Positions 1 to 54,936 of a stretch of DNA of 54,936 bases are shown piece after piece. The notes beneath the pieces are model-generated. The model ran no database searches and was not told where the DNA came from. It saw only the letters and a program-made list of their open reading frames with translations. The translations under genes and the position numbers were made by a program. How positions within the stretch are numbered: the first letter of the stretch is position 1; each line of letters starts with the position of its first letter. Source of the stretch: Oscillospiraceae bacterium (GTDB lineage: Bacteria; Bacillota; Clostridia; Oscillospirales; Acutalibacteraceae); assembly GCA_902788995.1 (NCBI GenBank), contig CADAMO010000033.1:1-54936 (forward strand). Reading direction: 5' to 3'.

Positions 1-33
1 AGCGTAAGCGACCCTATCGGCGCAAGCCGATTT

Positions 34-68
34 GACTTCCGACTTCCGACTGATGACTTCCCACTTTT
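34..68. repeat. AG-phased heptad array H1
   Basis: Five consecutive 7-bp units: GACTTCC three times (34-40, 41-47, 55-61), GACTGAT (48-54) and CACTTTT (62-68). Read on the minus strand the unit is AGTCGGA. It ends about 35 bp before the ribosome site of the M56 gene. It belongs to the window-wide heptad family described in the findings. Confidence 0.75.
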
Positions 69-115
69 CAAGCTATTCTTGCTAATCTTTGTTTTATTCA
101 AATAAGGAGCCGACG

Positions 116-3115
116 ATGGATATATATGAAATGATGGAACTCCTCGGCGCAGTGTTTTTGCGGCTGGTGAATATCAGCATTGCCGCCGGGGTGATGATTC
201 TGGCGGTGGCGCTGATCCGCCGTGTATTTCCCAAAATGCCGAAATGGCTGTGCTGCCTGCTGTGGGCGCTGCCCGCCCTGCGGCTGCTGCTGCCGGTTTC
301 GATCCCCAATCCTTTCAGCCTCGCGCCCAATACCGAGACGGTTTATGAGGTGCGCACCGCCGTCGCCGACGCGGGCGGCGTCAGCGTACCGGTGCTGAAC
401 AGCGGCATTGAGGCGGTGGATAACGCGGTCAACCCGGCGCTGGAACGCACGTTCGTGGCGGCGACGCAGAGCGCTGCGGCGGTCACGGGCACCGTGCGGG
501 ATTTCGACCCCTCCGACTGGTTCGGCCTGCTGTGGGCGGCGGGCTGCGCCGTGATGCTGGCGTATCTGCTGGTCTCCTTCCTGCGGTTCCGCCGCAAGGT
601 GCAGCCCTGCGTGCCCTATGAAAAGGGCGTTTACCTGACGGACGGCGTGTCCGCGCCGTTCATCCTGGGGGTGCTGCGGCCCCGCGTCTATTTGCCATCG
701 GCGCTGCCGGAGGCGCACTACCCCGCCATCCTCGCCCACGAGCGGGCACACCTGAAACGAAAGGACCACTGGTGGAAACCGCTGGGCTTTCTGCTGCTGG
801 CGGTCCACTGGTTCAACCCGCTGGTGTGGCTGGGCTACCGGCTGCTGTGCCGGGATATTGAATTCGCCTGCGACGAAAAGGTGATCCGGGACGCGGACCC
901 GGCGGCGAAAAAGGCCTACGCGGAGGCGCTGCTGACCTGCGGCGCGCCGCTGAAAGGGACTGCCGCCTGCCCCCTGGCCTTCGGCGAAGTGGGGGTCAAG
1001 GCGCGGATCAAACGGGTGCTGCGCTACAAAAAGCCCGCCGTGTGGATCGCCGCCGTCGCCCTGCTGGCCGCTTCCGTCGCCGCCTTTTTCTTTCTCACCG
1101 ACAGGCCCTTTCAGTGGGAGCATGAGTGGTTTTCCGAATTTGAGAGCGGCAGGGTGTATCTCGACAGCGTGGTTTCCCCGCAAAAGGCCAGCAGGGAATC
1201 GCCCCGTACCGTGATACTGGATGAGGAGAACCACCTTGTGATACGTTACGAGGGCGGCGCCTGCTACGATTACGGCCCGGCGGATATCAGCGGCGAATAC
1301 CTGTGGGATTACGTGAAGGACTACGTTCCGGCGCAGTACCGCCACAGCCGGCCTTCCAAATCACCGGAGGCGGTCTCCATCGATCCCTACCGCGGCAGCA
1401 GCTATGCCAGGCATTTCGTGATTTTCCGGCCGAGGGGCAACGTCTTTTTCTTCGCGGTGATCGCGCAGACGCCGGAGGGCTATTCCGCCGAATCCGTGTG
1501 CCGCCTGACGCGCAAGGGCAACTACGTCCGGGAGGAGCGATCGCCCCGCTGGTACCTCACCGTGCCCGTGGAAAACGCAGCTTCTATCGTGGTCAGCGGC
1601 GGCGATCTCGGCCGGGGCGTGACCCGGTGCGCCCACCTGACGTTTACGCCCGGCGAACGCGTCTGGCTGAAGTGCCTGGAGGGGCGCGACAGCGTGGACG
1701 GTCTGGGTCTGACCTTTACCCTGTATGACGTCTACGGCCAACCGCTGACGGGCGGCACGGCGGACGGGACCTCGATCCAATCCGAATACGGGGACGGCGT
1801 CATGTTTTCCGTCAGCCGGATGGGACAGGCGCTGCATAACGGCAACGCCGATCCGCGCGATATGGCGGCGGAGTTCCTCACCCTGTGGTTCACGCCGGAC
1901 CACAACGGACGCTATACCGATACGTTCAAACGCGGCGCGGAGATCAGCGAACAGGCCGTCCGGGACTATCTCAGCGGGATAAAGGACTACGTGACGGACG
2001 AATACTATGACCGGATCGTGCAGAACCGGGGCTACCAAGGCTACGACAAAATGGCGGTTGAAAAGGGGTGGACCGTGACGGTGCGCAGCGTAGATCTGCG
2101 GCTGAACGACGCGGGCGAATTTGACTTTACCGTCTATCTGTACGAAAGGAGCAACGGCATGGGCGATACCGCCGCCGGGACCATTCGCTTCAAGGACGGC
2201 AAAATCGACGGAATGCTCGTGTCGGACATCACCCTGGGGAAAGAGCGCCGGGGCGGCGGCGAAACGCCCACCGCCTACTTCTATGAAGAGGGGGAAACGG
2301 CCCGGTATGAGGAGGAATGGTCGACCGTTGCCGTTGAGCAGACCGCCGTCGACGCCGATCTGATGGATTGTTTCCATATCACCCCCTCTCTGCTGCCGCT
2401 GGCGGAGCAGGCGCTGCAGCCCGTGAACCGGAGCGTGGGGAGCGGCGGCGTGCGGGTGACGGTCACGCAGGCGCTGCATTACGCGCCCGTCGTCGGCGCG
2501 GTGGTCACCGTGGAGTTTGAGCAGGGCCTGTTGGGCGATCATCCCGCGGGGGATCTGCGGCGGCCCGATTTCACGCTGACGACCGACGACGGAAGCAGCG
2601 ACGGAGACATGGTGAGCTGCGTTTCGATCCGGCAAGAGACCGAACGCGTCTCCTATTTCTTCCGGCTGTTCCGCGGCAAGGGCGCTTCTTTTACTCCCGG
2701 GACGGAGCTGAAGCTGACGCTGAAGGGCTTTTCGGACGCGCAGGGGGATTTCACCATGACCCTCCCGCAGCCCCTTTCCGTCTCCTGGCAGATTTCCCGT
2801 TTGGTCGAGACGGTGCGGACGGTCGCATTTTCCGCCGACGACGGCTTTTCCGGGACGGCGGTACTGACGCCGCTGTCGCTGCAGGTGAGCCTTTCCGCGC
2901 CGTTCCCCGACACAAACTGGACCGGAGACGTGCTGCTGCGGGACGCGGACAACCGGCCAATTACAGGCCTTTCCTGCCAGACGAGGGTCGGGACCGCCGA
3001 TACGGTTTTTTGCAACGTCGGCCTGACGGCGTTTTTCGACCCGAACGCCATCGGCTGGCTGTGGATCGATGGGCGGCAGATGAAATTGTCCTGCGAGCAC
3101 AAACAACTGCCGTAG
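116..3115 (+). CDS. M56 family (BlaR1/MecR1-like) membrane metallopeptidase with large extracytoplasmic domain
   Basis: A 999-residue membrane protein. The N-terminal third has several hydrophobic segments and the M56 zinc site HERAH at residues 208-212, followed by the family motifs KDHWWKPLGF and FACDEKVI. A further membrane segment lies near residue 330. About 660 residues of unrecognised, presumably extracytoplasmic, sequence follow. Family members sense a signal outside the cell and cleave a BlaI-type repressor; no repressor gene is visible here because the window begins just upstream. ATG 116 is chosen over TTG 89 because AAGGAG lies at 104-109. The last residues (HKQLP) and the TAG stop fall inside a dispersed repeat (3098-3137), so the original C-terminus may have been replaced. 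The M56 call is firm; the signal is unknown. Confidence 0.85.
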   Translation: MDIYEMMELLGAVFLRLVNISIAAGVMILAVALIRRVFPKMPKWLCCLLWALPALRLLLPVSIPNPFSLAPNTETVYEVRTAVADAGGVSVPVLNSGIEAVDNAVNPALERTFVAATQSAAAVTGTVRDFDPSDWFGLLWAAGCAVMLAYLLVSFLRFRRKVQPCVPYEKGVYLTDGVSAPFILGVLRPRVYLPSALPEAHYPAILAHERAHLKRKDHWWKPLGFLLLAVHWFNPLVWLGYRLLCRDIEFACDEKVIRDADPAAKKAYAEALLTCGAPLKGTAACPLAFGEVGVKARIKRVLRYKKPAVWIAAVALLAASVAAFFFLTDRPFQWEHEWFSEFESGRVYLDSVVSPQKASRESPRTVILDEENHLVIRYEGGACYDYGPADISGEYLWDYVKDYVPAQYRHSRPSKSPEAVSIDPYRGSSYARHFVIFRPRGNVFFFAVIAQTPEGYSAESVCRLTRKGNYVREERSPRWYLTVPVENAASIVVSGGDLGRGVTRCAHLTFTPGERVWLKCLEGRDSVDGLGLTFTLYDVYGQPLTGGTADGTSIQSEYGDGVMFSVSRMGQALHNGNADPRDMAAEFLTLWFTPDHNGRYTDTFKRGAEISEQAVRDYLSGIKDYVTDEYYDRIVQNRGYQGYDKMAVEKGWTVTVRSVDLRLNDAGEFDFTVYLYERSNGMGDTAAGTIRFKDGKIDGMLVSDITLGKERRGGGETPTAYFYEEGETARYEEEWSTVAVEQTAVDADLMDCFHITPSLLPLAEQALQPVNRSVGSGGVRVTVTQALHYAPVVGAVVTVEFEQGLLGDHPAGDLRRPDFTLTTDDGSSDGDMVSCVSIRQETERVSYFFRLFRGKGASFTPGTELKLTLKGFSDAQGDFTMTLPQPLSVSWQISRLVETVRTVAFSADDGFSGTAVLTPLSLQVSLSAPFPDTNWTGDVLLRDADNRPITGLSCQTRVGTADTVFCNVGLTAFFDPNAIGWLWIDGRQMKLSCEHKQLP

Positions 3116-3292
3116 CACGGCGCATTGCGCCGTCTGGCGGCCGGATATCATAATAATGATCCGGTAATAAGAAAACCCGATTCTTCGACATTGAAATTGA
3201 CGCGACATTGGAAGGTACGACTCAGACGGCGCAATGCGCCGTGCTACGATAGTTGTTTGCGTCGGAAGCGGCACTGAGGTGCCGCGCTGCCG
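3112..3292. repeat. REP/BIME-like locus: B (3112-3137), inverted B (3223-3247), inverted A (3267-3292)
   Basis: The forward B unit begins with GTAGCACG and forms the hairpin ACGGCGC-ATT-GCGCCGT. An inverted B copy and an inverted A copy (AGCGGCAC-TGAG-GTGCCGC) follow. Between the two B units is another hairpin (about 3141-3164, arms CCGGAT/ATCCGG). The A-B linker at 3248-3266 contains a string also found in the same position at 38894-38908, so the composite A-linker-B is itself repeated. The first GTAG overlaps the stop codon of the preceding gene. Confidence 0.8.
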
Positions 3293-3324
3293 AGACAACC
3301 CCAACAAATCGTTGTTTAACGCAA

Positions 3325-3353
3325 AACCGCCGTGGGACGAGCCCACGGCGGTT
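3325..3353 (-). terminator. Hairpin terminator of the amino-acid ABC operon
   Basis: A 12-bp perfect stem (arms 3325-3336 and 3342-3353, 5-nt loop) lies 31 bp beyond the stop of the ATPase gene. On the minus strand it is followed by TTTTGCGTT, a short and imperfect U-tract. Confidence 0.65.
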
Positions 3354-3384
3354 CGTTTCTTTCTGTTTTGACCGGATATCGGGA

Positions 3385-4128
3385 TTATAACACCTTGGAC
3401 AGAAAATCCTGCAGTCTCGGGCTTTTGGGGTTGCCGAAGAACTCGGCGGGGGGACCCTGCTCGGCGATGACGCCCTCGTCGATGAAGATGACCCGGTCGG
3501 CCACTTCACGGGCGAAGCCCATCTCGTGGGTGACGATCACCATGGTCATTCCCTCCGCGGCCAGCTTCTTCATGACGTCCAGCACCTCGCCCACCATTTC
3601 GGGGTCCAGGGCGGAGGTGGGCTCGTCAAAGAGCATCACTTCCGGGTCCATGCACAGGGCCCGCACGATGGCGACCCGCTGCTTCTGCCCGCCGGAGAGC
3701 TGGTTGGGATAGTCGTTGGCCCGGTCCTTCAGGCCCACCCGGTCCAGCAGACCCAGCGCCTTTTTCTCCGCGTCCTCTTTGGTCATTTTCAGCAGCTTCA
3801 TGGGGGCGATGGTCATATTGCGCAGGATGGTCATGTGGGGGAACAGGTTGAACTGCTGGAACACCATGCCCATCTTCTGCCGGTGGACGTTGATATCCAC
3901 GGACACGTCCGCGATATCCACCCCGTCGAAATAGATATTGCCGCCGGTGGGGTCCTCCAGACAGTTGAGGCACCGCAGGAAGGTGGACTTGCCGGAACCG
4001 GAGGCGCCGATGACCACGATCACTTCGCCCTTGTCGATCTCGATATCGATGCCCCGCAGCACCTGGTTGGCGCCGAAGGCCTTTTCCAGCCCCTTTACCG
4101 TAATGACGGCGCGTTTGTCAGTGGTCAC
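3385..4128 (-). CDS. Polar amino acid ABC transporter, ATP-binding subunit (GlnQ/HisP type)
   Basis: A 247-residue ATPase of the PAAT importer family, which powers uptake of an amino acid at the inner face of the membrane. Visible motifs in order: Walker [10 protein letters not shown] (about 38-46), signature [11 protein letters not shown] (about 143), Walker [16 protein letters not shown] and the switch histidine in VTHEMGFA. The length is normal for the family. It starts with GTG at 4128 and overlaps the permease gene by 11 bp, which indicates translational coupling. It is the last gene of the binding protein-permease-ATPase operon. The substrate cannot be read from the ATPase; ArgR-box-like sites upstream of the operon hint at a basic amino acid. 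Confidence 0.93.
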
Positions 4129-4897
4129 TCTTCTTCAGCCTCTTTTCCAGTATTCTCAAAAGCTTGGTGAGGATCAGCACCAGCGCCAGATAGATGAGCG
4201 CCAGCGTGATGTAGGGCACGAAGGCGTTATAGGTGACGCTGACGATGTTTTGGGCCTGCTTTGTCACGTCGCGCAGGGCGATGACCGACACCAGCGAGGT
4301 ATCCTTCAGCAGGGTGATCATCTCGTTGCCGAGAGCGGGCAGGATGTTCTTGATCGCCTGCGGGATGACGATGTACCACATGGTCTGAAAGAAGTTGAAG
4401 CCAAGGCTCCGGCCCGCCTCCGTCTGGCCCTTGGGGATGGACTGCAGGCCGGAGCGGATGATCTCCGCCACGTAAGCGCCGGAATTGATACCCAGCGTGA
4501 TGATACCGCAGGCGATGCCGCCCGCCTGGGTCTTGGGCATCATGATGACGAAGCCCATGATCAGCAGCTGCACCATCATGGGGGTGCCGCGGATCACCGT
4601 CAGGTAGATCTGCACGAGGGGGTTGAGGATCCGCAGGACGATGGGGGGCTTGGTGACGGTATAGCTGTCGTAAGAAGTGCGGATCACGGCCAGAATCAGT
4701 CCGATCACCACGCCCAGCGCCAGCGCGCCGAGGGTGACGATGAAAGTGATCTTCAGGCCGTTCAGGTACATCTTCCAGCGGTCGCCATAGATGAAGCACT
4801 GGAACAGCTGGAACAGAAATCTTTGCAGACCCTCCGACAGGCCCAGTACCCACCCGGGCGCGTCGGCGATCCATTTGGCAAAGGTCAAAGTAGACAT
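4118..4897 (-). CDS. Polar amino acid ABC transporter, permease subunit (HisM/GlnP type)
   Basis: A 259-residue integral membrane protein with about five to six hydrophobic segments. The EAA loop typical of this family (EAGRSLGFN, then [16 protein letters not shown]) is present at roughly residues 150-185 and contacts the ATPase. A single permease gene suggests a homodimer. The start ATG 4897 is preceded by AAAGGAAG. It lies between the binding protein (75 bp upstream) and the ATPase (overlapping). Confidence 0.92.
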
Positions 4898-4972
4898 AAT
4901 AAGCTTCCTTTACGAAAACGACAAGGGGCGAAACGGATCGCTCCTTGTCGCAGGCTGTTTTTTCAGCGGTGA

Positions 4973-5782
4973 TTATTCGGCGGGGATGTACTTGGCGATG
5001 ATGGCGTCGATGGTGCCGTCGGCCTTCAGCTCCGCAAGGGCGGCGTTGAACTGTTCCAGCAGCTCGGTGTTGCCCTTGGCAAACGCAGCGGCGTAATCCT
5101 CAACGGTGTACTCAGTATCAAGGATCTGCAGGCCTTCGTTGGCGGCCACGAAGCTCTTGGCGGGCTCGTTGTCGATGATGACGCAATCCACCTGATCGTT
5201 GAGCAGCGCCTGAACGGCAAGGCTGCCGTTGGAATACTGGCTCACGTTCTCCTGGCCGTAGTCGTCGGTGGCGTAGATATCGCCGGTGGTGCCGGCCTGC
5301 ACGCCGATCTTCTTGCCTTCCAGATCGTCAGCGGAAGCGATCTCGCTGCCCTCTTTGACGATGATGGCCTGAACGCCCGTGGCATAGGTCTCGGAGAAGT
5401 TGACCTCTTCCTGACGCTCGGGGGTGACGGTCATACCGGCCATCGCCATGTCGATGGAGCCGCCGGAGACGGCGGGGATCAGGGAGTCAAATTCCATGTC
5501 CTTGATTTCAAGGGTCATGCCCAGCTTTTCGGCGATAGCGGTGGCGATCTCCACGTCGATACCGGCGTAGGAGCCGTCTTCGGCCACGAACTCATAGGGC
5601 GGGAACGCGGCGTTGGTACCCATGACGAGGGTATCGGCGGCAGCGGGGTTCTCCACGACCTCGGCGGGGGTGGCGTCGGAACCGCTCACGTTGGCGGCGT
5701 CCTTATCGGTCTTGCCGCCGCAGGCTGCGAAGCAGGCGACGACCAGCGCCAGAACGGCGAGAATGGCAATAAACTTTTTCAT
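4973..5782 (-). CDS. Amino acid ABC transporter, substrate-binding lipoprotein
   Basis: A 269-residue secreted binding protein (SBP_bac_3 family). It begins with a lipoprotein signal ending FAAC at residue 21, then a short Asp/Glu/Ala-rich tether. The mature domain holds family strings such as TNAAFPPYEF, GIDVEIATAIAEKLG and MAGMTVTPERQEEVNFS. It captures the amino acid outside the membrane and delivers it to the adjacent permease. Ribosome site AGGAGG lies just upstream of ATG 5782. It is the promoter-proximal gene of the operon; binding specificity is not readable by eye. Confidence 0.92.
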   Translation of the reverse strand: MKKFIAILAVLALVVACFAACGGKTDKDAANVSGSDATPAEVVENPAAADTLVMGTNAAFPPYEFVAEDGSYAGIDVEIATAIAEKLGMTLEIKDMEFDSLIPAVSGGSIDMAMAGMTVTPERQEEVNFSETYATGVQAIIVKEGSEIASADDLEGKKIGVQAGTTGDIYATDDYGQENVSQYSNGSLAVQALLNDQVDCVIIDNEPAKSFVAANEGLQILDTEYTVEDYAAAFAKGNTELLEQFNAALAELKADGTIDAIIAKYIPAE

Positions 5783-5822
5783 ACTGTTTTCCTCCTGTCA
5801 TGTTGCATTGATTGCGTCACAG

Positions 5823-5851
5823 ACTATAGCACAACGTGAATGAAAATGCAA
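5823..5851 (-). promoter_or_regulatory. Sigma-A-type promoter of the amino-acid ABC operon
   Basis: On the minus strand: -35 TTGCAT (5851-5846), 17-bp spacer, -10 TATAGT (5828-5823), about 40 bp upstream of the binding-protein start. Confidence 0.65.
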
Positions 5852-5967
5852 GTATTTTTACAAGTCCGTTACCTTTTTCGGGAAATTATACAATAATATG
5901 CATTTATTTACCGTGGCGTTCGTGGTTTTTGACCGTCATTCCCGGCAAACAGATGCATATTTATACA
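5837..5967. promoter_or_regulatory. Three ArgR-box-like sites (5837-5850, 5889-5902, 5954-5967)
   Basis: Three 14-bp imperfect dyads resemble the arginine-repressor half-site pair TGAATA/TATTCA: TGAATGAAAATGCA (overlapping the -35 and spacer), TACAATAATATGCA and TGCATATTTATACA. The first would block the promoter directly. Inference only: AT-rich DNA gives such matches by chance, but three in 131 bp, one on the promoter of an amino-acid importer, is suggestive. Confidence 0.35.
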
Positions 5968-5982
5968 ACTATTCACCGTCGT

Positions 5983-6672
5983 TCAGCTGATATTATACTT
6001 TTTCCGCACGCGGTCCAGCGTTTTTCCCATGGGCTTGGCCAGCACCAGCAGAAACAGGGCGTTGGAGATCATATAGATGACCGTCACCCGGGCGGAGGTG
6101 CCGAGAATGGCGATATACCGCTTCAGGTTGAAAACGCCGTCCATCCACAGGATCGTATTGATATCCAGAATGAAGGAATAGAGCACCCCCATCAGCGCGC
6201 CGAAGCCCACCAGCAGCGACAGGTGCTTTTTCAGCGGGCGGGCGGCAAGGCCCGTGAGAAAGCCGTTGAAGCCCCAAGCGAACATCTGAAAGGCCGTCCA
6301 CGGCCCCTGCCCGAACCAGAGGTTGGAAAGGATGGCGGAGAGGGACCCGGTGATGAAGCCCGCCTCCGGTCCGAAGGACAGCGCCGTGATCATGACCAGC
6401 GCCGTCACCGGCTTGAAGCTGGGGATTTCGGCAAAGACGATACGCCCCGCCACCGAAACGGCGGTCATCACCGCGATGACCAGCATCTTCCGGATACCGC
6501 TCTTGCCCTTTTCAAAGCTGATAAAGAAGGGCACGCAGGACAGCGCCGCCGTCAAGATGGCGATCCAGTAGTAGGACCGCTGGCCGGACACGTACATGCC
6601 CGCCACCGCCACCGCCGGAACGGCGACACAGATAATGACGAACGTCAGTATTTTTTTCAGCTTTTCATTCAT
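5983..6672 (-). CDS. ECF transporter S component (substrate-binding membrane subunit)
   Basis: A 229-residue protein with about six membrane segments, typical of S components, which bind a vitamin or cofactor and dock on the shared A-A'-T module. The central part (ALSFGPEAGFITGSLSAILSNL, then GPWTAFQMFAWGFNGFLTG) matches the layout of the larger S components with predicted cofactor or cobalamin-type substrates. It is the last gene of an operon with its own T and A-A' genes, so this is a dedicated (group I-like) ECF transporter. The start ATG 6672 has GGGAAGGG upstream, right beside the CCTATTG repeat array. The substrate is not determined; the DUF4430 surface protein at the operon head would fit a corrinoid. 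Confidence 0.8.
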   Translation of the reverse strand: MNEKLKKILTFVIICVAVPAVAVAGMYVSGQRSYYWIAILTAALSCVPFFISFEKGKSGIRKMLVIAVMTAVSVAGRIVFAEIPSFKPVTALVMITALSFGPEAGFITGSLSAILSNLWFGQGPWTAFQMFAWGFNGFLTGLAARPLKKHLSLLVGFGALMGVLYSFILDINTILWMDGVFNLKRYIAILGTSARVTVIYMISNALFLLVLAKPMGKTLDRVRKKYNIS

Positions 6673-6684
6673 ACCGTACCCTTC

Positions 6685-6730
6685 CCTATTGCCTATTGCC
6701 TATTGCCTATTGCCTATTGCCTATTGCCTA
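6685..6730. repeat. AG-phased heptad array H2, (CCTATTG)6
   Basis: Six perfect tandem CCTATTG units (6685-6726) plus CCTA. On the minus strand the unit reads AGGCAAT. The array forms the whole spacer between the A-A' and S genes and also encodes the last residues (GNRQ) and stop codon of the A-A' gene. Confidence 0.95.
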
Positions 6731-8384
6731 AGGCCAGCGTCACCACGTCCTCCACGGTCACGGCGTTGTCGTAAAAGCCCCGGGCGATGCGGTTGGCGGC
6801 GGTGGTGTAGAAGTTGTTGTCGGAGAAAAACGCCCTCGGCGCGCCTTCGGCAAAGATCTCCCCGTCGAACAGCATGGCGCAGCGGTCGGCGCAGACGGCG
6901 GCGAATTCGATGTCGTGGGTGACCATCACCACGGTCCTGCCCTCGCCGCTGAGGCGGCGCAGCGTCTCCATCAGATCGTTTTTCGCGGCGGCGTCCATGC
7001 CCTTGGTGGGCTCGTCCATCAGCAGGATGCGGGGATCGGACAGCAGCATTTTCGCCAGCGCGGCCTTCTGCTGCTCGCCTCCGCTGAGGTCGTAGGGGTG
7101 ACGGGCCAGCAGGCCTTCCACCCCGAAGCGGGCCGCCTGTTCCCGGACGGCCGCCCCGCTCTCCTCCGCCGGTTTGCCCATGGCGGCGCACAGGGCGGTG
7201 AGATCCGCCTCCAGCGAATCCTGCACGAAGACCGTCTTCGGGTCCTGGGGCAGGTAGGAAAGCACGCCCCGGTACAGGGAGTTGTTTTTATAATCCTTGA
7301 TTTTTTTACCGTAGACCGATACCGACCCGGCGTAGGGACGGCGCAGCCCGGCGAGGCAGTCCAGCATGGTGGTTTTGCCGGAGCCGTTGCCCCCCAGCAC
7401 CGCGAAGATCTCCCCCTCACGGATCTGCGCGGACAGACCCCGGAGCACGTCCGGCGCGGTCTTTTCATACCGGAAGCAGACGTTTTTCAGCTCCAGCGCC
7501 ACGGGACCGGCGACGGATCCCGCTTCCTCCGGCAGCGCCCGCGTCCCGTTGCGGCAGGCGCTTCTGAGATACGCCCGCCCCTCTTTGACGGTGACGGGGG
7601 AAGCGCCCTCCGTTTCCAGCGCGTCGAAGATGCGCATGGCGGCGGGCAGACCCGGCAGCACCGTGGCCCCCTTGCCGGAGCGCCGCAGGGCGGCAGGGGT
7701 CTCGCAGGGCCTCGCGTCGCTGACGACGGCGCCGTTTTCCATCACGATCACCCGGTCCGCCAGCGGAAAGAGCTCTTCCAGCCGGTGTTCGGCCAGAATG
7801 ACCGTCAGGCCCAGCTCCGTATTCAGTTTTTTCACCGTGGCGATAAATTCCGACGCAGCGATGGGGTCCAGCTGCCCCGTGGGCTCATCCAGCAGCAGCA
7901 GCGCCGGGTGCATGGCCATGACGCAGGCCAGGTTGAGCACCTGCTTCTGCCCGCCGGAGAGCTCGTCCGTATTGCCCCCGAACCAGTCGGAGATGCCGAA
8001 AAAGCCAGCCGTTTCGGCGGCGCGCAGGCGGATGGCCGACCGGGGCAGGCCGAGGTTTTCCAGCCCGAAGGCCAGCTCGTGCCAGACCTTGTCGGTGACG
8101 ATCTGACTGTCGGGGTCCTGCATCACGAAGCCCACCTCCTCGGCGCTCTCCCGTCGGGTGACCTCCGCAAGGGGCTTTCCTTTATAGTAAATCGCGCCCT
8201 CCGTCGTTCCCTCCGGGGCAAGCTCTTCCTTAAGCAGCCGCAGCAGCGTGGTTTTGCCGCAGCCGGAAGCGCCGCACAGCAGGATGAACTCCCCCTCTTT
8301 GACCGAGAAGGAGACCCCGCGCAGCGCCTGCGCCTGTTCGGTGGGATAGGTAAAGCTCAGATTTTCGACACGCAGTATTTCCAT
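6714..8384 (-). CDS. ECF transporter fused ATPase (EcfA-EcfA' in one chain)
   Basis: A 556-residue protein with two complete ABC ATPase domains. Domain 1: Walker A GASGCGKTT (about 37-45), LSGGQKQ, Walker B LLLLDEPTGQLDP. Domain 2 (from about residue 300): GGNGSGKTT, LSGGEQQKAALAKML, ILLMDEPTKGMD. In ECF transporters the two ATPases pair and bind the T component. ATG 8384 is chosen because GAGGAG lies 5 nt upstream; a more distal start has no ribosome site. It overlaps the T gene by 28 bp. The last four residues (GNRQ) and the TAG stop lie in the heptad array, so the natural C-terminus seems to have been overwritten. Confidence 0.92.
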   Translation of the reverse strand: MEILRVENLSFTYPTEQAQALRGVSFSVKEGEFILLCGASGCGKTTLLRLLKEELAPEGTTEGAIYYKGKPLAEVTRRESAEEVGFVMQDPDSQIVTDKVWHELAFGLENLGLPRSAIRLRAAETAGFFGISDWFGGNTDELSGGQKQVLNLACVMAMHPALLLLDEPTGQLDPIAASEFIATVKKLNTELGLTVILAEHRLEELFPLADRVIVMENGAVVSDARPCETPAALRRSGKGATVLPGLPAAMRIFDALETEGASPVTVKEGRAYLRSACRNGTRALPEEAGSVAGPVALELKNVCFRYEKTAPDVLRGLSAQIREGEIFAVLGGNGSGKTTMLDCLAGLRRPYAGSVSVYGKKIKDYKNNSLYRGVLSYLPQDPKTVFVQDSLEADLTALCAAMGKPAEESGAAVREQAARFGVEGLLARHPYDLSGGEQQKAALAKMLLSDPRILLMDEPTKGMDAAAKNDLMETLRRLSGEGRTVVMVTHDIEFAAVCADRCAMLFDGEIFAEGAPRAFFSDNNFYTTAANRIARGFYDNAVTVEDVVTLALGNRQ

Positions 8385-9238
8385 TTGATCTCCTCTTTGC
8401 ATTCAACCGCAAACGGGGTCAGCGTCAGGCAGAAAAAGGCAAGATAGACCGGCAGAGACCGCCCGTTGAACCCGCCGAAGTCCACCGTGGGATAGTAGGT
8501 GATGCCAACCGCGCCTTTGGCGGCCCCGATGAACACCACCGCCGCCAGCGCCGCCGTCAGCGCCAGCAGCGCCGCGTCCTTTCCGCCGAAGCGGAAGCGG
8601 GAAAAGGTGGTTCTGCCCCGCAGTCCGTAGCCCCGGGCGGACATGGAGAGGGAGGTATCCACGGAGGATTCCAGCGACCAGGTGACCACCGTGCGCAGCA
8701 CCTCACCCCTGCTGCGGATGCGGTTCAGGCGGCTGTCTTCGCTGTAAAGGCCCATGGTCCTCTGGGCGCCGCTGACCCGGCGGATGCGCCGCACGATCAC
8801 CGGCACCAGCCGGATGGTATAGGACAGCACCAGCGAGAGCTTGGGCAGCACCCGGCCCAGCAGGTACATGAATTTTTCATCGGTGATCACAACGCTGAGC
8901 AGCTCGCACCAGACGATAACGCCGATCATCAGCGCCGCCATGCCGCCGCCGTAAAAAAACGCCTCCAGCGAGACGGAAAACCGCCCCGCCGAAAACAGCA
9001 CCGTGGCCCCGTTGTGGGAAAACAGCGGGTTGGTCGCCACGATGATCAGGGCGAAAACGCAGTAGTACAGCGCCCGTTTCAGGTTGCGCCGGGCCGGGAA
9101 CTGCATGCCGGCAAACAGGGCGCCGCCCAACAGGGCCTCCGCCTGCAGCACAGGATCGGAAACCAGCATGACGGTGACGATCACCACGGCGAAATAGACC
9201 GCCGAAACGATGGGGTGAAATTGGCTGAAAGCTTTCAT
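8357..9238 (-). CDS. ECF transporter T component (EcfT)
   Basis: A 293-residue membrane scaffold with about five hydrophobic segments. It carries the EcfT coupling motif SMSARGYGLRGRT (about residues 195-207), whose Ala-Arg-Gly helix binds the ATPases. ATG 9238 is the best start, but no clear ribosome site precedes it: the upstream DNA is a hairpin plus T-run (9246-9291). Expression probably depends on read-through from the DUF4430 gene. It overlaps the ATPase gene. Confidence 0.88.
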   Translation of the reverse strand: MKAFSQFHPIVSAVYFAVVIVTVMLVSDPVLQAEALLGGALFAGMQFPARRNLKRALYYCVFALIIVATNPLFSHNGATVLFSAGRFSVSLEAFFYGGGMAALMIGVIVWCELLSVVITDEKFMYLLGRVLPKLSLVLSYTIRLVPVIVRRIRRVSGAQRTMGLYSEDSRLNRIRSRGEVLRTVVTWSLESSVDTSLSMSARGYGLRGRTTFSRFRFGGKDAALLALTAALAAVVFIGAAKGAVGITYYPTVDFGGFNGRSLPVYLAFFCLTLTPFAVECKEEIKWKYCVSKI

Positions 9239-9245
9239 TGAAATC

Positions 9246-9291
9246 AAAAAACCGGCGGGAAGGAACCGGCCGTTGCCGCTTCTTCCGCCGG
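9246..9291 (-). terminator. Intra-operon hairpin with T-run between DUF4430 gene and ecfT
   Basis: On the minus strand, arms CCGGCGG (9291-9285) and CCGCCGG (9258-9252) enclose partly paired DNA and are followed by six T (9251-9246), directly abutting the T-component start. Likely a partial terminator that lowers transporter expression relative to the surface protein. Confidence 0.6.
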
Positions 9292-9348
9292 AATAGCTGT
9301 TATGAACTGTGGCGGCGCTGACGCGCCGCGGAACCGGGCGGCCGTGAT

Positions 9349-10830
9349 TCAGCGCTTTTTGGCGCGTTTGCGGATGATGATCGCGGCGGCGATCACCAGC
9401 ACCAGCACGGCGGCGGCGATGATGATCCAGCGGACGGGTCCGTCCGCATACCGCAGCTGCTGCAGCTTTTCCACAAAGGTCTGGGCAGCCTGGGTGGTCT
9501 CTTCCTCCGTCTCCTCCGGCGCGGTGGTGGCTTCCTCCGTCGTCGGGACCTCCTTATTCACGTGCTGCAGCACGATGCCCTCCGGCCGCAGAATGGTGGT
9601 GGTCTCCAGCACCGTGGTATGCAGCGTGGTGGAACGGTTCGGCGCCGTCGTGTAAACGCGGACGGGCGCCTTCGTCGTCAAAGACGACGCCCTGGTGGTG
9701 GGCACGGACGCCTTGGTGGTGGCAGGCTGCGTCGCCGGGGCCTTGGTCGTGGACTGCTGGGGGGCAGGCTGCGTTGCCGGCACCCTGGTAGTGGGGGGCT
9801 GCGTGGTGGGCGGCCGGGTCGTGGGCGGCTGGGGCGTCGGCGGCTGCGTGGTGGGCTGGGTGGTAGGGGGCAGCGTCGTCGGCTGGGTCGTGGGCTGCGT
9901 GGTGGGCGGCACCGTCGTGGGCGGGGTCGTCGGCTGCGTCTCGTCGGGGATCAGTCCCAGGGTGCGCAGTTCTCTCCACAGGCCGCCGTACAGACGGGTG
10001 AGCTCTTCCACGGAAAGGGTCATTTTGCCGAGGGAGGCGCAGACCTCATCATACACCTTGCTGCCGGCATGATTGTTTTCGTAATCGGCCACCAGCCGGA
10101 TCAGCTTGCTTCTGTCGGCGGTGTTGGTCTTCACCGTGCCGTCGTTCAGGAAGCTGTAGCCCAGATCCTTGCCGCCGGCAAAGGAGAACTGGATCCGCAG
10201 CACGTCTCCGTCCTTCAGCGTCACCTCGGAGAGCGGCGCCGTCACGTATTCGTTGTTCAGCGAGAACACCCAGCCCGCGTCGTCGGACAGGGTCTTGGCG
10301 CCGATGGTCTCTTTGACGTTGAGCTTATCCTTTTCGGGATCCCATTTCACCCCGTAGGTCTTGAAGATCGCCTCCGCCAGCGCAGGCAGCTCGCCGGTGA
10401 TCTCGATCTTTTTCGCGTCCTTCACCTGATAATCCTTCAGAGAGCTGACGTACCCCTCCACCGGCTTTTTCAGATCGCCGTCGGCAATATAGCCCAGGGT
10501 GTAGCCGGCTTCTTTCCCGGAGGCATCCTTCTTCTCGCTGCCGGCATATAAGACGCTGTAGCCTCTTTCGGCGAGGAACCGCATCAGCGTCTGCGCGGCG
10601 GTCTCACCGCTGACGATCCCGATTTTTGACGGCGTGCACAGGAAGCCCTTGCCCAACGGATGCAGTTCTTCCCCCTTCTGCAGGCCGTTCAGCGGCAGCA
10701 GCTCCACCGTCAGATAGGCGCTGCCGGAATCGGCGGCCTTCGCCGTAAAATGCGGCGGCAGGCAGACGACCGTCAGTACGATCACCACCGCGATCCATAA
10801 CGCGGCTGTTTTTTTCAGCAGTTCTTTCAT
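9349..10830 (-). CDS. Membrane-anchored surface protein with DUF4430-like domain and Pro/Thr stalk
   Basis: A 493-residue protein with a signal peptide (residues 1-33), a soluble part of about 270 residues, a Thr/Pro/Gln stalk (about 290-390, PTTQP-type repeats) and a C-terminal membrane helix followed by RKRAKKR. The segment around residues 150-215 (GWVFSLNNEYVTAPLSEV, then LKDGDVLRIQFSF) resembles DUF4430, a domain related to the C-terminal part of transcobalamin/intrinsic factor. First gene of the ECF operon, so it may capture the substrate at the surface. The corrinoid idea is inference. The repetitive stalk is encoded by GC-rich low-complexity DNA (about 9660-9950). Confidence 0.75.
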   Translation of the reverse strand: MKELLKKTAALWIAVVIVLTVVCLPPHFTAKAADSGSAYLTVELLPLNGLQKGEELHPLGKGFLCTPSKIGIVSGETAAQTLMRFLAERGYSVLYAGSEKKDASGKEAGYTLGYIADGDLKKPVEGYVSSLKDYQVKDAKKIEITGELPALAEAIFKTYGVKWDPEKDKLNVKETIGAKTLSDDAGWVFSLNNEYVTAPLSEVTLKDGDVLRIQFSFAGGKDLGYSFLNDGTVKTNTADRSKLIRLVADYENNHAGSKVYDEVCASLGKMTLSVEELTRLYGGLWRELRTLGLIPDETQPTTPPTTVPPTTQPTTQPTTLPPTTQPTTQPPTPQPPTTRPPTTQPPTTRVPATQPAPQQSTTKAPATQPATTKASVPTTRASSLTTKAPVRVYTTAPNRSTTLHTTVLETTTILRPEGIVLQHVNKEVPTTEEATTAPEETEEETTQAAQTFVEKLQQLRYADGPVRWIIIAAAVLVLVIAAAIIIRKRAKKR

Positions 10831-10887
10831 CTCTGATAACGCTCCTGTATCTCAAAACTTGGCGAAAAACAAAATATAGGGATTATT

Positions 10888-10916
10888 ATTTTACCATCAT
10901 TTTTTTCGTCTGTCAA
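10888..10916 (-). promoter_or_regulatory. Promoter of the ECF operon
   Basis: On the minus strand: consensus -35 TTGACA (10916-10911), 17-bp spacer, -10 TAAAAT (10893-10888). It stands back to back with the promoter at 10919-10947. No cobalamin riboswitch fits in the 127-bp divergent spacer. Confidence 0.85.
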
Positions 10917-10918
10917 TC

Positions 10919-10947
10919 TTGAAAATAAGGGGAAGGTATAGTACAAT
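10919..10947 (+). promoter_or_regulatory. Promoter of the foldase-like lipoprotein gene
   Basis: TTGAAA (10919-10924), 17-bp spacer, TACAAT (10942-10947). Transcription would begin near 10954, so the ATG at 10957 is at the very 5' end of the message and ATG 10990 is the credible start. Confidence 0.8.
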
Positions 10948-10989
10948 ATATAAAATATGAAAAAAAGACGCGTTTTACGGAGAAAAAAC

Positions 10990-11973
10990 ATGAAACGTTT
11001 TCTCGCAGCGCTGCTGATCGCGATCACGGTATTCCTGTGCGGCTGCGGCGCGGACCCTCAGCGGGAGGCCTATCCCCTGAAGGTCAACGGCACCCCGCTG
11101 GACGGCGAGGTGTTCACCTTCTTTCTGGACGAAGCGGCCCGGGCGCTGCCCGACGGCACACAGGAGGAACAGATCAACTACGCCGTGCAGCTGTGCATCC
11201 ACTACGTCGCCGTCAATTCTGCGTTTACCGGCGCGGGGTTGTCCCTGACCCCGGCGGAGAAAAAAGAAGTCAACGACGAAACGGGCGTGCAATGGAACCT
11301 GTACGGGAGCTATTACCTGTCCATCGGCATTTCGCGGCAGACCTTCGCAAAGCTGCGGCTGAGCGAACGGTGTGAGGAAAAGCTGCGGCAGGCGTATTTC
11401 GGCGAGGGCGGCGCCTATGAGGTGCCCCGGGACCAGCTGAAGGCCTATCTGGAGAACCGCTACGTCTCCTTCCGGGCCATCCGCATTCCGAAAAAGATCC
11501 TTGCCGCCGACGGCAGCGAAACCGACCGGGACGCGGCCCAGCAGACCGCGCTGGACGAGAAGCTCGCCGCGGGGCTGGCCGCCCTGAACGGCGGCACCGG
11601 CATTGAGAGCGTGTTTGCTACTTTTGTGGCGGACCGGAAGGGCGACCGGGAGGAATATACGGAGGTCGTGACCGACGGGACGGACCACGCCTACCCCGCC
11701 GAATTTGCCGACGCGGTGCGGGCCATGCCCGTGGAGAGCGCCGCCGTTTTCGATTTCGGCGACGATTACTACCTTGTGTACCGTGACGACCTGCGGGACG
11801 ACGAGGATATTTTTGAGGCCTATAAGGACGAATGCCTGGCGGGCCTGACGGACGCCGACCTGCGGAGGACCATCGACAAAATCGCCCAGTCCTACACCTC
11901 CGTCACCGATCAGCCGGTCATTGCGGCCTGCTGGAACAACTATAAAAACGCGACGGCGAAAGCCGGTCAATAA
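10990..11973 (+). CDS. Secreted lipoprotein, SurA/PrsA-like
   Basis: A 327-residue lipoprotein: the signal peptide ends at the lipobox FLCGCG (Cys about 18 or 20). The remainder has a helical N-terminal region (KVNGTPLDGEVFTFFLDEAA) and a following part (VSFRAIRIPKKILAADGSE, then the FVADRKGDREEY and VFDFGDDYYLVYRDD region) that resembles SurA_N plus parvulin-type foldases such as PrsA. If so, it helps fold secreted proteins outside the membrane. The parvulin resemblance is weak by eye, so catalysis is uncertain. ATG 10990 has CGGAG 7 nt upstream. The broken metallophosphatase follows after 35 bp. Confidence 0.6.
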   Translation: MKRFLAALLIAITVFLCGCGADPQREAYPLKVNGTPLDGEVFTFFLDEAARALPDGTQEEQINYAVQLCIHYVAVNSAFTGAGLSLTPAEKKEVNDETGVQWNLYGSYYLSIGISRQTFAKLRLSERCEEKLRQAYFGEGGAYEVPRDQLKAYLENRYVSFRAIRIPKKILAADGSETDRDAAQQTALDEKLAAGLAALNGGTGIESVFATFVADRKGDREEYTEVVTDGTDHAYPAEFADAVRAMPVESAAVFDFGDDYYLVYRDDLRDDEDIFEAYKDECLAGLTDADLRRTIDKIAQSYTSVTDQPVIAACWNNYKNATAKAGQ

Positions 11974-12008
11974 CGCGCGCATCCCACATTGAAAACAGGA
12001 GGAACACC

Positions 12009-13321
12009 ATGCAGCCATTCCGTTTTTATCTGATCACCGATACCCATTACTTTGCCCCGTCGCTGGGCTGCCGGGGACCGGCCTATGAAGAATTCATGCA
12101 GAGCGAACAGAAGTGCTTTGCCGAGACGAAGGCCATCAACGAGGCCTCACTGGCGTGGCTGGGAGAAGCGAAGGACGCCGACACCGTGCTGATCGCCGGA
12201 GACCTGTCATAGAGCTGCTGAAAAAGCTGAAGGCCGCGGGCAAGCGCGTGTACGTCATCACCGCCGGGCACGACTTCAACGACCACCCCTTCTGCTTTGA
12301 CGAGAACGGCCGGGGCGAGCCGGAGGGCACGAAGCGGGAGGAGCTGTTCGACCTCTACTATGAATTCGGCTTTTCCGACGCCATCGCCGTAGACCGGGAG
12401 TCCCTCTCCTACGTGGCGCAGCTTTCCGACGGGCTTCGCCTGCTGGCGCTCAACAACGACGGCGATGAAAACCGGCGCTGGGTGTTCACCGAAAAACAGA
12501 CCGCGTGGATCAAAGAGCAGACGAAGAAGGCCCGGGAAGAGGGCCAGACGATGATCGCCATGACCCACTATCCGCTGCTGGCCGCCTGCCCGGTATGGCC
12601 GCTGATCGGCAACTGCATGAACCCCGACCACGAGAACGCGACCACCATGCTGGCGGACGAGGGCGTTCACCTGTGCTTCACGGGCCACATGCACAACCAG
12701 AGCGTCAAGTGCAAGGTGACGGAGCAGGGCAACAAATTCTGGGACGTGTGCACCGGCTCGCTCATCGGCGACCCCTCCTGCATGCGGCTGGTGACGATCG
12801 AAAGCCCCGAAAAGGCGAAGATCGAGACGATCCCCACGCCGCCCTTCGACTGGGACATGGAGGGCCTGACCAACGAGGAATACTTCAAGCGCCAGTTCAA
12901 TATGATGATCAACAACTACCTGGATTTCGCCGAGCACAACCCCAAACGGCTGCTGGGGAAGCTGGGCATGAAGAACCCCAACGGCGCGCTGGTGAAGCTT
13001 GTGGGCGTGTTCGGCAAAAAGATCAACCGGGCCACCGTCGGCTCCACCTGCAGGTTCTTCCGGGTGAAGTGCGACGACAGCATCAAGGACCGCCCCCTGC
13101 GGGAGCTGATGCTGGCCATTGTGCGGAACATTTTCGTGGGCAACGCCCCCTACGTGCAGGGAACGCCGGAATATGACGCGGTGATGGGCGTGCTGGGCAG
13201 GCTGTCCTTCATTCTGAAAAAGGTCAAAAAGAAAAAGGGCCTTGATATCAAGGCGCTGGTGAGGGATTCCATCGGCCATTACGGCGTGGATGAATACAAC
13301 TGTGAGATCGAGCTGCTGTGA
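12009..13321 (+). pseudogene. Calcineurin-like phosphoesterase, disrupted by a small deletion and frameshift near 12209
   Basis: The first part (from ATG 12009, ribosome site AGGAGG at 11998) encodes a metallophosphatase start with DTHY (first metal motif) and AGDLS, then meets TAG at 12210. The protein continues in another frame from about 12207 (IELLKKLKAAGKRVYVITAGHD, then MTHYPLL and FTGHMHNQ) to the stop at 13321. The roughly ten residues expected between the AGDL motif and the IELLKK helix are missing, so the lesion looks like a deletion that is not a multiple of three rather than a single-base slip. All later metal-binding motifs are intact, so the event is recent or is a sequence error. 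Confidence 0.8.
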
Positions 13322-13353
13322 CGGCAGCGGCGGCAAACGTCTTTGAAAAAAAG

Positions 13354-13373
13354 CGGCTGATCTGCCGTTTTTC
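13354..13373 (+). terminator. Weak A/T-flanked hairpin after the phosphoesterase
   Basis: CGGC/GCCG stem (13354-13357, 13364-13367) inside an A-run and followed by TTTTT, 30-50 bp beyond the stop codon. The short stem makes it uncertain. Confidence 0.35.
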
Positions 13374-13381
13374 GATTTTAC

Positions 13382-13411
13382 TTGACATTCTTTCCGTTCT
13401 CTATATATAAT
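13382..13411 (+). promoter_or_regulatory. Promoter of the DUF975 gene
   Basis: TTGACA (13382-13387), 18-bp spacer, TATAAT (13406-13411), about 30 bp upstream of the start codon. Confidence 0.85.
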
Positions 13412-13441
13412 AGAATCAAATCTTGTATCGGAGGTATTTTC

Positions 13442-14212
13442 ATGAACAGATCTGAACTCAAAAGAATCGCCAAAGAGCGGCTCGGCAACGGCATTTTCAA
13501 GAATGAATGGCTGTACGCGCTTCTCTACCTGCTGGTGGTATCCGCGATCCTTTCCGCCGCCAGCGTCACCGGCGTCGGCGCGATCATCGTGACCGGCCCC
13601 CTCACCTACGCCATCACCAAAGCGTTTCTGAACGCGGCGCGCACCGGCGAAAAGATGAACCTGAACACGCTGTTTGACGGCTTCAAGGACGACTTTGGCG
13701 GAACGCTGCTGCTCTCTCTGCTGATCGGCATCTTTGTCTGCCTGTGGTCCATGCTCTTTGTGATTCCCGGCATCGTGAAGTCCTACGCCTATTCGATGGC
13801 CTTCTACATCAAGGCGGATCATCCGGATTACGACTGGAAAAAGTGCATTGACGAAAGCAAGCGGATCACGAAGGGCCACAAAGGCGAGCTCTTCGTACTG
13901 GACCTGAGCTTCATCGGCTGGTTCTTCGTCGGTTCCCTCGTGTGCGGTCTCGGCACCCTGTGGGTCATGCCTTACATGGAGATGACCAAAGCCAACGCCT
14001 ACCTGTGGCTCACTTCGCTTGACGCACCCGCCGCCGCACCGGTCATTGAGACCGCCTATGCGCCCGTCGGCGATCCTGCCGCCGCCCCCACCGCTGCGCC
14101 TGTCGACGAAACCGTCGCCGCGCCTGTCGACGAGCCTGCCGCGCCTGCCGACGAGCCTGCCGAGCCTGCCGACGAGCCTGCCGCGCCCGCCGACGAAACC
14201 GTCAGCGAGTAA
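13442..14212 (+). CDS. DUF975 family membrane protein with Pro/Ala/Asp/Glu tail
   Basis: A 256-residue protein. It starts with the DUF975 signature helix (RSELKRIAKERLGNG), followed by about four to five membrane segments and the cytoplasmic family string YAYSMAFYIKADHPDYDWKKCIDESKRITKGHK. Members are uncharacterised membrane proteins. The last 55 residues are a low-complexity tail of PVDEPAAPADEPA-type repeats, perhaps a linker or cell-wall spacer. ATG 13442 has GGAGG 7 nt upstream and its own promoter. A strong terminator follows. Confidence 0.85.
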   Translation: MNRSELKRIAKERLGNGIFKNEWLYALLYLLVVSAILSAASVTGVGAIIVTGPLTYAITKAFLNAARTGEKMNLNTLFDGFKDDFGGTLLLSLLIGIFVCLWSMLFVIPGIVKSYAYSMAFYIKADHPDYDWKKCIDESKRITKGHKGELFVLDLSFIGWFFVGSLVCGLGTLWVMPYMEMTKANAYLWLTSLDAPAAAPVIETAYAPVGDPAAAPTAAPVDETVAAPVDEPAAPADEPAEPADEPAAPADETVSE

Positions 14213-14240
14213 TCATCATTCCCGATTCCGAAACACCATG

Positions 14241-14274
14241 CCAGCCTGCGGCGCAATCGTTTGCCGCAGGCTGG
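14241..14274 (+). terminator. Terminator of the DUF975 gene
   Basis: Perfect 12-bp stem (14241-14252 with 14263-14274), 10-nt loop, followed by TATTTT. Confidence 0.85.
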
Positions 14275-14287
14275 TATTTTCAAGTTG

Positions 14288-14430
14288 TTACTACTCCACC
14301 AATTTAATCGTGAATTATTTATGCGCCGGATAAACGTCGCAAGACAAGGAAGAAACCGCAAGACAGGCTGTCGCCTGTCGAGGATTTCTGACAAGCAGAA
14401 ATCTTCAAGTATTAATTGGTGGAGCAGTAA
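14288..14430. repeat. 143-bp inverted-repeat-bounded structured element
   Basis: Ends are a 17-bp inverted repeat with one mismatch (14288-14304 and 14414-14430, arm TTACTACTCCACCAATT). Inside are two further perfect hairpins: GACAGGC/GCCTGTC (14362-14379) and GATTTCTG/CAGAAATC (14383-14403). No coding signal is evident. It could be a miniature mobile element or a structured RNA. Confidence 0.55.
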
Positions 14431-14447
14431 ATGTAACATGAGCGAAC

Positions 14448-14470
14448 AGCGGCACTGAGCGCCGCGCAGC
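14448..14470. repeat. Degenerate REP-like unit of family A
   Basis: Contains GGCACTGAGCGCCGCG, an A unit whose second arm has diverged. No intact GTAG foot. It sits 18 bp beyond the inverted-repeat element. Confidence 0.5.
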
Positions 14471-14537
14471 AATTAGCGCTGCCGGCTTGTACTATCGGCT
14501 TGCGGTTCCTCCATTTCATACAGAACCGACAAAAAGG

Positions 14538-14568
14538 CTCCCCGAACGAAACGGTCCGGGGAGTTTTT
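14538..14568. terminator. Bidirectional terminator between DUF975 region and SGNH operon
   Basis: Stem CTCCCCG/CGGGGAG (14538-14544, 14557-14563) with TTTTT on the plus side (14564-14568) and AAAAA (14531-14535) on the other, so it can stop the minus-strand operon that ends at 14606. Confidence 0.8.
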
Positions 14569-14605
14569 CCGATGGATGAGGCAATCGCCTTATTTCAGAC
14601 TGCCC

Positions 14606-15439
14606 TTATCTTTTGAACAGCGAATTGATCAGGCTGATGATGCGGGCGAAGAAATCTCGGATAGCCTTGAAGACGTAGGACGTGAAGGGCACCTCGTCGA
14701 TGCCGGGATTGTTGGTGACCGGCTCAGTCTTTTCCCCGAGGCCGAGGTCCTTCAGGTGGCGCAGAATCAGCCTGGCCAGCTCCACGTTGCCCACGGCGCT
14801 GGGATGGATGGTATCGGCGGCGATGTACTCCGGGTGGCCCTCCATCACGGGGACGGTATCCACCAGCACGAACGCGCCGGGGTTGGCCGCCAGATAATCG
14901 GTGATGACCTCGTTGATGCGGGAGGTGGCCATGCCGTAGATATCCCGCAGGGCGCCATACTGCGGGTTATAAAGCGTCTGCACCAGCAGCGTCACGTCGG
15001 GGTTGCTCTCCCGGATCATGCCGACGATCTCGGCGAAATATTCACGGTAATTATCCTGAATGTCGTTGATGATCTTGTAATTGCCCTGGGCGGTCTGGGT
15101 GATGAGCTTGGGCAGGTCCTGCTGCAGATAGTCGTTGCCGCCGATGGAGAGGCTGACGATATCCGCCTTTGCCACGTCCGAGGCCACGTTATCCCGTTTC
15201 AGCAGCTCGATCAGGTCCCAGCTGCGCAGACCGTTGACGCCGTAATTGGCGTAGGTGTAGCCGTTGGTATCGGCCACCAGCTTGCCGTAGCAGGCGTCGT
15301 CCCGGTTATAGATGCCGGAGCCCTGAGCGATGGAATCGCCCAGCACCACGTAGTGGAGCGCGTCCTGCGCCGCAAAGGCGGGCAGCGCGCAGACAAACAG
15401 GAGACTTACCGTCAATACGATACTGATCAGTTTTTTCAT
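14606..15439 (-). CDS. Secreted SGNH/GDSL hydrolase
   Basis: A 277-residue exported hydrolase. The signal peptide ends AFA at 23. Catalytic blocks: GDS with nucleophile Ser36, Gly/Asn block GGND (100-103) and Asp209-x-x-His212 in DTIHPS. SGNH enzymes cleave esters of lipids, sugars or peptidoglycan acetyl groups. The C-terminal 45 residues (KAIRDFFARIISLINSLFKR) form a probable amphipathic or membrane-associating helix. Last gene of an operon with a 5'-nucleotidase and a VanY-like peptidase, which suggests a wall-associated role (inference). Confidence 0.88.
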   Translation of the reverse strand: MKKLISIVLTVSLLFVCALPAFAAQDALHYVVLGDSIAQGSGIYNRDDACYGKLVADTNGYTYANYGVNGLRSWDLIELLKRDNVASDVAKADIVSLSIGGNDYLQQDLPKLITQTAQGNYKIINDIQDNYREYFAEIVGMIRESNPDVTLLVQTLYNPQYGALRDIYGMATSRINEVITDYLAANPGAFVLVDTVPVMEGHPEYIAADTIHPSAVGNVELARLILRHLKDLGLGEKTEPVTNNPGIDEVPFTSYVFKAIRDFFARIISLINSLFKR

Positions 15440-15472
15440 GATATTCCCTCTTTTCTTTTGATTATCTGTTGT

Positions 15473-16993
15473 TCAGTTCAGCAGCGTCAGCCGACCGTCG
15501 ATCTCCCGCCCCAGGTGCTGGTGCTCGGTCAGGTACTCGTCCAGCACGTCCCGGCAGGAGGTGGCCACAATCCGTGTGCCGCCGTTTTTATTGAGCTCGT
15601 CCATGGAGATATTGAACGCGATCTCCGTGTTGTTGAAGGTGAAGTTCTGCAGGCCCACGTTATAGACCGCCTCGTCCTCCACCGGCTCGCCGTTCAGCGA
15701 AAACTCAGGGAATTCGTGGGTCGCCCGGTCGTAGGTGACGCGGAACCCGTCGGAGAACTGATAGAACTCACAGTGGGCCCCCTGCCACACCTCGTCGCGG
15801 AGCATATAGGCGATCATGCGCCGCAGCTGGGAGCCCTTGATGTGCAGCAGGTGGATGGAATCGTCATAGGGGAAGCACTCCACCAGGTCGCTGAGCAGCA
15901 CGATGGGGCCCAGCTCCTCATTCCGGATGCTGCCGGAGCCCAGCAGCATGATATCCAGATGCAGGCTCTCCCGCAGGATCTCGGCGAAGAGGCCGCCCAG
16001 CTCCGTCTCACGGATGCGGGAGGGGTGCGTCAGCTTTTTGCTGAAGCGGGTGACCACCCGGCTGTATTTTTCGTCGGTGGTGGTCTTGTACTTCGTCAGC
16101 AGCTTTTCCAGCACCTCGTCCTTCGGGCAGTGGGCGCTGTCGATGGGCACCGTGCGCCACTTGAATTCCGCCACGCAGTTGTGAAGCGTATCCACCGTGA
16201 TATCGAAGCGGCCGATCTGATCGGTGCCGGTGCCGGCCTGTACGATCAGGATATCGTTCACCTTCGCCGGCTCCTTCAGGAAGGTGTGGGAGTGACCGCC
16301 GATGATCACGTCCACACCGAAGGCCGGGTCCAGCAGGGCCGCCAGCTTTTTATCCTCCTCAAAGCCGATGTGCGTCAGCAGCACGGTGAAGTCGATATCA
16401 ATGGCGTTGTGGGCGTTGCAGATACGGCCCACCTCCTGGGCGGCCTCCGCCACGTCCACAAAGGTGCCCACCAGTCCGTCGCCCTTCGTCTGCGCCAGCA
16501 CCTCTTCGGTCAGAATGCCGATGAACAGGATCTTCATGCCGTCAAGCTCAATGATCTTATAGGGGCTGAACAGCCGCGCGTTGTTGAGCCTGATGTGCAT
16601 GTTGGCGTTGATGATGGGGAAGTTGGCGCACTTTTCGATGAACAGCAGATGCGAAATGCCGTAGTCCGTCTCATGGTTGCCCAGCGTCACCACGTCCGGG
16701 GCCAGGATATTCATGATCTCGATGGTGGAGATGCCCTTGAAATCGGAGTCGATCACCGACCCCCGGAACATATCCCCCGCGATGCAGTAGAGGGTGTTGG
16801 GCTCCTCCTCCCGCACCTTGCTGATGTAGCCGGAGAGCATGGAAACGCCGCCGATCAGCTTTTCGTCGGTCTCCTCCGCCAGAAAATCGCCGTGCATATC
16901 GTTGGAATGAAGCAGCGTCAGCTTTTTATAGCGGTTGACGATGTTTTTCATGTTTCTCAGGTTCTTTTTGTAGTTCCTGTTTTTTGTTTCCAC
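15473..16993 (-). CDS. Metallophosphatase/5'-nucleotidase family protein (UshA-like), no signal peptide
   Basis: A 506-residue two-domain enzyme. N-terminal metallophosphatase: NDMH (31-34), AGDMF (72-76), GNHE (105-108), LLTHIG and GGHSHTF. C-terminal 5'-nucleotidase domain: GGLFAEILRES, GSGSIRNEELGP, VVECFPYDDSI. Family members remove phosphate from nucleotides or nucleotide sugars. Unlike UshA there is no signal peptide, so it probably acts in the cytoplasm. GTG 16993 is chosen because AGGAGG sits 7 nt upstream; ATG 16951 is the alternative. Only 15 bp separate it from the VanY-like gene upstream. Confidence 0.88.
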   Translation of the reverse strand: METKNRNYKKNLRNMKNIVNRYKKLTLLHSNDMHGDFLAEETDEKLIGGVSMLSGYISKVREEEPNTLYCIAGDMFRGSVIDSDFKGISTIEIMNILAPDVVTLGNHETDYGISHLLFIEKCANFPIINANMHIRLNNARLFSPYKIIELDGMKILFIGILTEEVLAQTKGDGLVGTFVDVAEAAQEVGRICNAHNAIDIDFTVLLTHIGFEEDKKLAALLDPAFGVDVIIGGHSHTFLKEPAKVNDILIVQAGTGTDQIGRFDITVDTLHNCVAEFKWRTVPIDSAHCPKDEVLEKLLTKYKTTTDEKYSRVVTRFSKKLTHPSRIRETELGGLFAEILRESLHLDIMLLGSGSIRNEELGPIVLLSDLVECFPYDDSIHLLHIKGSQLRRMIAYMLRDEVWQGAHCEFYQFSDGFRVTYDRATHEFPEFSLNGEPVEDEAVYNVGLQNFTFNNTEIAFNISMDELNKNGGTRIVATSCRDVLDEYLTEHQHLGREIDGRLTLLN

Positions 16994-17008
16994 GCAGCGT
17001 CCTCCTCT

Positions 17009-17854
17009 TTAATAATTGTAAACGGAATCGATCCCGAGATACTCCTCCAGGCACAGACCGCTGTGATAGACGGCGGAGGCCGCCGACCGGCCGAGGTAGC
17101 GGATGTGCCAGGGCTCGTACATATATCCCGTGATATCCACCTTATCCGCCGGATAGCGGAGGATAAAGCCGTATTCCCAACAGTGCTCCGCCACCCACTG
17201 GCCTTCCGCCGTGTAGGCGAAATCGGACGTGATGGTGTTCAGGTCGATGGCAAGGCCGCTCTGATGCTCGGAATGGCCCGGGCGGGCGGAATAGGTATCC
17301 GCTGCGGCCTGCCCGTCCCGGTTGCAGTAGCGCTGATAGAGGGAGGCCTGCAGATCGTAGGAGCGGAAGCCGGAGGCGATGTAGAGGTCCAGCCCTTCCT
17401 CCTCCGCGGCGGCCTGCATCTCATAGAACGCGCTCTCGCACTCGTCGGTCAGTCCGCCGGGATCGTAGGACCGGGGCAGCGGATAGCTCTTGTTGACCAC
17501 CAGAATGCCGCCGATATAGGTGGGGCTGACGGTCTCTTCGGGCGGGACCTGCGGCGCCGTCGGGGCGGGAACCGTGGTCTCCGGCAGCGCCGTCGTGGAA
17601 GGCGGCGCGGGTTCCGTAGCGGCGGGATCGGGGATGCCGGTCTGCTCCTGCCCGTTGGGCTGCTGAGACTGCGTCGGCTGGCCGGGATACGCCGCCTGAC
17701 CGGTCACGGAAGCCGTGGTTCCGTTCTCCGGCCCCACCGACGGCTTGCCGTCAGGGGATTGCTTCAGGGTGATATAATAGGCGGCAAAAAAAGCGTTTGC
17801 CAGCACGAAGACCAGAATGATCGCCAGCAGAACCCTTTTCGCGGATGTACTCAT
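17009..17854 (-). CDS. D-alanyl-D-alanine carboxypeptidase, VanY/M15B family, membrane-anchored
   Basis: A 281-residue protein with an N-terminal membrane anchor (about 8-28), a Thr/Pro/Gln-rich linker of about 80 residues and a C-terminal M15B domain: SGFRSYDLQASLYQ, the zinc strings SARPGHSEHQSGLAIDL, and EPWHIRYLG. Members trim the terminal D-Ala of peptidoglycan stems outside the membrane. ATG 17854 is preceded by GGAGG. First gene of the operon, directly behind a consensus promoter. Confidence 0.9.
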   Translation of the reverse strand: MSTSAKRVLLAIILVFVLANAFFAAYYITLKQSPDGKPSVGPENGTTASVTGQAAYPGQPTQSQQPNGQEQTGIPDPAATEPAPPSTTALPETTVPAPTAPQVPPEETVSPTYIGGILVVNKSYPLPRSYDPGGLTDECESAFYEMQAAAEEEGLDLYIASGFRSYDLQASLYQRYCNRDGQAAADTYSARPGHSEHQSGLAIDLNTITSDFAYTAEGQWVAEHCWEYGFILRYPADKVDITGYMYEPWHIRYLGRSAASAVYHSGLCLEEYLGIDSVYNY

Positions 17855-17892
17855 TTTCTCTTTCCTCCGGGTAAAAAACTCTTAATACTATT

Positions 17893-17922
17893 ATTATAGG
17901 CGCAACCGCGCAAAAATGTCAA
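17893..17922 (-). promoter_or_regulatory. Promoter of the VanY-nucleotidase-SGNH operon
   Basis: Minus strand TTGACA (17922-17917), 18-bp spacer, TATAAT (17898-17893). Confidence 0.9.
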
Positions 17923-18075
17923 GTTTTATGTTGGCGCGGACCGATATAACAGGTCGCATCAAAAAGATTGATCGTTTTTTGCAAAAAGTTTCATGACCCT
18001 TTTGGACAAAAACGCTTTTCTTTTGCGGGGCGGTATGCTATATTTTTTAGGATCAACAAACGGAGATGAAACACC

Positions 18076-19275
18076 ATGGCTGACAGAACCTATTCCTTTT
18101 CCACAAGGATCAGAAACGTGGACGGCGGCGCCATCAACGACATCCTGAAAGCCTCCGCCGACCCCTCCATCATATCCCTGGCGGGGGGCAACCCGGCCAG
18201 CGAGCTGTTCCCGGGCAAAGAACTGGCCGAGATCGCCGCCGACCTGCTGACCAACCAACCGGCGCTGACGCTGCAGTATTCCGTAGCGCAGGGCTACGCC
18301 CCTCTGCGGGAGGCCGTGCTGAAAATGATCGCGGAGCGGGACGGCATCCTCCCGGACGGCGACGATATCATCATCACCTCCGGCAGCCAGCAGGGCATGG
18401 ATTTCGCCGCCAAGTGCCTGCTGAACGAGGGCGACAAGGTGCTGGTGGAAAACCCCTCCTTCCTCGGGGCGCTGGGCTGCTTTATGGGCTACGGCGCGCA
18501 GCTTGTGGGCGTGGACATGGAGAGCGACGGCATCAGCGTGGAAGGGCTGAAAAAGGCGCTGGAGGAAAACGAGGGGGTCAAGCTGCTGTATACCATCCCC
18601 AATTTCCAGAACCCCACCGGCATCACCATGAGCACGGAAAAGCGCAAGGAGGTCTACCGCCTGTGCGCGGAACGCAACGTGCTGATCATAGAGGACAACC
18701 CCTATGGCGAGCTGACCTTCAGCGGTGAGAAAAAGCCCTCGCTGAAGCGCATGGATACGGAAGGGATCGTCATCTACTGCGGCTCCTTCTCCAAAATTCT
18801 CGCCCCAGGCATCCGGGTGGGCTACATCGTGGCCCCGGCGGAAATCGTGAAGCACATGGCGGAGGCCAAGCAGGCCAACGACACCCACTCCCCCATGATC
18901 ACCCAGCTGATGGTATATGAGTACCTGCAGCGCCACGACATCGGGGAGAACATTCAGCGGATGAGGGACCTCTACCGCCGGAAATGCCAACTGATGACCG
19001 ACGAGGCGGACGCCTTCTTCCCCGCCTCCGTCACCCACACCAACCCCGGCGGCGGCCTGTTCGTCTGGTGCGATATGGGCGGCGATTACGACACCATTCA
19101 GGTTTATAACGAGTGCATCCGGCACAAGGTGGCCTTCGTGCCCGGCGCGCCCTTCATGGCGGACCCGTCGAAGCGCTGCAGCGCCTTCCGCCTGAACTAT
19201 TCCACCATGCCGGACGAAAAGATCACCGAGGGCATGCGGACCCTCGGCAGCGCGCTGAAGCAGATCATGGGATAA
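18076..19275 (+). CDS. PLP-dependent aminotransferase, class I/II fold (LysN/AspC-like)
   Basis: A 399-residue aminotransferase. The cofactor lysine is Lys240 in GSFSKILAPG; other family blocks are SGSQQGMD (PLP phosphate site), PNFQNPTG, and EDNPYGEL. The sequence best resembles the 2-aminoadipate/multisubstrate transaminases related to MocR C-terminal domains. It has no DNA-binding domain. ATG 18076 follows CGGAGATG. No pathway neighbours indicate the substrate. The region 17923-18075 upstream is AT-rich with a possible -10 near 18034-18044 but no convincing -35. Confidence 0.9.
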   Translation: MADRTYSFSTRIRNVDGGAINDILKASADPSIISLAGGNPASELFPGKELAEIAADLLTNQPALTLQYSVAQGYAPLREAVLKMIAERDGILPDGDDIIITSGSQQGMDFAAKCLLNEGDKVLVENPSFLGALGCFMGYGAQLVGVDMESDGISVEGLKKALEENEGVKLLYTIPNFQNPTGITMSTEKRKEVYRLCAERNVLIIEDNPYGELTFSGEKKPSLKRMDTEGIVIYCGSFSKILAPGIRVGYIVAPAEIVKHMAEAKQANDTHSPMITQLMVYEYLQRHDIGENIQRMRDLYRRKCQLMTDEADAFFPASVTHTNPGGGLFVWCDMGGDYDTIQVYNECIRHKVAFVPGAPFMADPSKRCSAFRLNYSTMPDEKITEGMRTLGSALKQIMG

Positions 19276-19371
19276 AACGCTCTTCTCTCCCCTGCCCTTT
19301 CCCCGGGCCGCCATTGCCGGATGGGTGTGCGTTTTCGCCGGTTTACCGTTGCGCAAAATCGTAAAAAAGAC

Positions 19372-19401
19372 TTGACAAACGGCGGCAACGCGGCGTAAAA
19401 T
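19372..19401 (+). promoter_or_regulatory. Promoter of the second ECF S-component gene
   Basis: TTGACA (19372-19377), 18-bp spacer, TAAAAT (19396-19401). Confidence 0.85.
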
Positions 19402-19416
19402 AACGGAAACAACAAA

Positions 19417-19441
19417 AAAACCTATCGAGGCGATAGGTTTT
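19417..19441 (+). promoter_or_regulatory. Hairpin in the leader of the S-component gene
   Basis: AAAACCTATCG pairs with CGATAGGTTTT around a 3-nt loop, about 10 nt after the predicted transcript start and 3-4 nt before the ribosome site GGGGAGG. It may stabilise the message or affect ribosome access. The leader is too short for a known vitamin riboswitch. Confidence 0.5.
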
Positions 19442-19458
19442 ACAGGGGAGGCTGGATC

Positions 19459-19983
19459 ATGAACAATGTAAAACTGCTGAAAACCGTGATGACGGCGCTG
19501 TTCGCCGCGCTGGTGTGCGTGGCGACGATGGCGGTCAGGATCCCCATCCCCGCAACCCAGGGGTACGCCAACCTCGGCGACGCCGTGGTGCTGCTGGCCG
19601 CCTTCTTTCTGGGGCCGCTGTACGGCACGCTGGCCGCCGGGATCGGCTCCGCGCTGGCGGACCTCTTTGCCGGTTACGCCGTCTACGCGCCGGGCACCGC
19701 CCTCATCAAAGGCCTTTGCGCGCTGGCCGCGGCGCTGCTGCTGCGCCGGTTGGGAAAAGACCGGGGCTGGGCGGTGATCCCCGCCGGGGTCGTCGGGGAG
19801 ATCCTCATGGTGCTGGGATATTTTTGCTATGAAAGCACGCTGCTGGGCTACGGCCTTGCCGCCGCGGGGAGCATTCCCGCCAACGCCGTGCAGGGACTTG
19901 TCGGCGTGGCCGCCGGAACGGCGCTGTTCCACGCCCTGCGCCGGGTGCCCCATATCCGCCGGTATTTCGGGGAGACAGAATAA
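19459..19983 (+). CDS. ECF transporter S component, stand-alone
   Basis: A 174-residue protein with about six membrane segments. The stretch QGYANLGDAVVLLAAFFLGPLYG (about 34-56) is characteristic of the HmpT/PF07155-type S components, whose substrates include vitamins and pyrimidine or pyridoxine-like precursors. It has no A or T genes next to it, so it probably borrows a shared ECF module. The substrate is unknown. It has its own promoter, a leader hairpin and a strong terminator, hence is a single-gene unit. Confidence 0.82.
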   Translation: MNNVKLLKTVMTALFAALVCVATMAVRIPIPATQGYANLGDAVVLLAAFFLGPLYGTLAAGIGSALADLFAGYAVYAPGTALIKGLCALAAALLLRRLGKDRGWAVIPAGVVGEILMVLGYFCYESTLLGYGLAAAGSIPANAVQGLVGVAAGTALFHALRRVPHIRRYFGETE

Positions 19984-19993
19984 AAGAGCGACG

Positions 19994-20023
19994 CTTCCGG
20001 CAATCACCTGCCGGAAGTTTTTT
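19994..20023 (+). terminator. Terminator of the S-component gene
   Basis: 9-bp stem CTTCCGGCA/TGCCGGAAG (19994-20002, 20009-20017) followed by six T. Confidence 0.9.
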
Positions 20024-20067
20024 CATCCGACGGCGGTCGCGTTTTTCCGGCAATTTGCCGCCGTCGC

Positions 20068-20096
20068 TTGCAAAATCGGAGCCGCCGTCGTATAAT
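20068..20096 (+). promoter_or_regulatory. Promoter of the small membrane protein gene
   Basis: TTGCAA (20068-20073), 17-bp spacer, TATAAT (20091-20096), 20 bp before the start codon. Confidence 0.8.
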
Positions 20097-20116
20097 GGAC
20101 GCAGGGAGGGATCGAC

Positions 20117-20476
20117 ATGAGCCGAAGAAGACGAATGGGCTATGAGAACGCAAAGAACCCGGCGCTGGGGTTGTTTTTGCTGAAATTTCCGTTTCCGGTG
20201 GTGGTGACGGCGGCGTTTGTCTTTCTGGGATTCCTGACGCATCTGTGGCACCCGCTGTGGATGCTGTTTCTGCTGATCCCCATCTATTACATGCACGCCT
20301 GCTCGCTGCGGGCGAAAACCCGGCGGGGACGGCTGGCGGTGAAGCCCGTGGCCCCCACGGCGCTGCTGCTGTTTCTGATCATCGGCTTCGGCCTGCACCT
20401 GTGGCAGTACGCGTGGATCCTGTTCGTGCTGGTGTTCCTCTATTACTGGTACGTGATCGCTTACGCGAAAAACTGA
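20117..20476 (+). CDS. Small hydrophobic membrane protein, unknown function
   Basis: A 119-residue protein not recognised as any named family. A basic N-terminus (MSRRRRMGYENAKN) is followed by about four hydrophobic segments rich in Phe, Leu and Trp, apparently as two similar halves: each has a segment containing HLWHPLW or HLWQYAW and ending in FLYYW/LIPIYY, suggesting an internal duplication. Ribosome site GGGAGGG precedes ATG 20117. It has its own promoter and terminator. Confidence 0.7.
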   Translation: MSRRRRMGYENAKNPALGLFLLKFPFPVVVTAAFVFLGFLTHLWHPLWMLFLLIPIYYMHACSLRAKTRRGRLAVKPVAPTALLLFLIIGFGLHLWQYAWILFVLVFLYYWYVIAYAKN

Positions 20477-20480
20477 AAGA

Positions 20481-20506
20481 CGGCGCCCGCCAGCGCCGCC
20501 TTTTTT
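20481..20506 (+). terminator. Terminator of the small membrane protein gene
   Basis: CGGCGC/GCGCCG stem (20481-20486, 20493-20498) then CC and six T. Confidence 0.8.
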
Positions 20507-20610
20507 ATCACGAATTGCTGTGGGAGTTAAATCGGAGAGACAAATTGGAGTTTGGCGATAGCCCGCAGCACGCAGCCTCAGCTGCGTTTTCTGCGCAAAT
20601 GTTACATCCC

Positions 20611-20636
20611 GTAGCACGGCGCATTGCGCCGTCTGA
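20611..20636 (+). repeat. Single REP-like unit, family B
   Basis: Begins GTAGCACG, hairpin ACGGCGC-ATT-GCGCCGT, ends TCTG. The 3' flank GATAATGAT resembles the flank of the B unit at 3112. It lies at the left of a gene-free spacer (20507-21534) that otherwise holds only repeats and one very short frame. Confidence 0.8.
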
Positions 20637-20681
20637 CGGTTTGATAATGATTCGCGTTTCGATTGTGCTGCAGCCTGTGTA

Positions 20682-20893
20682 TTTTATTAATGCGGCAATT
20701 AAATAATTGGGAATAAGAAAGGTTGTGCTGCCGCATTAATAAAACGATCATAACGCCGTTTTTTGCCGTTTTACGGCAAAAAACATGGCGAAATATTACT
20801 TCGGCGTTTTACGGCAAAAAACATGGCGAAATATTACTTCGGCAATCATAAAGCCGTCGTTTATCATTCAAATTATTTAATTGCCGAAGTAAT
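20682..20893. repeat. Nested inverted and tandem repeats in the 20.5-21.5 kb spacer
   Basis: A perfect 16-bp inverted repeat (20682-20697 with 20729-20744, arm TTTTATTAATGCGGCA); a 38-bp perfect tandem duplication (20767-20804 and 20805-20842); a 14-bp inverted repeat ATTACTTCGGCAAT (20833-20846 with 20880-20893); and a GCAATTAAATAATT motif near 20695-20708 mirrored at about 20870-20884. No coding signal. It looks like a layered palindromic element that has been partly duplicated. Confidence 0.7.
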
Positions 20894-20944
20894 AACAAAA
20901 AAAGCGTAATTCATGAAAGCACATGCCAGTCCCTTCCTTCCTCC

Positions 20945-20992
20945 CCTATTATCCTATTCTGCTGCCTACTCCCTACTGCCTATTGCCTGAAA
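20945..20992. repeat. AG-phased heptad array H3 (irregular)
   Basis: Units of CCTATTA/CCTATTC type, then CCTACTC, CCTACTG, CCTATTG and CCTGAAA in 7-bp phase from 20965 to 20992, related in sequence to array H2. The left part is out of phase by a few bases. Confidence 0.6.
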
Positions 20993-21032
20993 AAAGCGAG
21001 ACGCGCCGGGTTTTCCGGCGCGTCCGCTTTTT
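20991..21032. terminator. Strong orphan bidirectional terminator-like hairpin
   Basis: GACGCGCCGG/CCGGCGCGTC (21000-21009, 21015-21024), extended by AAAAAGCG and CGCTTTTT on the outside. It stands more than 500 bp from the nearest recognisable gene, so it may mark a gene that has been lost. Confidence 0.7.
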
Positions 21033-21044
21033 GAGGAGATATTT

Positions 21045-21107
21045 ATGAAGAAAAACGAGGAAGCATTTTGTCTTTCGACAGTTCACAGTATAAAACGGTC
21101 TGCTTAA
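21045..21107 (+). CDS. Possible 20-residue peptide or gene remnant
   Basis: An ATG with a near-ideal ribosome site (GAGGAG, 8 nt upstream) opens a frame of only 20 residues beginning MKKNEEAF. The start context is as good as any in the window but the frame ends at once. It could be a real small peptide or the surviving 5' end of a deleted gene. Confidence 0.2.
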   Translation: MKKNEEAFCLSTVHSIKRSA

Positions 21108-21144
21108 AAAATCTTTAAATCAAAAAAAATCCTTGTTTTTTGGT

Positions 21145-21410
21145 TCATCACGGAAAATTGTGGGATACAGCAATTAAAATTTGCCGAAGCAATGAAATTC
21201 CCCGGTAGCGCGGCACCTCAGTGCCGCTATTTACCAAAGCTACATTCAGCAACATGAAAAATTCGTTGATCCGTTTTATTAGACGATACCTTCTTTTCCG
21301 GTTGATAAAAAAGATTGTTTATGTCATGAGCGGCACTGAGGTGCCGCGCTACCGAAAATCACATAACCGCACGCTTATTTGAATCCTAATCCCACAATTA
21401 TCCGTGATGA
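21145..21410. repeat. 266-bp element with 22-bp terminal inverted repeats enclosing a head-to-head A REP pair
   Basis: Outer arms 21145-21166 and 21389-21410 match at 21 of 22 positions as inverted repeats (outer ends TCATCACGGA and TCCGTGATGA). Inside are a forward A unit (21204-21228, GTAGCGCGG foot) and an inverted A unit (21329-21353). No open frame is plausible. The whole resembles a BIME embedded in a miniature inverted-repeat element. Confidence 0.75.
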
Positions 21411-21458
21411 TCCTGTTTTTTCTTATGCGCAGCGCTGAAGCAAAAGGTGAAAAACCGC

Positions 21459-21488
21459 TTGCAAAGAGCGGGCGAAATATGCTATGCT
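21459..21488 (+). promoter_or_regulatory. Promoter of the RING-like protein gene
   Basis: TTGCAA (21459-21464), 18-bp spacer, TATGCT (21483-21488). Confidence 0.65.
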
Positions 21489-21534
21489 GGTTTTGCCGGA
21501 GCATCCGGCAGATCATCAACAGAGGAGTATCGTT

Positions 21535-22176
21535 ATGGAGCAAGACGCAGGAAAAATCTGTCCCGTATGCAATACGGTCATTATGCCCAATGAAAACGTC
21601 AGGCGCTGCCCCCACTGCGGCGTCGCCTATCACGCGGACTGCTGGATCAAAAACGGCGGCTGCGCCACCCCGGGCTGCCCCGCCAACAGCGCAACCCCTG
21701 CCGCCCCGCCACAGCAAAGCGCGCCACAGCCCGTCGCGCCGCCTGCGCCGCCCGTCGGCGCACCCGTCAACGCCGCAGCCCCCGCACCGGGACCTGCTCC
21801 TGCCCCCGGACCGATTCCGGCGGCCGCCCCCGCCGCGTTCGCTGCGCCGCCCATTCCCACCGGCGTACAACCGGCGGCCCCAGCCGCCAAGGCGAAAAAT
21901 CCCATCGTCGCCCATATCCTCGGCATCCTCAGCGGCATTCTTTCCATCGTACTGGGGTGCGTCTGCTTCGGCATGACGACCGGCAGCGGCTATTCCTTTG
22001 AGACCTACGGCGGAGACGCCTACACGGGGATCCAGCAGGCGGCGGCGCAGACAGCGCAGAACACTGCCCACATGGCGGATATCGTCCGATTCGGCTTTGC
22101 CGGTTTGCTGATCGTGGTGGGCATCGCCCTCATCGCGCTGTTTCTCGGCAAGATCATCGGGAGAGAAAAATCCTGA
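21535..22176 (+). CDS. RING-finger-like zinc protein with Pro/Ala linker and two membrane helices
   Basis: A 213-residue protein. The first 50 residues have a cross-brace-like set of zinc ligands: CPVC, then RRCPHC, YHADCW and GCATPGCP, as in prokaryotic RING-type (Prok-RING_1) domains. A Pro/Ala/Gln-rich linker (about 55-120) leads to two C-terminal hydrophobic segments (ILGILSGILSIVLGCVCFG and AGLLIVVGIALIALFLG). It probably places a zinc finger at the membrane; its partner is unknown. ATG 21535 has AGAGGAG 7 nt upstream. Confidence 0.75.
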   Translation: MEQDAGKICPVCNTVIMPNENVRRCPHCGVAYHADCWIKNGGCATPGCPANSATPAAPPQQSAPQPVAPPAPPVGAPVNAAAPAPGPAPAPGPIPAAAPAAFAAPPIPTGVQPAAPAAKAKNPIVAHILGILSGILSIVLGCVCFGMTTGSGYSFETYGGDAYTGIQQAAAQTAQNTAHMADIVRFGFAGLLIVVGIALIALFLGKIIGREKS

Positions 22177-22239
22177 CGAACCCGACGCCGGGCGGCGCAA
22201 CAAACCGCCGACCTTTTCCATCCCCATATAAGCGCCGAC

Positions 22240-22283
22240 GGCGCGGACCGCAAACTGCCTGCGATCCGCGCCGGTTCTTTTTT
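22240..22283 (+). terminator. Terminator of the RING-like gene
   Basis: 13-bp stem with one mismatch (22240-22252, 22260-22272), then GGTTC and a T-run. It lies just beyond the converging minus-strand gene end. Confidence 0.8.
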
Positions 22284-22314
22284 GTCTTATTTTTCTCCGC
22301 CTTCTGAAAATCCG

Positions 22315-23271
22315 TCAGCCGACGGTGACGCGCATCACGCCGAGACCGCCGGAGAGATCCACCCGGTTGGGACCACTGCCGAAGGAGCCGCCCCGGGCGA
22401 TCTTCTCATTGTTGTAATAGCACGCACCAAGGCCCATCTGGAAGGCCACGGTGTAGTCGCTTTCGCTGCCCTCCAGCTGGATATCCACCGCGCCGACGGC
22501 GGCCACCACCCGGCTGCTGCCCGTCAGCGCCGCCTTCACTTGTGTTGCCCCCGCGCCGCACTGCATGGTCAGGTTGTTGAGGGAGCCGCTTTTGATGGTG
22601 AACGCGCCCGCGCCGTTGCGGATCTCAGCGGAGGTCGTCGCCACCAGTCCTTCCAGCGTCGCGCTGCCCGCGCCCATCTCCAGCTCCAGCGTGCCGGTGC
22701 GCAGGGCCCGGGTGATCAGCTTGCCCGCGCCGAACTCGATATCCACGTCCTCAAAGGCGTAACCCTCCGGCACCACAACGGTCACGTCCATGCGCTTACG
22801 CTCGCCGGCGGTAGGGTTGCTGTGGTCGTTTTCGATGGTCATAGCGCCGCCGACCGTTTCCACACGGATCACGGAGCTGTCATATTGCACGTCAAACTGC
22901 GCGCCGATCTCAAAGGTCAGGCTGCCGCTGGTCATTTCCACGTCCAGTTCCTTCGGTATATTTTCCGTAACGCCCGCCGGGGGCAGCACCGTGAAGGGCA
23001 TCTGTGCGTCGTCGCTCTGCGGGGCGGCGGAGCTGCCGCTCTCCGTCGGCGCCTGCGGCTGATCGCTCGTCGCCTCTGTGACCTGCGGCTGCGTCGCGGC
23101 GGCGGTCTCACCGGCCAACGTGACGCTGCCGGAGGAGGACCTCCCCGCCCCGTCGGGTTTGTTCGTTTTGCTCTGCTGCCCCAGCAGAAACGCGATGGCC
23201 AGCAGCAGGATCGCCACGACGACCCCCAGCCCGATACAGACGTATTTTATCGTATTGTCGGATTTTTTCAT
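22315..23271 (-). CDS. Membrane-anchored DUF4097-like beta-repeat protein
   Basis: A 318-residue protein. It starts with a short cytoplasmic tail, a membrane helix (about 9-33) and a Ser/Thr/Gln/Pro-rich linker. From about residue 110 there is a regular beta-strand repeat (VEMTSGSLTFEIGAQFDV, IEFGAGKLITRALRTGTLEL, MGAGSATLEGL, NGAGAFTIKSGSLNNLTM), typical of DUF4097 or auto-transporter adhesin-like extracytoplasmic domains. The role is unknown, possibly envelope stress sensing. ATG 23271 is chosen because GGGAGG lies 10 nt upstream; TTG 23280 would be only 2 nt from it. Confidence 0.8.
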   Translation of the reverse strand: MKKSDNTIKYVCIGLGVVVAILLLAIAFLLGQQSKTNKPDGAGRSSSGSVTLAGETAAATQPQVTEATSDQPQAPTESGSSAAPQSDDAQMPFTVLPPAGVTENIPKELDVEMTSGSLTFEIGAQFDVQYDSSVIRVETVGGAMTIENDHSNPTAGERKRMDVTVVVPEGYAFEDVDIEFGAGKLITRALRTGTLELEMGAGSATLEGLVATTSAEIRNGAGAFTIKSGSLNNLTMQCGAGATQVKAALTGSSRVVAAVGAVDIQLEGSESDYTVAFQMGLGACYYNNEKIARGGSFGSGPNRVDLSGGLGVMRVTVG

Positions 23272-23327
23272 CTGATTCAAACCTCCCGCGGCTACCGCCG
23301 CGCTTCAATAGGGTTTCTTACAACCGT

Positions 23328-23356
23328 ATCATATCATAATACGCGGAAAGTTGCAA
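23328..23356 (-). promoter_or_regulatory. Promoter of the DUF4097-like gene
   Basis: Minus strand TTGCAA (23356-23351), 17-bp spacer, TATGAT (23333-23328). Confidence 0.7.
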
Positions 23357-23434
23357 CCGGATTCTGCGATCCGGGAAAAAATACCCGATTTTTCCGATTC
23401 GCCGGATCCGGGCGGCGTTTTTCCGCCATTGGCC

Positions 23435-23462
23435 TTGACTAATTCTGATAATATGATATGAT
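23435..23462 (+). promoter_or_regulatory. Promoter of the GH16 gene
   Basis: TTGACT (23435-23440), 16-bp spacer, TATGAT (23457-23462). Confidence 0.65.
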
Positions 23463-23495
23463 AAAAGAAAATAGACAGAACAGGAGCGCGGCGCT

Positions 23496-24332
23496 ATGGC
23501 GGCTTTTACCAAAATCTATTATTTCTTTATCAGCATCATCATGTCCATCTGTCTGACGCTGGATATCCCCATGCACGCCATCGGCCCCAAGGTAGACCTG
23601 AACGGCTATGAGATCGTCTGGCAGGATGAATTTGAGGGTACGGAGCTGGATACCACCAAATGGCACGGGCATGGACAGAATTTCGACGGCGTTCCCGTAA
23701 AATACTATGAAGGCGAGTACGGCGTCAGCGGTTATTCCTGCAGCGACTGTCTGAAAGTGAAGGACGGCTGCCTGACGATCTCCCTCCGCTATGAGGACGG
23801 CAGCAATCCTGACAGGCCGGAGGGTTACTATTTTGCCTCCATCGACACCCAGGGCATCGCGGAGTTTTCCTACGGCTATTTCGAGTGCCGCGCCAAGCTG
23901 GCCAAGGCCGTGGCGGGCAACTGCGCCTTCTGGCTGAACAGCCCGGTAGCCTACGATACCTCCGTCCCCAAGGAGGAGGGCAACGAGATCGACATTATGG
24001 AGAGCATGCGCTACGGCGTGGACCATGAAGGCAGTGTAGAGAACAACATCCACTACTTTGATTCCACCGGCCACCAGAAGCTGCACGCCCGCTGGGTGAT
24101 CGTGGACGGCAACCCCTATGAGGAATTCCACACCTATGGCGTGAAGTGGGACAAGAGCGGCTACACCTTCTACGTGGACGGCAAGGAGTGCCGCAAGACC
24201 GATTTCGGCCTGGCCCACGGCCCGGAATACATCGTGCTTTCCAACTTCATGCGCGACTTCAAGACCAAGCGCATCGAGGGCGCTTCCGCCGACTTTGTGG
24301 TGGATTACGTGAGAGTATATCAGCAGAAATAA
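23496..24332 (+). CDS. Glycoside hydrolase family 16 (beta-glucanase-like)
   Basis: A 278-residue enzyme. The GH16 catalytic motif ExDxxE is complete: Glu164, Asp166 and Glu169 in NEIDIMES. Flanking family features are WQDEFEGTELDTTKW at the start, YGYFECRAKLAKA, FHTYGVKWDKSGYTFYVDGKE and the terminal VVDYVRVYQQ. GH16 enzymes cleave beta-1,3/1,4-glucans, laminarin, agar or xyloglucan; specificity is not readable here. The N-terminus has a hydrophobic stretch (FTKIYYFFISIIMSICLTL) that could be a signal peptide or anchor, so it is probably exported. Confidence 0.92.
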   Translation: MAAFTKIYYFFISIIMSICLTLDIPMHAIGPKVDLNGYEIVWQDEFEGTELDTTKWHGHGQNFDGVPVKYYEGEYGVSGYSCSDCLKVKDGCLTISLRYEDGSNPDRPEGYYFASIDTQGIAEFSYGYFECRAKLAKAVAGNCAFWLNSPVAYDTSVPKEEGNEIDIMESMRYGVDHEGSVENNIHYFDSTGHQKLHARWVIVDGNPYEEFHTYGVKWDKSGYTFYVDGKECRKTDFGLAHGPEYIVLSNFMRDFKTKRIEGASADFVVDYVRVYQQK

Positions 24333-24352
24333 GGAACGGACAGAAAGAACAA

Positions 24353-24386
24353 CGGCGCGGGGACATGCATTGTGTCTCCCGCGCCG
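24353..24386. terminator. Terminator shared by GH16 gene and the toxin-antitoxin pair
   Basis: 9-bp stem CGGCGCGGG/CCCGCGCCG (24353-24361, 24378-24386), followed on the plus strand by GTTTGTTATTTTTTC. Confidence 0.75.
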
Positions 24387-24404
24387 GTTTGTTATTTTTT
24401 CTTT

Positions 24405-24617
24405 TCAGATTCCGATGGTGTCCCAATCGATTTCATTTTCTGGGACAAAACCGCTTTCTTCTGCAGCGGCAATGGACTTGGCCTCTTCCGGCGTTACCTT
24501 GGTAAAATCAGGATCCCAAGCAAGTATCAGCTTTTTTACAAATTCATAGGCAAATTCCTGATCGTTCTGCGGAAGCATATCAATCAGTTTTGCCGTATCC
24601 ATTGCAATGGTTGACAT
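24405..24617 (-). CDS. Putative antitoxin of a RelE-type pair
   Basis: A 70-residue acidic protein (starts MSTIAMDTAKLIDMLPQND, later KVTPEEAKSIAAAEESGF) of the small antitoxin type encoded next to RelE/ParE toxins; no classic DNA-binding domain is visible. ATG 24617 has AAGGAGGG 7 nt upstream, and that site overlaps the stop of the toxin gene, so the two were translated together in the order toxin-antitoxin. It is intact although its partner is broken. GC content is lower than in its neighbours, consistent with acquisition by transfer. Confidence 0.65.
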   Translation of the reverse strand: MSTIAMDTAKLIDMLPQNDQEFAYEFVKKLILAWDPDFTKVTPEEAKSIAAAEESGFVPENEIDWDTIGI

Positions 24618-24630
24618 GGTTTCTCCCTCC

Positions 24631-24891
24631 TTACTTGTAGATATCACCACGGTTGCCGATATCTATCACCAACAGAATTTCCACTTCGTTTTCAGCAGTA
24701 TATTTATAGATGATTCTCCAAGAACCAAGCCGAAGTCTTTTTCTGCCGTCTGTATATCCCTGCATGGTTTAAATATCGCCAACTGGTGGAGTCTGTGTCA
24801 ATCCGTTGATTGCCTCTCTGATTCTCTGTACCGATTTTTTATCCAGCCTTGCAAGAAATTTCAAAGCATCCTTTGAGTACTTTATCAACAA
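24631..24891 (-). pseudogene. RelE/ParE-family toxin gene inactivated by one stop codon
   Basis: Read on the minus strand from TTG 24891 (or 24888) the frame encodes a RelE-like toxin: IKYSKDALKFLARLDKKS, REAINGLTQTPP and [20 protein letters not shown], ending [11 protein letters not shown]. An in-frame TAA at 24769-24771 interrupts it after GDI. The family has a lysine or similar residue there, so a single AAA to TAA change explains it. The rest of the frame is uncorrupted. RelE toxins cleave ribosome-bound mRNA; the truncated product would lack the catalytic half. Confidence 0.8.
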
Positions 24892-24989
24892 AAGACCTTC
24901 ACCCCTTTTTTATTATAGCTAATCAAAAGGAAAATAGCAACAAGAAAATGAAGTGAACAAAAAACCACAGACAATTTCAACTACACACC

Positions 24990-27900
24990 TCACACCTGAT
25001 TAAAATACTTCACCGCCGCCTCGAACATGCGGATGTCGTAATTGCCGGGGACGTTCTTGTAAAGGCCGCTGCCAACGCGTTCGCTGTGGCCCATCTTGCC
25101 GAAGACGCGGCCGTCGGGGGAGGTGATGCCCTCCACGGCGAACAGGGAGCCGTTGGGGTTATACCGGATATCCATGGTGGCGGCCCCGTCCTCGTCCACG
25201 TACTGGGTGGCGATCTGCCCGTTGGCGGCGAGCTGCCGGATCAGGGCCTCGTCCGCGAGGAAACGGCCTTCGCCGTGGGAGATGGGCACGTTCACGATAT
25301 CGCCCACGTGCATCAGGGACAGCCACGGGGATTTGTTGCTGGCGATGCGGGTGCGCACGATGCGGCTCTGGTGGCGCGCGATGGTGTTGAAGGTCAGGGT
25401 GGGGCAGGTCTCGTCCGTGTCGATGATCTTGCCGTAGGGCACAAGGCCCAGCTTGATGAGTGCCTGGAAGCCGTTGCAGATGCCGCACATGAGGCCGTCC
25501 CGGTTGTCCAGCAGGTCCGCCACGCCCTCTTTGACGGCGGCGTTGCGGAAGAAGGCCGTGATGAACTTGCCGCTGCCGTCCGGCTCGTCGCCGCCGGAGA
25601 AGCCGCCGGGAATAAACACCATCTGGGCGGTTTTGAGCCTTTCGGCGAAGCCCTCCACGGAGGACCTGATATCGTCGGAGGAGAGGTTCTTCACCACGAA
25701 GATCTCCGGGTCCGCGCCCGCGTCCCGCATGGCCTTGGCGCTGTCGTATTCGCAGTTGGTGCCCGGAAAGGCCGGGATCAGCACCTTCGGTTTTGCCGTG
25801 CGGACGGCGGGGGCCGCGTGGGCTGCCGCTTCATAGGAGAAGGTCTCCGCCGCGCCCGTCTCCTTCACGTTGACGGGGTAGACGCCTTCCAGCTTGTCTT
25901 CATAGATATTCAGCAGGTCGCCCGCGGGGATGCTCTGCCCGCCGTAGGTGAAGGCCGGCTCGTCCGTGATCATGCCGACCACCGTGCCGCCGATATCCTC
26001 CGCGGTTTCCAGCAAAAAGCTGCCGTATTGCCAGCTGAACAGGTCCGAAACGGGCAGATCCGGCGAAAATGCGAAGCCGAAGCCGTTGCCGAAGGCGCAC
26101 TTCATGACCGCCTCCGCAATACCGCCCATGCCGGGGGTGTAGCAGGAGACCGCCTTGCCCTCCCGCAGCAGCGCGGTGACTTTATCAAACAGCGCCAGCA
26201 GGGACGACGTGACGGGCAGACCGTTTTTATCGGCTTCCGGCATCAGCAGCACCACCCGGTTGCCGGCCTTTTTGTATTCCGGAGAGACCACACAGGCCGT
26301 CTTCTCGGCGGTGACGGCGAAGGACACCAGCGTGGGGGGCACGTCCAGATCCTCAAAGCTGCCGCTCATGCTGTCCTTGCCGCCGATGGCGCCCACGCCG
26401 AGGGCCTTTTGCGCCTCGAACGCGCCAAGCAGGGCGGCGAAGGGCTTGCCCCAGCGTTTGCCGTCCGCGCCGGGCTTTTCAAAATATTCCTGGAAGGTGA
26501 GGTACACGTCCTCAAAAGCCGCGCCGGAGGCGATCAGCTTGCTGACGGATTCCACCACCGCCAGATACGCCCCGTGGTAGGGGCTTTTTTCCATGATGAG
26601 GGGGTTATAGCCCCATGCCATCAGGGAGCAGGTATCGGTATGTTTTTTCTCTACGGAGATCTTCTGCGCCATGGCCTGAATGGGGGTGAGCTGGCGCTTG
26701 CCGCCGAAGGGCATCAGCACCGTGCCCGCGCCGATGGTGGAATCGAAGCGCTCCGAAAGGCCCCGCTTGGAGCAGACGTTCAGGTCCGCCGCCATGGCCT
26801 TCATGTTGTCGGCGAAGCTGCCGGTCACTTCTCTTTGATAGGCCTGCGGGGCGGCGGGGGTAACGGTGATATGCTTTTCCGCGCCGTTGGAATTGAGGAA
26901 CTCCCGGCTGATATCCACGATGGTTTTGCCGTTCCAGTGCATCACCAGACGCGGCTCCGCCTGCACGGCCGCCACGGGGCAGGCCTGCAGGTTTTCTTCA
27001 TGGGCGAGGGCGAGGAACGCGTCCACGTTCTCCTTTTCCACGACGACCGCCATGCGCTCCTGGGATTCGCTGATGGCAAGCTCGGTGCCGTCCAGACCTT
27101 CATACTTCTTCGGCACGGCGTTCAGGTCGATGACGAGGCCGTCCGCCAGCTCGCCGATGGCGACGGAAACGCCGCCCGCGCCGAAGTCGTTGCAGCGCTT
27201 GATCATGCGGGTGGCAGCCGGGTTGCGGAACAGCCTTTGCAGCTTGCGCTCCTCGGGGGCGTTGCCCTTTTGCACCTCCGCGCCGCAGGTCTCCACCGAA
27301 TGGGCGTTGTGGGCCTTGGAACTGCCCGTCGCGCCGCCGATGCCGTCCCGGCCGGTGCTGCCGCCGAGAAGGATCACCACGTCGCCGGGGGCGGGAACTT
27401 CCCTTCTGACATTCTCCGCCGGGGCCGCCGCGATGACCGCGCCGATCTCCATATGCTTGGCGGCGTAACCGGGATGGTAGATCTCATCCACGATGCCGGT
27501 GGCCAGGCCGATCTGGTTGCCGTAGCTGGAATAGCCCGCCGCGGCGGTGGTGACCAGCTTGCGCTGGGGCAGCTTGCCGGGGATGGTCTCACTGACCGGC
27601 ACGGTGGGGTCGGCGCAGCCGGTGATGCGCATGGCGCCGTAGACATAAGACCGGCCGGAGAGCGGGTCGCGGATGGCGCCGCCGATGCAGGTGGCCGCGC
27701 CGCCGAAGGGCTCGATCTCCGTGGGGTGGTTGTGGGTCTCGTTCTTGAACAGCAGCAGCCAGGGCTCCGTGACGCCGTCCACGTCCACGTCCAGCTTCAC
27801 GGTGCAGGCGTTGATCTCCTCGGATTCGTCAAGCTTCGGAAGCTTGCCCGCTTTTTTCAGGTATTTCACCGCCACGGTGGCGATATCCATCAGGCAGACG

Positions 27901-28682
27901 GGCTTTTTCACGCCGAGGCTCTCGCGGGTGGCGAGGTAATCTTCATACGCGCTTTGCAGCAGCTCGTCCTCGAACTGCGCGCCGTCGATAATGGTCAGGA
28001 AGGTGGTGTGGCGGCAGTGGTCGGACCAGTAGGTGTCGATCATGCGGATCTCGGTGATGGTGGGGTCGCGGTGCTCGCTCTTGAAGTAATCCTGACAGAA
28101 GGCGATGTCGTCCGCGTCCATGGCAAGGCCGTAGTCGGCCACGAACTGCTCCAGCTCCGCCCGGGACAGGGCGGTGAAGCCCGTCAGCGTCTTCACCTCG
28201 GTGGGCACGTCGTAGACGGCGGCGAGGGTTTCGGGCTTGTCGAGGGACGCCAGCCGCGCCTCCACGGGGTTTACCACGTACTTCTGAATGGCGGCGATAT
28301 CGGCCCCGGTCAGATCGCCGTAGAGGGCGTAGACCTTGGCGGAGCGCACCGTGGGGCGGTCGCCCTGGGAGATGATCTGGATGCACTGGGCCGCGGAATC
28401 CGCCTTCTGGTCGTACTGACCGGGCAGGAATTCCACCGCGAACACCGCCGCCGCGCCGTCGGTATCAATGCTTTCCGTGGCGATATCCAACTGCGGCTCG
28501 GAGAAGACCGTCTTCACCGCGTAGTCGAATAATTCTTCCGTGATGTTCTCCGCGTCGTAGCGGTTGAACACCCGGACGTCAGTGAGCCTTTCAATGCCCA
28601 GCACACCCACGGCGTCCGCCAGCAAAGCCCGCGCCTCGTTGGCGAGTTCTTTTCTTTTTTCAACGAATATTCTGTAAACCAA
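24990..28682 (-). CDS. purL: Phosphoribosylformylglycinamidine synthase, single-chain
   Basis: A 1230-residue FGAM synthase that converts FGAR, ATP and glutamine to FGAM in purine synthesis. The N-terminal and ATP-binding synthase halves carry DTYWSDHCRHTTF and FKNETHNHPTEIEPFGGAATCIGGAIRDP. The C-terminal class I glutaminase holds PGTNCEYDS, nucleophile Cys in GICNGFQ (about residue 1067) and the HGEGRF catalytic His/Glu. Its length and arrangement fit the clostridial single-chain type. It starts with TTG 28682, supported by GGAGG 7 nt upstream. It is the last gene of the purine operon. The TGA stop lies within two tandem CACACCT units (24984-24997). Confidence 0.97.
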   Translation of the reverse strand: MVYRIFVEKRKELANEARALLADAVGVLGIERLTDVRVFNRYDAENITEELFDYAVKTVFSEPQLDIATESIDTDGAAAVFAVEFLPGQYDQKADSAAQCIQIISQGDRPTVRSAKVYALYGDLTGADIAAIQKYVVNPVEARLASLDKPETLAAVYDVPTEVKTLTGFTALSRAELEQFVADYGLAMDADDIAFCQDYFKSEHRDPTITEIRMIDTYWSDHCRHTTFLTIIDGAQFEDELLQSAYEDYLATRESLGVKKPVCLMDIATVAVKYLKKAGKLPKLDESEEINACTVKLDVDVDGVTEPWLLLFKNETHNHPTEIEPFGGAATCIGGAIRDPLSGRSYVYGAMRITGCADPTVPVSETIPGKLPQRKLVTTAAAGYSSYGNQIGLATGIVDEIYHPGYAAKHMEIGAVIAAAPAENVRREVPAPGDVVILLGGSTGRDGIGGATGSSKAHNAHSVETCGAEVQKGNAPEERKLQRLFRNPAATRMIKRCNDFGAGGVSVAIGELADGLVIDLNAVPKKYEGLDGTELAISESQERMAVVVEKENVDAFLALAHEENLQACPVAAVQAEPRLVMHWNGKTIVDISREFLNSNGAEKHITVTPAAPQAYQREVTGSFADNMKAMAADLNVCSKRGLSERFDSTIGAGTVLMPFGGKRQLTPIQAMAQKISVEKKHTDTCSLMAWGYNPLIMEKSPYHGAYLAVVESVSKLIASGAAFEDVYLTFQEYFEKPGADGKRWGKPFAALLGAFEAQKALGVGAIGGKDSMSGSFEDLDVPPTLVSFAVTAEKTACVVSPEYKKAGNRVVLLMPEADKNGLPVTSSLLALFDKVTALLREGKAVSCYTPGMGGIAEAVMKCAFGNGFGFAFSPDLPVSDLFSWQYGSFLLETAEDIGGTVVGMITDEPAFTYGGQSIPAGDLLNIYEDKLEGVYPVNVKETGAAETFSYEAAAHAAPAVRTAKPKVLIPAFPGTNCEYDSAKAMRDAGADPEIFVVKNLSSDDIRSSVEGFAERLKTAQMVFIPGGFSGGDEPDGSGKFITAFFRNAAVKEGVADLLDNRDGLMCGICNGFQALIKLGLVPYGKIIDTDETCPTLTFNTIARHQSRIVRTRIASNKSPWLSLMHVGDIVNVPISHGEGRFLADEALIRQLAANGQIATQYVDEDGAATMDIRYNPNGSLFAVEGITSPDGRVFGKMGHSERVGSGLYKNVPGNYDIRMFEAAVKYFNQV

Positions 28683-28727
28683 AGTCGTACCTCCACACTA
28701 TCGCTATACGGTTATCTTTGACGAAAA

Positions 28728-28795
28728 ATCGGAATCGCGTTGCGGGCGGATCACTGATCCGCGCTACATTTTAACGCTGCACGGCAGCGTGCTAC
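28728..28795. repeat. REP-like units C (28742-28767) and D (28773-28795), both inverted
   Basis: C: hairpin GCGGATCA/TGATCCGC then GCGCTAC; the 40-bp segment 28728-28768 recurs at 31338-31378 with one difference. D: hairpin ACGCTGC/GCAGCGT then GTGCTAC, recurring at 31276-31298. Both read GTAGCRCG at the foot on the minus strand. They fill the purD-purL spacer. Confidence 0.8.
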
Positions 28796-28796
28796 A

Positions 28797-30062
28797 TTAT
28801 AATACTTCCAGCGCCCGTTTGCCGATGTCTTTGCGGTAATAGGCGTTGGCGAAAGAAATTCTTTCCACCCGGGAATAGGCCAAAGCGAGGGCGGATTTCA
28901 GATCCTCCGCCGTGGCGGTGACGCCCAGCACACGGCCGCCGTTGGTGAGCAGCCTGTCGCCGTCCTTCTTCGCGCCGGCCACGTACACATAGGGCGCGAC
29001 CTCCGCCGGGATATCCATAGGGAAGCCCTTTTCATAGGAGGCGGGGTACCCTGCCGACGCCATGATGACGCAGGCGGCGGCTTTTTCGCTGAACTTGACT
29101 TCCGTTTCAGCCAGCGTGCCGTTGGTGGTCGCCTGCATGATGGTGAACAGGTCGCTTTCCAGCAGGGGCAGCACCACCTGGGTCTCCGGGTCGCCGAAGC
29201 GGCAGTTGTATTCGATCACCTTGGGGCCGTCGGGGGTGAGCATCAGGCCGAAATACAGGCATCCCTTGAAGGGGCGGCCCTCCGCCTTCATGGCCCGGAT
29301 GGTGGGCAGGAAGATGGTCTCCATGCACACGGCGGCAATCTCTTTGGTGTAGTAGGGGTTGGGGGCAATGGTGCCCATGCCGCCGGTGTTCAGCCCCTTG
29401 TCGCCGTCCAGCGCCCGCTTGTGGTCCATGGAGGAGACCATGGGGATCACCGTTTCGCCGTCTGTGAAGGACAGGACGGAGACCTCGGGACCGGTCAGAA
29501 ATTCCTCAATGACGATATGCTCGCCGCTCTTGCCGAATTTCTTATCCCGCATCATGGAGACGACGGCGGCCTTGGCCTCGTCACGGGTCTCGGCGATAAT
29601 AACGCCCTTGCCCAGCGCCAGTCCGTCCGCCTTGACGACGGTGGGGATGGGGGCGGTTTCCAGATACGAAAGCGCTGCCGCCTCGTTGTCGAAGGTCTCA
29701 TAGCGGGCGGTGGGGATGCCGTATTTCTTCATCAGGTTTTTGGAGAACACCTTGCTGCCCTCGATGATGGCGGCGTTGGCCCGGGGGCCGAAGCAGGGGA
29801 CGCCGTGGGCCTCCAGCGCGTCCACCGCGCCCAGCACCAGCGGATCGTCCGGCGTGACCACCGCGTAGTCGATCTTGTTTTCATAGGCGAATTTGACGAT
29901 GGAATCAATGTCCGTGGCGGCGACGTTGACGCAGACTGCGTCGCCCTCCATGCCGCCGTTGCCCGGCAGGGCGTAGATCGTGCCCACCTCGGGGCTTTCT
30001 TTCAGCTTTTTGATGACGGCGTGCTCTCTTCCCCCGCCGCCCACGACGATGATGTTCTTCAT
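28797..30062 (-). CDS. purD: Phosphoribosylamine-glycine ligase
   Basis: A 421-residue ATP-grasp enzyme that joins phosphoribosylamine and glycine (GAR synthetase). Recognisable blocks: MKNIIVVGGGGREHA at the N-terminus, PDDPLVLG, KADGLALGKGV, EEFLTGPEVSVLSFTDG, NTGGMGTIAPNPYYT and EYNCRFGDPETQVVLPLL. ATG 30062 is preceded by GGAGGG at 7 nt; an earlier possible start has no site. It lies between an unknown gene and purL in the purine operon. Confidence 0.97.
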   Translation of the reverse strand: MKNIIVVGGGGREHAVIKKLKESPEVGTIYALPGNGGMEGDAVCVNVAATDIDSIVKFAYENKIDYAVVTPDDPLVLGAVDALEAHGVPCFGPRANAAIIEGSKVFSKNLMKKYGIPTARYETFDNEAAALSYLETAPIPTVVKADGLALGKGVIIAETRDEAKAAVVSMMRDKKFGKSGEHIVIEEFLTGPEVSVLSFTDGETVIPMVSSMDHKRALDGDKGLNTGGMGTIAPNPYYTKEIAAVCMETIFLPTIRAMKAEGRPFKGCLYFGLMLTPDGPKVIEYNCRFGDPETQVVLPLLESDLFTIMQATTNGTLAETEVKFSEKAAACVIMASAGYPASYEKGFPMDIPAEVAPYVYVAGAKKDGDRLLTNGGRVLGVTATAEDLKSALALAYSRVERISFANAYYRKDIGKRALEVL

Positions 30063-30106
30063 AAACGGTCCCTCCGATTTGTGATAATACAAATATTCAG
30101 ATGATG

Positions 30107-30568
30107 TTATTGTTTCTGTAATGACGTTACCGGTGTTTTCGGTATGTCGTAACGTCCCGACCAGCTATGGATCTCGTATTCATAATGCGCAAGCTCCTCC
30201 GGGGAGAGCCAGAACCGTTCGGCAAGCATGGCCTGCGTCAACCGGGGCAGGTCCGCCCGTTCGATATCGCCGCCGAGGCCGGGTTGCCCGTCCCGGTACA
30301 GCTCCAGCGGAAGGACCTCGTCGCCCAGGATCTGCAAAACATATTCCGCCGCGTCTTCCACGTCCTCATAGTGGCGGTGCTGGGTGGAGAAATACACGAC
30401 GATATTGGTGAACAGATCGGACGGATCCTCGGACTGCTGATAGCTTTCGTCAAGGACGACCATTTCGCTGCCGTTGGCGCGGTCGGTGACCGTCAGCTCA
30501 TCTTCCATTTCCGATACGGCGACATCGTAGCCGCGCAGGGATGCGATCAACGTATTCCATTTTTCCAT
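30107..30568 (-). CDS. Unknown cytoplasmic protein inside the purine operon
   Basis: A 153-residue acidic protein that I do not recognise. No membrane segment or signal is visible. It begins MEKWNTLIASLRGYDVAV, has a central SDLFTNIVVYFSTQH and ends ALAHYEYEIHSWSGRYDI-like, aromatic-rich. ATG 30568 is preceded by AGGAGGG. It sits between a membrane protein gene and purD. The style is that of accessory or immunity-type proteins rather than a purine enzyme; this is a guess from appearance only. Confidence 0.6.
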   Translation of the reverse strand: MEKWNTLIASLRGYDVAVSEMEDELTVTDRANGSEMVVLDESYQQSEDPSDLFTNIVVYFSTQHRHYEDVEDAAEYVLQILGDEVLPLELYRDGQPGLGGDIERADLPRLTQAMLAERFWLSPEELAHYEYEIHSWSGRYDIPKTPVTSLQKQ

Positions 30569-30599
30569 TGAGGACGCCCTCCTTTGAAACTGCGGCGCA

Positions 30600-30621
30600 A
30601 CGGCGTAAGACGCCGTGCTAT
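30600..30621. repeat. REP-like unit, diverged family B
   Basis: Hairpin ACGGCGT-AAG-ACGCCGT followed by GCTA, i.e. ATAGCACGG at the foot on the minus strand. Its TAG is the stop codon of the gene at 30618-31115. Confidence 0.55.
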
Positions 30622-31115
30622 TCTGCCAACTCTTCGATCGACACGATCACGTTTCCGTATCGACCATCGAATACATAACCGATTTTCAGCCGCTGGCCGT
30701 TCCCCGTGATCACGCCGCCATGCGAGTGGTTCCGCATATACCCCGGCTGCATATCGTCGGAACAATACGAAAACGAGACGCCGTCTACGGAAAAGGATTC
30801 ATCCCCTCGGTCCCAAAAACCTTTGGGATCGTAGTTTTCCACAGCGCCTTCCACCGTCAGATAATCTCCGGCGCGGTACAACGCGATCACCTTGCGCTGG
30901 CTAAAGAACTGAACGCCCATGATGGTCACGCACGTCACACCTAATAACACCAGCGCAACGATAAATTTTCTTTTTGCTGTTTTGCCGCGACTTTGCTCTT
31001 TCGTCATCCACGGCTTCGGCAGAAAATATCCCGCCAGCACGACACAGACCGCAAAAGCAAAGAAAAAAAACGTGACACAATAAGCAAAATGATCTCGCGT
31101 TACTTCATACAGCAT
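30618..31115 (-). CDS. Membrane protein with two helices and a C-terminal extracytoplasmic or cytoplasmic domain
   Basis: A 165-residue protein. It has hydrophobic segments at about 11-31 and 50-70, separated by a basic loop (MTKEQSRGKTAKRKF), then a soluble part (LTVEGAVENYDPKGF, VDGVSFSYCSDD, GYMRNHSHGGVITGNGQRLKIGYV). The layout resembles small DUF3592-like membrane proteins but I cannot name a family with certainty. AGGAG lies 11 nt before ATG 31115. It is the first of two non-purine genes between purN and purD. The last codon is followed by a TAG supplied by a REP-like unit. Confidence 0.6.
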   Translation of the reverse strand: MLYEVTRDHFAYCVTFFFFAFAVCVVLAGYFLPKPWMTKEQSRGKTAKRKFIVALVLLGVTCVTIMGVQFFSQRKVIALYRAGDYLTVEGAVENYDPKGFWDRGDESFSVDGVSFSYCSDDMQPGYMRNHSHGGVITGNGQRLKIGYVFDGRYGNVIVSIEELAE

Positions 31116-31212
31116 CGCTTTTCATACTCCTAAAGAAACAGAAACGGCGCAGCTTAAAAATGGGATCGCGTTGCAACCGGCGCAAGGCGCATGTGAAGTA
31201 AATTTTACCCAA

Positions 31213-31377
31213 TAGCGGCACTGAGGTGCCGCGCTACCGTTATATTTCTCCGGCGCAGCCGCTTCTTACGACTTTAACGCTGCAAGGCAGCGTGCTACGG
31301 GCGGAACTGCGCTGCAACGGCGCACGGCAGTGCTGCAATCGGAATCGCGTTGCGGGCGGATCATTGATCCGCGCTAC
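31213..31377. repeat. REP-like cluster: inverted A (31213-31237), D (31276-31298), C (31352-31377)
   Basis: Three different hairpin families in the same orientation fill the purN to 31115 spacer, with decayed fragments between (for example around 31299-31337 and 31172-31190). All end in GCGCTAC or GTGCTAC. The C copy includes the 40-bp segment shared with 28728-28768. Confidence 0.8.
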
Positions 31378-31379
31378 AA

Positions 31380-31979
31380 TTATATCTCTTCTGCGCAGAC
31401 CAGCTCCACGGCGCGGGGGAAGATGACCCATTCCGCCTGCTCCATGACCCGGCGCTGCAATATTTCCGGCGTGTCGCCCGGGAGGACGTCCACCGCCTTT
31501 TGCAGGATGATCTCGCCCCCGTCGGGGATCTCGTTGACGAAGTGCACCGTGGCCCCCGTCACTTTCACGCCCTTTTTCAGCGCCGCCTCATGCACCCGCA
31601 GCCCGTAGAAGCCCTCGCCGCAGAAGGAGGGGATCAGGGACGGATGGACGTTGAGGATACGCCGGGGATAGCGGGAGGTGAAGGACTCGCTGAGGATGCT
31701 CATGAAGCCCGCCAGCACGATGATATCAATGCGGTATGCTTCCAGCTTGTCGATGATGGCCTGTTCAAAGGCCGCCTGGCTGCCGCAGTCTTTTTTCAGA
31801 ATGACGCAGCGGTCCACCCCGGCGTTTGCCGCCCGCGTGAGGGCGTAGGCGTCCGCCTTGTTGGCAATCACCAGCACGACTTCGCCGCTTTTGATCTCGC
31901 CGCGCTGCTGCGCGTCAAGGATAGCCTGTAAATTGGTGCCGCCGCCGGAAACCAGCACGGCGATGCGCTTTTTCATCAT
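31380..31979 (-). CDS. purN: Phosphoribosylglycinamide formyltransferase
   Basis: A 199-residue GAR transformylase that uses 10-formyl-THF to make FGAR. Family blocks: AVLVSGGGTNLQAILDA at the N-terminus, VLAGFMSILSESF, the catalytic asparagine/histidine region RILNVHPSLIPSFCGEGFYG and GATVHFVNEIPDGGEIILQ. ATG 31979 (or 31976) has AGGTGAAAAGG upstream. The spacer to purM holds a heptad array. Confidence 0.96.
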   Translation of the reverse strand: MMKKRIAVLVSGGGTNLQAILDAQQRGEIKSGEVVLVIANKADAYALTRAANAGVDRCVILKKDCGSQAAFEQAIIDKLEAYRIDIIVLAGFMSILSESFTSRYPRRILNVHPSLIPSFCGEGFYGLRVHEAALKKGVKVTGATVHFVNEIPDGGEIILQKAVDVLPGDTPEILQRRVMEQAEWVIFPRAVELVCAEEI

Positions 31980-32006
31980 ACCTTTTCACCTTTTTATGCA
32001 GAGTAA

Positions 32007-32125
32007 AAAAGTTAAGAGTTGAAAGTGAAAAGTTAAAAGATGGAAGGGCTTTGCCCTTACCCATTATAAATGCCGGCCGCAGGCCCCGCATTTCAACTTT
32101 CAACTTTTCACTTTTAACTTTTTAA
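32007..32125. repeat. AG-phased heptad array H4, inverted pair
   Basis: Left array 32007-32048 begins AAAAGTT, AAGAGTT and continues GAAAGTG, AAAAGTT. Right array 32091-32125 is the complementary set (TTTCAAC twice, TTTTCAC, TTTTAAC). About 42 bp lie between, GC-rich with small palindromes. It is the purM-purN spacer, and the arms can fold into a long imperfect stem. Confidence 0.85.
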
Positions 32126-32127
32126 AA

Positions 32128-33177
32128 TTACATCAAGCAGATTTTCGATCCATCATCCGCTTCCACGATCTCACCGATCACATACGCGTCCTCGCCGTTG
32201 GCCTGCAAGATAGCCAGCGCCTCTTCCGCCTGATCCGCCGGGACCACCACGCTCATGCCAACGCCCATATTGAAGGTGTTGAACATATCGCGCTCGGAAA
32301 TTTTGCCGGTTTTGGCGATGAGGTCGAAGATGGGCAGCACCCGCACGGCGGACTTGTCGATCTTCGCGCAAAGGCCCTCGGGGATGCTGCGGGGAATGTT
32401 TTCATAGAAGCCGCCGCCGGTAATGTGGGAGATGCCCCGCACCGCCACCTTTTCCAGCAGGGCGAGGATGGGCTTCACGTAGATTTTCGTGGGGGTGAGC
32501 AGCGTTTCGCCGAGGCTCTTGCCACCGAGCTGCGCCATGGGGGCCTTGAGCACCGCGTGCTCCACGTCGAAGACCTTGCGCACCAGCGAGAACCCGTTGG
32601 AGTGGACGCCGGAGGAGGGCAGGGCGATCACAACATCCCCCGCCCGCATGGTCTTGTTGTCGATGATCTTCTCCTTATCCACCACGCCGGTGCAGTAACC
32701 GGCCAGGTCGTACTCGTCCTCGGGATAGAAGCCGGGCATTTCGGCGGTCTCGCCGCCGATCAGCGCCGCGCCGGCCTGCACGCAGCCGTCCGCCACGCCC
32801 TTGACGATATCCGCGATGCGCTCCGGCACGTTTTTGCCGCAGGCGATATAGTCGAGGAAAAACAGGGGCTTCGCGCCGCTGCAGATCACGTCGTTGACGC
32901 ACATGGCCACGCAGTCGATCCCCACGGTGTCGTGCTTGTCCATCAGAAAGGCAAGGCGCAGCTTGGTACCCACGCCGTCGGTGCCGCTGACCAGCACGGG
33001 ATGCTCGGTCCCCGCCAGGTCCAGCTCAAACATGCCGCCGAAGCCGCCCACGTCCGAATAAACGCCGGGGATGACCGTTCTGGCCACGTGGCGCTTGAGC
33101 AGCTCCACGGAGCGGTAACCGGCGGTGATATCCACGCCCGCCGCCGCGTAGGCGTCTGATCTTGACTGTGTATTCAT
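32128..33177 (-). CDS. purM: Phosphoribosylformylglycinamidine cyclo-ligase (AIR synthetase)
   Basis: A 349-residue enzyme that closes the imidazole ring (FGAM to AIR). Recognisable: [75 protein letters not shown] and [16 protein letters not shown] 33177 uses an AAGGAG that overlaps the stop of purF (4-bp gap), so the two are coupled. Confidence 0.97.
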
Positions 33178-33181
33178 GTGA

Positions 33182-34606
33182 TTACTCCTTTCCGTCCCAG
33201 CAGTAGGTGCAAAGGTCCTCTCTGGGCAGGCCGATGGCCTGAATGATGTTTTCGAGGGACTGGAATTCCAGCGAGGCGAAGTGCAGCTCGTCGCAGATCT
33301 CTTTGCGCAGGGCCTTGCCTCTCTCGGTGGAACCGTCCGCGTATTCGTCGATATGGTTGAAGCCCTCTTCCCCTTCCAGCCGGAAGATCACCCGGCGGGA
33401 GATCAGCTCCATGTCGCCGGTGGCGCGGGAGAAGTTGAGGTATTTGCAGCCGTACATGATGGGCGGGCAGGCCGAGCGGATGTGGACCGCCTGGGCGCCG
33501 CTCTCATACAGGAATTCCACGGTTTCCCGCAGCTGGGTGCCCCGGACGATGGAGTCGTCCACAAACAGCAGTTTTTTGTTCCGGATCAATTCATGTACCG
33601 GGATCTGCTTCATTTTGGCGATCTTGTTCCGGTCGATCTGGTTTTCCGGCATAAAGCTGCGGGCCCAGGTGGGGGTGTATTTGATGAAGGCGCGGGCAAA
33701 GGGCCGGTGCGCCGTGTTGGAATAACCAATGGCGTGGGGCGTGCCGGAATCGGGTACGCCGCCCACGTAGTCGATCTCCTGCGCCAGGCCGCTGTCGATA
33801 TCCACCTGCGCCAGCAGCGCGCCGTTGCGGTAGCGCATGGCCTCCACGTTGACCCCCTCATAGGTGGAGGTGGGATAGCCATAGTAGCTCCAAAGGAAAG
33901 AGCAGATGCGCTTCTTCTTTCCCGGCGCTTCCAGCTGAGTCATGGAATCGGGGGTCAGCTCCACGATCTCGCCGGGGCCCAGTTCCTTCACGTCCTCAAA
34001 GCCCAACTTCTGATAGGCGAAGGACTCGAAGGACACCGCGTAGCCGTCCCCGTTTTTCCCGATCTGCACCGGCAGACGGCCGAGGCGGTCCCGGGCGGCG
34101 ATGATGGCGCCGTCCTCCTTCAGGATCAGGATGGAGGAGGTACCCTCGATGGACTGCTGGGCAAATTTGATGCCCTCCCGGAAGCTGCTCTTCTGGTCGA
34201 TGAGGGCCGCCACCAGCTCGTTGACGTTGATGCGGCCGCCGGTCATGGAGTCGAAATGCCCGCCGCTGAAGGACAGGTACCGGTCGATCAGCTCCTCTGC
34301 GTTGTTCACCACGCCGATGGTGCAGATGGCGTAGGTGCCCAGGTTGGAACGGATCAGCATGGGCTGCGGGTCCGTGTCGCTGATGCAGCCGATGGCCGAG
34401 GTGCCCTGCATCTCCTCAAAGATCCGTTCGAATTTGGTGCGGAAGGGCGCGTTGGAGATGTGGTGCAGCTTGCGCTGCAGGCCGATCTCCTTATCATACG
34501 CCGCCATGCCGCCGCAGCTCGTGCCCAGGTGCGAATGGTAATCCGTCCCGAAAAACACGTCCGCCATACAGTCTTTTTTTGATGCGATACCGAAAAAACC
34601 GCCCAT
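33182..34606 (-). CDS. purF: Amidophosphoribosyltransferase homologue lacking the N-terminal catalytic cysteine
   Basis: A 474-residue PurF-family protein for the first purine step (PRPP plus ammonia to phosphoribosylamine). The phosphoribosyltransferase half is intact, including the PRPP loop [17 protein letters not shown] (about 345). In the glutaminase half the usual MCGI- or processed Cys-1 nucleophile is missing: the protein begins [13 protein letters not shown], and the usual HNG motif reads TIGVVNN. Either ammonia is used directly or the glutaminase is supplied elsewhere. ATG 34606 is chosen because AGGAGG lies 7 nt upstream at 34614-34619; the frame stays open upstream through a 65-bp tandem duplication that is not likely to be coding. 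Confidence 0.88.
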
Positions 34607-34610
34607 TCTC

Positions 34611-34740
34611 TTCCCTCCTGTGTGCGTTTGTTTTTTTGCAGCGCGGCACCTCAGTGCCGCTTCAGTCGTAAGTCGTTCCCTCCTGTGTGCGTTTGTTTTT
34701 TTGCAGCGCGGCACCTCAGTGCCGCTTCAGTCGTAAGTCG
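34611..34740. repeat. Perfect 65-bp tandem duplication carrying a REP A unit and the purF ribosome site
   Basis: Copies 34611-34675 and 34676-34740 are identical. Each contains CCTCCT-type DNA (purF ribosome site on the minus strand), a forward A unit without intact GTAG (GCAGCGCGGCAC, hairpin GCGGCAC/GTGCCGC) and the first heptads of array H5. Identity implies a very recent event. Confidence 0.95.
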
Positions 34741-34854
34741 TAAGTCGTGAGTCGTAAGCAGCCCTCCGGGCGATCCCAAGAATTGCGGGACCGATGTCAT
34801 TCCTCTCGCGGCGCACCGCGCCGCTCTTACGACTTACGACTTGCGACTTGCGAC
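34727..34854. repeat. AG-phased heptad array H5, inverted pair
   Basis: Left: AGTCGTA and AGTCGTG units at 34729-34756. Right: TTACGAC twice and TTGCGAC twice at 34827-34854. About 70 bp lie between. It forms most of the purE-purF spacer and uses the same unit as array H6 14 kb away. Confidence 0.9.
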
Positions 34855-34860
34855 TGGGAA

Positions 34861-35349
34861 TCACAGCCTTGCTGTGATCCCTTCGTCCTTCGCCAGCACC
34901 GCTTCCGCGTCGGCTTTGCGTTTGGCATCCAGCTTGTCCGCCAGCGCCGCGTCCTCTACGGCGAGGATCTGCAGACAAAGCAAAGCGGCATTGGCGCCTC
35001 CGTTCAGCGCGACGGTGGCCACCGGAATACCGGAGGGCATCTGAACCGTCGACAGGAGCGCGTCAATGCCGTCCATCGCGCCGCCCTTGCAGGGGATGCC
35101 CACCACGGGCAGCGTGGTGTTGGCCGCAACGGCGCCCGCCAGGTGCGCCGCCATGCCCGCCGCGGCAATAATGGCCCCAAAGCCGTTCTCCCGGGCGTGC
35201 AGGGCGAAATCCCGCGCCTGCTCCGGCGTGCGGTGGGCCGAAAATACGTGCGCCTCAAAGGGAACGCCGAATTCCTTCAGAACGTCCGTCGCCTTTTTGA
35301 CCACGGGCAGGTCGCTGTCGCTGCCCATAATGATACCGATTTTTTTCAT
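34861..35349 (-). CDS. purE: N5-carboxyaminoimidazole ribonucleotide mutase
   Basis: A 162-residue PurE, which rearranges N5-CAIR to CAIR. It begins MKKIGIIMGSDSDLPVV (substrate phosphate loop GSDSD) and carries SAHRTPEQARDFA and AAAGMAAHLAGAVAANTTLPVVGIP. Length is normal for the bacterial class I enzyme. ATG 35349 follows GGAGG at 10 nt. First gene of the purine operon, downstream of the riboswitch and a REP pair. No purK is visible in the window, so this may be the CO2-using situation, or purK lies elsewhere. Confidence 0.96.
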   Translation of the reverse strand: MKKIGIIMGSDSDLPVVKKATDVLKEFGVPFEAHVFSAHRTPEQARDFALHARENGFGAIIAAAGMAAHLAGAVAANTTLPVVGIPCKGGAMDGIDALLSTVQMPSGIPVATVALNGGANAALLCLQILAVEDAALADKLDAKRKADAEAVLAKDEGITARL

Positions 35350-35371
35350 GATGCTGCTTCCTCCGTTCTCC

Positions 35372-35463
35372 GTAGCGCGGCACCTCAGTGCCGCTTCAGC
35401 AAAAGATAATTGTGAATTGAAAAAAGTTGTTTTCGTGTTAGCGGCACTGAGGTGCCGCGCTAC
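35372..35463. repeat. BIME-like pair of REP A units in the purE leader
   Basis: Forward A 35372-35395 (GTAGCGCGG foot) and inverted A 35440-35463 around 44 bp of AT-rich DNA. It is placed between the riboswitch terminator and purE, so it is transcribed in the leader. Confidence 0.85.
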
Positions 35464-35472
35464 CAAATGAAA

Positions 35473-35854
35473 CTGGGCGCAGATGTCCCTTTGAAGAACA
35501 ACTGCGCCCAGACGGTCGGCTTTAGGTGGAGAGAGTAACACTGCGCACGCCTGAAAAACGCCAGAGCACACACATACGGGCGTTTTCCTCCTCGCCATAC
35601 GTCAGTATGCCTTCGTCGTCAAGCCACCCGTCTGTATGCACTCTGACGGCTTTCAGGTGCGATGCAGTTTTTGGCTGGAAGATTTTTGCGAGAACGAGGA
35701 AAAAAGCGCAGGAATGCTGACGCCTGCCGAGCATTTTTGACGATGTTATCACGGAAATCTTCCGCCAAAAACCGTACGGAGTGTAACTCTCTCCACCTTC
35801 GGTCTGCTGCTTCACTGCGGTACTCCGCTCAATCCCCGTCGGTCGCAGGAGACC
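35473..35854 (-). promoter_or_regulatory. Predicted ZTP (pfl) riboswitch with terminator, split by a 281-nt linker
   Basis: Read on the minus strand. The 5' subdomain is 35854-35801: outer stem GGTCT/AGACC, the motif TGCGACCGACG, and hairpin GCGG-AGTA-CCGC. The 3' subdomain is 35519-35502 with CCGTCTGGGC. ZTP riboswitches have UGCGACUGGCG, a GG-stem and CCGCCUGGGC, in which GGCG pairs with CGCC. Here the pairing is kept by covariation: GACG (35841-35838) with CGTC (35514-35511). The 3' subdomain overlaps the 5' arm of a 10-bp terminator stem (35511-35502 with 35482-35473) followed by TTTCATTT. It is expected to turn the purine operon on when ZTP accumulates. Not verified computationally. Confidence 0.7.
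35525..35797. other. 273-bp inverted-repeat-bounded insert between the two riboswitch halves
   Basis: Ends are an 18-bp inverted repeat with one mismatch: GGTGGAGAGAGTAACACT at 35525-35542 and its complement at 35780-35797. Inside are more inverted repeats: 35668-35685 with 35755-35771, and AAAACGCC/GGCGTTTT (35555-35562, 35579-35586). On the minus strand an uninterrupted frame of about 97 codons spans it (contains MLGRRQHS and LTYGEEENARMC), without a ribosome site. It could be a mobile insert, a structured RNA domain or a leader-encoded peptide. Confidence 0.55.
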
Positions 35855-35872
35855 TTTGATTGAATTACTCTT

Positions 35873-35902
35873 ATTTTATCACGGTAAAACGGAGCCTGTC
35901 AA
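35873..35902 (-). promoter_or_regulatory. Promoter of the purine operon
   Basis: Minus strand TTGACA (35902-35897), 18-bp spacer, TAAAAT (35878-35873). Transcription would start near 35866, about 12 nt before the riboswitch aptamer. Confidence 0.85.
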
Positions 35903-35973
35903 GCAAGACGGGCCAAAAAAAACCGAAATGATAGATTGCCTTATTTTAATGATAAGAATAGATTGTTTTTTGT

Positions 35974-36459
35974 TTAAATAGCTTGCGGCAGCCCCGCCGG
36001 GTCCAGCCCTTCCGCCGCCATGCGGATGGCCCAGAACCGCCGAAAGGCGGGCGTCTGCGCGTCAAGGCCTTCCCGGAGCTTTTGCAGCGTCCGTTTGCCC
36101 ACCCGGCGGTCCAGCAGAGCGAAGAGACGTACGATCTGATCCTCGCTCTGCAGGCTCTCCTGCACGGTCTGGGTATCGAACTCATGGAACGCGTCATAGA
36201 AGCTGTGGGGGTTGAGTCCCTCAAAATACAGATGGCGGGCCAACTCCTCCTCGGACTCACGGCCGGTCAGGAGGTCGCTCGGCCACAATTCCAGATAGCC
36301 GCCGCTGAGGGCCTCCTCGCCGTCAACAACGATGGCGGCGCGCCCCTGATAATCGGGCATCCAGGGGTACCGGGTCACAAAGTACCGCACCCGCCCCCGC
36401 AGGCACGGGGCGAGGTAATCGTTTTCCAGCTTATGCCGCATATTGCTCCAGCGGTCCAT
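35974..36459 (-). CDS. Conserved-looking hypothetical protein
   Basis: A 161-residue soluble protein that I cannot name. The N-terminal part (LAPCLRGRVRYFVTRYP, then GRAAIVVDGEEALSGGYLELW) reads like a beta-rich domain; the C-terminal half is helical (ESEEELARHLYFEGLNPHSF, FALLDRRVGKRTLQKLREGL). ATG 36459 has AAGGAG 5 nt upstream and is preferred over the start seven codons earlier. It lies last in a run with the broken gene 36532-37083 and the DUF2752 gene. The 3' flank (35903-35973) is AT-rich with no clear terminator. Confidence 0.6.
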   Translation of the reverse strand: MDRWSNMRHKLENDYLAPCLRGRVRYFVTRYPWMPDYQGRAAIVVDGEEALSGGYLELWPSDLLTGRESEEELARHLYFEGLNPHSFYDAFHEFDTQTVQESLQSEDQIVRLFALLDRRVGKRTLQKLREGLDAQTPAFRRFWAIRMAAEGLDPAGLPQAI

Positions 36460-36531
36460 AAGGGCTCCTTTCTGATTCAAACAGCCGGAGGGAAACGCTG
36501 TTCCTTCCGGCTGTTCCGACTGATATCTGTC

Positions 36532-37083
36532 TTACTGATTCTGAGTATCTCCCTGATAGGGCGGCTGCACGTCCTGCGGCGGCTGATACTGCGGCTGCTG
36601 CGGAACCTGATACTGCTGCTGGGGAGCTTGATACTGGGGCGCCTGATACTGGGGCTGCTGATAGCCGTACTGCGGATTGGCCTGAACACCGTTGGGAGAG
36701 GAATTGCAGCCAAGCATGACGGCGTCGTTGATCTTATTGGTCAGGCCGCTCTGATTGACGCAGCCCATGATGCCCGTTACGATCGGCCCCCAGCACAGGA
36801 ACCAGCCAACGATCAGGGCAATGATCTTGTTGGTCCACTCATGCTCGATGCTCAACGTCATCGCCGTGTTGTTGACCATCATCTGAACGCGGCTCTCCAC
36901 GCCGAGGCCCATAAAATTCTTGAAGCCGTCGCGGTCTTTTCTCACCGTCATCGAGGCGGAGGTGGCGCTCATCGGCGTGGCGACGACTTCTTAGCCCTGC
37001 GCCTGCAGATTTTCAGTGGCAACGGCAAGCACCTGATTCAGGTTCAGATTCGGGTTTACGGGGATCATTTTTGATGTTGACAT
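36532..37083 (-). pseudogene. Membrane protein with Gln/Pro-rich tail, interrupted by TAA at codon 31
   Basis: ATG 37083 with GAGGAG upstream opens the frame (MSTSKMIPVNPNLNLNQVLA). A single in-frame TAA at 36991-36993 follows NLQAQG. The frame then continues without further damage for 152 codons: a domain of about 70 residues (MTVRKDRDGFKNFMGLGVES), a membrane segment (IIALIVGWFLCWGPIVTGIM) and a QYQAPQYQAPQ-type tail. The preserved reading frame suggests a recent TAC/TAT to TAA change or an error. Re-initiation at ATG 36972 is possible. It overlaps the DUF2752 gene by 19 bp. Confidence 0.7.
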
Positions 37084-37478
37084 AAAAAAACACTCCTCAA
37101 AAAACGAATTACTTTATATATCACCCCGTCCTCGGGATGAAAATATACGATCTCAGGGGCAACGGAAAATGCCATCCGCCAGATATACACCGCCAGCAGA
37201 CAAACGCAGAAGACGCCCAGCACGGCGTAAAACCCCTTGCGATTGCGGCGGAAGATCCAGAACAGCGCCGCAAAAACGGGCATCAGGAAGACAACGGGAT
37301 GACAGACGGCAGCGGCGGAAACGTCCAGCCGGGTCAGATGGTACACGGCGCGGCTCATGCCGCAGCCGGGGCAGGAAACGCCTGTCAGCAGCCGGATGGG
37401 GCACCCCAGCCGCCAGTAAAGAATAACAAGGCACAAAACTGCCGCCACGCCGACTGCCGTATTCTTATATTTGCGCAT
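37065..37478 (-). CDS. DUF2752 family membrane protein
   Basis: A 137-residue membrane protein carrying the DUF2752 signature LTGVSCPGCGMSRAVYHLTRLD followed by AAVCHPVVFLMP. About four hydrophobic segments are present. The function of the family is unknown. ATG 37478 is preferred (GAGGCGAAAG just upstream); GTG 37508 and ATG 37490 are alternatives. Its 3' end overlaps the start of the Gln/Pro-tailed membrane protein, so the two probably work together, as DUF2752 genes often adjoin small TM2- or CD225-like membrane proteins. Confidence 0.8.
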   Translation of the reverse strand: MRKYKNTAVGVAAVLCLVILYWRLGCPIRLLTGVSCPGCGMSRAVYHLTRLDVSAAAVCHPVVFLMPVFAALFWIFRRNRKGFYAVLGVFCVCLLAVYIWRMAFSVAPEIVYFHPEDGVIYKVIRFLRSVFLCQHQK

Positions 37479-37676
37479 CTTTCGCCTCATCCCGCAGTAA
37501 TCCGACACAAAACGCGTTTTTTATACTTTTTTTATGATATCGCAAAACAACCGGCGTGTCAAGTTGTTTTGGCTATTTTCATCCGCGCTTTCACGCAATT
37601 GATCCGACTTTCCGGCTGATTGGCGGCAACGACATTTTCCGCCCGGGGAAAACGCTGCTGCCGCAGGGCGGACATA

Positions 37677-38753
37677 TCAGAACATCTCATACTGATCCCT
37701 GCGGATTTGTTCAATGTTTCCGGCGCCGAACCGGTCAAGGTTTCTGCCGTCGTCCCGCAGGTCTCTTCCCAGCGCAGCGCCGGCAAGTTCGATCAACGCC
37801 GTACAGACGGGCGTTGCGACGCCGAGATACCGCCCCAGCGATTCCAGCAGCGCCAGCCCCTGGGGTACGTCTTCCGTGAGATAGCGGTCCTCGGCGGAGA
37901 GCGGCCCCTTCGCCCGGGTGGGCATGGCGGCGTATTCAAAGAAGACCGACTTGCCGTCCGCCGTTTCGTCGAGGGTATTGCGGAATTTGCAGGCGTCCGC
38001 GTAGGAAAGGGGCGGCAGCCCCAGCGCGGCAAGGAGGGCGGTCTTTTCCCGGTCCAACGCTTCCAGCATCCGCCAGACGGAAGGCGTGAAGACCTCGTGG
38101 TACATACAGTAATCGCCGCCGGTTTTCTCCACCCGGGGCAGGCTCATCAGCGCCCCCACGGGGTGGACGATCATATTCGGGTTGTGGAGGGCGGCCTCCA
38201 TTACGCTGCCGCAGTAGGTGAAGGGAAAGCCCAGACGGTCCAGCAACGCGGCGGCCTCCGCCCTGCGGGCAGCCGGAAAAACGCCGATGGGGTTGCGGAC
38301 GTTGCGGAAGCCCACCCGGACCTCGCCGGGACGGGAGATGCGGCAGTCGATGAAAGCGCTCTGCGCTTCGGCGACGGTCACCTTCGCGGAAATATGTTTC
38401 AGCACGTAAGCGGTGGAGAGATAGCCGGGGACGAACAGCAGTAGCTGCCCGTCGGACAGATAAGGGGCCATCCGGCGGATCAGGTCCTCATGAAAATCCG
38501 TCCGGGTACAGACGATCACAACGTCCTTGCCGCGCACCGCCGCAACGTCACGTGAAAGGCATGGGATCACCGCCCGGGTTGATGCGCCGTTTTCCGTCAC
38601 GGTCACGGTTCCGCCGTTCTCCAGGAGGCAGGCAAAATGCGCCTCGTGACCGGAACGGGAGGTCTTGACCAGCGTCACGTCCAGCCCCCGCAGGGCCATA
38701 TCCGCCGCCAGCGCCGTCCCGGCGTTTCCGGCCCCGAGCACCGCGATTTTCAT
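37677..38753 (-). CDS. NAD/NADP octopine/nopaline dehydrogenase family enzyme
   Basis: A 358-residue two-domain oxidoreductase. It starts with a Rossmann motif (KIAVLGAGNAGTALAADMA) and contains the C-terminal opine dehydrogenase features, notably EAALHNPNMIVHPVGAL (catalytic histidine region) and TGGDYCMYHEVFTPSV. Family enzymes reductively join an amino acid and a 2-keto acid or the reverse; a 2-dehydropantoate reductase-like activity is the main alternative. ATG 38753 has GGGAGGG 7 nt upstream. It stands alone, so no pathway is indicated. Confidence 0.85.
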   Translation of the reverse strand: MKIAVLGAGNAGTALAADMALRGLDVTLVKTSRSGHEAHFACLLENGGTVTVTENGASTRAVIPCLSRDVAAVRGKDVVIVCTRTDFHEDLIRRMAPYLSDGQLLLFVPGYLSTAYVLKHISAKVTVAEAQSAFIDCRISRPGEVRVGFRNVRNPIGVFPAARRAEAAALLDRLGFPFTYCGSVMEAALHNPNMIVHPVGALMSLPRVEKTGGDYCMYHEVFTPSVWRMLEALDREKTALLAALGLPPLSYADACKFRNTLDETADGKSVFFEYAAMPTRAKGPLSAEDRYLTEDVPQGLALLESLGRYLGVATPVCTALIELAGAALGRDLRDDGRNLDRFGAGNIEQIRRDQYEMF

Positions 38754-38865
38754 GCCGTTGCCCTCCCTCTTCATTTTTGTTCATTATACGGGGATTGTTG
38801 TTTTCTGTCAAGAAAAACGGGAGAAGACATAGAAAAAGAGGGATTTGTCGGGTGACGCGAACCCC

Positions 38866-39094
38866 GTAGCGCGGCACCTCAGTGCCGCTCTTCGCGCAAA
38901 CAACTATCGTAGCACGGCGCATTGCGCCGTCTGGCGTGTCTGATAAATATAACTGAATTACAACGAAAAACCGGTCCCATAAGGAATCATGCAGAGGAAA
39001 AAACAATCATCATGGGCAACCGTCTGACGGCGCAATGCGCCGTGCTACGTGATGCAACTTCTCCCTCACAGCGGCACTGAGGTGCCGCGCTACC
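38866..39094. repeat. Nested BIME-like palindrome A-B-(90 bp)-B'-A'
   Basis: Forward A 38866-38889, forward B 38909-38934, inverted B 39025-39048, inverted A 39070-39094. The A-B linker matches the linker at 3248-3266 in reverse. The four units are arranged symmetrically, so a single strand can fold into one long cruciform-like structure. It fills nearly all of the 351-bp gap 38754-39104. Confidence 0.9.
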
Positions 39095-39104
39095 ATTACA
39101 ACCG

Positions 39105-40385
39105 TCACGGCTGCGCCATTTGCCGCACGTAGCCGGTGCGCTCCACCAGCTCCTGCCCCTGGGGGCCGGTCATCCAGTCCACAAAGGCGCGGACGGTTTC
39201 ATCTGCGTCGGCGCGGGTGACGGCAAAGAAGGAGGACGCCTGCGGGTAGGTCCCGTCGGCGATGTGCTCCGCCGTGGGTTCCACGCCGTCCAGCGGCAGC
39301 AGGCGGACGCCGCCGTTGCCCACCATCTCGTTGCAGTAAAACCGGAAGGAATACCCCAGGGCGTTCTTGAAGTTTTTATAGTCGGCGGTCTGTTCGATGA
39401 TGCCGCCCATGCCGGCGATGACCCGCTCCGTGGGGGCCGGGGCCAGGGGCGTATCGCCCATGAGGCGCAGCAGCGCGCTCTGGCTGCCGCTGCCCTCCTC
39501 CCGCTGGAAGGCTTCGATCTGACCGAGCCCCTTGACGCCCAGCTCCTCCCACCGGGTAAGAGCGCCGGAATAGATCTGTTTCACCTGTTCCACCGTCAGC
39601 CCTTGCAGCGGGTTTTTCGTGTTGACGAAGAAAACGAAGGCCTCCCTCCCGATGGGCGTATAGACCAGCTCCACGCCGTTTTTTTCGGCGAATTGCTTCT
39701 GCTGCTCCGACGGGGCGGCCACGAAAATGATATCCGCCTCCCCCGTGACGATCCTTTTGTACGCGCCGGAAGTGGTGGTGCATTTCAGCACCCCGGGCAG
39801 GTCGTAATCATCCACCGTATAGGAAAGGGGGTCCTCCGTTTCCAGCGCTTCCCGGGGATAAACCGCCTTGGCAAAGGCCGCGTAGACCGGGAACAGCGCG
39901 GTGGCGCCGTCCAGCACCGGCAGGTTTTCCGTCAGCCGCAGGGTACTTCCCTCCGGCAGGGAGACGGTTCTGGTATCGGGCAGATAGGGGTCGTACCAAT
40001 ACAGCACGTCGGCGGTCTCCACCTTGGGTACCGCGTCGTAATGGGACTGGTAAAGCTGCATCCCCACCCCGGACCCCGCCAGCGCGGCGGCCAGGACGGC
40101 GGCCGTGATCCGCTTCGCCCTGCGGGGCATCCCCGAAAAGACGGCGACGGCCAGGAACAGGATCCCCACCGCCAGAAAGACCGCGGGAAAGGCCTCCGCG
40201 AACTTCATCGCGGTCAGGTCCCCGGCCCAGACGCTCACCGCCACGGTCAGCGTCAGCCACCCGTAGCACAGCCCCAGAAACAGGGCGGTTTTCCGCAGCC
40301 ACGGTCGGCGCGTTCGTTTGTAAATCACATAAAGCAGACCGAGCAGCACCGGCGCGGCGACGGCCATACCCACCAGAAACAGCAT
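39105..40385 (-). CDS. PstS-like phosphate-binding domain protein with N-terminal membrane segments
   Basis: A 426-residue protein. Four hydrophobic segments fill the first 110 residues; from about 140 there is a periplasmic-binding-type domain with PstS-like strings: STLRLTENLPVLDGATALFPVYAAFA, CTTTSGAYKRIVTGEADIIF, VNTKNPLQGLTVEQVKQIYSGALTRWEELG and REEGSGSQSALL. A substrate-binding domain fused to several membrane helices is unlike classical secreted PstS and could be a sensor. ATG 40385 has AAAGGAG 8 nt upstream. The promoter carries Pho-box-like repeats, which agrees with phosphate. Confidence 0.85.
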   Translation of the reverse strand: MLFLVGMAVAAPVLLGLLYVIYKRTRRPWLRKTALFLGLCYGWLTLTVAVSVWAGDLTAMKFAEAFPAVFLAVGILFLAVAVFSGMPRRAKRITAAVLAAALAGSGVGMQLYQSHYDAVPKVETADVLYWYDPYLPDTRTVSLPEGSTLRLTENLPVLDGATALFPVYAAFAKAVYPREALETEDPLSYTVDDYDLPGVLKCTTTSGAYKRIVTGEADIIFVAAPSEQQKQFAEKNGVELVYTPIGREAFVFFVNTKNPLQGLTVEQVKQIYSGALTRWEELGVKGLGQIEAFQREEGSGSQSALLRLMGDTPLAPAPTERVIAGMGGIIEQTADYKNFKNALGYSFRFYCNEMVGNGGVRLLPLDGVEPTAEHIADGTYPQASSFFAVTRADADETVRAFVDWMTGPQGQELVERTGYVRQMAQP

Positions 40386-40405
40386 GGAATCGACTCCTTT
40401 CATCA

Positions 40406-40447
40406 AAAACCACGCCGACCCCGGTACCCAGAGCGCGGCGTGGTTTT
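40406..40447 (-). promoter_or_regulatory. Strong hairpin at the 5' end of the PstS-like transcript
   Basis: 12-bp perfect stem AAAACCACGCCG/CGGCGTGGTTTT (40406-40417, 40436-40447). It lies directly downstream of the -10 and ends 20 bp before the start codon. It could stabilise the message, attenuate it, or serve as terminator for the operon coming from 41.5 kb. Confidence 0.65.
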
Positions 40448-40518
40448 ATCTTACGGTCTTTTTCGGGGAAAGACAAGGGTTATGACGGTTTTGTCACCGA
40501 CGGTTACGGAATTGTTAC
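40448..40518 (-). promoter_or_regulatory. Promoter with Pho-box-like direct repeats
   Basis: Minus strand -35 TTGTCT (40476-40471), 17-bp spacer, -10 TAAGAT (40453-40448). Upstream are hexamers GTAACA (40518-40513), GTAACC (40507-40502), GTGACA (40497-40492) and GTCATA (40486-40481), spaced 10-11 bp. That phasing and sequence match the TTAACA-type PhoP boxes of Firmicutes. Confidence 0.6.
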
Positions 40519-40527
40519 CGCCTCTTT

Positions 40528-40637
40528 TTACGGTGTTTCAGGCTTGGTTTTCAGCCGGTCCGCGGGGCGTTCCAGCCCCACGGAAGCCCGCAGAAGCTGC
40601 CGGGCGTCGGCGGGAGTGATCGCGCCGTCGCCATCCG
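40528..40637 (-). pseudogene. Out-of-frame dockerin-type repeat, detached 3' end of the gene 40638-41495
   Basis: In the frame shifted by one base, the DNA after the stop at 40638 encodes SVTDGDGAITPADARQLL followed by RASVGLE, a dockerin-type calcium loop plus helix, then ends at TAA 40528-40530. If the T4 run just before the stop (in GCTTTTCCG) had five T, the upstream gene would read straight into it. Confidence 0.7.
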
Positions 40638-41495
40638 TTACGGAAAAGCCACCGTATCCGCCCACGCGTCAAACCGCGGGAGAAGGCTCTCCGCGTCGGA
40701 AACACGGCAGGCGTACTGCACCAGCCAGAACGCGTCGTCGGAACGGTAGGAGTAGGCGCGGTGATAAAAACACTGCCCCTCCTCATTCTCCTCCTCGTAT
40801 TCAAAATACAGAATACCGGACGCCGTGCGCAGCAGCGGGGCATCCAGCCCGTTCGCCGAGATCGTAAAGCGGGCGTAATCCTCCGGGGAATACGCTTCCA
40901 GCTCCCCGTAGTCCGAAAACGCTTCCCGCAAGACGAACACGGCAACCTTTTCCGAATCATAACAGAGATAGAACGGCTCCTGTTCCGTTTGACGAAACGC
41001 TGACGTCAGCGTGATGGAAAAGCCCCTGTCGGTAAAGGTTTTCGGGACCTCACGGTCAAACACACCCCGCATCAGAAGGGAGCCCCCCGCAACGCCGACC
41101 AGAAAGGCGACGATCAGCACGATAAGGCCGGTTTTTTTACCGCGCCGCCGCGCCTGTGCCACCTGCGGCGTGTTGTTGCCGGCGAAACGGAACGCGTTGC
41201 CGCGGCTGGGTTCGAAACAGTTTTTTCCTGTCAGAAAGAGATCCTGTCCGCCCGCCGGAAGCAGATACGGCTCGTTGGCGTAGTCTTTGGAGATCCTGTC
41301 CGCGATCACGAACAGCCTTCGCTCGTCCTCTTCCACGGAAAAGGTTTTCCGCTCGCCGTTTTTCAGCGTGCCCAGCAGCCGGCACGGCGTACCGCAGACC
41401 GTCAGCTCGTTTGCCGCCGGATCCTCAAGGTATACCTTGATCGCGGAAAGGCATGCCACGATCGTTTTCTCGCGTTGGATCGTCACGTTTCTCAT
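40638..41495 (-). CDS. Single-helix membrane protein, probably frameshifted just before a C-terminal dockerin repeat
   Basis: A 285-residue protein as encoded. The N-terminal 125 residues look cytoplasmic and forkhead-associated-like in general style (TVCGTPCRLLGTLKNGERKTF), then a membrane helix (KTGLIVLIVAFLVGVAGGSLL, about 122-143) and a C-terminal domain (FSITLTSAFRQTEQEPFYLC, SGILYFEYEEENEEGQCF). I do not recognise a named family with certainty. ATG 41495 has GGAGGG 6 nt upstream and is 16 bp after the LRR-dockerin gene, so they are co-transcribed. One missing T would restore a 322-residue form ending in a dockerin repeat. Confidence 0.7.
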   Translation of the reverse strand: MRNVTIQREKTIVACLSAIKVYLEDPAANELTVCGTPCRLLGTLKNGERKTFSVEEDERRLFVIADRISKDYANEPYLLPAGGQDLFLTGKNCFEPSRGNAFRFAGNNTPQVAQARRRGKKTGLIVLIVAFLVGVAGGSLLMRGVFDREVPKTFTDRGFSITLTSAFRQTEQEPFYLCYDSEKVAVFVLREAFSDYGELEAYSPEDYARFTISANGLDAPLLRTASGILYFEYEEENEEGQCFYHRAYSYRSDDAFWLVQYACRVSDAESLLPRFDAWADTVAFP

Positions 41496-41511
41496 ACAAA
41501 GCCCTCCGTGT

Positions 41512-44271
41512 TCAATAGGGATCGGCGATCTCGATTTCGACGTACGTCGAGCAATCGTGATACCGGATGACCGCTTCTCCTTCCGTCTGGTTGAATACGT
41601 AGCACCATCCGTCCCCGTCCGGCTCTTCCTCCGTATAGGAGAACGCAAAGCCGTTTGCCAGCAGCACGCCGGCATACCAATTGAGCATATCCTCATCGCT
41701 GTGGGGAAAGCTCTTTTTCGGGAACTGCAGATGGGCGATCCCCTCATCCTCTCCGATCCAGACGTCTGACGGAGTGATCTCCCACAGGGCGCCCGGATCC
41801 GCCGCGACGGGATACCCGACAAGATTCAGATAGGCGTCTTCGGAAGTGGAGATGACGGAGGTCACAGCCGCGTCGCCGTAGGACGTATGGACCGAAACGG
41901 TGACAGTTACTTCCTGACACGGCTTCAGGACTCTGACGATCACGACGTACAGCTCCGGGCCGGTACGGGCCAGCGAGACCTTCAGCAGATCCGGGCGGGA
42001 GGTCTTCACCGTCGGCTCCGCAGCCTCATACGAATCCACCAGCACAGGGATGAACACGGTGGCGTGCGGCAGGACCGTAACGTCCTGATACCCTCCGACA
42101 AGGCCCGGCGCGCGGTCGACCTTTTTGAATTCGGTCAAGGTCATGGGGTGGGACCGATCGATCGCCTCAACGGCAGCAGCGGGCGTCGCGTAAACGCAGC
42201 CGTTGCCCTGGTCGTTGCGGGCCAGCCAGAGGCCGATCACCCGGCCGGAACGGTCCAGAAACGGCGTGCCGGATTTACAGTCGTACGGGCCTACCGGATC
42301 ATAAAAGGAAAGTATTTTTCTGCCGAACGGATCCTCCGGGAAGGCGTCGGCGCTGTCCGGATAGACGGAGGTGCAGGCGTCGGAGGATCTTTCTCCGAAA
42401 TAGTACGCCTTTTCTCCCCGCGGCGGATCCGTTCGCAGGAGCTCCATCGCCTTTCCCGGGTTGTTCAGACGCAGCAGCACCAGATCGTTGACCGCATCGA
42501 TCCCCTCAACGCCGACGACCTTGAACGTTTCAACCGTCCCGTCGAAGAAGGATCTTGTGACCGAGATCCGATCGGCATGATGCACCAGCGACCACCGGCA
42601 TACCAGCGTTTTGCCGTCGTCAACGGCGAACCCGACGCCGACCGATTCGTAAGATGAAAACCCCGCGCGGACCTCAAACAGACCGCCGTTCAGCAGCAGC
42701 TCGGACAATTCCTCCTGCGGCTGCGGGACCTCCGGCGGAACGACGGCCGGTTCCCCCGCGGGGGGTTCGTCCAGATGCACGCTGATGCGGAGCACCAGCC
42801 GCGCGTCGGCAGCGGAAAGCGAGCCGTTGAAATCCACGTCGGCGGCGCGATACCGGTCGGTTCCTCTCTCGATCTGTTCCAGCTTAACGCTGGCGCGCAG
42901 TACGAGCCGGGCGTCGGCCGCCTTCACCTCGCCGTCTCCGTCCACGTCGCCGTAGCAAAAACGCGGCGTTCCGCCTGCAAAGACGACGGAGGCCTCCGTC
43001 AGCCTTTTGTTATCGTCGGGATTGATCTCCACAGCGCGCCACTGTTCCTCCGTCCCCCCGAAAACGACGGTCAGGCGGGGTTCCTCTTCCACGCTGTAAC
43101 ACGGAGGGAACGCCCCGTTGCCGATCTTTTTGACGCTGACGGGGATACGGACGGTTTCCAGCCCGGGGCAGTCGCTGAACGCCCTGCCTCCCAGCGTCGT
43201 CACGCTGTCCGGCAGCGAAACGGAAGTCAGGCTTTTGCAGCCGGAAAAGGCGTCTTCGCCCACGGTCCGCACGCCTTCGGGGATCGTGATCTCCTCCAGC
43301 GCGGCGCACTCCCAGAAGGCGCGGCTGCCGATCTCCGTCACGCCGTCCGGGATCGTGACCTCCTCCAGCGCGTAACACCCCTGACACATATTCTCCGGCA
43401 GGGAAGAGATCCCCTTTGGCAGCGTCAGACGGCGCAGCCCCGCCAGATTCTCGAACTGATACGGCTCCAGCTCCGTGATGCTGTCCGGCAGGATCAGCCC
43501 GGTCAGGTGGGGCTGATACGTCTGCCCTATCGTATCCGGATGGTCGAAGAACGCCAGCTCGCACAGATGCTTCGTGCCGGGCTTCAGCGTGATCTCCGTA
43601 TTTTCCGGCATATCGCCCTTGTACGCGTAGGCGAAGCTGTTGAGGTAGATCATGCCGTCCGGCTGCGCCCGGTACCAGGGCGTGTCGTAGAACGCCTGAC
43701 CGCCCAGATGCGTCAGCCCGGCGGGCAGCTTCACGTCTGTGACAGCGGTCCCCGCGAAGGCGGAACCGCCGAGGTAGGTAAGGTTCGCGGGCAGCCTGAC
43801 GCCGGTCAGCTTTTCGCATCCGCCGAACGCGCCGTCGCCGATGGATGTGACGCTCTCTGGCAGATCGATCGTTTCCAGCGCCTTGCAGTCGGTGAAGGCG
43901 CCGTTTTCAATGGATACGATTCCCTGGGGCAGGCTGACCTCCTCCAGCTCGTAAAACGGCGCGAAGGCGTTTTCGCCCACCGTGGTGCTGCCGGGCTGCA
44001 CCACCACGCGCTTAACGTGGTTCCGGAAGTCGAACAGGACGTCGCCCGCCGCCACGGACCACGGGAATTCATATCCCTCGTTGCCGATCATGGGCCCTTT
44101 GCCGACAATCGTCATGGTGCCGTTCTGTTCCAGCGTAAAGGTATGGTTGGAACCGAACTGCCCGCTGATGGGGTACGTGATCCCGTAGGGATGGGGGATC
44201 TCCTGCGCCGACGCGGGCAGCAGGCACCCGACCAGCAGCGCGAGAACAAGCAGTAAAGACAGTTTTTTCAT
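41512..44271 (-). CDS. Secreted LRR - dockerin - trypsin-like multidomain protein
   Basis: A 919-residue exported protein. Signal peptide 1-22 (ends ASA). Residues about 80-400 are BspA-type leucine-rich repeats (AFxxCxxLExVxLPxSVTxIG). About 440-500 is a two-repeat type I-like dockerin (YGDVDGDGEVKAADARLVL and DVDFNGSLSAADARLVL). About 520-690 resembles a trypsin-like peptidase: NDLVLLRL (Asp) and KSGTPFLDRSGRVIGLW (Ser) are recognisable, but the expected Thr-Asn-x-His site reads CRWS, so it may be inactive. The last 200 residues are unassigned. It is the third gene of the BlaI/BlaR1-type operon, 50 bp after the M56 gene, so probably induced by that sensor. Confidence 0.82.
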   Translation of the reverse strand: MKKLSLLLVLALLVGCLLPASAQEIPHPYGITYPISGQFGSNHTFTLEQNGTMTIVGKGPMIGNEGYEFPWSVAAGDVLFDFRNHVKRVVVQPGSTTVGENAFAPFYELEEVSLPQGIVSIENGAFTDCKALETIDLPESVTSIGDGAFGGCEKLTGVRLPANLTYLGGSAFAGTAVTDVKLPAGLTHLGGQAFYDTPWYRAQPDGMIYLNSFAYAYKGDMPENTEITLKPGTKHLCELAFFDHPDTIGQTYQPHLTGLILPDSITELEPYQFENLAGLRRLTLPKGISSLPENMCQGCYALEEVTIPDGVTEIGSRAFWECAALEEITIPEGVRTVGEDAFSGCKSLTSVSLPDSVTTLGGRAFSDCPGLETVRIPVSVKKIGNGAFPPCYSVEEEPRLTVVFGGTEEQWRAVEINPDDNKRLTEASVVFAGGTPRFCYGDVDGDGEVKAADARLVLRASVKLEQIERGTDRYRAADVDFNGSLSAADARLVLRISVHLDEPPAGEPAVVPPEVPQPQEELSELLLNGGLFEVRAGFSSYESVGVGFAVDDGKTLVCRWSLVHHADRISVTRSFFDGTVETFKVVGVEGIDAVNDLVLLRLNNPGKAMELLRTDPPRGEKAYYFGERSSDACTSVYPDSADAFPEDPFGRKILSFYDPVGPYDCKSGTPFLDRSGRVIGLWLARNDQGNGCVYATPAAAVEAIDRSHPMTLTEFKKVDRAPGLVGGYQDVTVLPHATVFIPVLVDSYEAAEPTVKTSRPDLLKVSLARTGPELYVVIVRVLKPCQEVTVTVSVHTSYGDAAVTSVISTSEDAYLNLVGYPVAADPGALWEITPSDVWIGEDEGIAHLQFPKKSFPHSDEDMLNWYAGVLLANGFAFSYTEEEPDGDGWCYVFNQTEGEAVIRYHDCSTYVEIEIADPY

Positions 44272-44321
44272 AGGGTTCTCCTTTCTGAGTTTCCGATGTG
44301 ATTCCTGTATTCCGGAAGCGG

Positions 44322-46244
44322 TCAATCGACCGCGACGGTCATTGGTTCGTCTTCCGGCGGGACCTCAATGCCGCCCGCGTAGTCCTCAAAGCCGTCTGCG
44401 GGGATCTCAATCTCATCCGCGGGGTCTTCACCGCCGTCATAGGGATCTTCAGGGGCGTCCGCGGGATTCTGAACGGCGTCAGAGTGATACGTGCCGGGAA
44501 GAATGCTCAGGCGGCTGATATAATCCCTGTAACCGTAAACCGTATACAGATCGTCCCCGGCTTGCATCGACACGTTGACAGAATCGGTATCGGGACCAAC
44601 GGCGAAGGGCCCCGGCAGCGCCGCAGCTTCATTATCCCGCGATTCTCCGTTGTGATCAACATCGCCCGAAGCGGCTCCGGCGTCATCGCCGCCGTAGGAG
44701 TACGAAGGCGGCGGAATCGTTGCCACGTCATCGCGGCCGTTCTCCTGCGCCTGCGCGCTGCCGCCATTGGCGTTCTGCGCGGCGCCCGGCTGTTCCCGCG
44801 GGGCGGCGTCCGGCGCGGCCGTCGTTTGCTCCGAAGCGGAACCGTTTCCGGCGGAAGGGGCTGCCGCCCCTGCTTCCGGTCCCTTCGCCGTCTGCGCAGC
44901 CGACCGCTCCCGCTGAGCGGTTCCCACGAACGGCAGGGGCGCATCGTCGGCGGCCTGTTTGGCGGGCGGCAGCGTTTTGCCGAACGCAGCGGGCGGATCG
45001 GCCGGCTTCTGCACGGCGTACCACGCCCCGTCAACCAGCAGCCAGCAATCCCTTTCGCCGTTTTTGAGATAGCTGTACTGAACGCTCCCGTTCGGGGCGC
45101 TCGCCGTGATCACGTATCGTTCGCCGCCGTTGACGTCCCCCGGCGTTTTGCCCGGCGCAAAGGCTCTTTCCTCGCACCGCAGCCCGGAAAGCCACGCGTC
45201 CCATCGCCGCAGCGCCTCGCCGTCGAACCGGCGTTCCTCCGTCTTTCCGCCGAGGATACGGGTGACCGCGATCTCAGTGACGCCCTTTTGGAACGAAAAG
45301 GATCTGGCGGCGGCGACCGGGTCCGTCATCAGGCTGACGACGACGAGCGCGCACAGCACGGCGGCGGTCAACAGGACCCAACCCGCCGGTTTTTTGTAAC
45401 CGAGCACGCTCCTGACGCGCTGCTTGACGCCCACCTCGCCGAAGGCCAGCGGGCAGGCGGAAACGCCCGTTCTTTGACAGCTGCAATCGAGAAGCGCCTG
45501 CGAATAGGCCGCGAGCCCGGCCTTATCCTTGCGGCGGATCACCTTTTCATCACACGCCGCTTCAATATCCCGGCACAGCAACATATAGGCGAGCCAGCAC
45601 AGCGGGTTGAACCAATGCGCCGCCAGCAGCAGATACCCCAGAGGCTTCCAGAGGTGGTCGCCCCGTTTGAAATGGGCCGTTTCATGCTCGACTACGTTCT
45701 GCAGCGTCTCCTCCGGCAGGTCGGCGGGCACGTAGATCGCCGGCCGGAGCAACCCGAGGAGGAACGGCGACGCGATCTCGTCACACACCATGACGCCGTC
45801 CTTCGACGGGACCGCCGTCGCCACGGACCGTTTCAGCTTCATATAACTTACCAGCGCGCAGACCAGCATGACGGCCACGCCGACAAGCCACACCGCCGAT
45901 ACCGCCGTGATGAAAACGTCCGTCCGGGCGGCGTCAGCGGCGGCCGGCGCAGCGGCGGAGGAAAGTGCCGGGACAGCCGCCTCGTTGACGACGGCGCTTC
46001 CCGCATCGAACGCCCCGTATGGCGCCGCGGCCGTCTCCCGCGGGACCGACTCGCCCCTCGGGATCAGGCTGAAAACACTTTTGACCGAAACCGGACACGC
46101 CAGCCGGACCCCCACAAGCCCCCAAAGAAGGCAGATGATCCATTTCGGCGCTTTTTTCAGAATAACACGCAGCACAACGACGGCAAGGATCATATACCCG
46201 GCCGTAACGCTCATATGCAGCAGCGTCAGGAATATTTCGCCCAT
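44322..46244 (-). CDS. BlaR1/MecR1-like M56 sensor metallopeptidase
   Basis: A 640-residue membrane protein. Four N-terminal hydrophobic segments surround the zinc site HETAH (187-191) and the family strings GDHLWKPLGYLLLAAHWFNPLCWL and EAACDEKVIRRKDK. One membrane helix near 295 is followed by an unusual extracytoplasmic part rich in Ala, Gly, Gln, Asp and Pro (about 400-640) with no penicillin-binding fold visible. The stimulus is thus unlikely to be a beta-lactam in the BlaR1 manner. ATG 46244 uses an AGGAGG inside the end of the repressor gene; the two genes overlap or abut. Confidence 0.88.
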   Translation of the reverse strand: MGEIFLTLLHMSVTAGYMILAVVVLRVILKKAPKWIICLLWGLVGVRLACPVSVKSVFSLIPRGESVPRETAAAPYGAFDAGSAVVNEAAVPALSSAAAPAAADAARTDVFITAVSAVWLVGVAVMLVCALVSYMKLKRSVATAVPSKDGVMVCDEIASPFLLGLLRPAIYVPADLPEETLQNVVEHETAHFKRGDHLWKPLGYLLLAAHWFNPLCWLAYMLLCRDIEAACDEKVIRRKDKAGLAAYSQALLDCSCQRTGVSACPLAFGEVGVKQRVRSVLGYKKPAGWVLLTAAVLCALVVVSLMTDPVAAARSFSFQKGVTEIAVTRILGGKTEERRFDGEALRRWDAWLSGLRCEERAFAPGKTPGDVNGGERYVITASAPNGSVQYSYLKNGERDCWLLVDGAWYAVQKPADPPAAFGKTLPPAKQAADDAPLPFVGTAQRERSAAQTAKGPEAGAAAPSAGNGSASEQTTAAPDAAPREQPGAAQNANGGSAQAQENGRDDVATIPPPSYSYGGDDAGAASGDVDHNGESRDNEAAALPGPFAVGPDTDSVNVSMQAGDDLYTVYGYRDYISRLSILPGTYHSDAVQNPADAPEDPYDGGEDPADEIEIPADGFEDYAGGIEVPPEDEPMTVAVD

Positions 46245-46246
46245 AT

Positions 46247-46609
46247 TCACGCCTCCTTAAAAGCGTCGATCATCCTCTGGATCTCGTTCGCTTCCTGCGC
46301 CGTCAGCTTTTTATGGGAAACAAACGCGGCGACAAAATCCGGCAGAGAACCCCGATAGGAAGCCATGACGACCTGTTCGCTTTTCGCCGCGTAAAACTCT
46401 TCCCGCGAGACCAGAGAGGTAACTGTGCCGTTCTCATTTTGCAGCAGCCCCTTTTCGCAGAGCTTTCGCAGCACGGTGTAGGTGGTGGGCTTTTTCCAAC
46501 ACAGCTCTTTTTCACACAGCTTGACCAGCGCGCCGGACGCAATCGGCTCGTTGGCCCAGACCAGATCCGCAAAACGCTCCTGCGCTGTGCCAAGCTCAAA
46601 ATCAACCAT
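46247..46609 (-). CDS. BlaI/MecI/CopY family transcriptional repressor
   Basis: A 120-residue winged-helix repressor: helix-turn-helix KPTTYTVLRKLCEKGLL with wing (NGTVTSLVSREEF), and a C-terminal dimerisation part that in the family is cut by the partner M56 protease. ATG 46609 has GGGAGG 7 nt upstream. It heads the operon blaI-like, M56, LRR-dockerin, membrane protein, behind a promoter overlapped by two dyads (probable autoregulation). Confidence 0.92.
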   Translation of the reverse strand: MVDFELGTAQERFADLVWANEPIASGALVKLCEKELCWKKPTTYTVLRKLCEKGLLQNENGTVTSLVSREEFYAAKSEQVVMASYRGSLPDFVAAFVSHKKLTAQEANEIQRMIDAFKEA

Positions 46610-46630
46610 AAAAAAACCTCCCGACAAATG

Positions 46631-46686
46631 CGGTTTATTCAAATAGACCGCACGATCAGTTTATCACAATAAACCGACCCTGTCAA
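46631..46686 (-). promoter_or_regulatory. Promoter and twin operators of the BlaI-type operon
   Basis: Minus strand -35 TTGACA (46686-46681), 17-bp spacer, -10 TAAACT (46663-46658). Two 20-bp dyads, 46657-46676 (over spacer and -10) and 46631-46650 (downstream), share the form CGGTTTATT-N2-AATAAACCG with few mismatches; their centres are 26 bp apart. They differ from the classic TACA/TGTA BlaI operator. Confidence 0.8.
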
Positions 46687-46775
46687 GAGGATATTGCCCT
46701 ATTCTGAATGAGGCAAGAAAGCGACTTTCCGCTGCCCGTTGTCCGATAAAGCCCCGCTGAGATTCTTTCACCCTT

Positions 46776-47588
46776 TTATCCGGGGGAAGTCCGCCACGCG
46801 CCTTCGCGGAAGCGGGCGATCATCTCCCGGGTAAGGGAAAAGTGATCATCCGGGAAGTCGATCTCCTCCGCCGTGAACCAGCGGCCTTCCTTCAGCTCGT
46901 CGTGATCCACCCGGATGGCGTCGCTGCCGTCGACCTCGCAAAAGTACCCCAGCAGCAGGCTGCCGCTGAGGCCCCAGGGCTGGGACTTATAATAGCGGAT
47001 GTTTTTCACCCGCAGGCCGGTCTCCTCCATCACTTCCCGCTCCACGGTCTGCTCCGGCGTTTCGCCGATCTCGGTGTAACCGGCCACCAGCGCCCAATGG
47101 GCGTAGCCGCGGTTGTATTTGGTGAGGCAGATCTTGTCGCCGTTCTCCACCCCCACGATCACCGCCGGGGCGATGGCCGGATAGACCGTATTGCCGCAGC
47201 CGCAGACCATGGCGCGCTCCGTTTGGCTGTGGCGCATGACCGCGCCGCAGCGGCCGCAAAAGCGGTGATCCCGGTACCAGCGGTACAGGTGCAGCGCCGT
47301 CACCCCGGCGAAGGCCTGCTCCCGGGGCGGGTACTGCCGCAGCACCGCGACGGCCTCATAGGCGTAATCCCCGAAGGGCGCCGCCTCGCAGAGATAATAA
47401 CGCCGCTCCCCGATGGAAAACAGATACCGGCCAGATCCGCCGCACTCCCCCACCGTGGGGAAATGGAGCGCCCCGCCCTGCAGCGACAGCAGCACAGCGT
47501 CCGCCCGGAAGCAGAGGGCGAAATCCTCCGGCCGGGGCGGGAGATCGGCAAAACGGTTATCCAGACGCGTCTCAATATCCTGTATCAT
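46776..47588 (-). CDS. nudC: NAD(H)/NADH pyrophosphatase or NAD-RNA decapping Nudix hydrolase
   Basis: A 270-residue NudC-type protein. Zinc ribbon CGRCGAVM ... CGCGNTVYP at about 110-130. Nudix box GYTEIGETPEQTVEREVMEETG follows at about 168, then the NudC-specific SQPW at about 198. It hydrolyses NAD(H) or removes NAD caps from RNA. ATG 47588 has AGAGGTG upstream. It stands alone between the BlaI-type operon and a divergent peptidase gene. Confidence 0.92.
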   Translation of the reverse strand: MIQDIETRLDNRFADLPPRPEDFALCFRADAVLLSLQGGALHFPTVGECGGSGRYLFSIGERRYYLCEAAPFGDYAYEAVAVLRQYPPREQAFAGVTALHLYRWYRDHRFCGRCGAVMRHSQTERAMVCGCGNTVYPAIAPAVIVGVENGDKICLTKYNRGYAHWALVAGYTEIGETPEQTVEREVMEETGLRVKNIRYYKSQPWGLSGSLLLGYFCEVDGSDAIRVDHDELKEGRWFTAEEIDFPDDHFSLTREMIARFREGAWRTSPG

Positions 47589-47657
47589 AGGGCACCTCTT
47601 TCGATTTCTCTTTTTTCAAGAAAAGTGAAACAAAATACGTATTTTTGTATAAAATGC

Positions 47658-47686
47658 TTGCTTTTTTCCGGCGGGTAGCATAAAAT
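47658..47686 (+). promoter_or_regulatory. Promoter of the M28 peptidase gene
   Basis: TTGCTT (47658-47663), 17-bp spacer, TAAAAT (47681-47686). Confidence 0.7.
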
Positions 47687-47714
47687 ATGGCTATCGGTAT
47701 CGGGAGGAGAAAAG

Positions 47715-49043
47715 ATGAGAGAAGAAATCAGCCGCTACGTGCATGACGCCTACGCCATCGTTTGCCATGCCGCCAACGTGATCGGGCCGCGCCTGCCCGG
47801 CAGCGCCAACGAAAAAAAATTCGCCGACTACATGGAAGCGAAGATGCAGAACATCGGTCTGAAGACCCACAAGGAGCCCTTTGCGGTGGCCCCGCGGTCT
47901 TCCATCGGCGGCGTGCCCACCATCGGCTGGATCAGCGTGGTCATCAGTCTCATGATGTACCCGGCCCGCATCTGGCCTTTTCTGTGGTTCCCCATCACCT
48001 TTGCCGTCTGTCTGAGCTGGGTGTGGATCATCGGCTGCGTGTTTTTGTACCACACTTGGTTTGACAAGCTGTTCCAGCAGAAAAAGTCCCAGAACGTCTA
48101 CGGCGAACTGCTGCCCGAGGACGGCAAATACGACTACACCGTCATTCTCTCCGGCCATACGGATACCTCCTGGAACTGGAAACATTCTGAAAAGACTTAT
48201 TATAATCGTAAAAACAACATCTGGCGCGGCATCATTCCTATCTATCTCAAGGTGGGCTTCAGCGCAGTCTGCTACGTGGTGGCGTCGCTCCTTTCCATTT
48301 TCATGATGCTGCTGCACTCCGGCTTTTTCAGCTGGTGCAAACCCATCTTTGAGTCGCATTTCTTCTATTATTTCAATCTGGTCATGCTGGTGCTGCCCGC
48401 CGTCACCGCCATCGGCAGCGCGTTCCTGATCCAATGGAACGACCCAAAGGAGGAAGTCGCCTCCCCCGGCGCCATGGATAACGCCACCGGCTGCGCGCTT
48501 GCCTACACCGTCACGGAGTATTTCCGCGACCACCCGGAAAAGATGCCGAAGAACTGCCGCATCATCAGCATGTGCACCGGCTCGGAAGAGGCCGGCCTGC
48601 GGGGCTCCATGGCCTTCGCCAAAGAGCACAAGGGCGAAGACATTCTGAAGAACGCCTGGAACATCAACATTGACTCCATCGCGGACGAGGGCTATTTTGA
48701 AGTGGTCATCAAGGACGACTGGCAGTTCACCCGTTTTGACAAGGACCTGGAACAGATGTTCAGGGATACCTTCAAGGAGCTGAACATTGAAAGCGTGAAA
48801 GGCCCCGCGATCCACAACCCCGTGGGCGGCTGCGACAGCACGCCCATGACCCGGGCGGGGATCAAATCCGTCACCTTCGCCGCCCAGAACCCGGTGCTGA
48901 CCTATTACTACCACACCTTCCGGGACCGCCCCGAGCGCTTCACCCCCGAGACCGTAGGCAAGGGCTTTGAGGTCATTCTCGGCGTGATCGACAAGATCGG
49001 AAAGTTCCAGGAGGAACACGGGTACAACGGCGTGAACCATTAA
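47715..49043 (+). CDS. M28 family zinc aminopeptidase with internal membrane segments
   Basis: A 442-residue protein. M28 metal ligands in order: His and Asp in SGHTDT (about 147), Asp in PGAMDNATG (about 256), Glu-Glu in GSEEAGLRGS (about 290), Asp in NINIDS, His in YYYHTF (about 397). Two hydrophobic regions are inserted between the N-terminal part and the catalytic core (about 72-110 and 175-235), so the enzyme is membrane-embedded, unusual for secreted M28 peptidases. GGGAGG precedes ATG 47715. It has its own promoter and terminator. Confidence 0.9.
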   Translation: MREEISRYVHDAYAIVCHAANVIGPRLPGSANEKKFADYMEAKMQNIGLKTHKEPFAVAPRSSIGGVPTIGWISVVISLMMYPARIWPFLWFPITFAVCLSWVWIIGCVFLYHTWFDKLFQQKKSQNVYGELLPEDGKYDYTVILSGHTDTSWNWKHSEKTYYNRKNNIWRGIIPIYLKVGFSAVCYVVASLLSIFMMLLHSGFFSWCKPIFESHFFYYFNLVMLVLPAVTAIGSAFLIQWNDPKEEVASPGAMDNATGCALAYTVTEYFRDHPEKMPKNCRIISMCTGSEEAGLRGSMAFAKEHKGEDILKNAWNINIDSIADEGYFEVVIKDDWQFTRFDKDLEQMFRDTFKELNIESVKGPAIHNPVGGCDSTPMTRAGIKSVTFAAQNPVLTYYYHTFRDRPERFTPETVGKGFEVILGVIDKIGKFQEEHGYNGVNH

Positions 49044-49060
49044 AGCCGGAAATTATCAGT

Positions 49061-49103
49061 CGGAAGTCTTTTCCCGTCAATAAGGGAAAGACTTCCGTTT
49101 TTT
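49061..49103 (+). terminator. Terminator of the M28 gene
   Basis: Stem of about 14 bp with one bulge (49061-49075, 49084-49097) followed by six T. The arm AGTCGGAAGTC also fits the heptad pattern. Confidence 0.85.
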
Positions 49104-49138
49104 ATCACGGATCATTGGGAGATTTCATATCGACAAAC

Positions 49139-49266
49139 AGTCGTAAGTCGTGAGTCGTAAGTCGTAAGAAAAAGTTGTTTTGTAAGAATGAAAATCCGTT
49201 GGTTTTTCAGCGTAATACAGGAACGCCCGAAGGGCTACTTACGACTCACGACTTACGACTTACGAC
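49139..49266. repeat. AG-phased heptad array H6, inverted pair
   Basis: Left 49139-49166: four units AGTCGTA, AGTCGTG, AGTCGTA, AGTCGTA type. Right 49239-49266: TTACGAC, TCACGAC, TTACGAC twice. 72 bp between. The same unit as array H5. It fills the gap between the M28 terminator and the HAD gene. Confidence 0.9.
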
Positions 49267-49326
49267 TTGAGCCAACGCCCCGCCAAATCCCAATTGCCGG
49301 CCCCGCCATGCTCCGCGACGATCCGT

Positions 49327-49947
49327 TTATGACATAATCGCCTTTACCAGGTCAAACAGCGCTTCCGTCGTGCGGACGCGGTGATCGCAGTTTACTTCCG
49401 GCAGGTCGCCGAACTCGTCAAAGAGACAGGTGTGCACCCCGGCGTTGACGCCGGAGCCCACGTCGATCAGCCGGTCCCCCAGCATCAGGCAGTCGTCTTT
49501 GTTCAGCGCGTGCTTTTCCATCAAATATTCAATGGCGTCCGGGGCGGGCTTATGGGGAAAACCATGCTCCCTTGTCACCGCGTCAGCGAAAAACCTGTCT
49601 AACGAATACCGTTCCAGATATTGCCGCGACACAACGTCCCGGTGGGTGTACAGATAATTTTTTCCGCCGTTGTTCACAATATATTCAAGAATCTGCGGTA
49701 TCATAGGATAAGGCTTTCCCTCGGGACGGAAATCAAGGTCGTTCTCAACGGCGTAAAAGGCGGCGGTCATGACTTCGTCAAAGCCGTAATACCGCAGCGC
49801 GTCCCATATTGTGATTTTCAGATGGGCAAAGACCTCTTCCCGCTTGAAGGGCACGCCGTACCGGCGGCAGGTCTCGCAGAAGGCGGCCAGCGTGTGGGGG
49901 TAGGTATCGAACAGCATACCGTCGAAATCCCAGATAAAGTGCTTCAT
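49327..49947 (-). CDS. HAD-superfamily phosphatase (phosphoglycolate phosphatase-like)
   Basis: A 206-residue HAD hydrolase. Motif I DFDGMLFD with nucleophile Asp7 and acid Asp9; motif II YTHRD; motif III Lys in FPHKPAPDAIEYL; motif IV LGDRLIDVGSG. The helical cap between motifs I and II is of the C1 type. Substrate unknown. ATG 49947 overlaps the stop of the Xre gene (4 bp), so both are one transcript. Confidence 0.9.
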   Translation of the reverse strand: MKHFIWDFDGMLFDTYPHTLAAFCETCRRYGVPFKREEVFAHLKITIWDALRYYGFDEVMTAAFYAVENDLDFRPEGKPYPMIPQILEYIVNNGGKNYLYTHRDVVSRQYLERYSLDRFFADAVTREHGFPHKPAPDAIEYLMEKHALNKDDCLMLGDRLIDVGSGVNAGVHTCLFDEFGDLPEVNCDHRVRTTEALFDLVKAIMS

Positions 49948-50288
49948 TTCTTTTTCCGCTCCCGTTTCTTCTGTTTATGGGCGCGCTCCATGGCCTTTTT
50001 CTTCGCCTTGTCTTTGGCCTTTTCATTTTTCTCCTGCGCTTTGATGAGGGCTGCGGTCTCTTTGCTCTCGCCGCTTTCACCAATGAGCTCCGACACGCCC
50101 ACGCCGCAGACCTGCGCGATATTCAGCAGCACAAACACATCGGGCACGCCGTCGCCCCGTTCCCATTTGGAAACGGATTTATCGGAATAGCTGATGCAAT
50201 CGGCCAGCTCCTGCTGGGTCAGGCCGTTCAGCTTGCGGTATTTTACCAGATTTTCCGCCAGTTTTTTCCGGAATTCCTGTTCAGTCAT
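49944..50288 (-). CDS. Xre/Cro-type helix-turn-helix regulator with Lys-rich tail
   Basis: A 114-residue protein. The helix-turn-helix is at about 12-65 (NLVKYRKLNGLTQQELADCISYSDKSVSKWERG). The last 45 residues are nearly all Lys, Glu, Ala and Arg (KAKDKAKKKAMERAHKQKKRERKKK), an unusual basic tail. ATG 50288 is the start that includes the whole domain; its ribosome site is weak. Palindromes over the promoter suggest autoregulation. Confidence 0.88.
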   Translation of the reverse strand: MTEQEFRKKLAENLVKYRKLNGLTQQELADCISYSDKSVSKWERGDGVPDVFVLLNIAQVCGVGVSELIGESGESKETAALIKAQEKNEKAKDKAKKKAMERAHKQKKRERKKK

Positions 50289-50304
50289 AATATCACCGCT
50301 TCTC

Positions 50305-50357
50305 ATTCTACTCTCCGTAGAGTGATCTGTCAAGTGGAACTCTACTGACAGTAGAGT
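50305..50357 (-). promoter_or_regulatory. Xre promoter and dyad operators
   Basis: Minus strand TTGACA (50333-50328), 17-bp spacer, TAGAAT (50310-50305). A perfect 19-bp palindrome ACTCTACTGACAGTAGAGT (50339-50357) lies just upstream of -35, and a related half-degenerate dyad ACTCTCCGTAGAGT (50310-50323) overlaps the spacer. Probable Xre operators. Confidence 0.7.
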
Positions 50358-50376
50358 CAATTCCACTGTTCGGGTG

Positions 50377-50406
50377 TTTACGGCAAGAAAACCTGTCGGG
50401 TATAAT
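50377..50406 (+). promoter_or_regulatory. Promoter of the hemolysin III gene
   Basis: TTTACG (50377-50382), 18-bp spacer, TATAAT (50401-50406). The 19-bp Xre palindrome ends 20 bp upstream, so both divergent promoters may be controlled. Confidence 0.65.
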
Positions 50407-50455
50407 GCGGCCATGCTTTTCCGAAAGGCAAATCTCATGAAAACAGGGGAAAAAC

Positions 50456-51160
50456 ATGATTGCAGACAGATTAAAAATGCCGAGAACGGCGCTTGCGGAC
50501 AGAAAACTGCCCCATTATACGAGAAGCGAAGAGATCTTCAATATGGTCACCCACATTGTGGGCGGCGCCTTCGCGCTGGCGGCGCTGGTGGTGTGTACGG
50601 TTTTTGCCGCGCTGCACCGCAACGTGGCGGGCGTCGTCTCCGGCGCGGTCTACGGCGTTTCCATGGTGCTCGTTTACGTGGTATCCAGCGTTTATCACGG
50701 GCTGGACCCCCACCGGGCGGGCCGCGGCAAGCGGGTGATGCAGGTGATCGACCACTGCGACATCTACGGTCTGATCGTGGGCAGCTTTGCCCCGGTGGCG
50801 CTGACGGGGCTGCGACAGCATAACCCTGTGCTGGCGTGGGTCGCCTTCGGCGCGGTTTGCGCGGTCTCGGTGATCGGGGTGGTATTCACCGCCATCGACT
50901 TCAACAAGTTCGGCCCCATCTCCTACGGGGCGTATTTTCTCGCCGGGTGGAGCGTACTTTCCACCGTGCGGGCGCTGCATGCGGCCTTCAGCAAAGAGTT
51001 CATCATTTTGCTGATCGCGGGCGGGCTGGTCTATACCTCCGGCATGATCTTTTTCCTGCTGGAGATGAAGAAACACAAATACTGCCACTCGGTCTTTCAC
51101 ATTTTTATCGTGCTGGGCTCGGTGCTGCACTTTATTGCGATTTTTAAATATTGCATCTGA
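50456..51160 (+). CDS. Hemolysin III family membrane protein (PAQR/YqfA-like)
   Basis: A 234-residue seven-helix protein. Family metal-site motifs are complete: SSVYHG (helix 2), DHCDIYGLIVGSFAPV (helix 3) and HSVFHIFIVLGSVLHF (helix 7). Members are integral membrane proteins linked to hydrolase activity or membrane homeostasis. ATG 50456 has AGGGG upstream; ATG at codon 8 is an alternative. It is divergent from the Xre gene. Confidence 0.92.
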   Translation: MIADRLKMPRTALADRKLPHYTRSEEIFNMVTHIVGGAFALAALVVCTVFAALHRNVAGVVSGAVYGVSMVLVYVVSSVYHGLDPHRAGRGKRVMQVIDHCDIYGLIVGSFAPVALTGLRQHNPVLAWVAFGAVCAVSVIGVVFTAIDFNKFGPISYGAYFLAGWSVLSTVRALHAAFSKEFIILLIAGGLVYTSGMIFFLLEMKKHKYCHSVFHIFIVLGSVLHFIAIFKYCI

Positions 51161-51209
51161 CGGAAAAAAATAGTAATATCGGGAAAGAGAAATCATCAGA
51201 GGAAGAAAC

Positions 51210-51887
51210 ATGGAATACAAATATGAAATGCACTGCCACACGGGACGCATCTCCCTGTGCGCAAAAACGGAACCTAAGGATCTGGTCAGAATGTACGACA
51301 AGCTGGGTTACAGCGGTCTGGTGCTGACCGACCATTACAGCCCCATGACCTTCTGGGACCGGCGGATCTTCAACGCGAAGGACATGGCGGAGTTTTACCT
51401 GACCGCCTACCGGGAGCTGAAGGACTTCTGCGGCGACGGCTTCACCGTGCTGCTGGGCATGGAACTGCGCCACTACGCCACCGTCAACGACTACCTCATC
51501 TACGGCGTGGAGGAGGACTGGCTGGAAAAGCAGCCCAACATGCTGAACTGGGGCATGAAAAAGCGCTTTGAGGAGGCCCACAAGGCCGGGTACCTGCTGT
51601 TTCAGGCGCACCCCTACCGGCCCTTCATCCACCGCTGCAACCCGGACTATATCGACGGCATTGAAATTTACAACGGCCACACGCCAAAGGAAGCCAACGA
51701 CAAAGCGGGCGCGTGGGCGCGTGAGACGGGCAAGCTGATCGTCAGCGGCGGCGACTGCCACAGCCTGACGGACAACTCCCACGGGGGGATTATCACCCAC
51801 GCCCCCATCAAAAACAACGCCGACCTGCTGGACGTACTGCGCCGGCAGGATTTCACCCCCATCCCTATTTACAAACCGGAGAAATGA
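51210..51887 (+). CDS. PHP-domain phosphoesterase
   Basis: A 225-residue PHP protein with all metal motifs: HCH (8-10), TDHY, GMELRH, AHPYRP, and SGGDCHS near the end. Related to histidinol-phosphatase and trpH/5'-3' exonuclease-like phosphoesterases; no histidine genes are nearby. GAGGAAG precedes ATG 51210; it is 49 bp after the hemolysin III gene and may be co-transcribed with it. Confidence 0.9.
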   Translation: MEYKYEMHCHTGRISLCAKTEPKDLVRMYDKLGYSGLVLTDHYSPMTFWDRRIFNAKDMAEFYLTAYRELKDFCGDGFTVLLGMELRHYATVNDYLIYGVEEDWLEKQPNMLNWGMKKRFEEAHKAGYLLFQAHPYRPFIHRCNPDYIDGIEIYNGHTPKEANDKAGAWARETGKLIVSGGDCHSLTDNSHGGIITHAPIKNNADLLDVLRRQDFTPIPIYKPEK

Positions 51888-51903
51888 TGATATGATTAGG
51901 TTT

Positions 51904-51966
51904 GAGGTGTCAGGTCTGAGGTTTGAGTATTCTCACGCCTCGCACTTGGCGCCTCATACCTTCCGA
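51904..51966. repeat. AG-phased heptad array H7, degenerate inverted pair
   Basis: Left units GAGGTGT, CAGGTCT, GAGGTTT (51904-51924), right units CTCACGC, CTCGCAC, TTGGCGC, CTCATAC, CTTCCGA (51932-51966). The 7-bp phase is kept although the sequences vary. The right end touches the ribosome site AGGAGG of the lipase gene. Confidence 0.65.
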
Positions 51967-51979
51967 AGGAGGTCTCCCC

Positions 51980-53506
51980 ATGAAAAAACGATTTCTCTCC
52001 CTGCTTCTGTGCGCGGTGATGCTGTTCGCCTGCGCCGTTCCCGCCTTTGCGGCGCGGCAGGCGGCTTCCATCAACAAGGTGACGCCCCCGGAGCTGCCGG
52101 TGAGCGAATATCCTCTCATCATCGTGCGCGGCATGCAGCTCAACGGCATGGTGCGCTACGGCGGCACCGAGAAGGAGGAAAAGGCCAGCGTCAACTTCAA
52201 CGCGGCCGACCTGCTGAAAACGCTGGTAAAGATCCCTTCCGCCTTTATCACCGGCGGCAAGGACAAGGTCGTGGACGTGCTGCTGGACTACGCCTACGGG
52301 CTGTTCGGCCACATGGGTTGCGACGAGAACGGCGACCCCTCCGACCCGGACGTCTCCATGCGGACGTTTGAGGGTTCCGCGGTCAACTATCCCGACCTGC
52401 CCGGCGAGCCCTCCGTGCGCCAGCTGGGGCTGTTCACCTCCGCGCTGCACCACTACGGGGCGGAGAACCTCTACTTCTTCTCCTATGACTGGCGGCTGGA
52501 TACCTACGGCAACGCGGCGCTGCTGGCGCAGGAGATCGATCAGGCCCTCGCGGAGACCGGCAAGGACAAGGTCAACCTTATCGCCTGCAGCATGGGCGGC
52601 ATCGTGACCCTCACCTACCTGACCTATTACGGCAGCGGCAAGATCAACGCCCTGCTGTCCGATTCCGCCACCATGAACGGCGCGGAGTGCGCCACCGACG
52701 TGCTGTGCGGCGACATCCTCTTTGACGCCGCGGCGGCGGACCGCTACCTGACCCGTATGCTGCCCGCCCTGTCGCCGCTGTTCCATATGATGTACCGCAC
52801 CGGGAGCCTGGGCCGCCTGTGCAAGTTTCTGAACAACTTCGCCGCCGACTACGGCGAGGAGATCTACGACCGGGTGCTGATCCCGATCTTCGGCACCATG
52901 CCCGCCTTCTGGGAGCTTTGCTATCCGGAGAAATACGAGCAGGCCAAGCGTTTCGCCTACGGCGAGGACGAGAGCCAGTGGCCGCCCCTCTTTGAAAAGA
53001 CCGACAAGATCCAGCGCGAGGTCTGCGCCCACAAGCTGGAGACCCTGCAGAAGGCCATGGACGGCGGCATGATCTTCACCGTGGTGGCCAACTATAACAC
53101 GCCCAACGTGCCCGTCTACAAAAACGCGGGCCTGCAGGGCGACGGCATTTTGGAGACACGGGCCATGTCCTTCGGCGCGACGGTCTCCGAGGTGGGCAAG
53201 ACGCTCAGCGACAGTGAGCTTGCCGTGGGCGACGAGAAATACGTCTCCGCCGACGGTTGCATCAACGCCAACACCGCCGCCTTCAAGGATATCACCTGGT
53301 TCATCAAGGACGGCGAGCACATCTGCGGCGCGACGGTGGATTCCGACATCATGAACTTCTTCTTCACCCTGCTGGACGCCACCGAACAGCCCACCATCGA
53401 CACCTGGGAGCAGTACCCCCAGTTCATGCAGGCGGACAGCAACGAAGGCCTGTCCGCAGAGCTCGCCGGCAAGACCTTCTCCGCCAGGGGCGAACCGATC
53501 TGCTGA
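51980..53506 (+). CDS. Secreted alpha/beta-hydrolase, lipase/LCAT-like
   Basis: A 508-residue exported protein. Signal peptide 1-24 (ends AFA). The nucleophile elbow is NLIACSMGGIV with Ser204, and YFFSYDWRLDTYGNAALLAQEID upstream matches the LCAT/PGAP1-like lipase layout. The acid and histidine are not certain by eye. Strong AAGGAGGT lies 5 nt before ATG 51980. It would act outside the membrane on lipids or esters. It follows the PHP gene after the heptad array. Confidence 0.85.
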   Translation: MKKRFLSLLLCAVMLFACAVPAFAARQAASINKVTPPELPVSEYPLIIVRGMQLNGMVRYGGTEKEEKASVNFNAADLLKTLVKIPSAFITGGKDKVVDVLLDYAYGLFGHMGCDENGDPSDPDVSMRTFEGSAVNYPDLPGEPSVRQLGLFTSALHHYGAENLYFFSYDWRLDTYGNAALLAQEIDQALAETGKDKVNLIACSMGGIVTLTYLTYYGSGKINALLSDSATMNGAECATDVLCGDILFDAAAADRYLTRMLPALSPLFHMMYRTGSLGRLCKFLNNFAADYGEEIYDRVLIPIFGTMPAFWELCYPEKYEQAKRFAYGEDESQWPPLFEKTDKIQREVCAHKLETLQKAMDGGMIFTVVANYNTPNVPVYKNAGLQGDGILETRAMSFGATVSEVGKTLSDSELAVGDEKYVSADGCINANTAAFKDITWFIKDGEHICGATVDSDIMNFFFTLLDATEQPTIDTWEQYPQFMQADSNEGLSAELAGKTFSARGEPIC

Positions 53507-53513
53507 ACACATT

Positions 53514-53894
53514 GTAGCACGGCAATTTTGGTTGTCGCCGACTGCCGTCGGCTCATTGTATCGCAACGCCAAAACGATCACACCGGATCGTTTTGTCTGC
53601 GACTTGCGCCGTTGAAGTCGCCCGTAGCACGGCGCCCTGCGCCGTTTCAGAGCGGAGAGCGGAGTGCGGAGATATTCCGTCCGCGCCGTTCCCCGTAGCG
53701 TGAGGTTGTGAGAACACTCGGTAGCGCGGCACCTCAGTGCCGCTGTCAGCACGAATAATCTGTCTGGAAAAACGTCCGGCGGACAGCGCGATTGAAGGCG
53801 TCGGCGGCGTTTGCGGATATTGGCTGACGAATTCTTTCAAATAAGGCGTTGAAAAGTAACAAATGCTCTGAGCGGCACTGAGGTGCCGCGCTAC
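53514..53894. repeat. Repeat-filled spacer: partial B (53514-53523), variant B (53623-53648), heptads H8 (53649-53676), A (53721-53744), inverted A (53871-53894)
   Basis: The variant B keeps GTAGCACG and stem ACGGCGC/GCGCCGT but has loop CCT. It runs straight into three AGAGCGG/AGTGCGG heptads plus AGATATT, the only place where both repeat systems touch. The A units form a head-to-head pair 126 bp apart. The 516-bp gap 53507-54022 has no gene. Confidence 0.8.
53571..53594 (+). terminator. Hairpin after the lipase gene
   Basis: AAAACGATC/GATCGTTTT (53571-53579, 53586-53594), about 65 bp beyond the stop; the U-tract is short. Confidence 0.5.
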
Positions 53895-53957
53895 ATCATA
53901 CGCCTTCGGCGCTTGACAATATCATCCATTTACCGATGCAGGAGAAGCTTTTTTCTC

Positions 53958-53985
53958 TTGAATTTTTTCTATTTTATGGTAAAAT
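53958..53985 (+). promoter_or_regulatory. Promoter of the terminal LRR gene
   Basis: TTGAAT (53958-53963), 16-bp spacer, TAAAAT (53980-53985). Confidence 0.7.
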
Positions 53986-54022
53986 GAAATTGTCTATGAT
54001 TACCTGAAAAGGAGAACGACCG

Positions 54023-54936
54023 ATGAAAAACGGAAAAACGCTGAAATGGCTGCTGACCCTCGCCTGCCTGCTGGCGGCGGTGTGGGCCTTTTCCCTCGCC
54101 GCGAACGCGGAAATCGTGGCCTCCGGCTATTGCGGCGCGGAAGGCGATGGCCACAACCTGACATGGACGTTGGACGACGCCGGAACGCTGACCATCAGCG
54201 GGACGGGGGAAATGGAGGGGTATAGCTATGATGGCTATTATTTTACCACCGCCCCATGGGGCGGTTCCGTCTCCAATGCAAAACCTGTCAAAACCGTCGT
54301 GATCGAAAACGGCGTGACGAGCATCGGGGATTGGGCGTTTTACGGCTGCACGGGGCTGTCGTCGGTGACCATCCCGGACAGCGTGACGAGCATCGGGGAA
54401 GATGCGTTTCGCGGCTGCACGGGGCTGACGTCGGTGACGATCCCGGACAGCGTGACGAGCATCGGAGATTCCGCATTTTCCCGCTGCACTGGGCTGACAT
54501 CAATAACGATACCGGACAGCGTAACGAGCATCGGAGGTCTCGCATTTCGCCGCTGCACTGGGCTGACGTCGGTGACGATCGGAAACAGCGTGACGAGCAT
54601 CGGGGATTCCGCGTTTTACGGCTGCACGGGGTTGACATCGGTAACAATTCCAGACAGCGTGACCAGCATCGGGTATGAAGCGTTTTACGGCTGCACGGGG
54701 TTGACATCGGTAACAATTCCAGACAGCGTGACCAGCATCGGGTATGAAGCGTTTTCCGGCTGCAACAACCTGAATCGGATCTATTATGCCGGAACGAAAG
54801 AGCAATGGAAAGCAGTAAAAAACAATTCCGGTAAAAACCCTTCTTTTTATGATTGTTTGTTGGAGGATGGCATTGTTTATAATCATGCAAAAACAATGAT
54901 TCAAACCGTCTATGATACCAAAATCAAGCAGGTTAC
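54023..54936 (+). CDS. Secreted BspA-type leucine-rich repeat protein (3' end outside the window)
   Basis: At least 304 residues; the frame is open to the end of the window. Signal peptide 1-30 (ends ANA), an N-terminal segment ([16 protein letters not shown]) common to these proteins, then about 6.5 repeats of 23 residues of the form [23 protein letters not shown] (54300-54771), followed by [15 protein letters not shown] as in the end cap of such domains. Such surface proteins mediate adhesion. The last two repeats are almost identical at DNA level (69-bp units at about 54634-54702 and 54703-54771) and use other codons than the earlier ones, pointing to recent unit duplication. AAGGAG precedes ATG 54023. 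Confidence 0.88.

Follow-up and report, generated by a model that had tools for sequence, protein, structure and literature searches.

A MITE-type mobile element in the aptamer linker of a predicted ZTP riboswitch upstream of purE

Introduction

The leader of the purE gene in an Oscillospiraceae bacterium (genome G000; NCBI GenBank assembly GCA_902788995.1) is, by descent and sequence, a ZMP/ZTP riboswitch with a predicted ligand response, and the linker between its two aptamer halves contains a mobile inverted-repeat element of 275 nt, which is missing from the same leader in a relative of the same genus. Folding models indicate that the switch probably still works with the element inside. 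The window, i.e., the whole stretch of DNA analyzed here, comprises 54,936 nucleotides (contig CADAMO010000033.1), and among the same-genus relatives with which it was compared G003, G004, and G018 are of particular importance.

According to the available parts of the published reports, overlap of the aptamer with a terminator and purine genes downstream are reported for ZTP riboswitches (PMC2864571), the length of the linker is not conserved, removal of the linker results in approximately 10-fold weaker ZMP binding without abolishing it, and the two subdomains form the pseudoknot even in trans (PMC7337938). The accessible text of three further sources gives no maximum linker length (PMC10085676, PMC13273304, PMC7484762). 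A hairpin in a ZTP linker (PMC10687018) and a repeat in a riboswitch leader (PMC3049150) are already known from such partial texts, and no report of a mobile element inside a ZTP aptamer was found in the openly licensed literature, searched mostly by listing.

The ZTP riboswitch and the purine operon

All parts of the leader are encoded on the minus strand. The consensus promoter of the original prediction is present as a sigma-70-like TTGACA-18-TAAAAT arrangement at 35902-35873 with 11 of 12 consensus matches, and its boxes are found also in the leaders of G003 and G004. The 5' subdomain of the aptamer (35854-35801) contains P1, J1/2 with the pseudoknot strand GACG, and P2, and it reads GGTCT...TGCGACCGACG...GCGG-AGTA-CCGC...AGACC. 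The 3' subdomain, GCCGACCGTCTGGGC at 35520-35506, contains P3 and its loop with the pseudoknot strand CGTC; P3 and the start of the terminator are identical in G000, G003, and G004. As had been predicted, this 3' half overlaps the stem of a terminator hairpin (35465-35511), the arms of which (35498-35511 and 35473-35486) are 93% complementary and show a stem pairing of 0.996 in the predicted ensemble. The U-tract of the terminator is interrupted (TTTCATTT), and a terminator scan of the purE leader, which considered only loops of up to 8 nt, flagged nothing. The halves were expected to lie 281 nt apart; they are indeed far apart, and the measured distance from P1 to P3 is 280 nt.

Searching the whole window against Rfam at gathering thresholds returned no match. 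In a relaxed search with RF01750 (pfl motif), the 5' half of the native site scored 26.4 bits against a cut-off of 39, and the P3 half gave a separate weak alignment of 14.9 bits. The match of the 5' half has an E-value of 0.036 genome-wide and is second only to another ZTP riboswitch at 66.9 bits. This other one is intact and lies at L001 1234-1319 (G000:C186); the best family for the gene downstream of it is the formate/nitrite transporter family, below the curated cut-off (66.9 vs 232.3 bits). With a hidden Markov model built from 70 other purE leaders, the joined halves of the window scored 42.7 bits, while the best of 200 mononucleotide shuffles reached 1.3 bits; the same model assigned 44.3 bits to the G003 leader and 46.8 bits to the joined halves of G004, and the P3 half of the window alone scored 16.8 bits with a model from other purE leaders. 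The conserved GACYGRCGG and the P2 hairpin of the RF01750 P1-J1/2-P2 subdomain are present in the window, as is the P3 motif CCGYCTGGGC, and J1/2 and the P3 loop are complementary by sequence (GACG:CGTC). The native site shares with RF01750 thus P1, J1/2, P2, P3, the pseudoknot, the overlapping terminator, and the purine genes downstream; it differs by the 275-nt mobile element in the linker and by its score, which misses the gathering cut-off because this element sits there. As this cut-off is a detection threshold rather than a biological feature, membership of the native site in the family rests on descent and sequence features and not on the score.

The first gene of the operon is purE (34861-35349), which matches TIGR01162 with 193.3 bits (cut-off 149.6), and its nearest named match among the matches listed is 81% identical and originates from a Ruminococcaceae metagenome assembly. 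Following purE, purM, purN, and purD score above their NCBIfam cut-offs, whereas the gene with purF as its best-scoring family stays below the cut-off of that family (164 vs 350 bits). A 1230-aa open reading frame follows, which is read as putative purL from its sequence.

An empty site in G003 and ZTP leaders across the genus

In the relative G003 the leader is the same except that it lacks the DNA between the halves, and it matches RF01750 with 49.6 bits over 86 of 86 model positions, in line with the covariance-model hit that the original prediction had required of the joined halves. The 5' half of the window is identical to this intact ZTP riboswitch at 53 of 55 positions, and the linker between P1 and P3 comprises only 5 nt (GTATA) in G003. 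Together with the parts in place in the window, this full match of an ortholog bears out the prediction of a ZTP riboswitch in front of purE. In 18 of the 20 same-genus relatives with a purE hit, RF01750 matches at E up to 0.5 no more than approximately 340 nt upstream of purE; G006 and G021 have a purE hit without such an upstream match at this E-value, and G008, G009, G016, G020, and G024 gave no purE hit and so provide no information on this site. Sixteen of these 18 matches are above the cut-off, ranging from 45.7 to 62.8 bits, and 15 of the sixteen have short linkers. The remaining one, the purE leader of G017 (L070), contains an extra hairpin in J1/2, before P2, and not in the linker. 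Scores below 39 bits were obtained for G004 (32.8), G018 (33.4), and the window (26.4), and exactly these three of the 19 purE ZTP sites (18 relatives and G000) carry an element in the linker.

We also counted motifs in 110 purE leaders, comprising 30 genome loci (the window's included; 70 of 79 genomes had a hit) and the best 80 of the named records listed, so that species may overlap. Both halves were present in 50 leaders. No P3 motif within 200 nt of purE was detected in 33 leaders, and in 27 P3 is present while the strict J1/2 string is absent; 26 of these 27 show ACTGACGG or ACCGGCGG shortly upstream, and one is cut off. In the 50 leaders scored, the pseudoknot strands are GACG:CGTC in 48 and GGCG:CGCC in 2, and none is mismatched, in agreement with the expectation that this pairing is conserved in other purE leaders. 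The original prediction had regarded GACG:CGTC as a special compensatory change from GGCG:CGCC; being the local norm in this clade, it was rejected as evidence peculiar to the window. In 44 of the 50 leaders J1/2 and P3 are separated by 41-66 nt; the other six distances are 84, 89, 95, 137 (G018), 318 (G004), and 320 nt (window). Several other purE leaders have longer linkers which fold into hairpins.

A MITE-type element and its relatives

The exceptionally long linker had been described as a closed hairpin. This holds for the fold, and the linker is not an evolved one but a mobile element, as judged from the empty site in G003 and from dispersed relatives. The element (35524-35798) ends in 26-nt inverted repeats that are 88% complementary and folds into a Y shape; the leader from 35470 to 35860 folds 11.7 standard deviations below shuffles, and 0 of 100 shuffles were as stable. 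The same element, 90.9% identical, occupies the same spot in G004, and among the 26 genomes of the genus it was matched only in G000 and G004; a BLAST search of G000 gave a single copy. G028, a member of another genus of the family, contains dispersed full-length relatives, in which the inner motifs are kept and the outer stem is altered on both strands. Imposing the G000 fold on eight sequences, which represent essentially two lineages and of which two rows are cut short at the left end, we counted 31 pairs changed on both sides, whereas shuffling gave 17.8 on average and none of 500 shuffles attained the observed value; when the partners were displaced by 1 to 3 columns, the number of such pairs dropped to 4-11.

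One arm of the fold, a core hairpin at 35679-35759, is common to a superfamily of elements and matches the model R1 with 87.8 bits, a score to be read knowing that R1 was built from 13 sequences with the window's among them. At E up to 0.01, R1 has matches in 41 of 79 genomes, with 22 in G000 and 54 in G028 (57 with laxer filters). Twenty R1 places were fetched, and among the 17 that belong to G000, G004, G020, and G019 there is a MITE-like family with the terminal inverted repeat CTGCTCCACCA. Eleven copies of this family were matched at both ends (5 in G000, 2 in G004, and 4 in G020); they are 142-159 nt long, and 10 of the 11 are flanked by TA at either end. Of the 17 places, six were not matched at both ends, and at least three of these six are cut by a contig end. 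TA target sites presumably point to the IS630/mariner group. At purE, where TA stands on the right and AA on the left of the element, a TA target-site duplication is possible.

Only a 97-aa open reading frame crosses the element, which is too short for a transposase; this open frame (35522-35815) runs through the whole purE copy. The longest forward open stretch measures 93 residues for the G000 element and 94 for that of G004, whereas four copies from G028 do not exceed 65. Comparison of the element with plasmids and phages gave no match, its core pattern was not found in viral contigs, and a promoter scan detected no promoter-like site inside it, for which reason a promoter carried by the element was rejected. 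Being short, bounded by terminal inverted repeats, devoid of an open frame of transposase size, and absent from the empty site in G003, it is probably a non-autonomous MITE-type element.

A wider superfamily of MITE-like elements in relatives of G000 has a conserved inner hairpin (AAATGCTCG...GCTTT type) and differing terminal repeats where ends were read, which was the case for part of the loci (alignment A1; L018, L020-L023, L027, L032, L034, L040-L042). A conserved inside with differing ends is the reverse of what is expected for MITEs, and we know of no name for this group. With bacterial MITEs, as described in the available part of PMC10969869, the element has in common the short length, the terminal inverted repeats, the lack of a transposase-sized gene, dispersed relatives, and a stable RNA fold; the difference is that its relatives have dissimilar terminal repeats around a common inner core hairpin. 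The window contains a further MITE-like copy of the CTGCTCCACC family at 14289-14429, with approximately 137 nt between TA dinucleotides and one mismatch at the right end; R1 matches within it at 14329-14409 with 37.4 bits.

A second linker element in G018 and the history of the insertion

In G018, the purE ZTP linker measures 101 nt between P1 and P3 and has 13 matches elsewhere in this genome, several of which are the two ends of one element. This element is an inverted repeat with the terminal repeat GGCTGACGGGA, 271-272 nt long in four copies and 157 nt in one, and TA is found on both sides in three of the five copies with both ends matched. The copy in the purE leader looks like a shrunken form of the GGCTGACGGGA element. 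R1 has four hits in G018, three of which (E 4.8e-6 to 3.9e-4) lie within GGCTGACGGGA-type elements, and the purE elements of G000 and G018 therefore appear to belong to one loose superfamily; since their terminal repeats differ, independent insertions in the two leaders are suggested.

At four-fold sites, G003 shows the smallest differences from G000 (0.11-0.20), and G004 is more distant (0.24-0.32). A purE-purF tree of nine sequences likewise splits G000 and G003 from the rest with an ultrafast bootstrap of 100, so that the element-free G003 is nested among element-bearing species. As G003 is the closer sister of G000, its empty state may reflect loss; the nesting could also have arisen through two insertions at the same spot or through recombination. 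Against the gene tree, the P3-terminator stretch of G000 is 98% like that of G004 and 84% like that of G003, which hints that this stretch was replaced in G003.

Does the split switch still work?

We favor, with reasonable though not high confidence, the reading that a canonical ZTP switch controls the purine operon, that a MITE-type element sits in its linker, and that the folded element leaves the ligand response intact. The RNA of the element would close on itself as a long Y-shaped hairpin and would leave approximately 5 unpaired nt between P1 and P3 (GA and AAA), as in G003; with such a short gap J1/2 could still pair with the P3 loop, and binding of ZMP/ZTP would hold off the terminator and turn purE on. 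In the predicted ensemble, P1 pairing is 0.97-0.99 with the element and 0.95 with the flanks joined; with 200 dinucleotide-shuffled inserts its mean is 0.21, and 6.5% of these inserts reach 0.9. For the P2 helix the pairing is only 0.57-0.58, whether the element is present or the flanks are joined. These values describe an equilibrium, whereas transcription makes P1 before the element. The earlier suggestion that the hairpin may keep the halves close fits this folding model for the present leader; the matching test of insulation failed for G018, where P1 reached 0.55 and 126 of 200 shuffled inserts were as good or better.

The comparison of G000 and G004, the two species with this element, shows that both aptamer halves are kept and that the element differs at 9% of sites, while the 5' flank differs at 28% (72.3% identical) and the four-fold sites of purE, purF, and purM at 24-32%. 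With the substitutions in the element, 104 of its 107 pairs are retained (the G000 letter being used for one gap column), a value reached by 9 of 1000 random placements. Differences occur at 14 of 214 paired positions and at 12 of 62 that are unpaired; judged by folding energy, the result is weaker, as 37 of 300 random placements fold as well. The parts of the leader, the relative without the element, the spread of related elements, and the retained fold are computational findings; that ligand binding and antitermination survive is our inference. The published variability of linker length and pseudoknot formation in trans agree with the favored reading. The approximately 10-fold weaker binding reported for a ZTP aptamer deprived of its linker, the weak U-tract, the further repeat between the terminator and purE, the single copy of the element in G000, the left flank without TA, and the closer sister without the element count against it.

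An insertion of this size might instead have broken the switch; the halves would then be a decaying relic, with constitutive attenuation of purE or read-through into it. The distance of 280 nt instead of 5, the weak U-tract, the entry of a further repeat between the terminator and purE, and the possibility that the nested G003 leader represents repair by loss all speak for this. We nevertheless consider it unlikely, given that the conserved positions in both halves are kept in G000 and G004 despite the divergence at four-fold sites of purE, purF, and purM, and that the same holds for the CTGGGCGCAG/CTGCGCCCAG stem of the terminator and for the promoter boxes. That the site is no riboswitch at all and resembles one by chance would agree with its score under the Rfam cut-off; with a full orthologous ZTP riboswitch in G003, on which this explanation was rejected, and with ZTP matches in front of purE in nearly all same-genus relatives having that gene, its probability is close to nil.

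Overlapping with the favored reading, the element may have become a working part of the regulator, as a pause site, as a site for an RNase or protein, or by holding the halves together, rather than being only tolerated. Its conservation above that of the 5' flank and the four-fold sites with retained pairing, the hairpins formed by the longer linkers of several other purE leaders, and the second element in the same linker in G018 would be consistent with such a co-option. Yet the closer sister G003 manages without the element, an independent later insertion would likewise result in high identity, and mobile elements may preserve their folds for their own sake; we regard co-option as rather improbable.

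Relation to known systems and significance

A precedent for the folded linker is the C. beijerinckii pfl ZTP riboswitch, whose linker, according to the available part of PMC10687018, likewise holds a hairpin; its pseudoknot is formed by nt 23-27 and 89-93 of the transcript, while in the window 280 nt lie between P1 and P3, nearly all of which are mobile element. Small repeats inserted in riboswitch leaders are exemplified by a BOX element of pneumococci that separates two T-box riboswitches upstream of the trp operon, for which the authors infer working regulation from RNA-seq data, as stated in the accessible part of PMC3049150. BOX lies between two whole riboswitches in that case, whereas the element described here lies inside one aptamer.

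The leaders provide a natural experiment, in which the same riboswitch occurs with and without a 275-nt aptamer insert in close relatives, together with a second, seemingly independent case, and this makes testable which distance between aptamer halves is permissible when the insert folds on itself. Moreover, a riboswitch that a mobile element has entered can escape a covariance search: the three sites below the cut-off are the three element carriers among the 19. A bolder idea, which we put forward tentatively and regard as doubtful, is that the ZTP linker is a recurrent landing site in this clade, where self-closing mobile hairpins are tolerated and sometimes become working parts, with split aptamers functional over hundreds of nucleotides; if true, mobile elements would supply structured riboswitch linkers.

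The further repeat downstream of the terminator, detected by an inverted-repeat scan, is an element with a perfect 24-nt inverted repeat at 35372-35463 on the minus strand, which is followed directly by GGAGG. It is missing at this place in G003 and G004, and similar sequences occur elsewhere in G000 and in G003, G004, G009, and G020.
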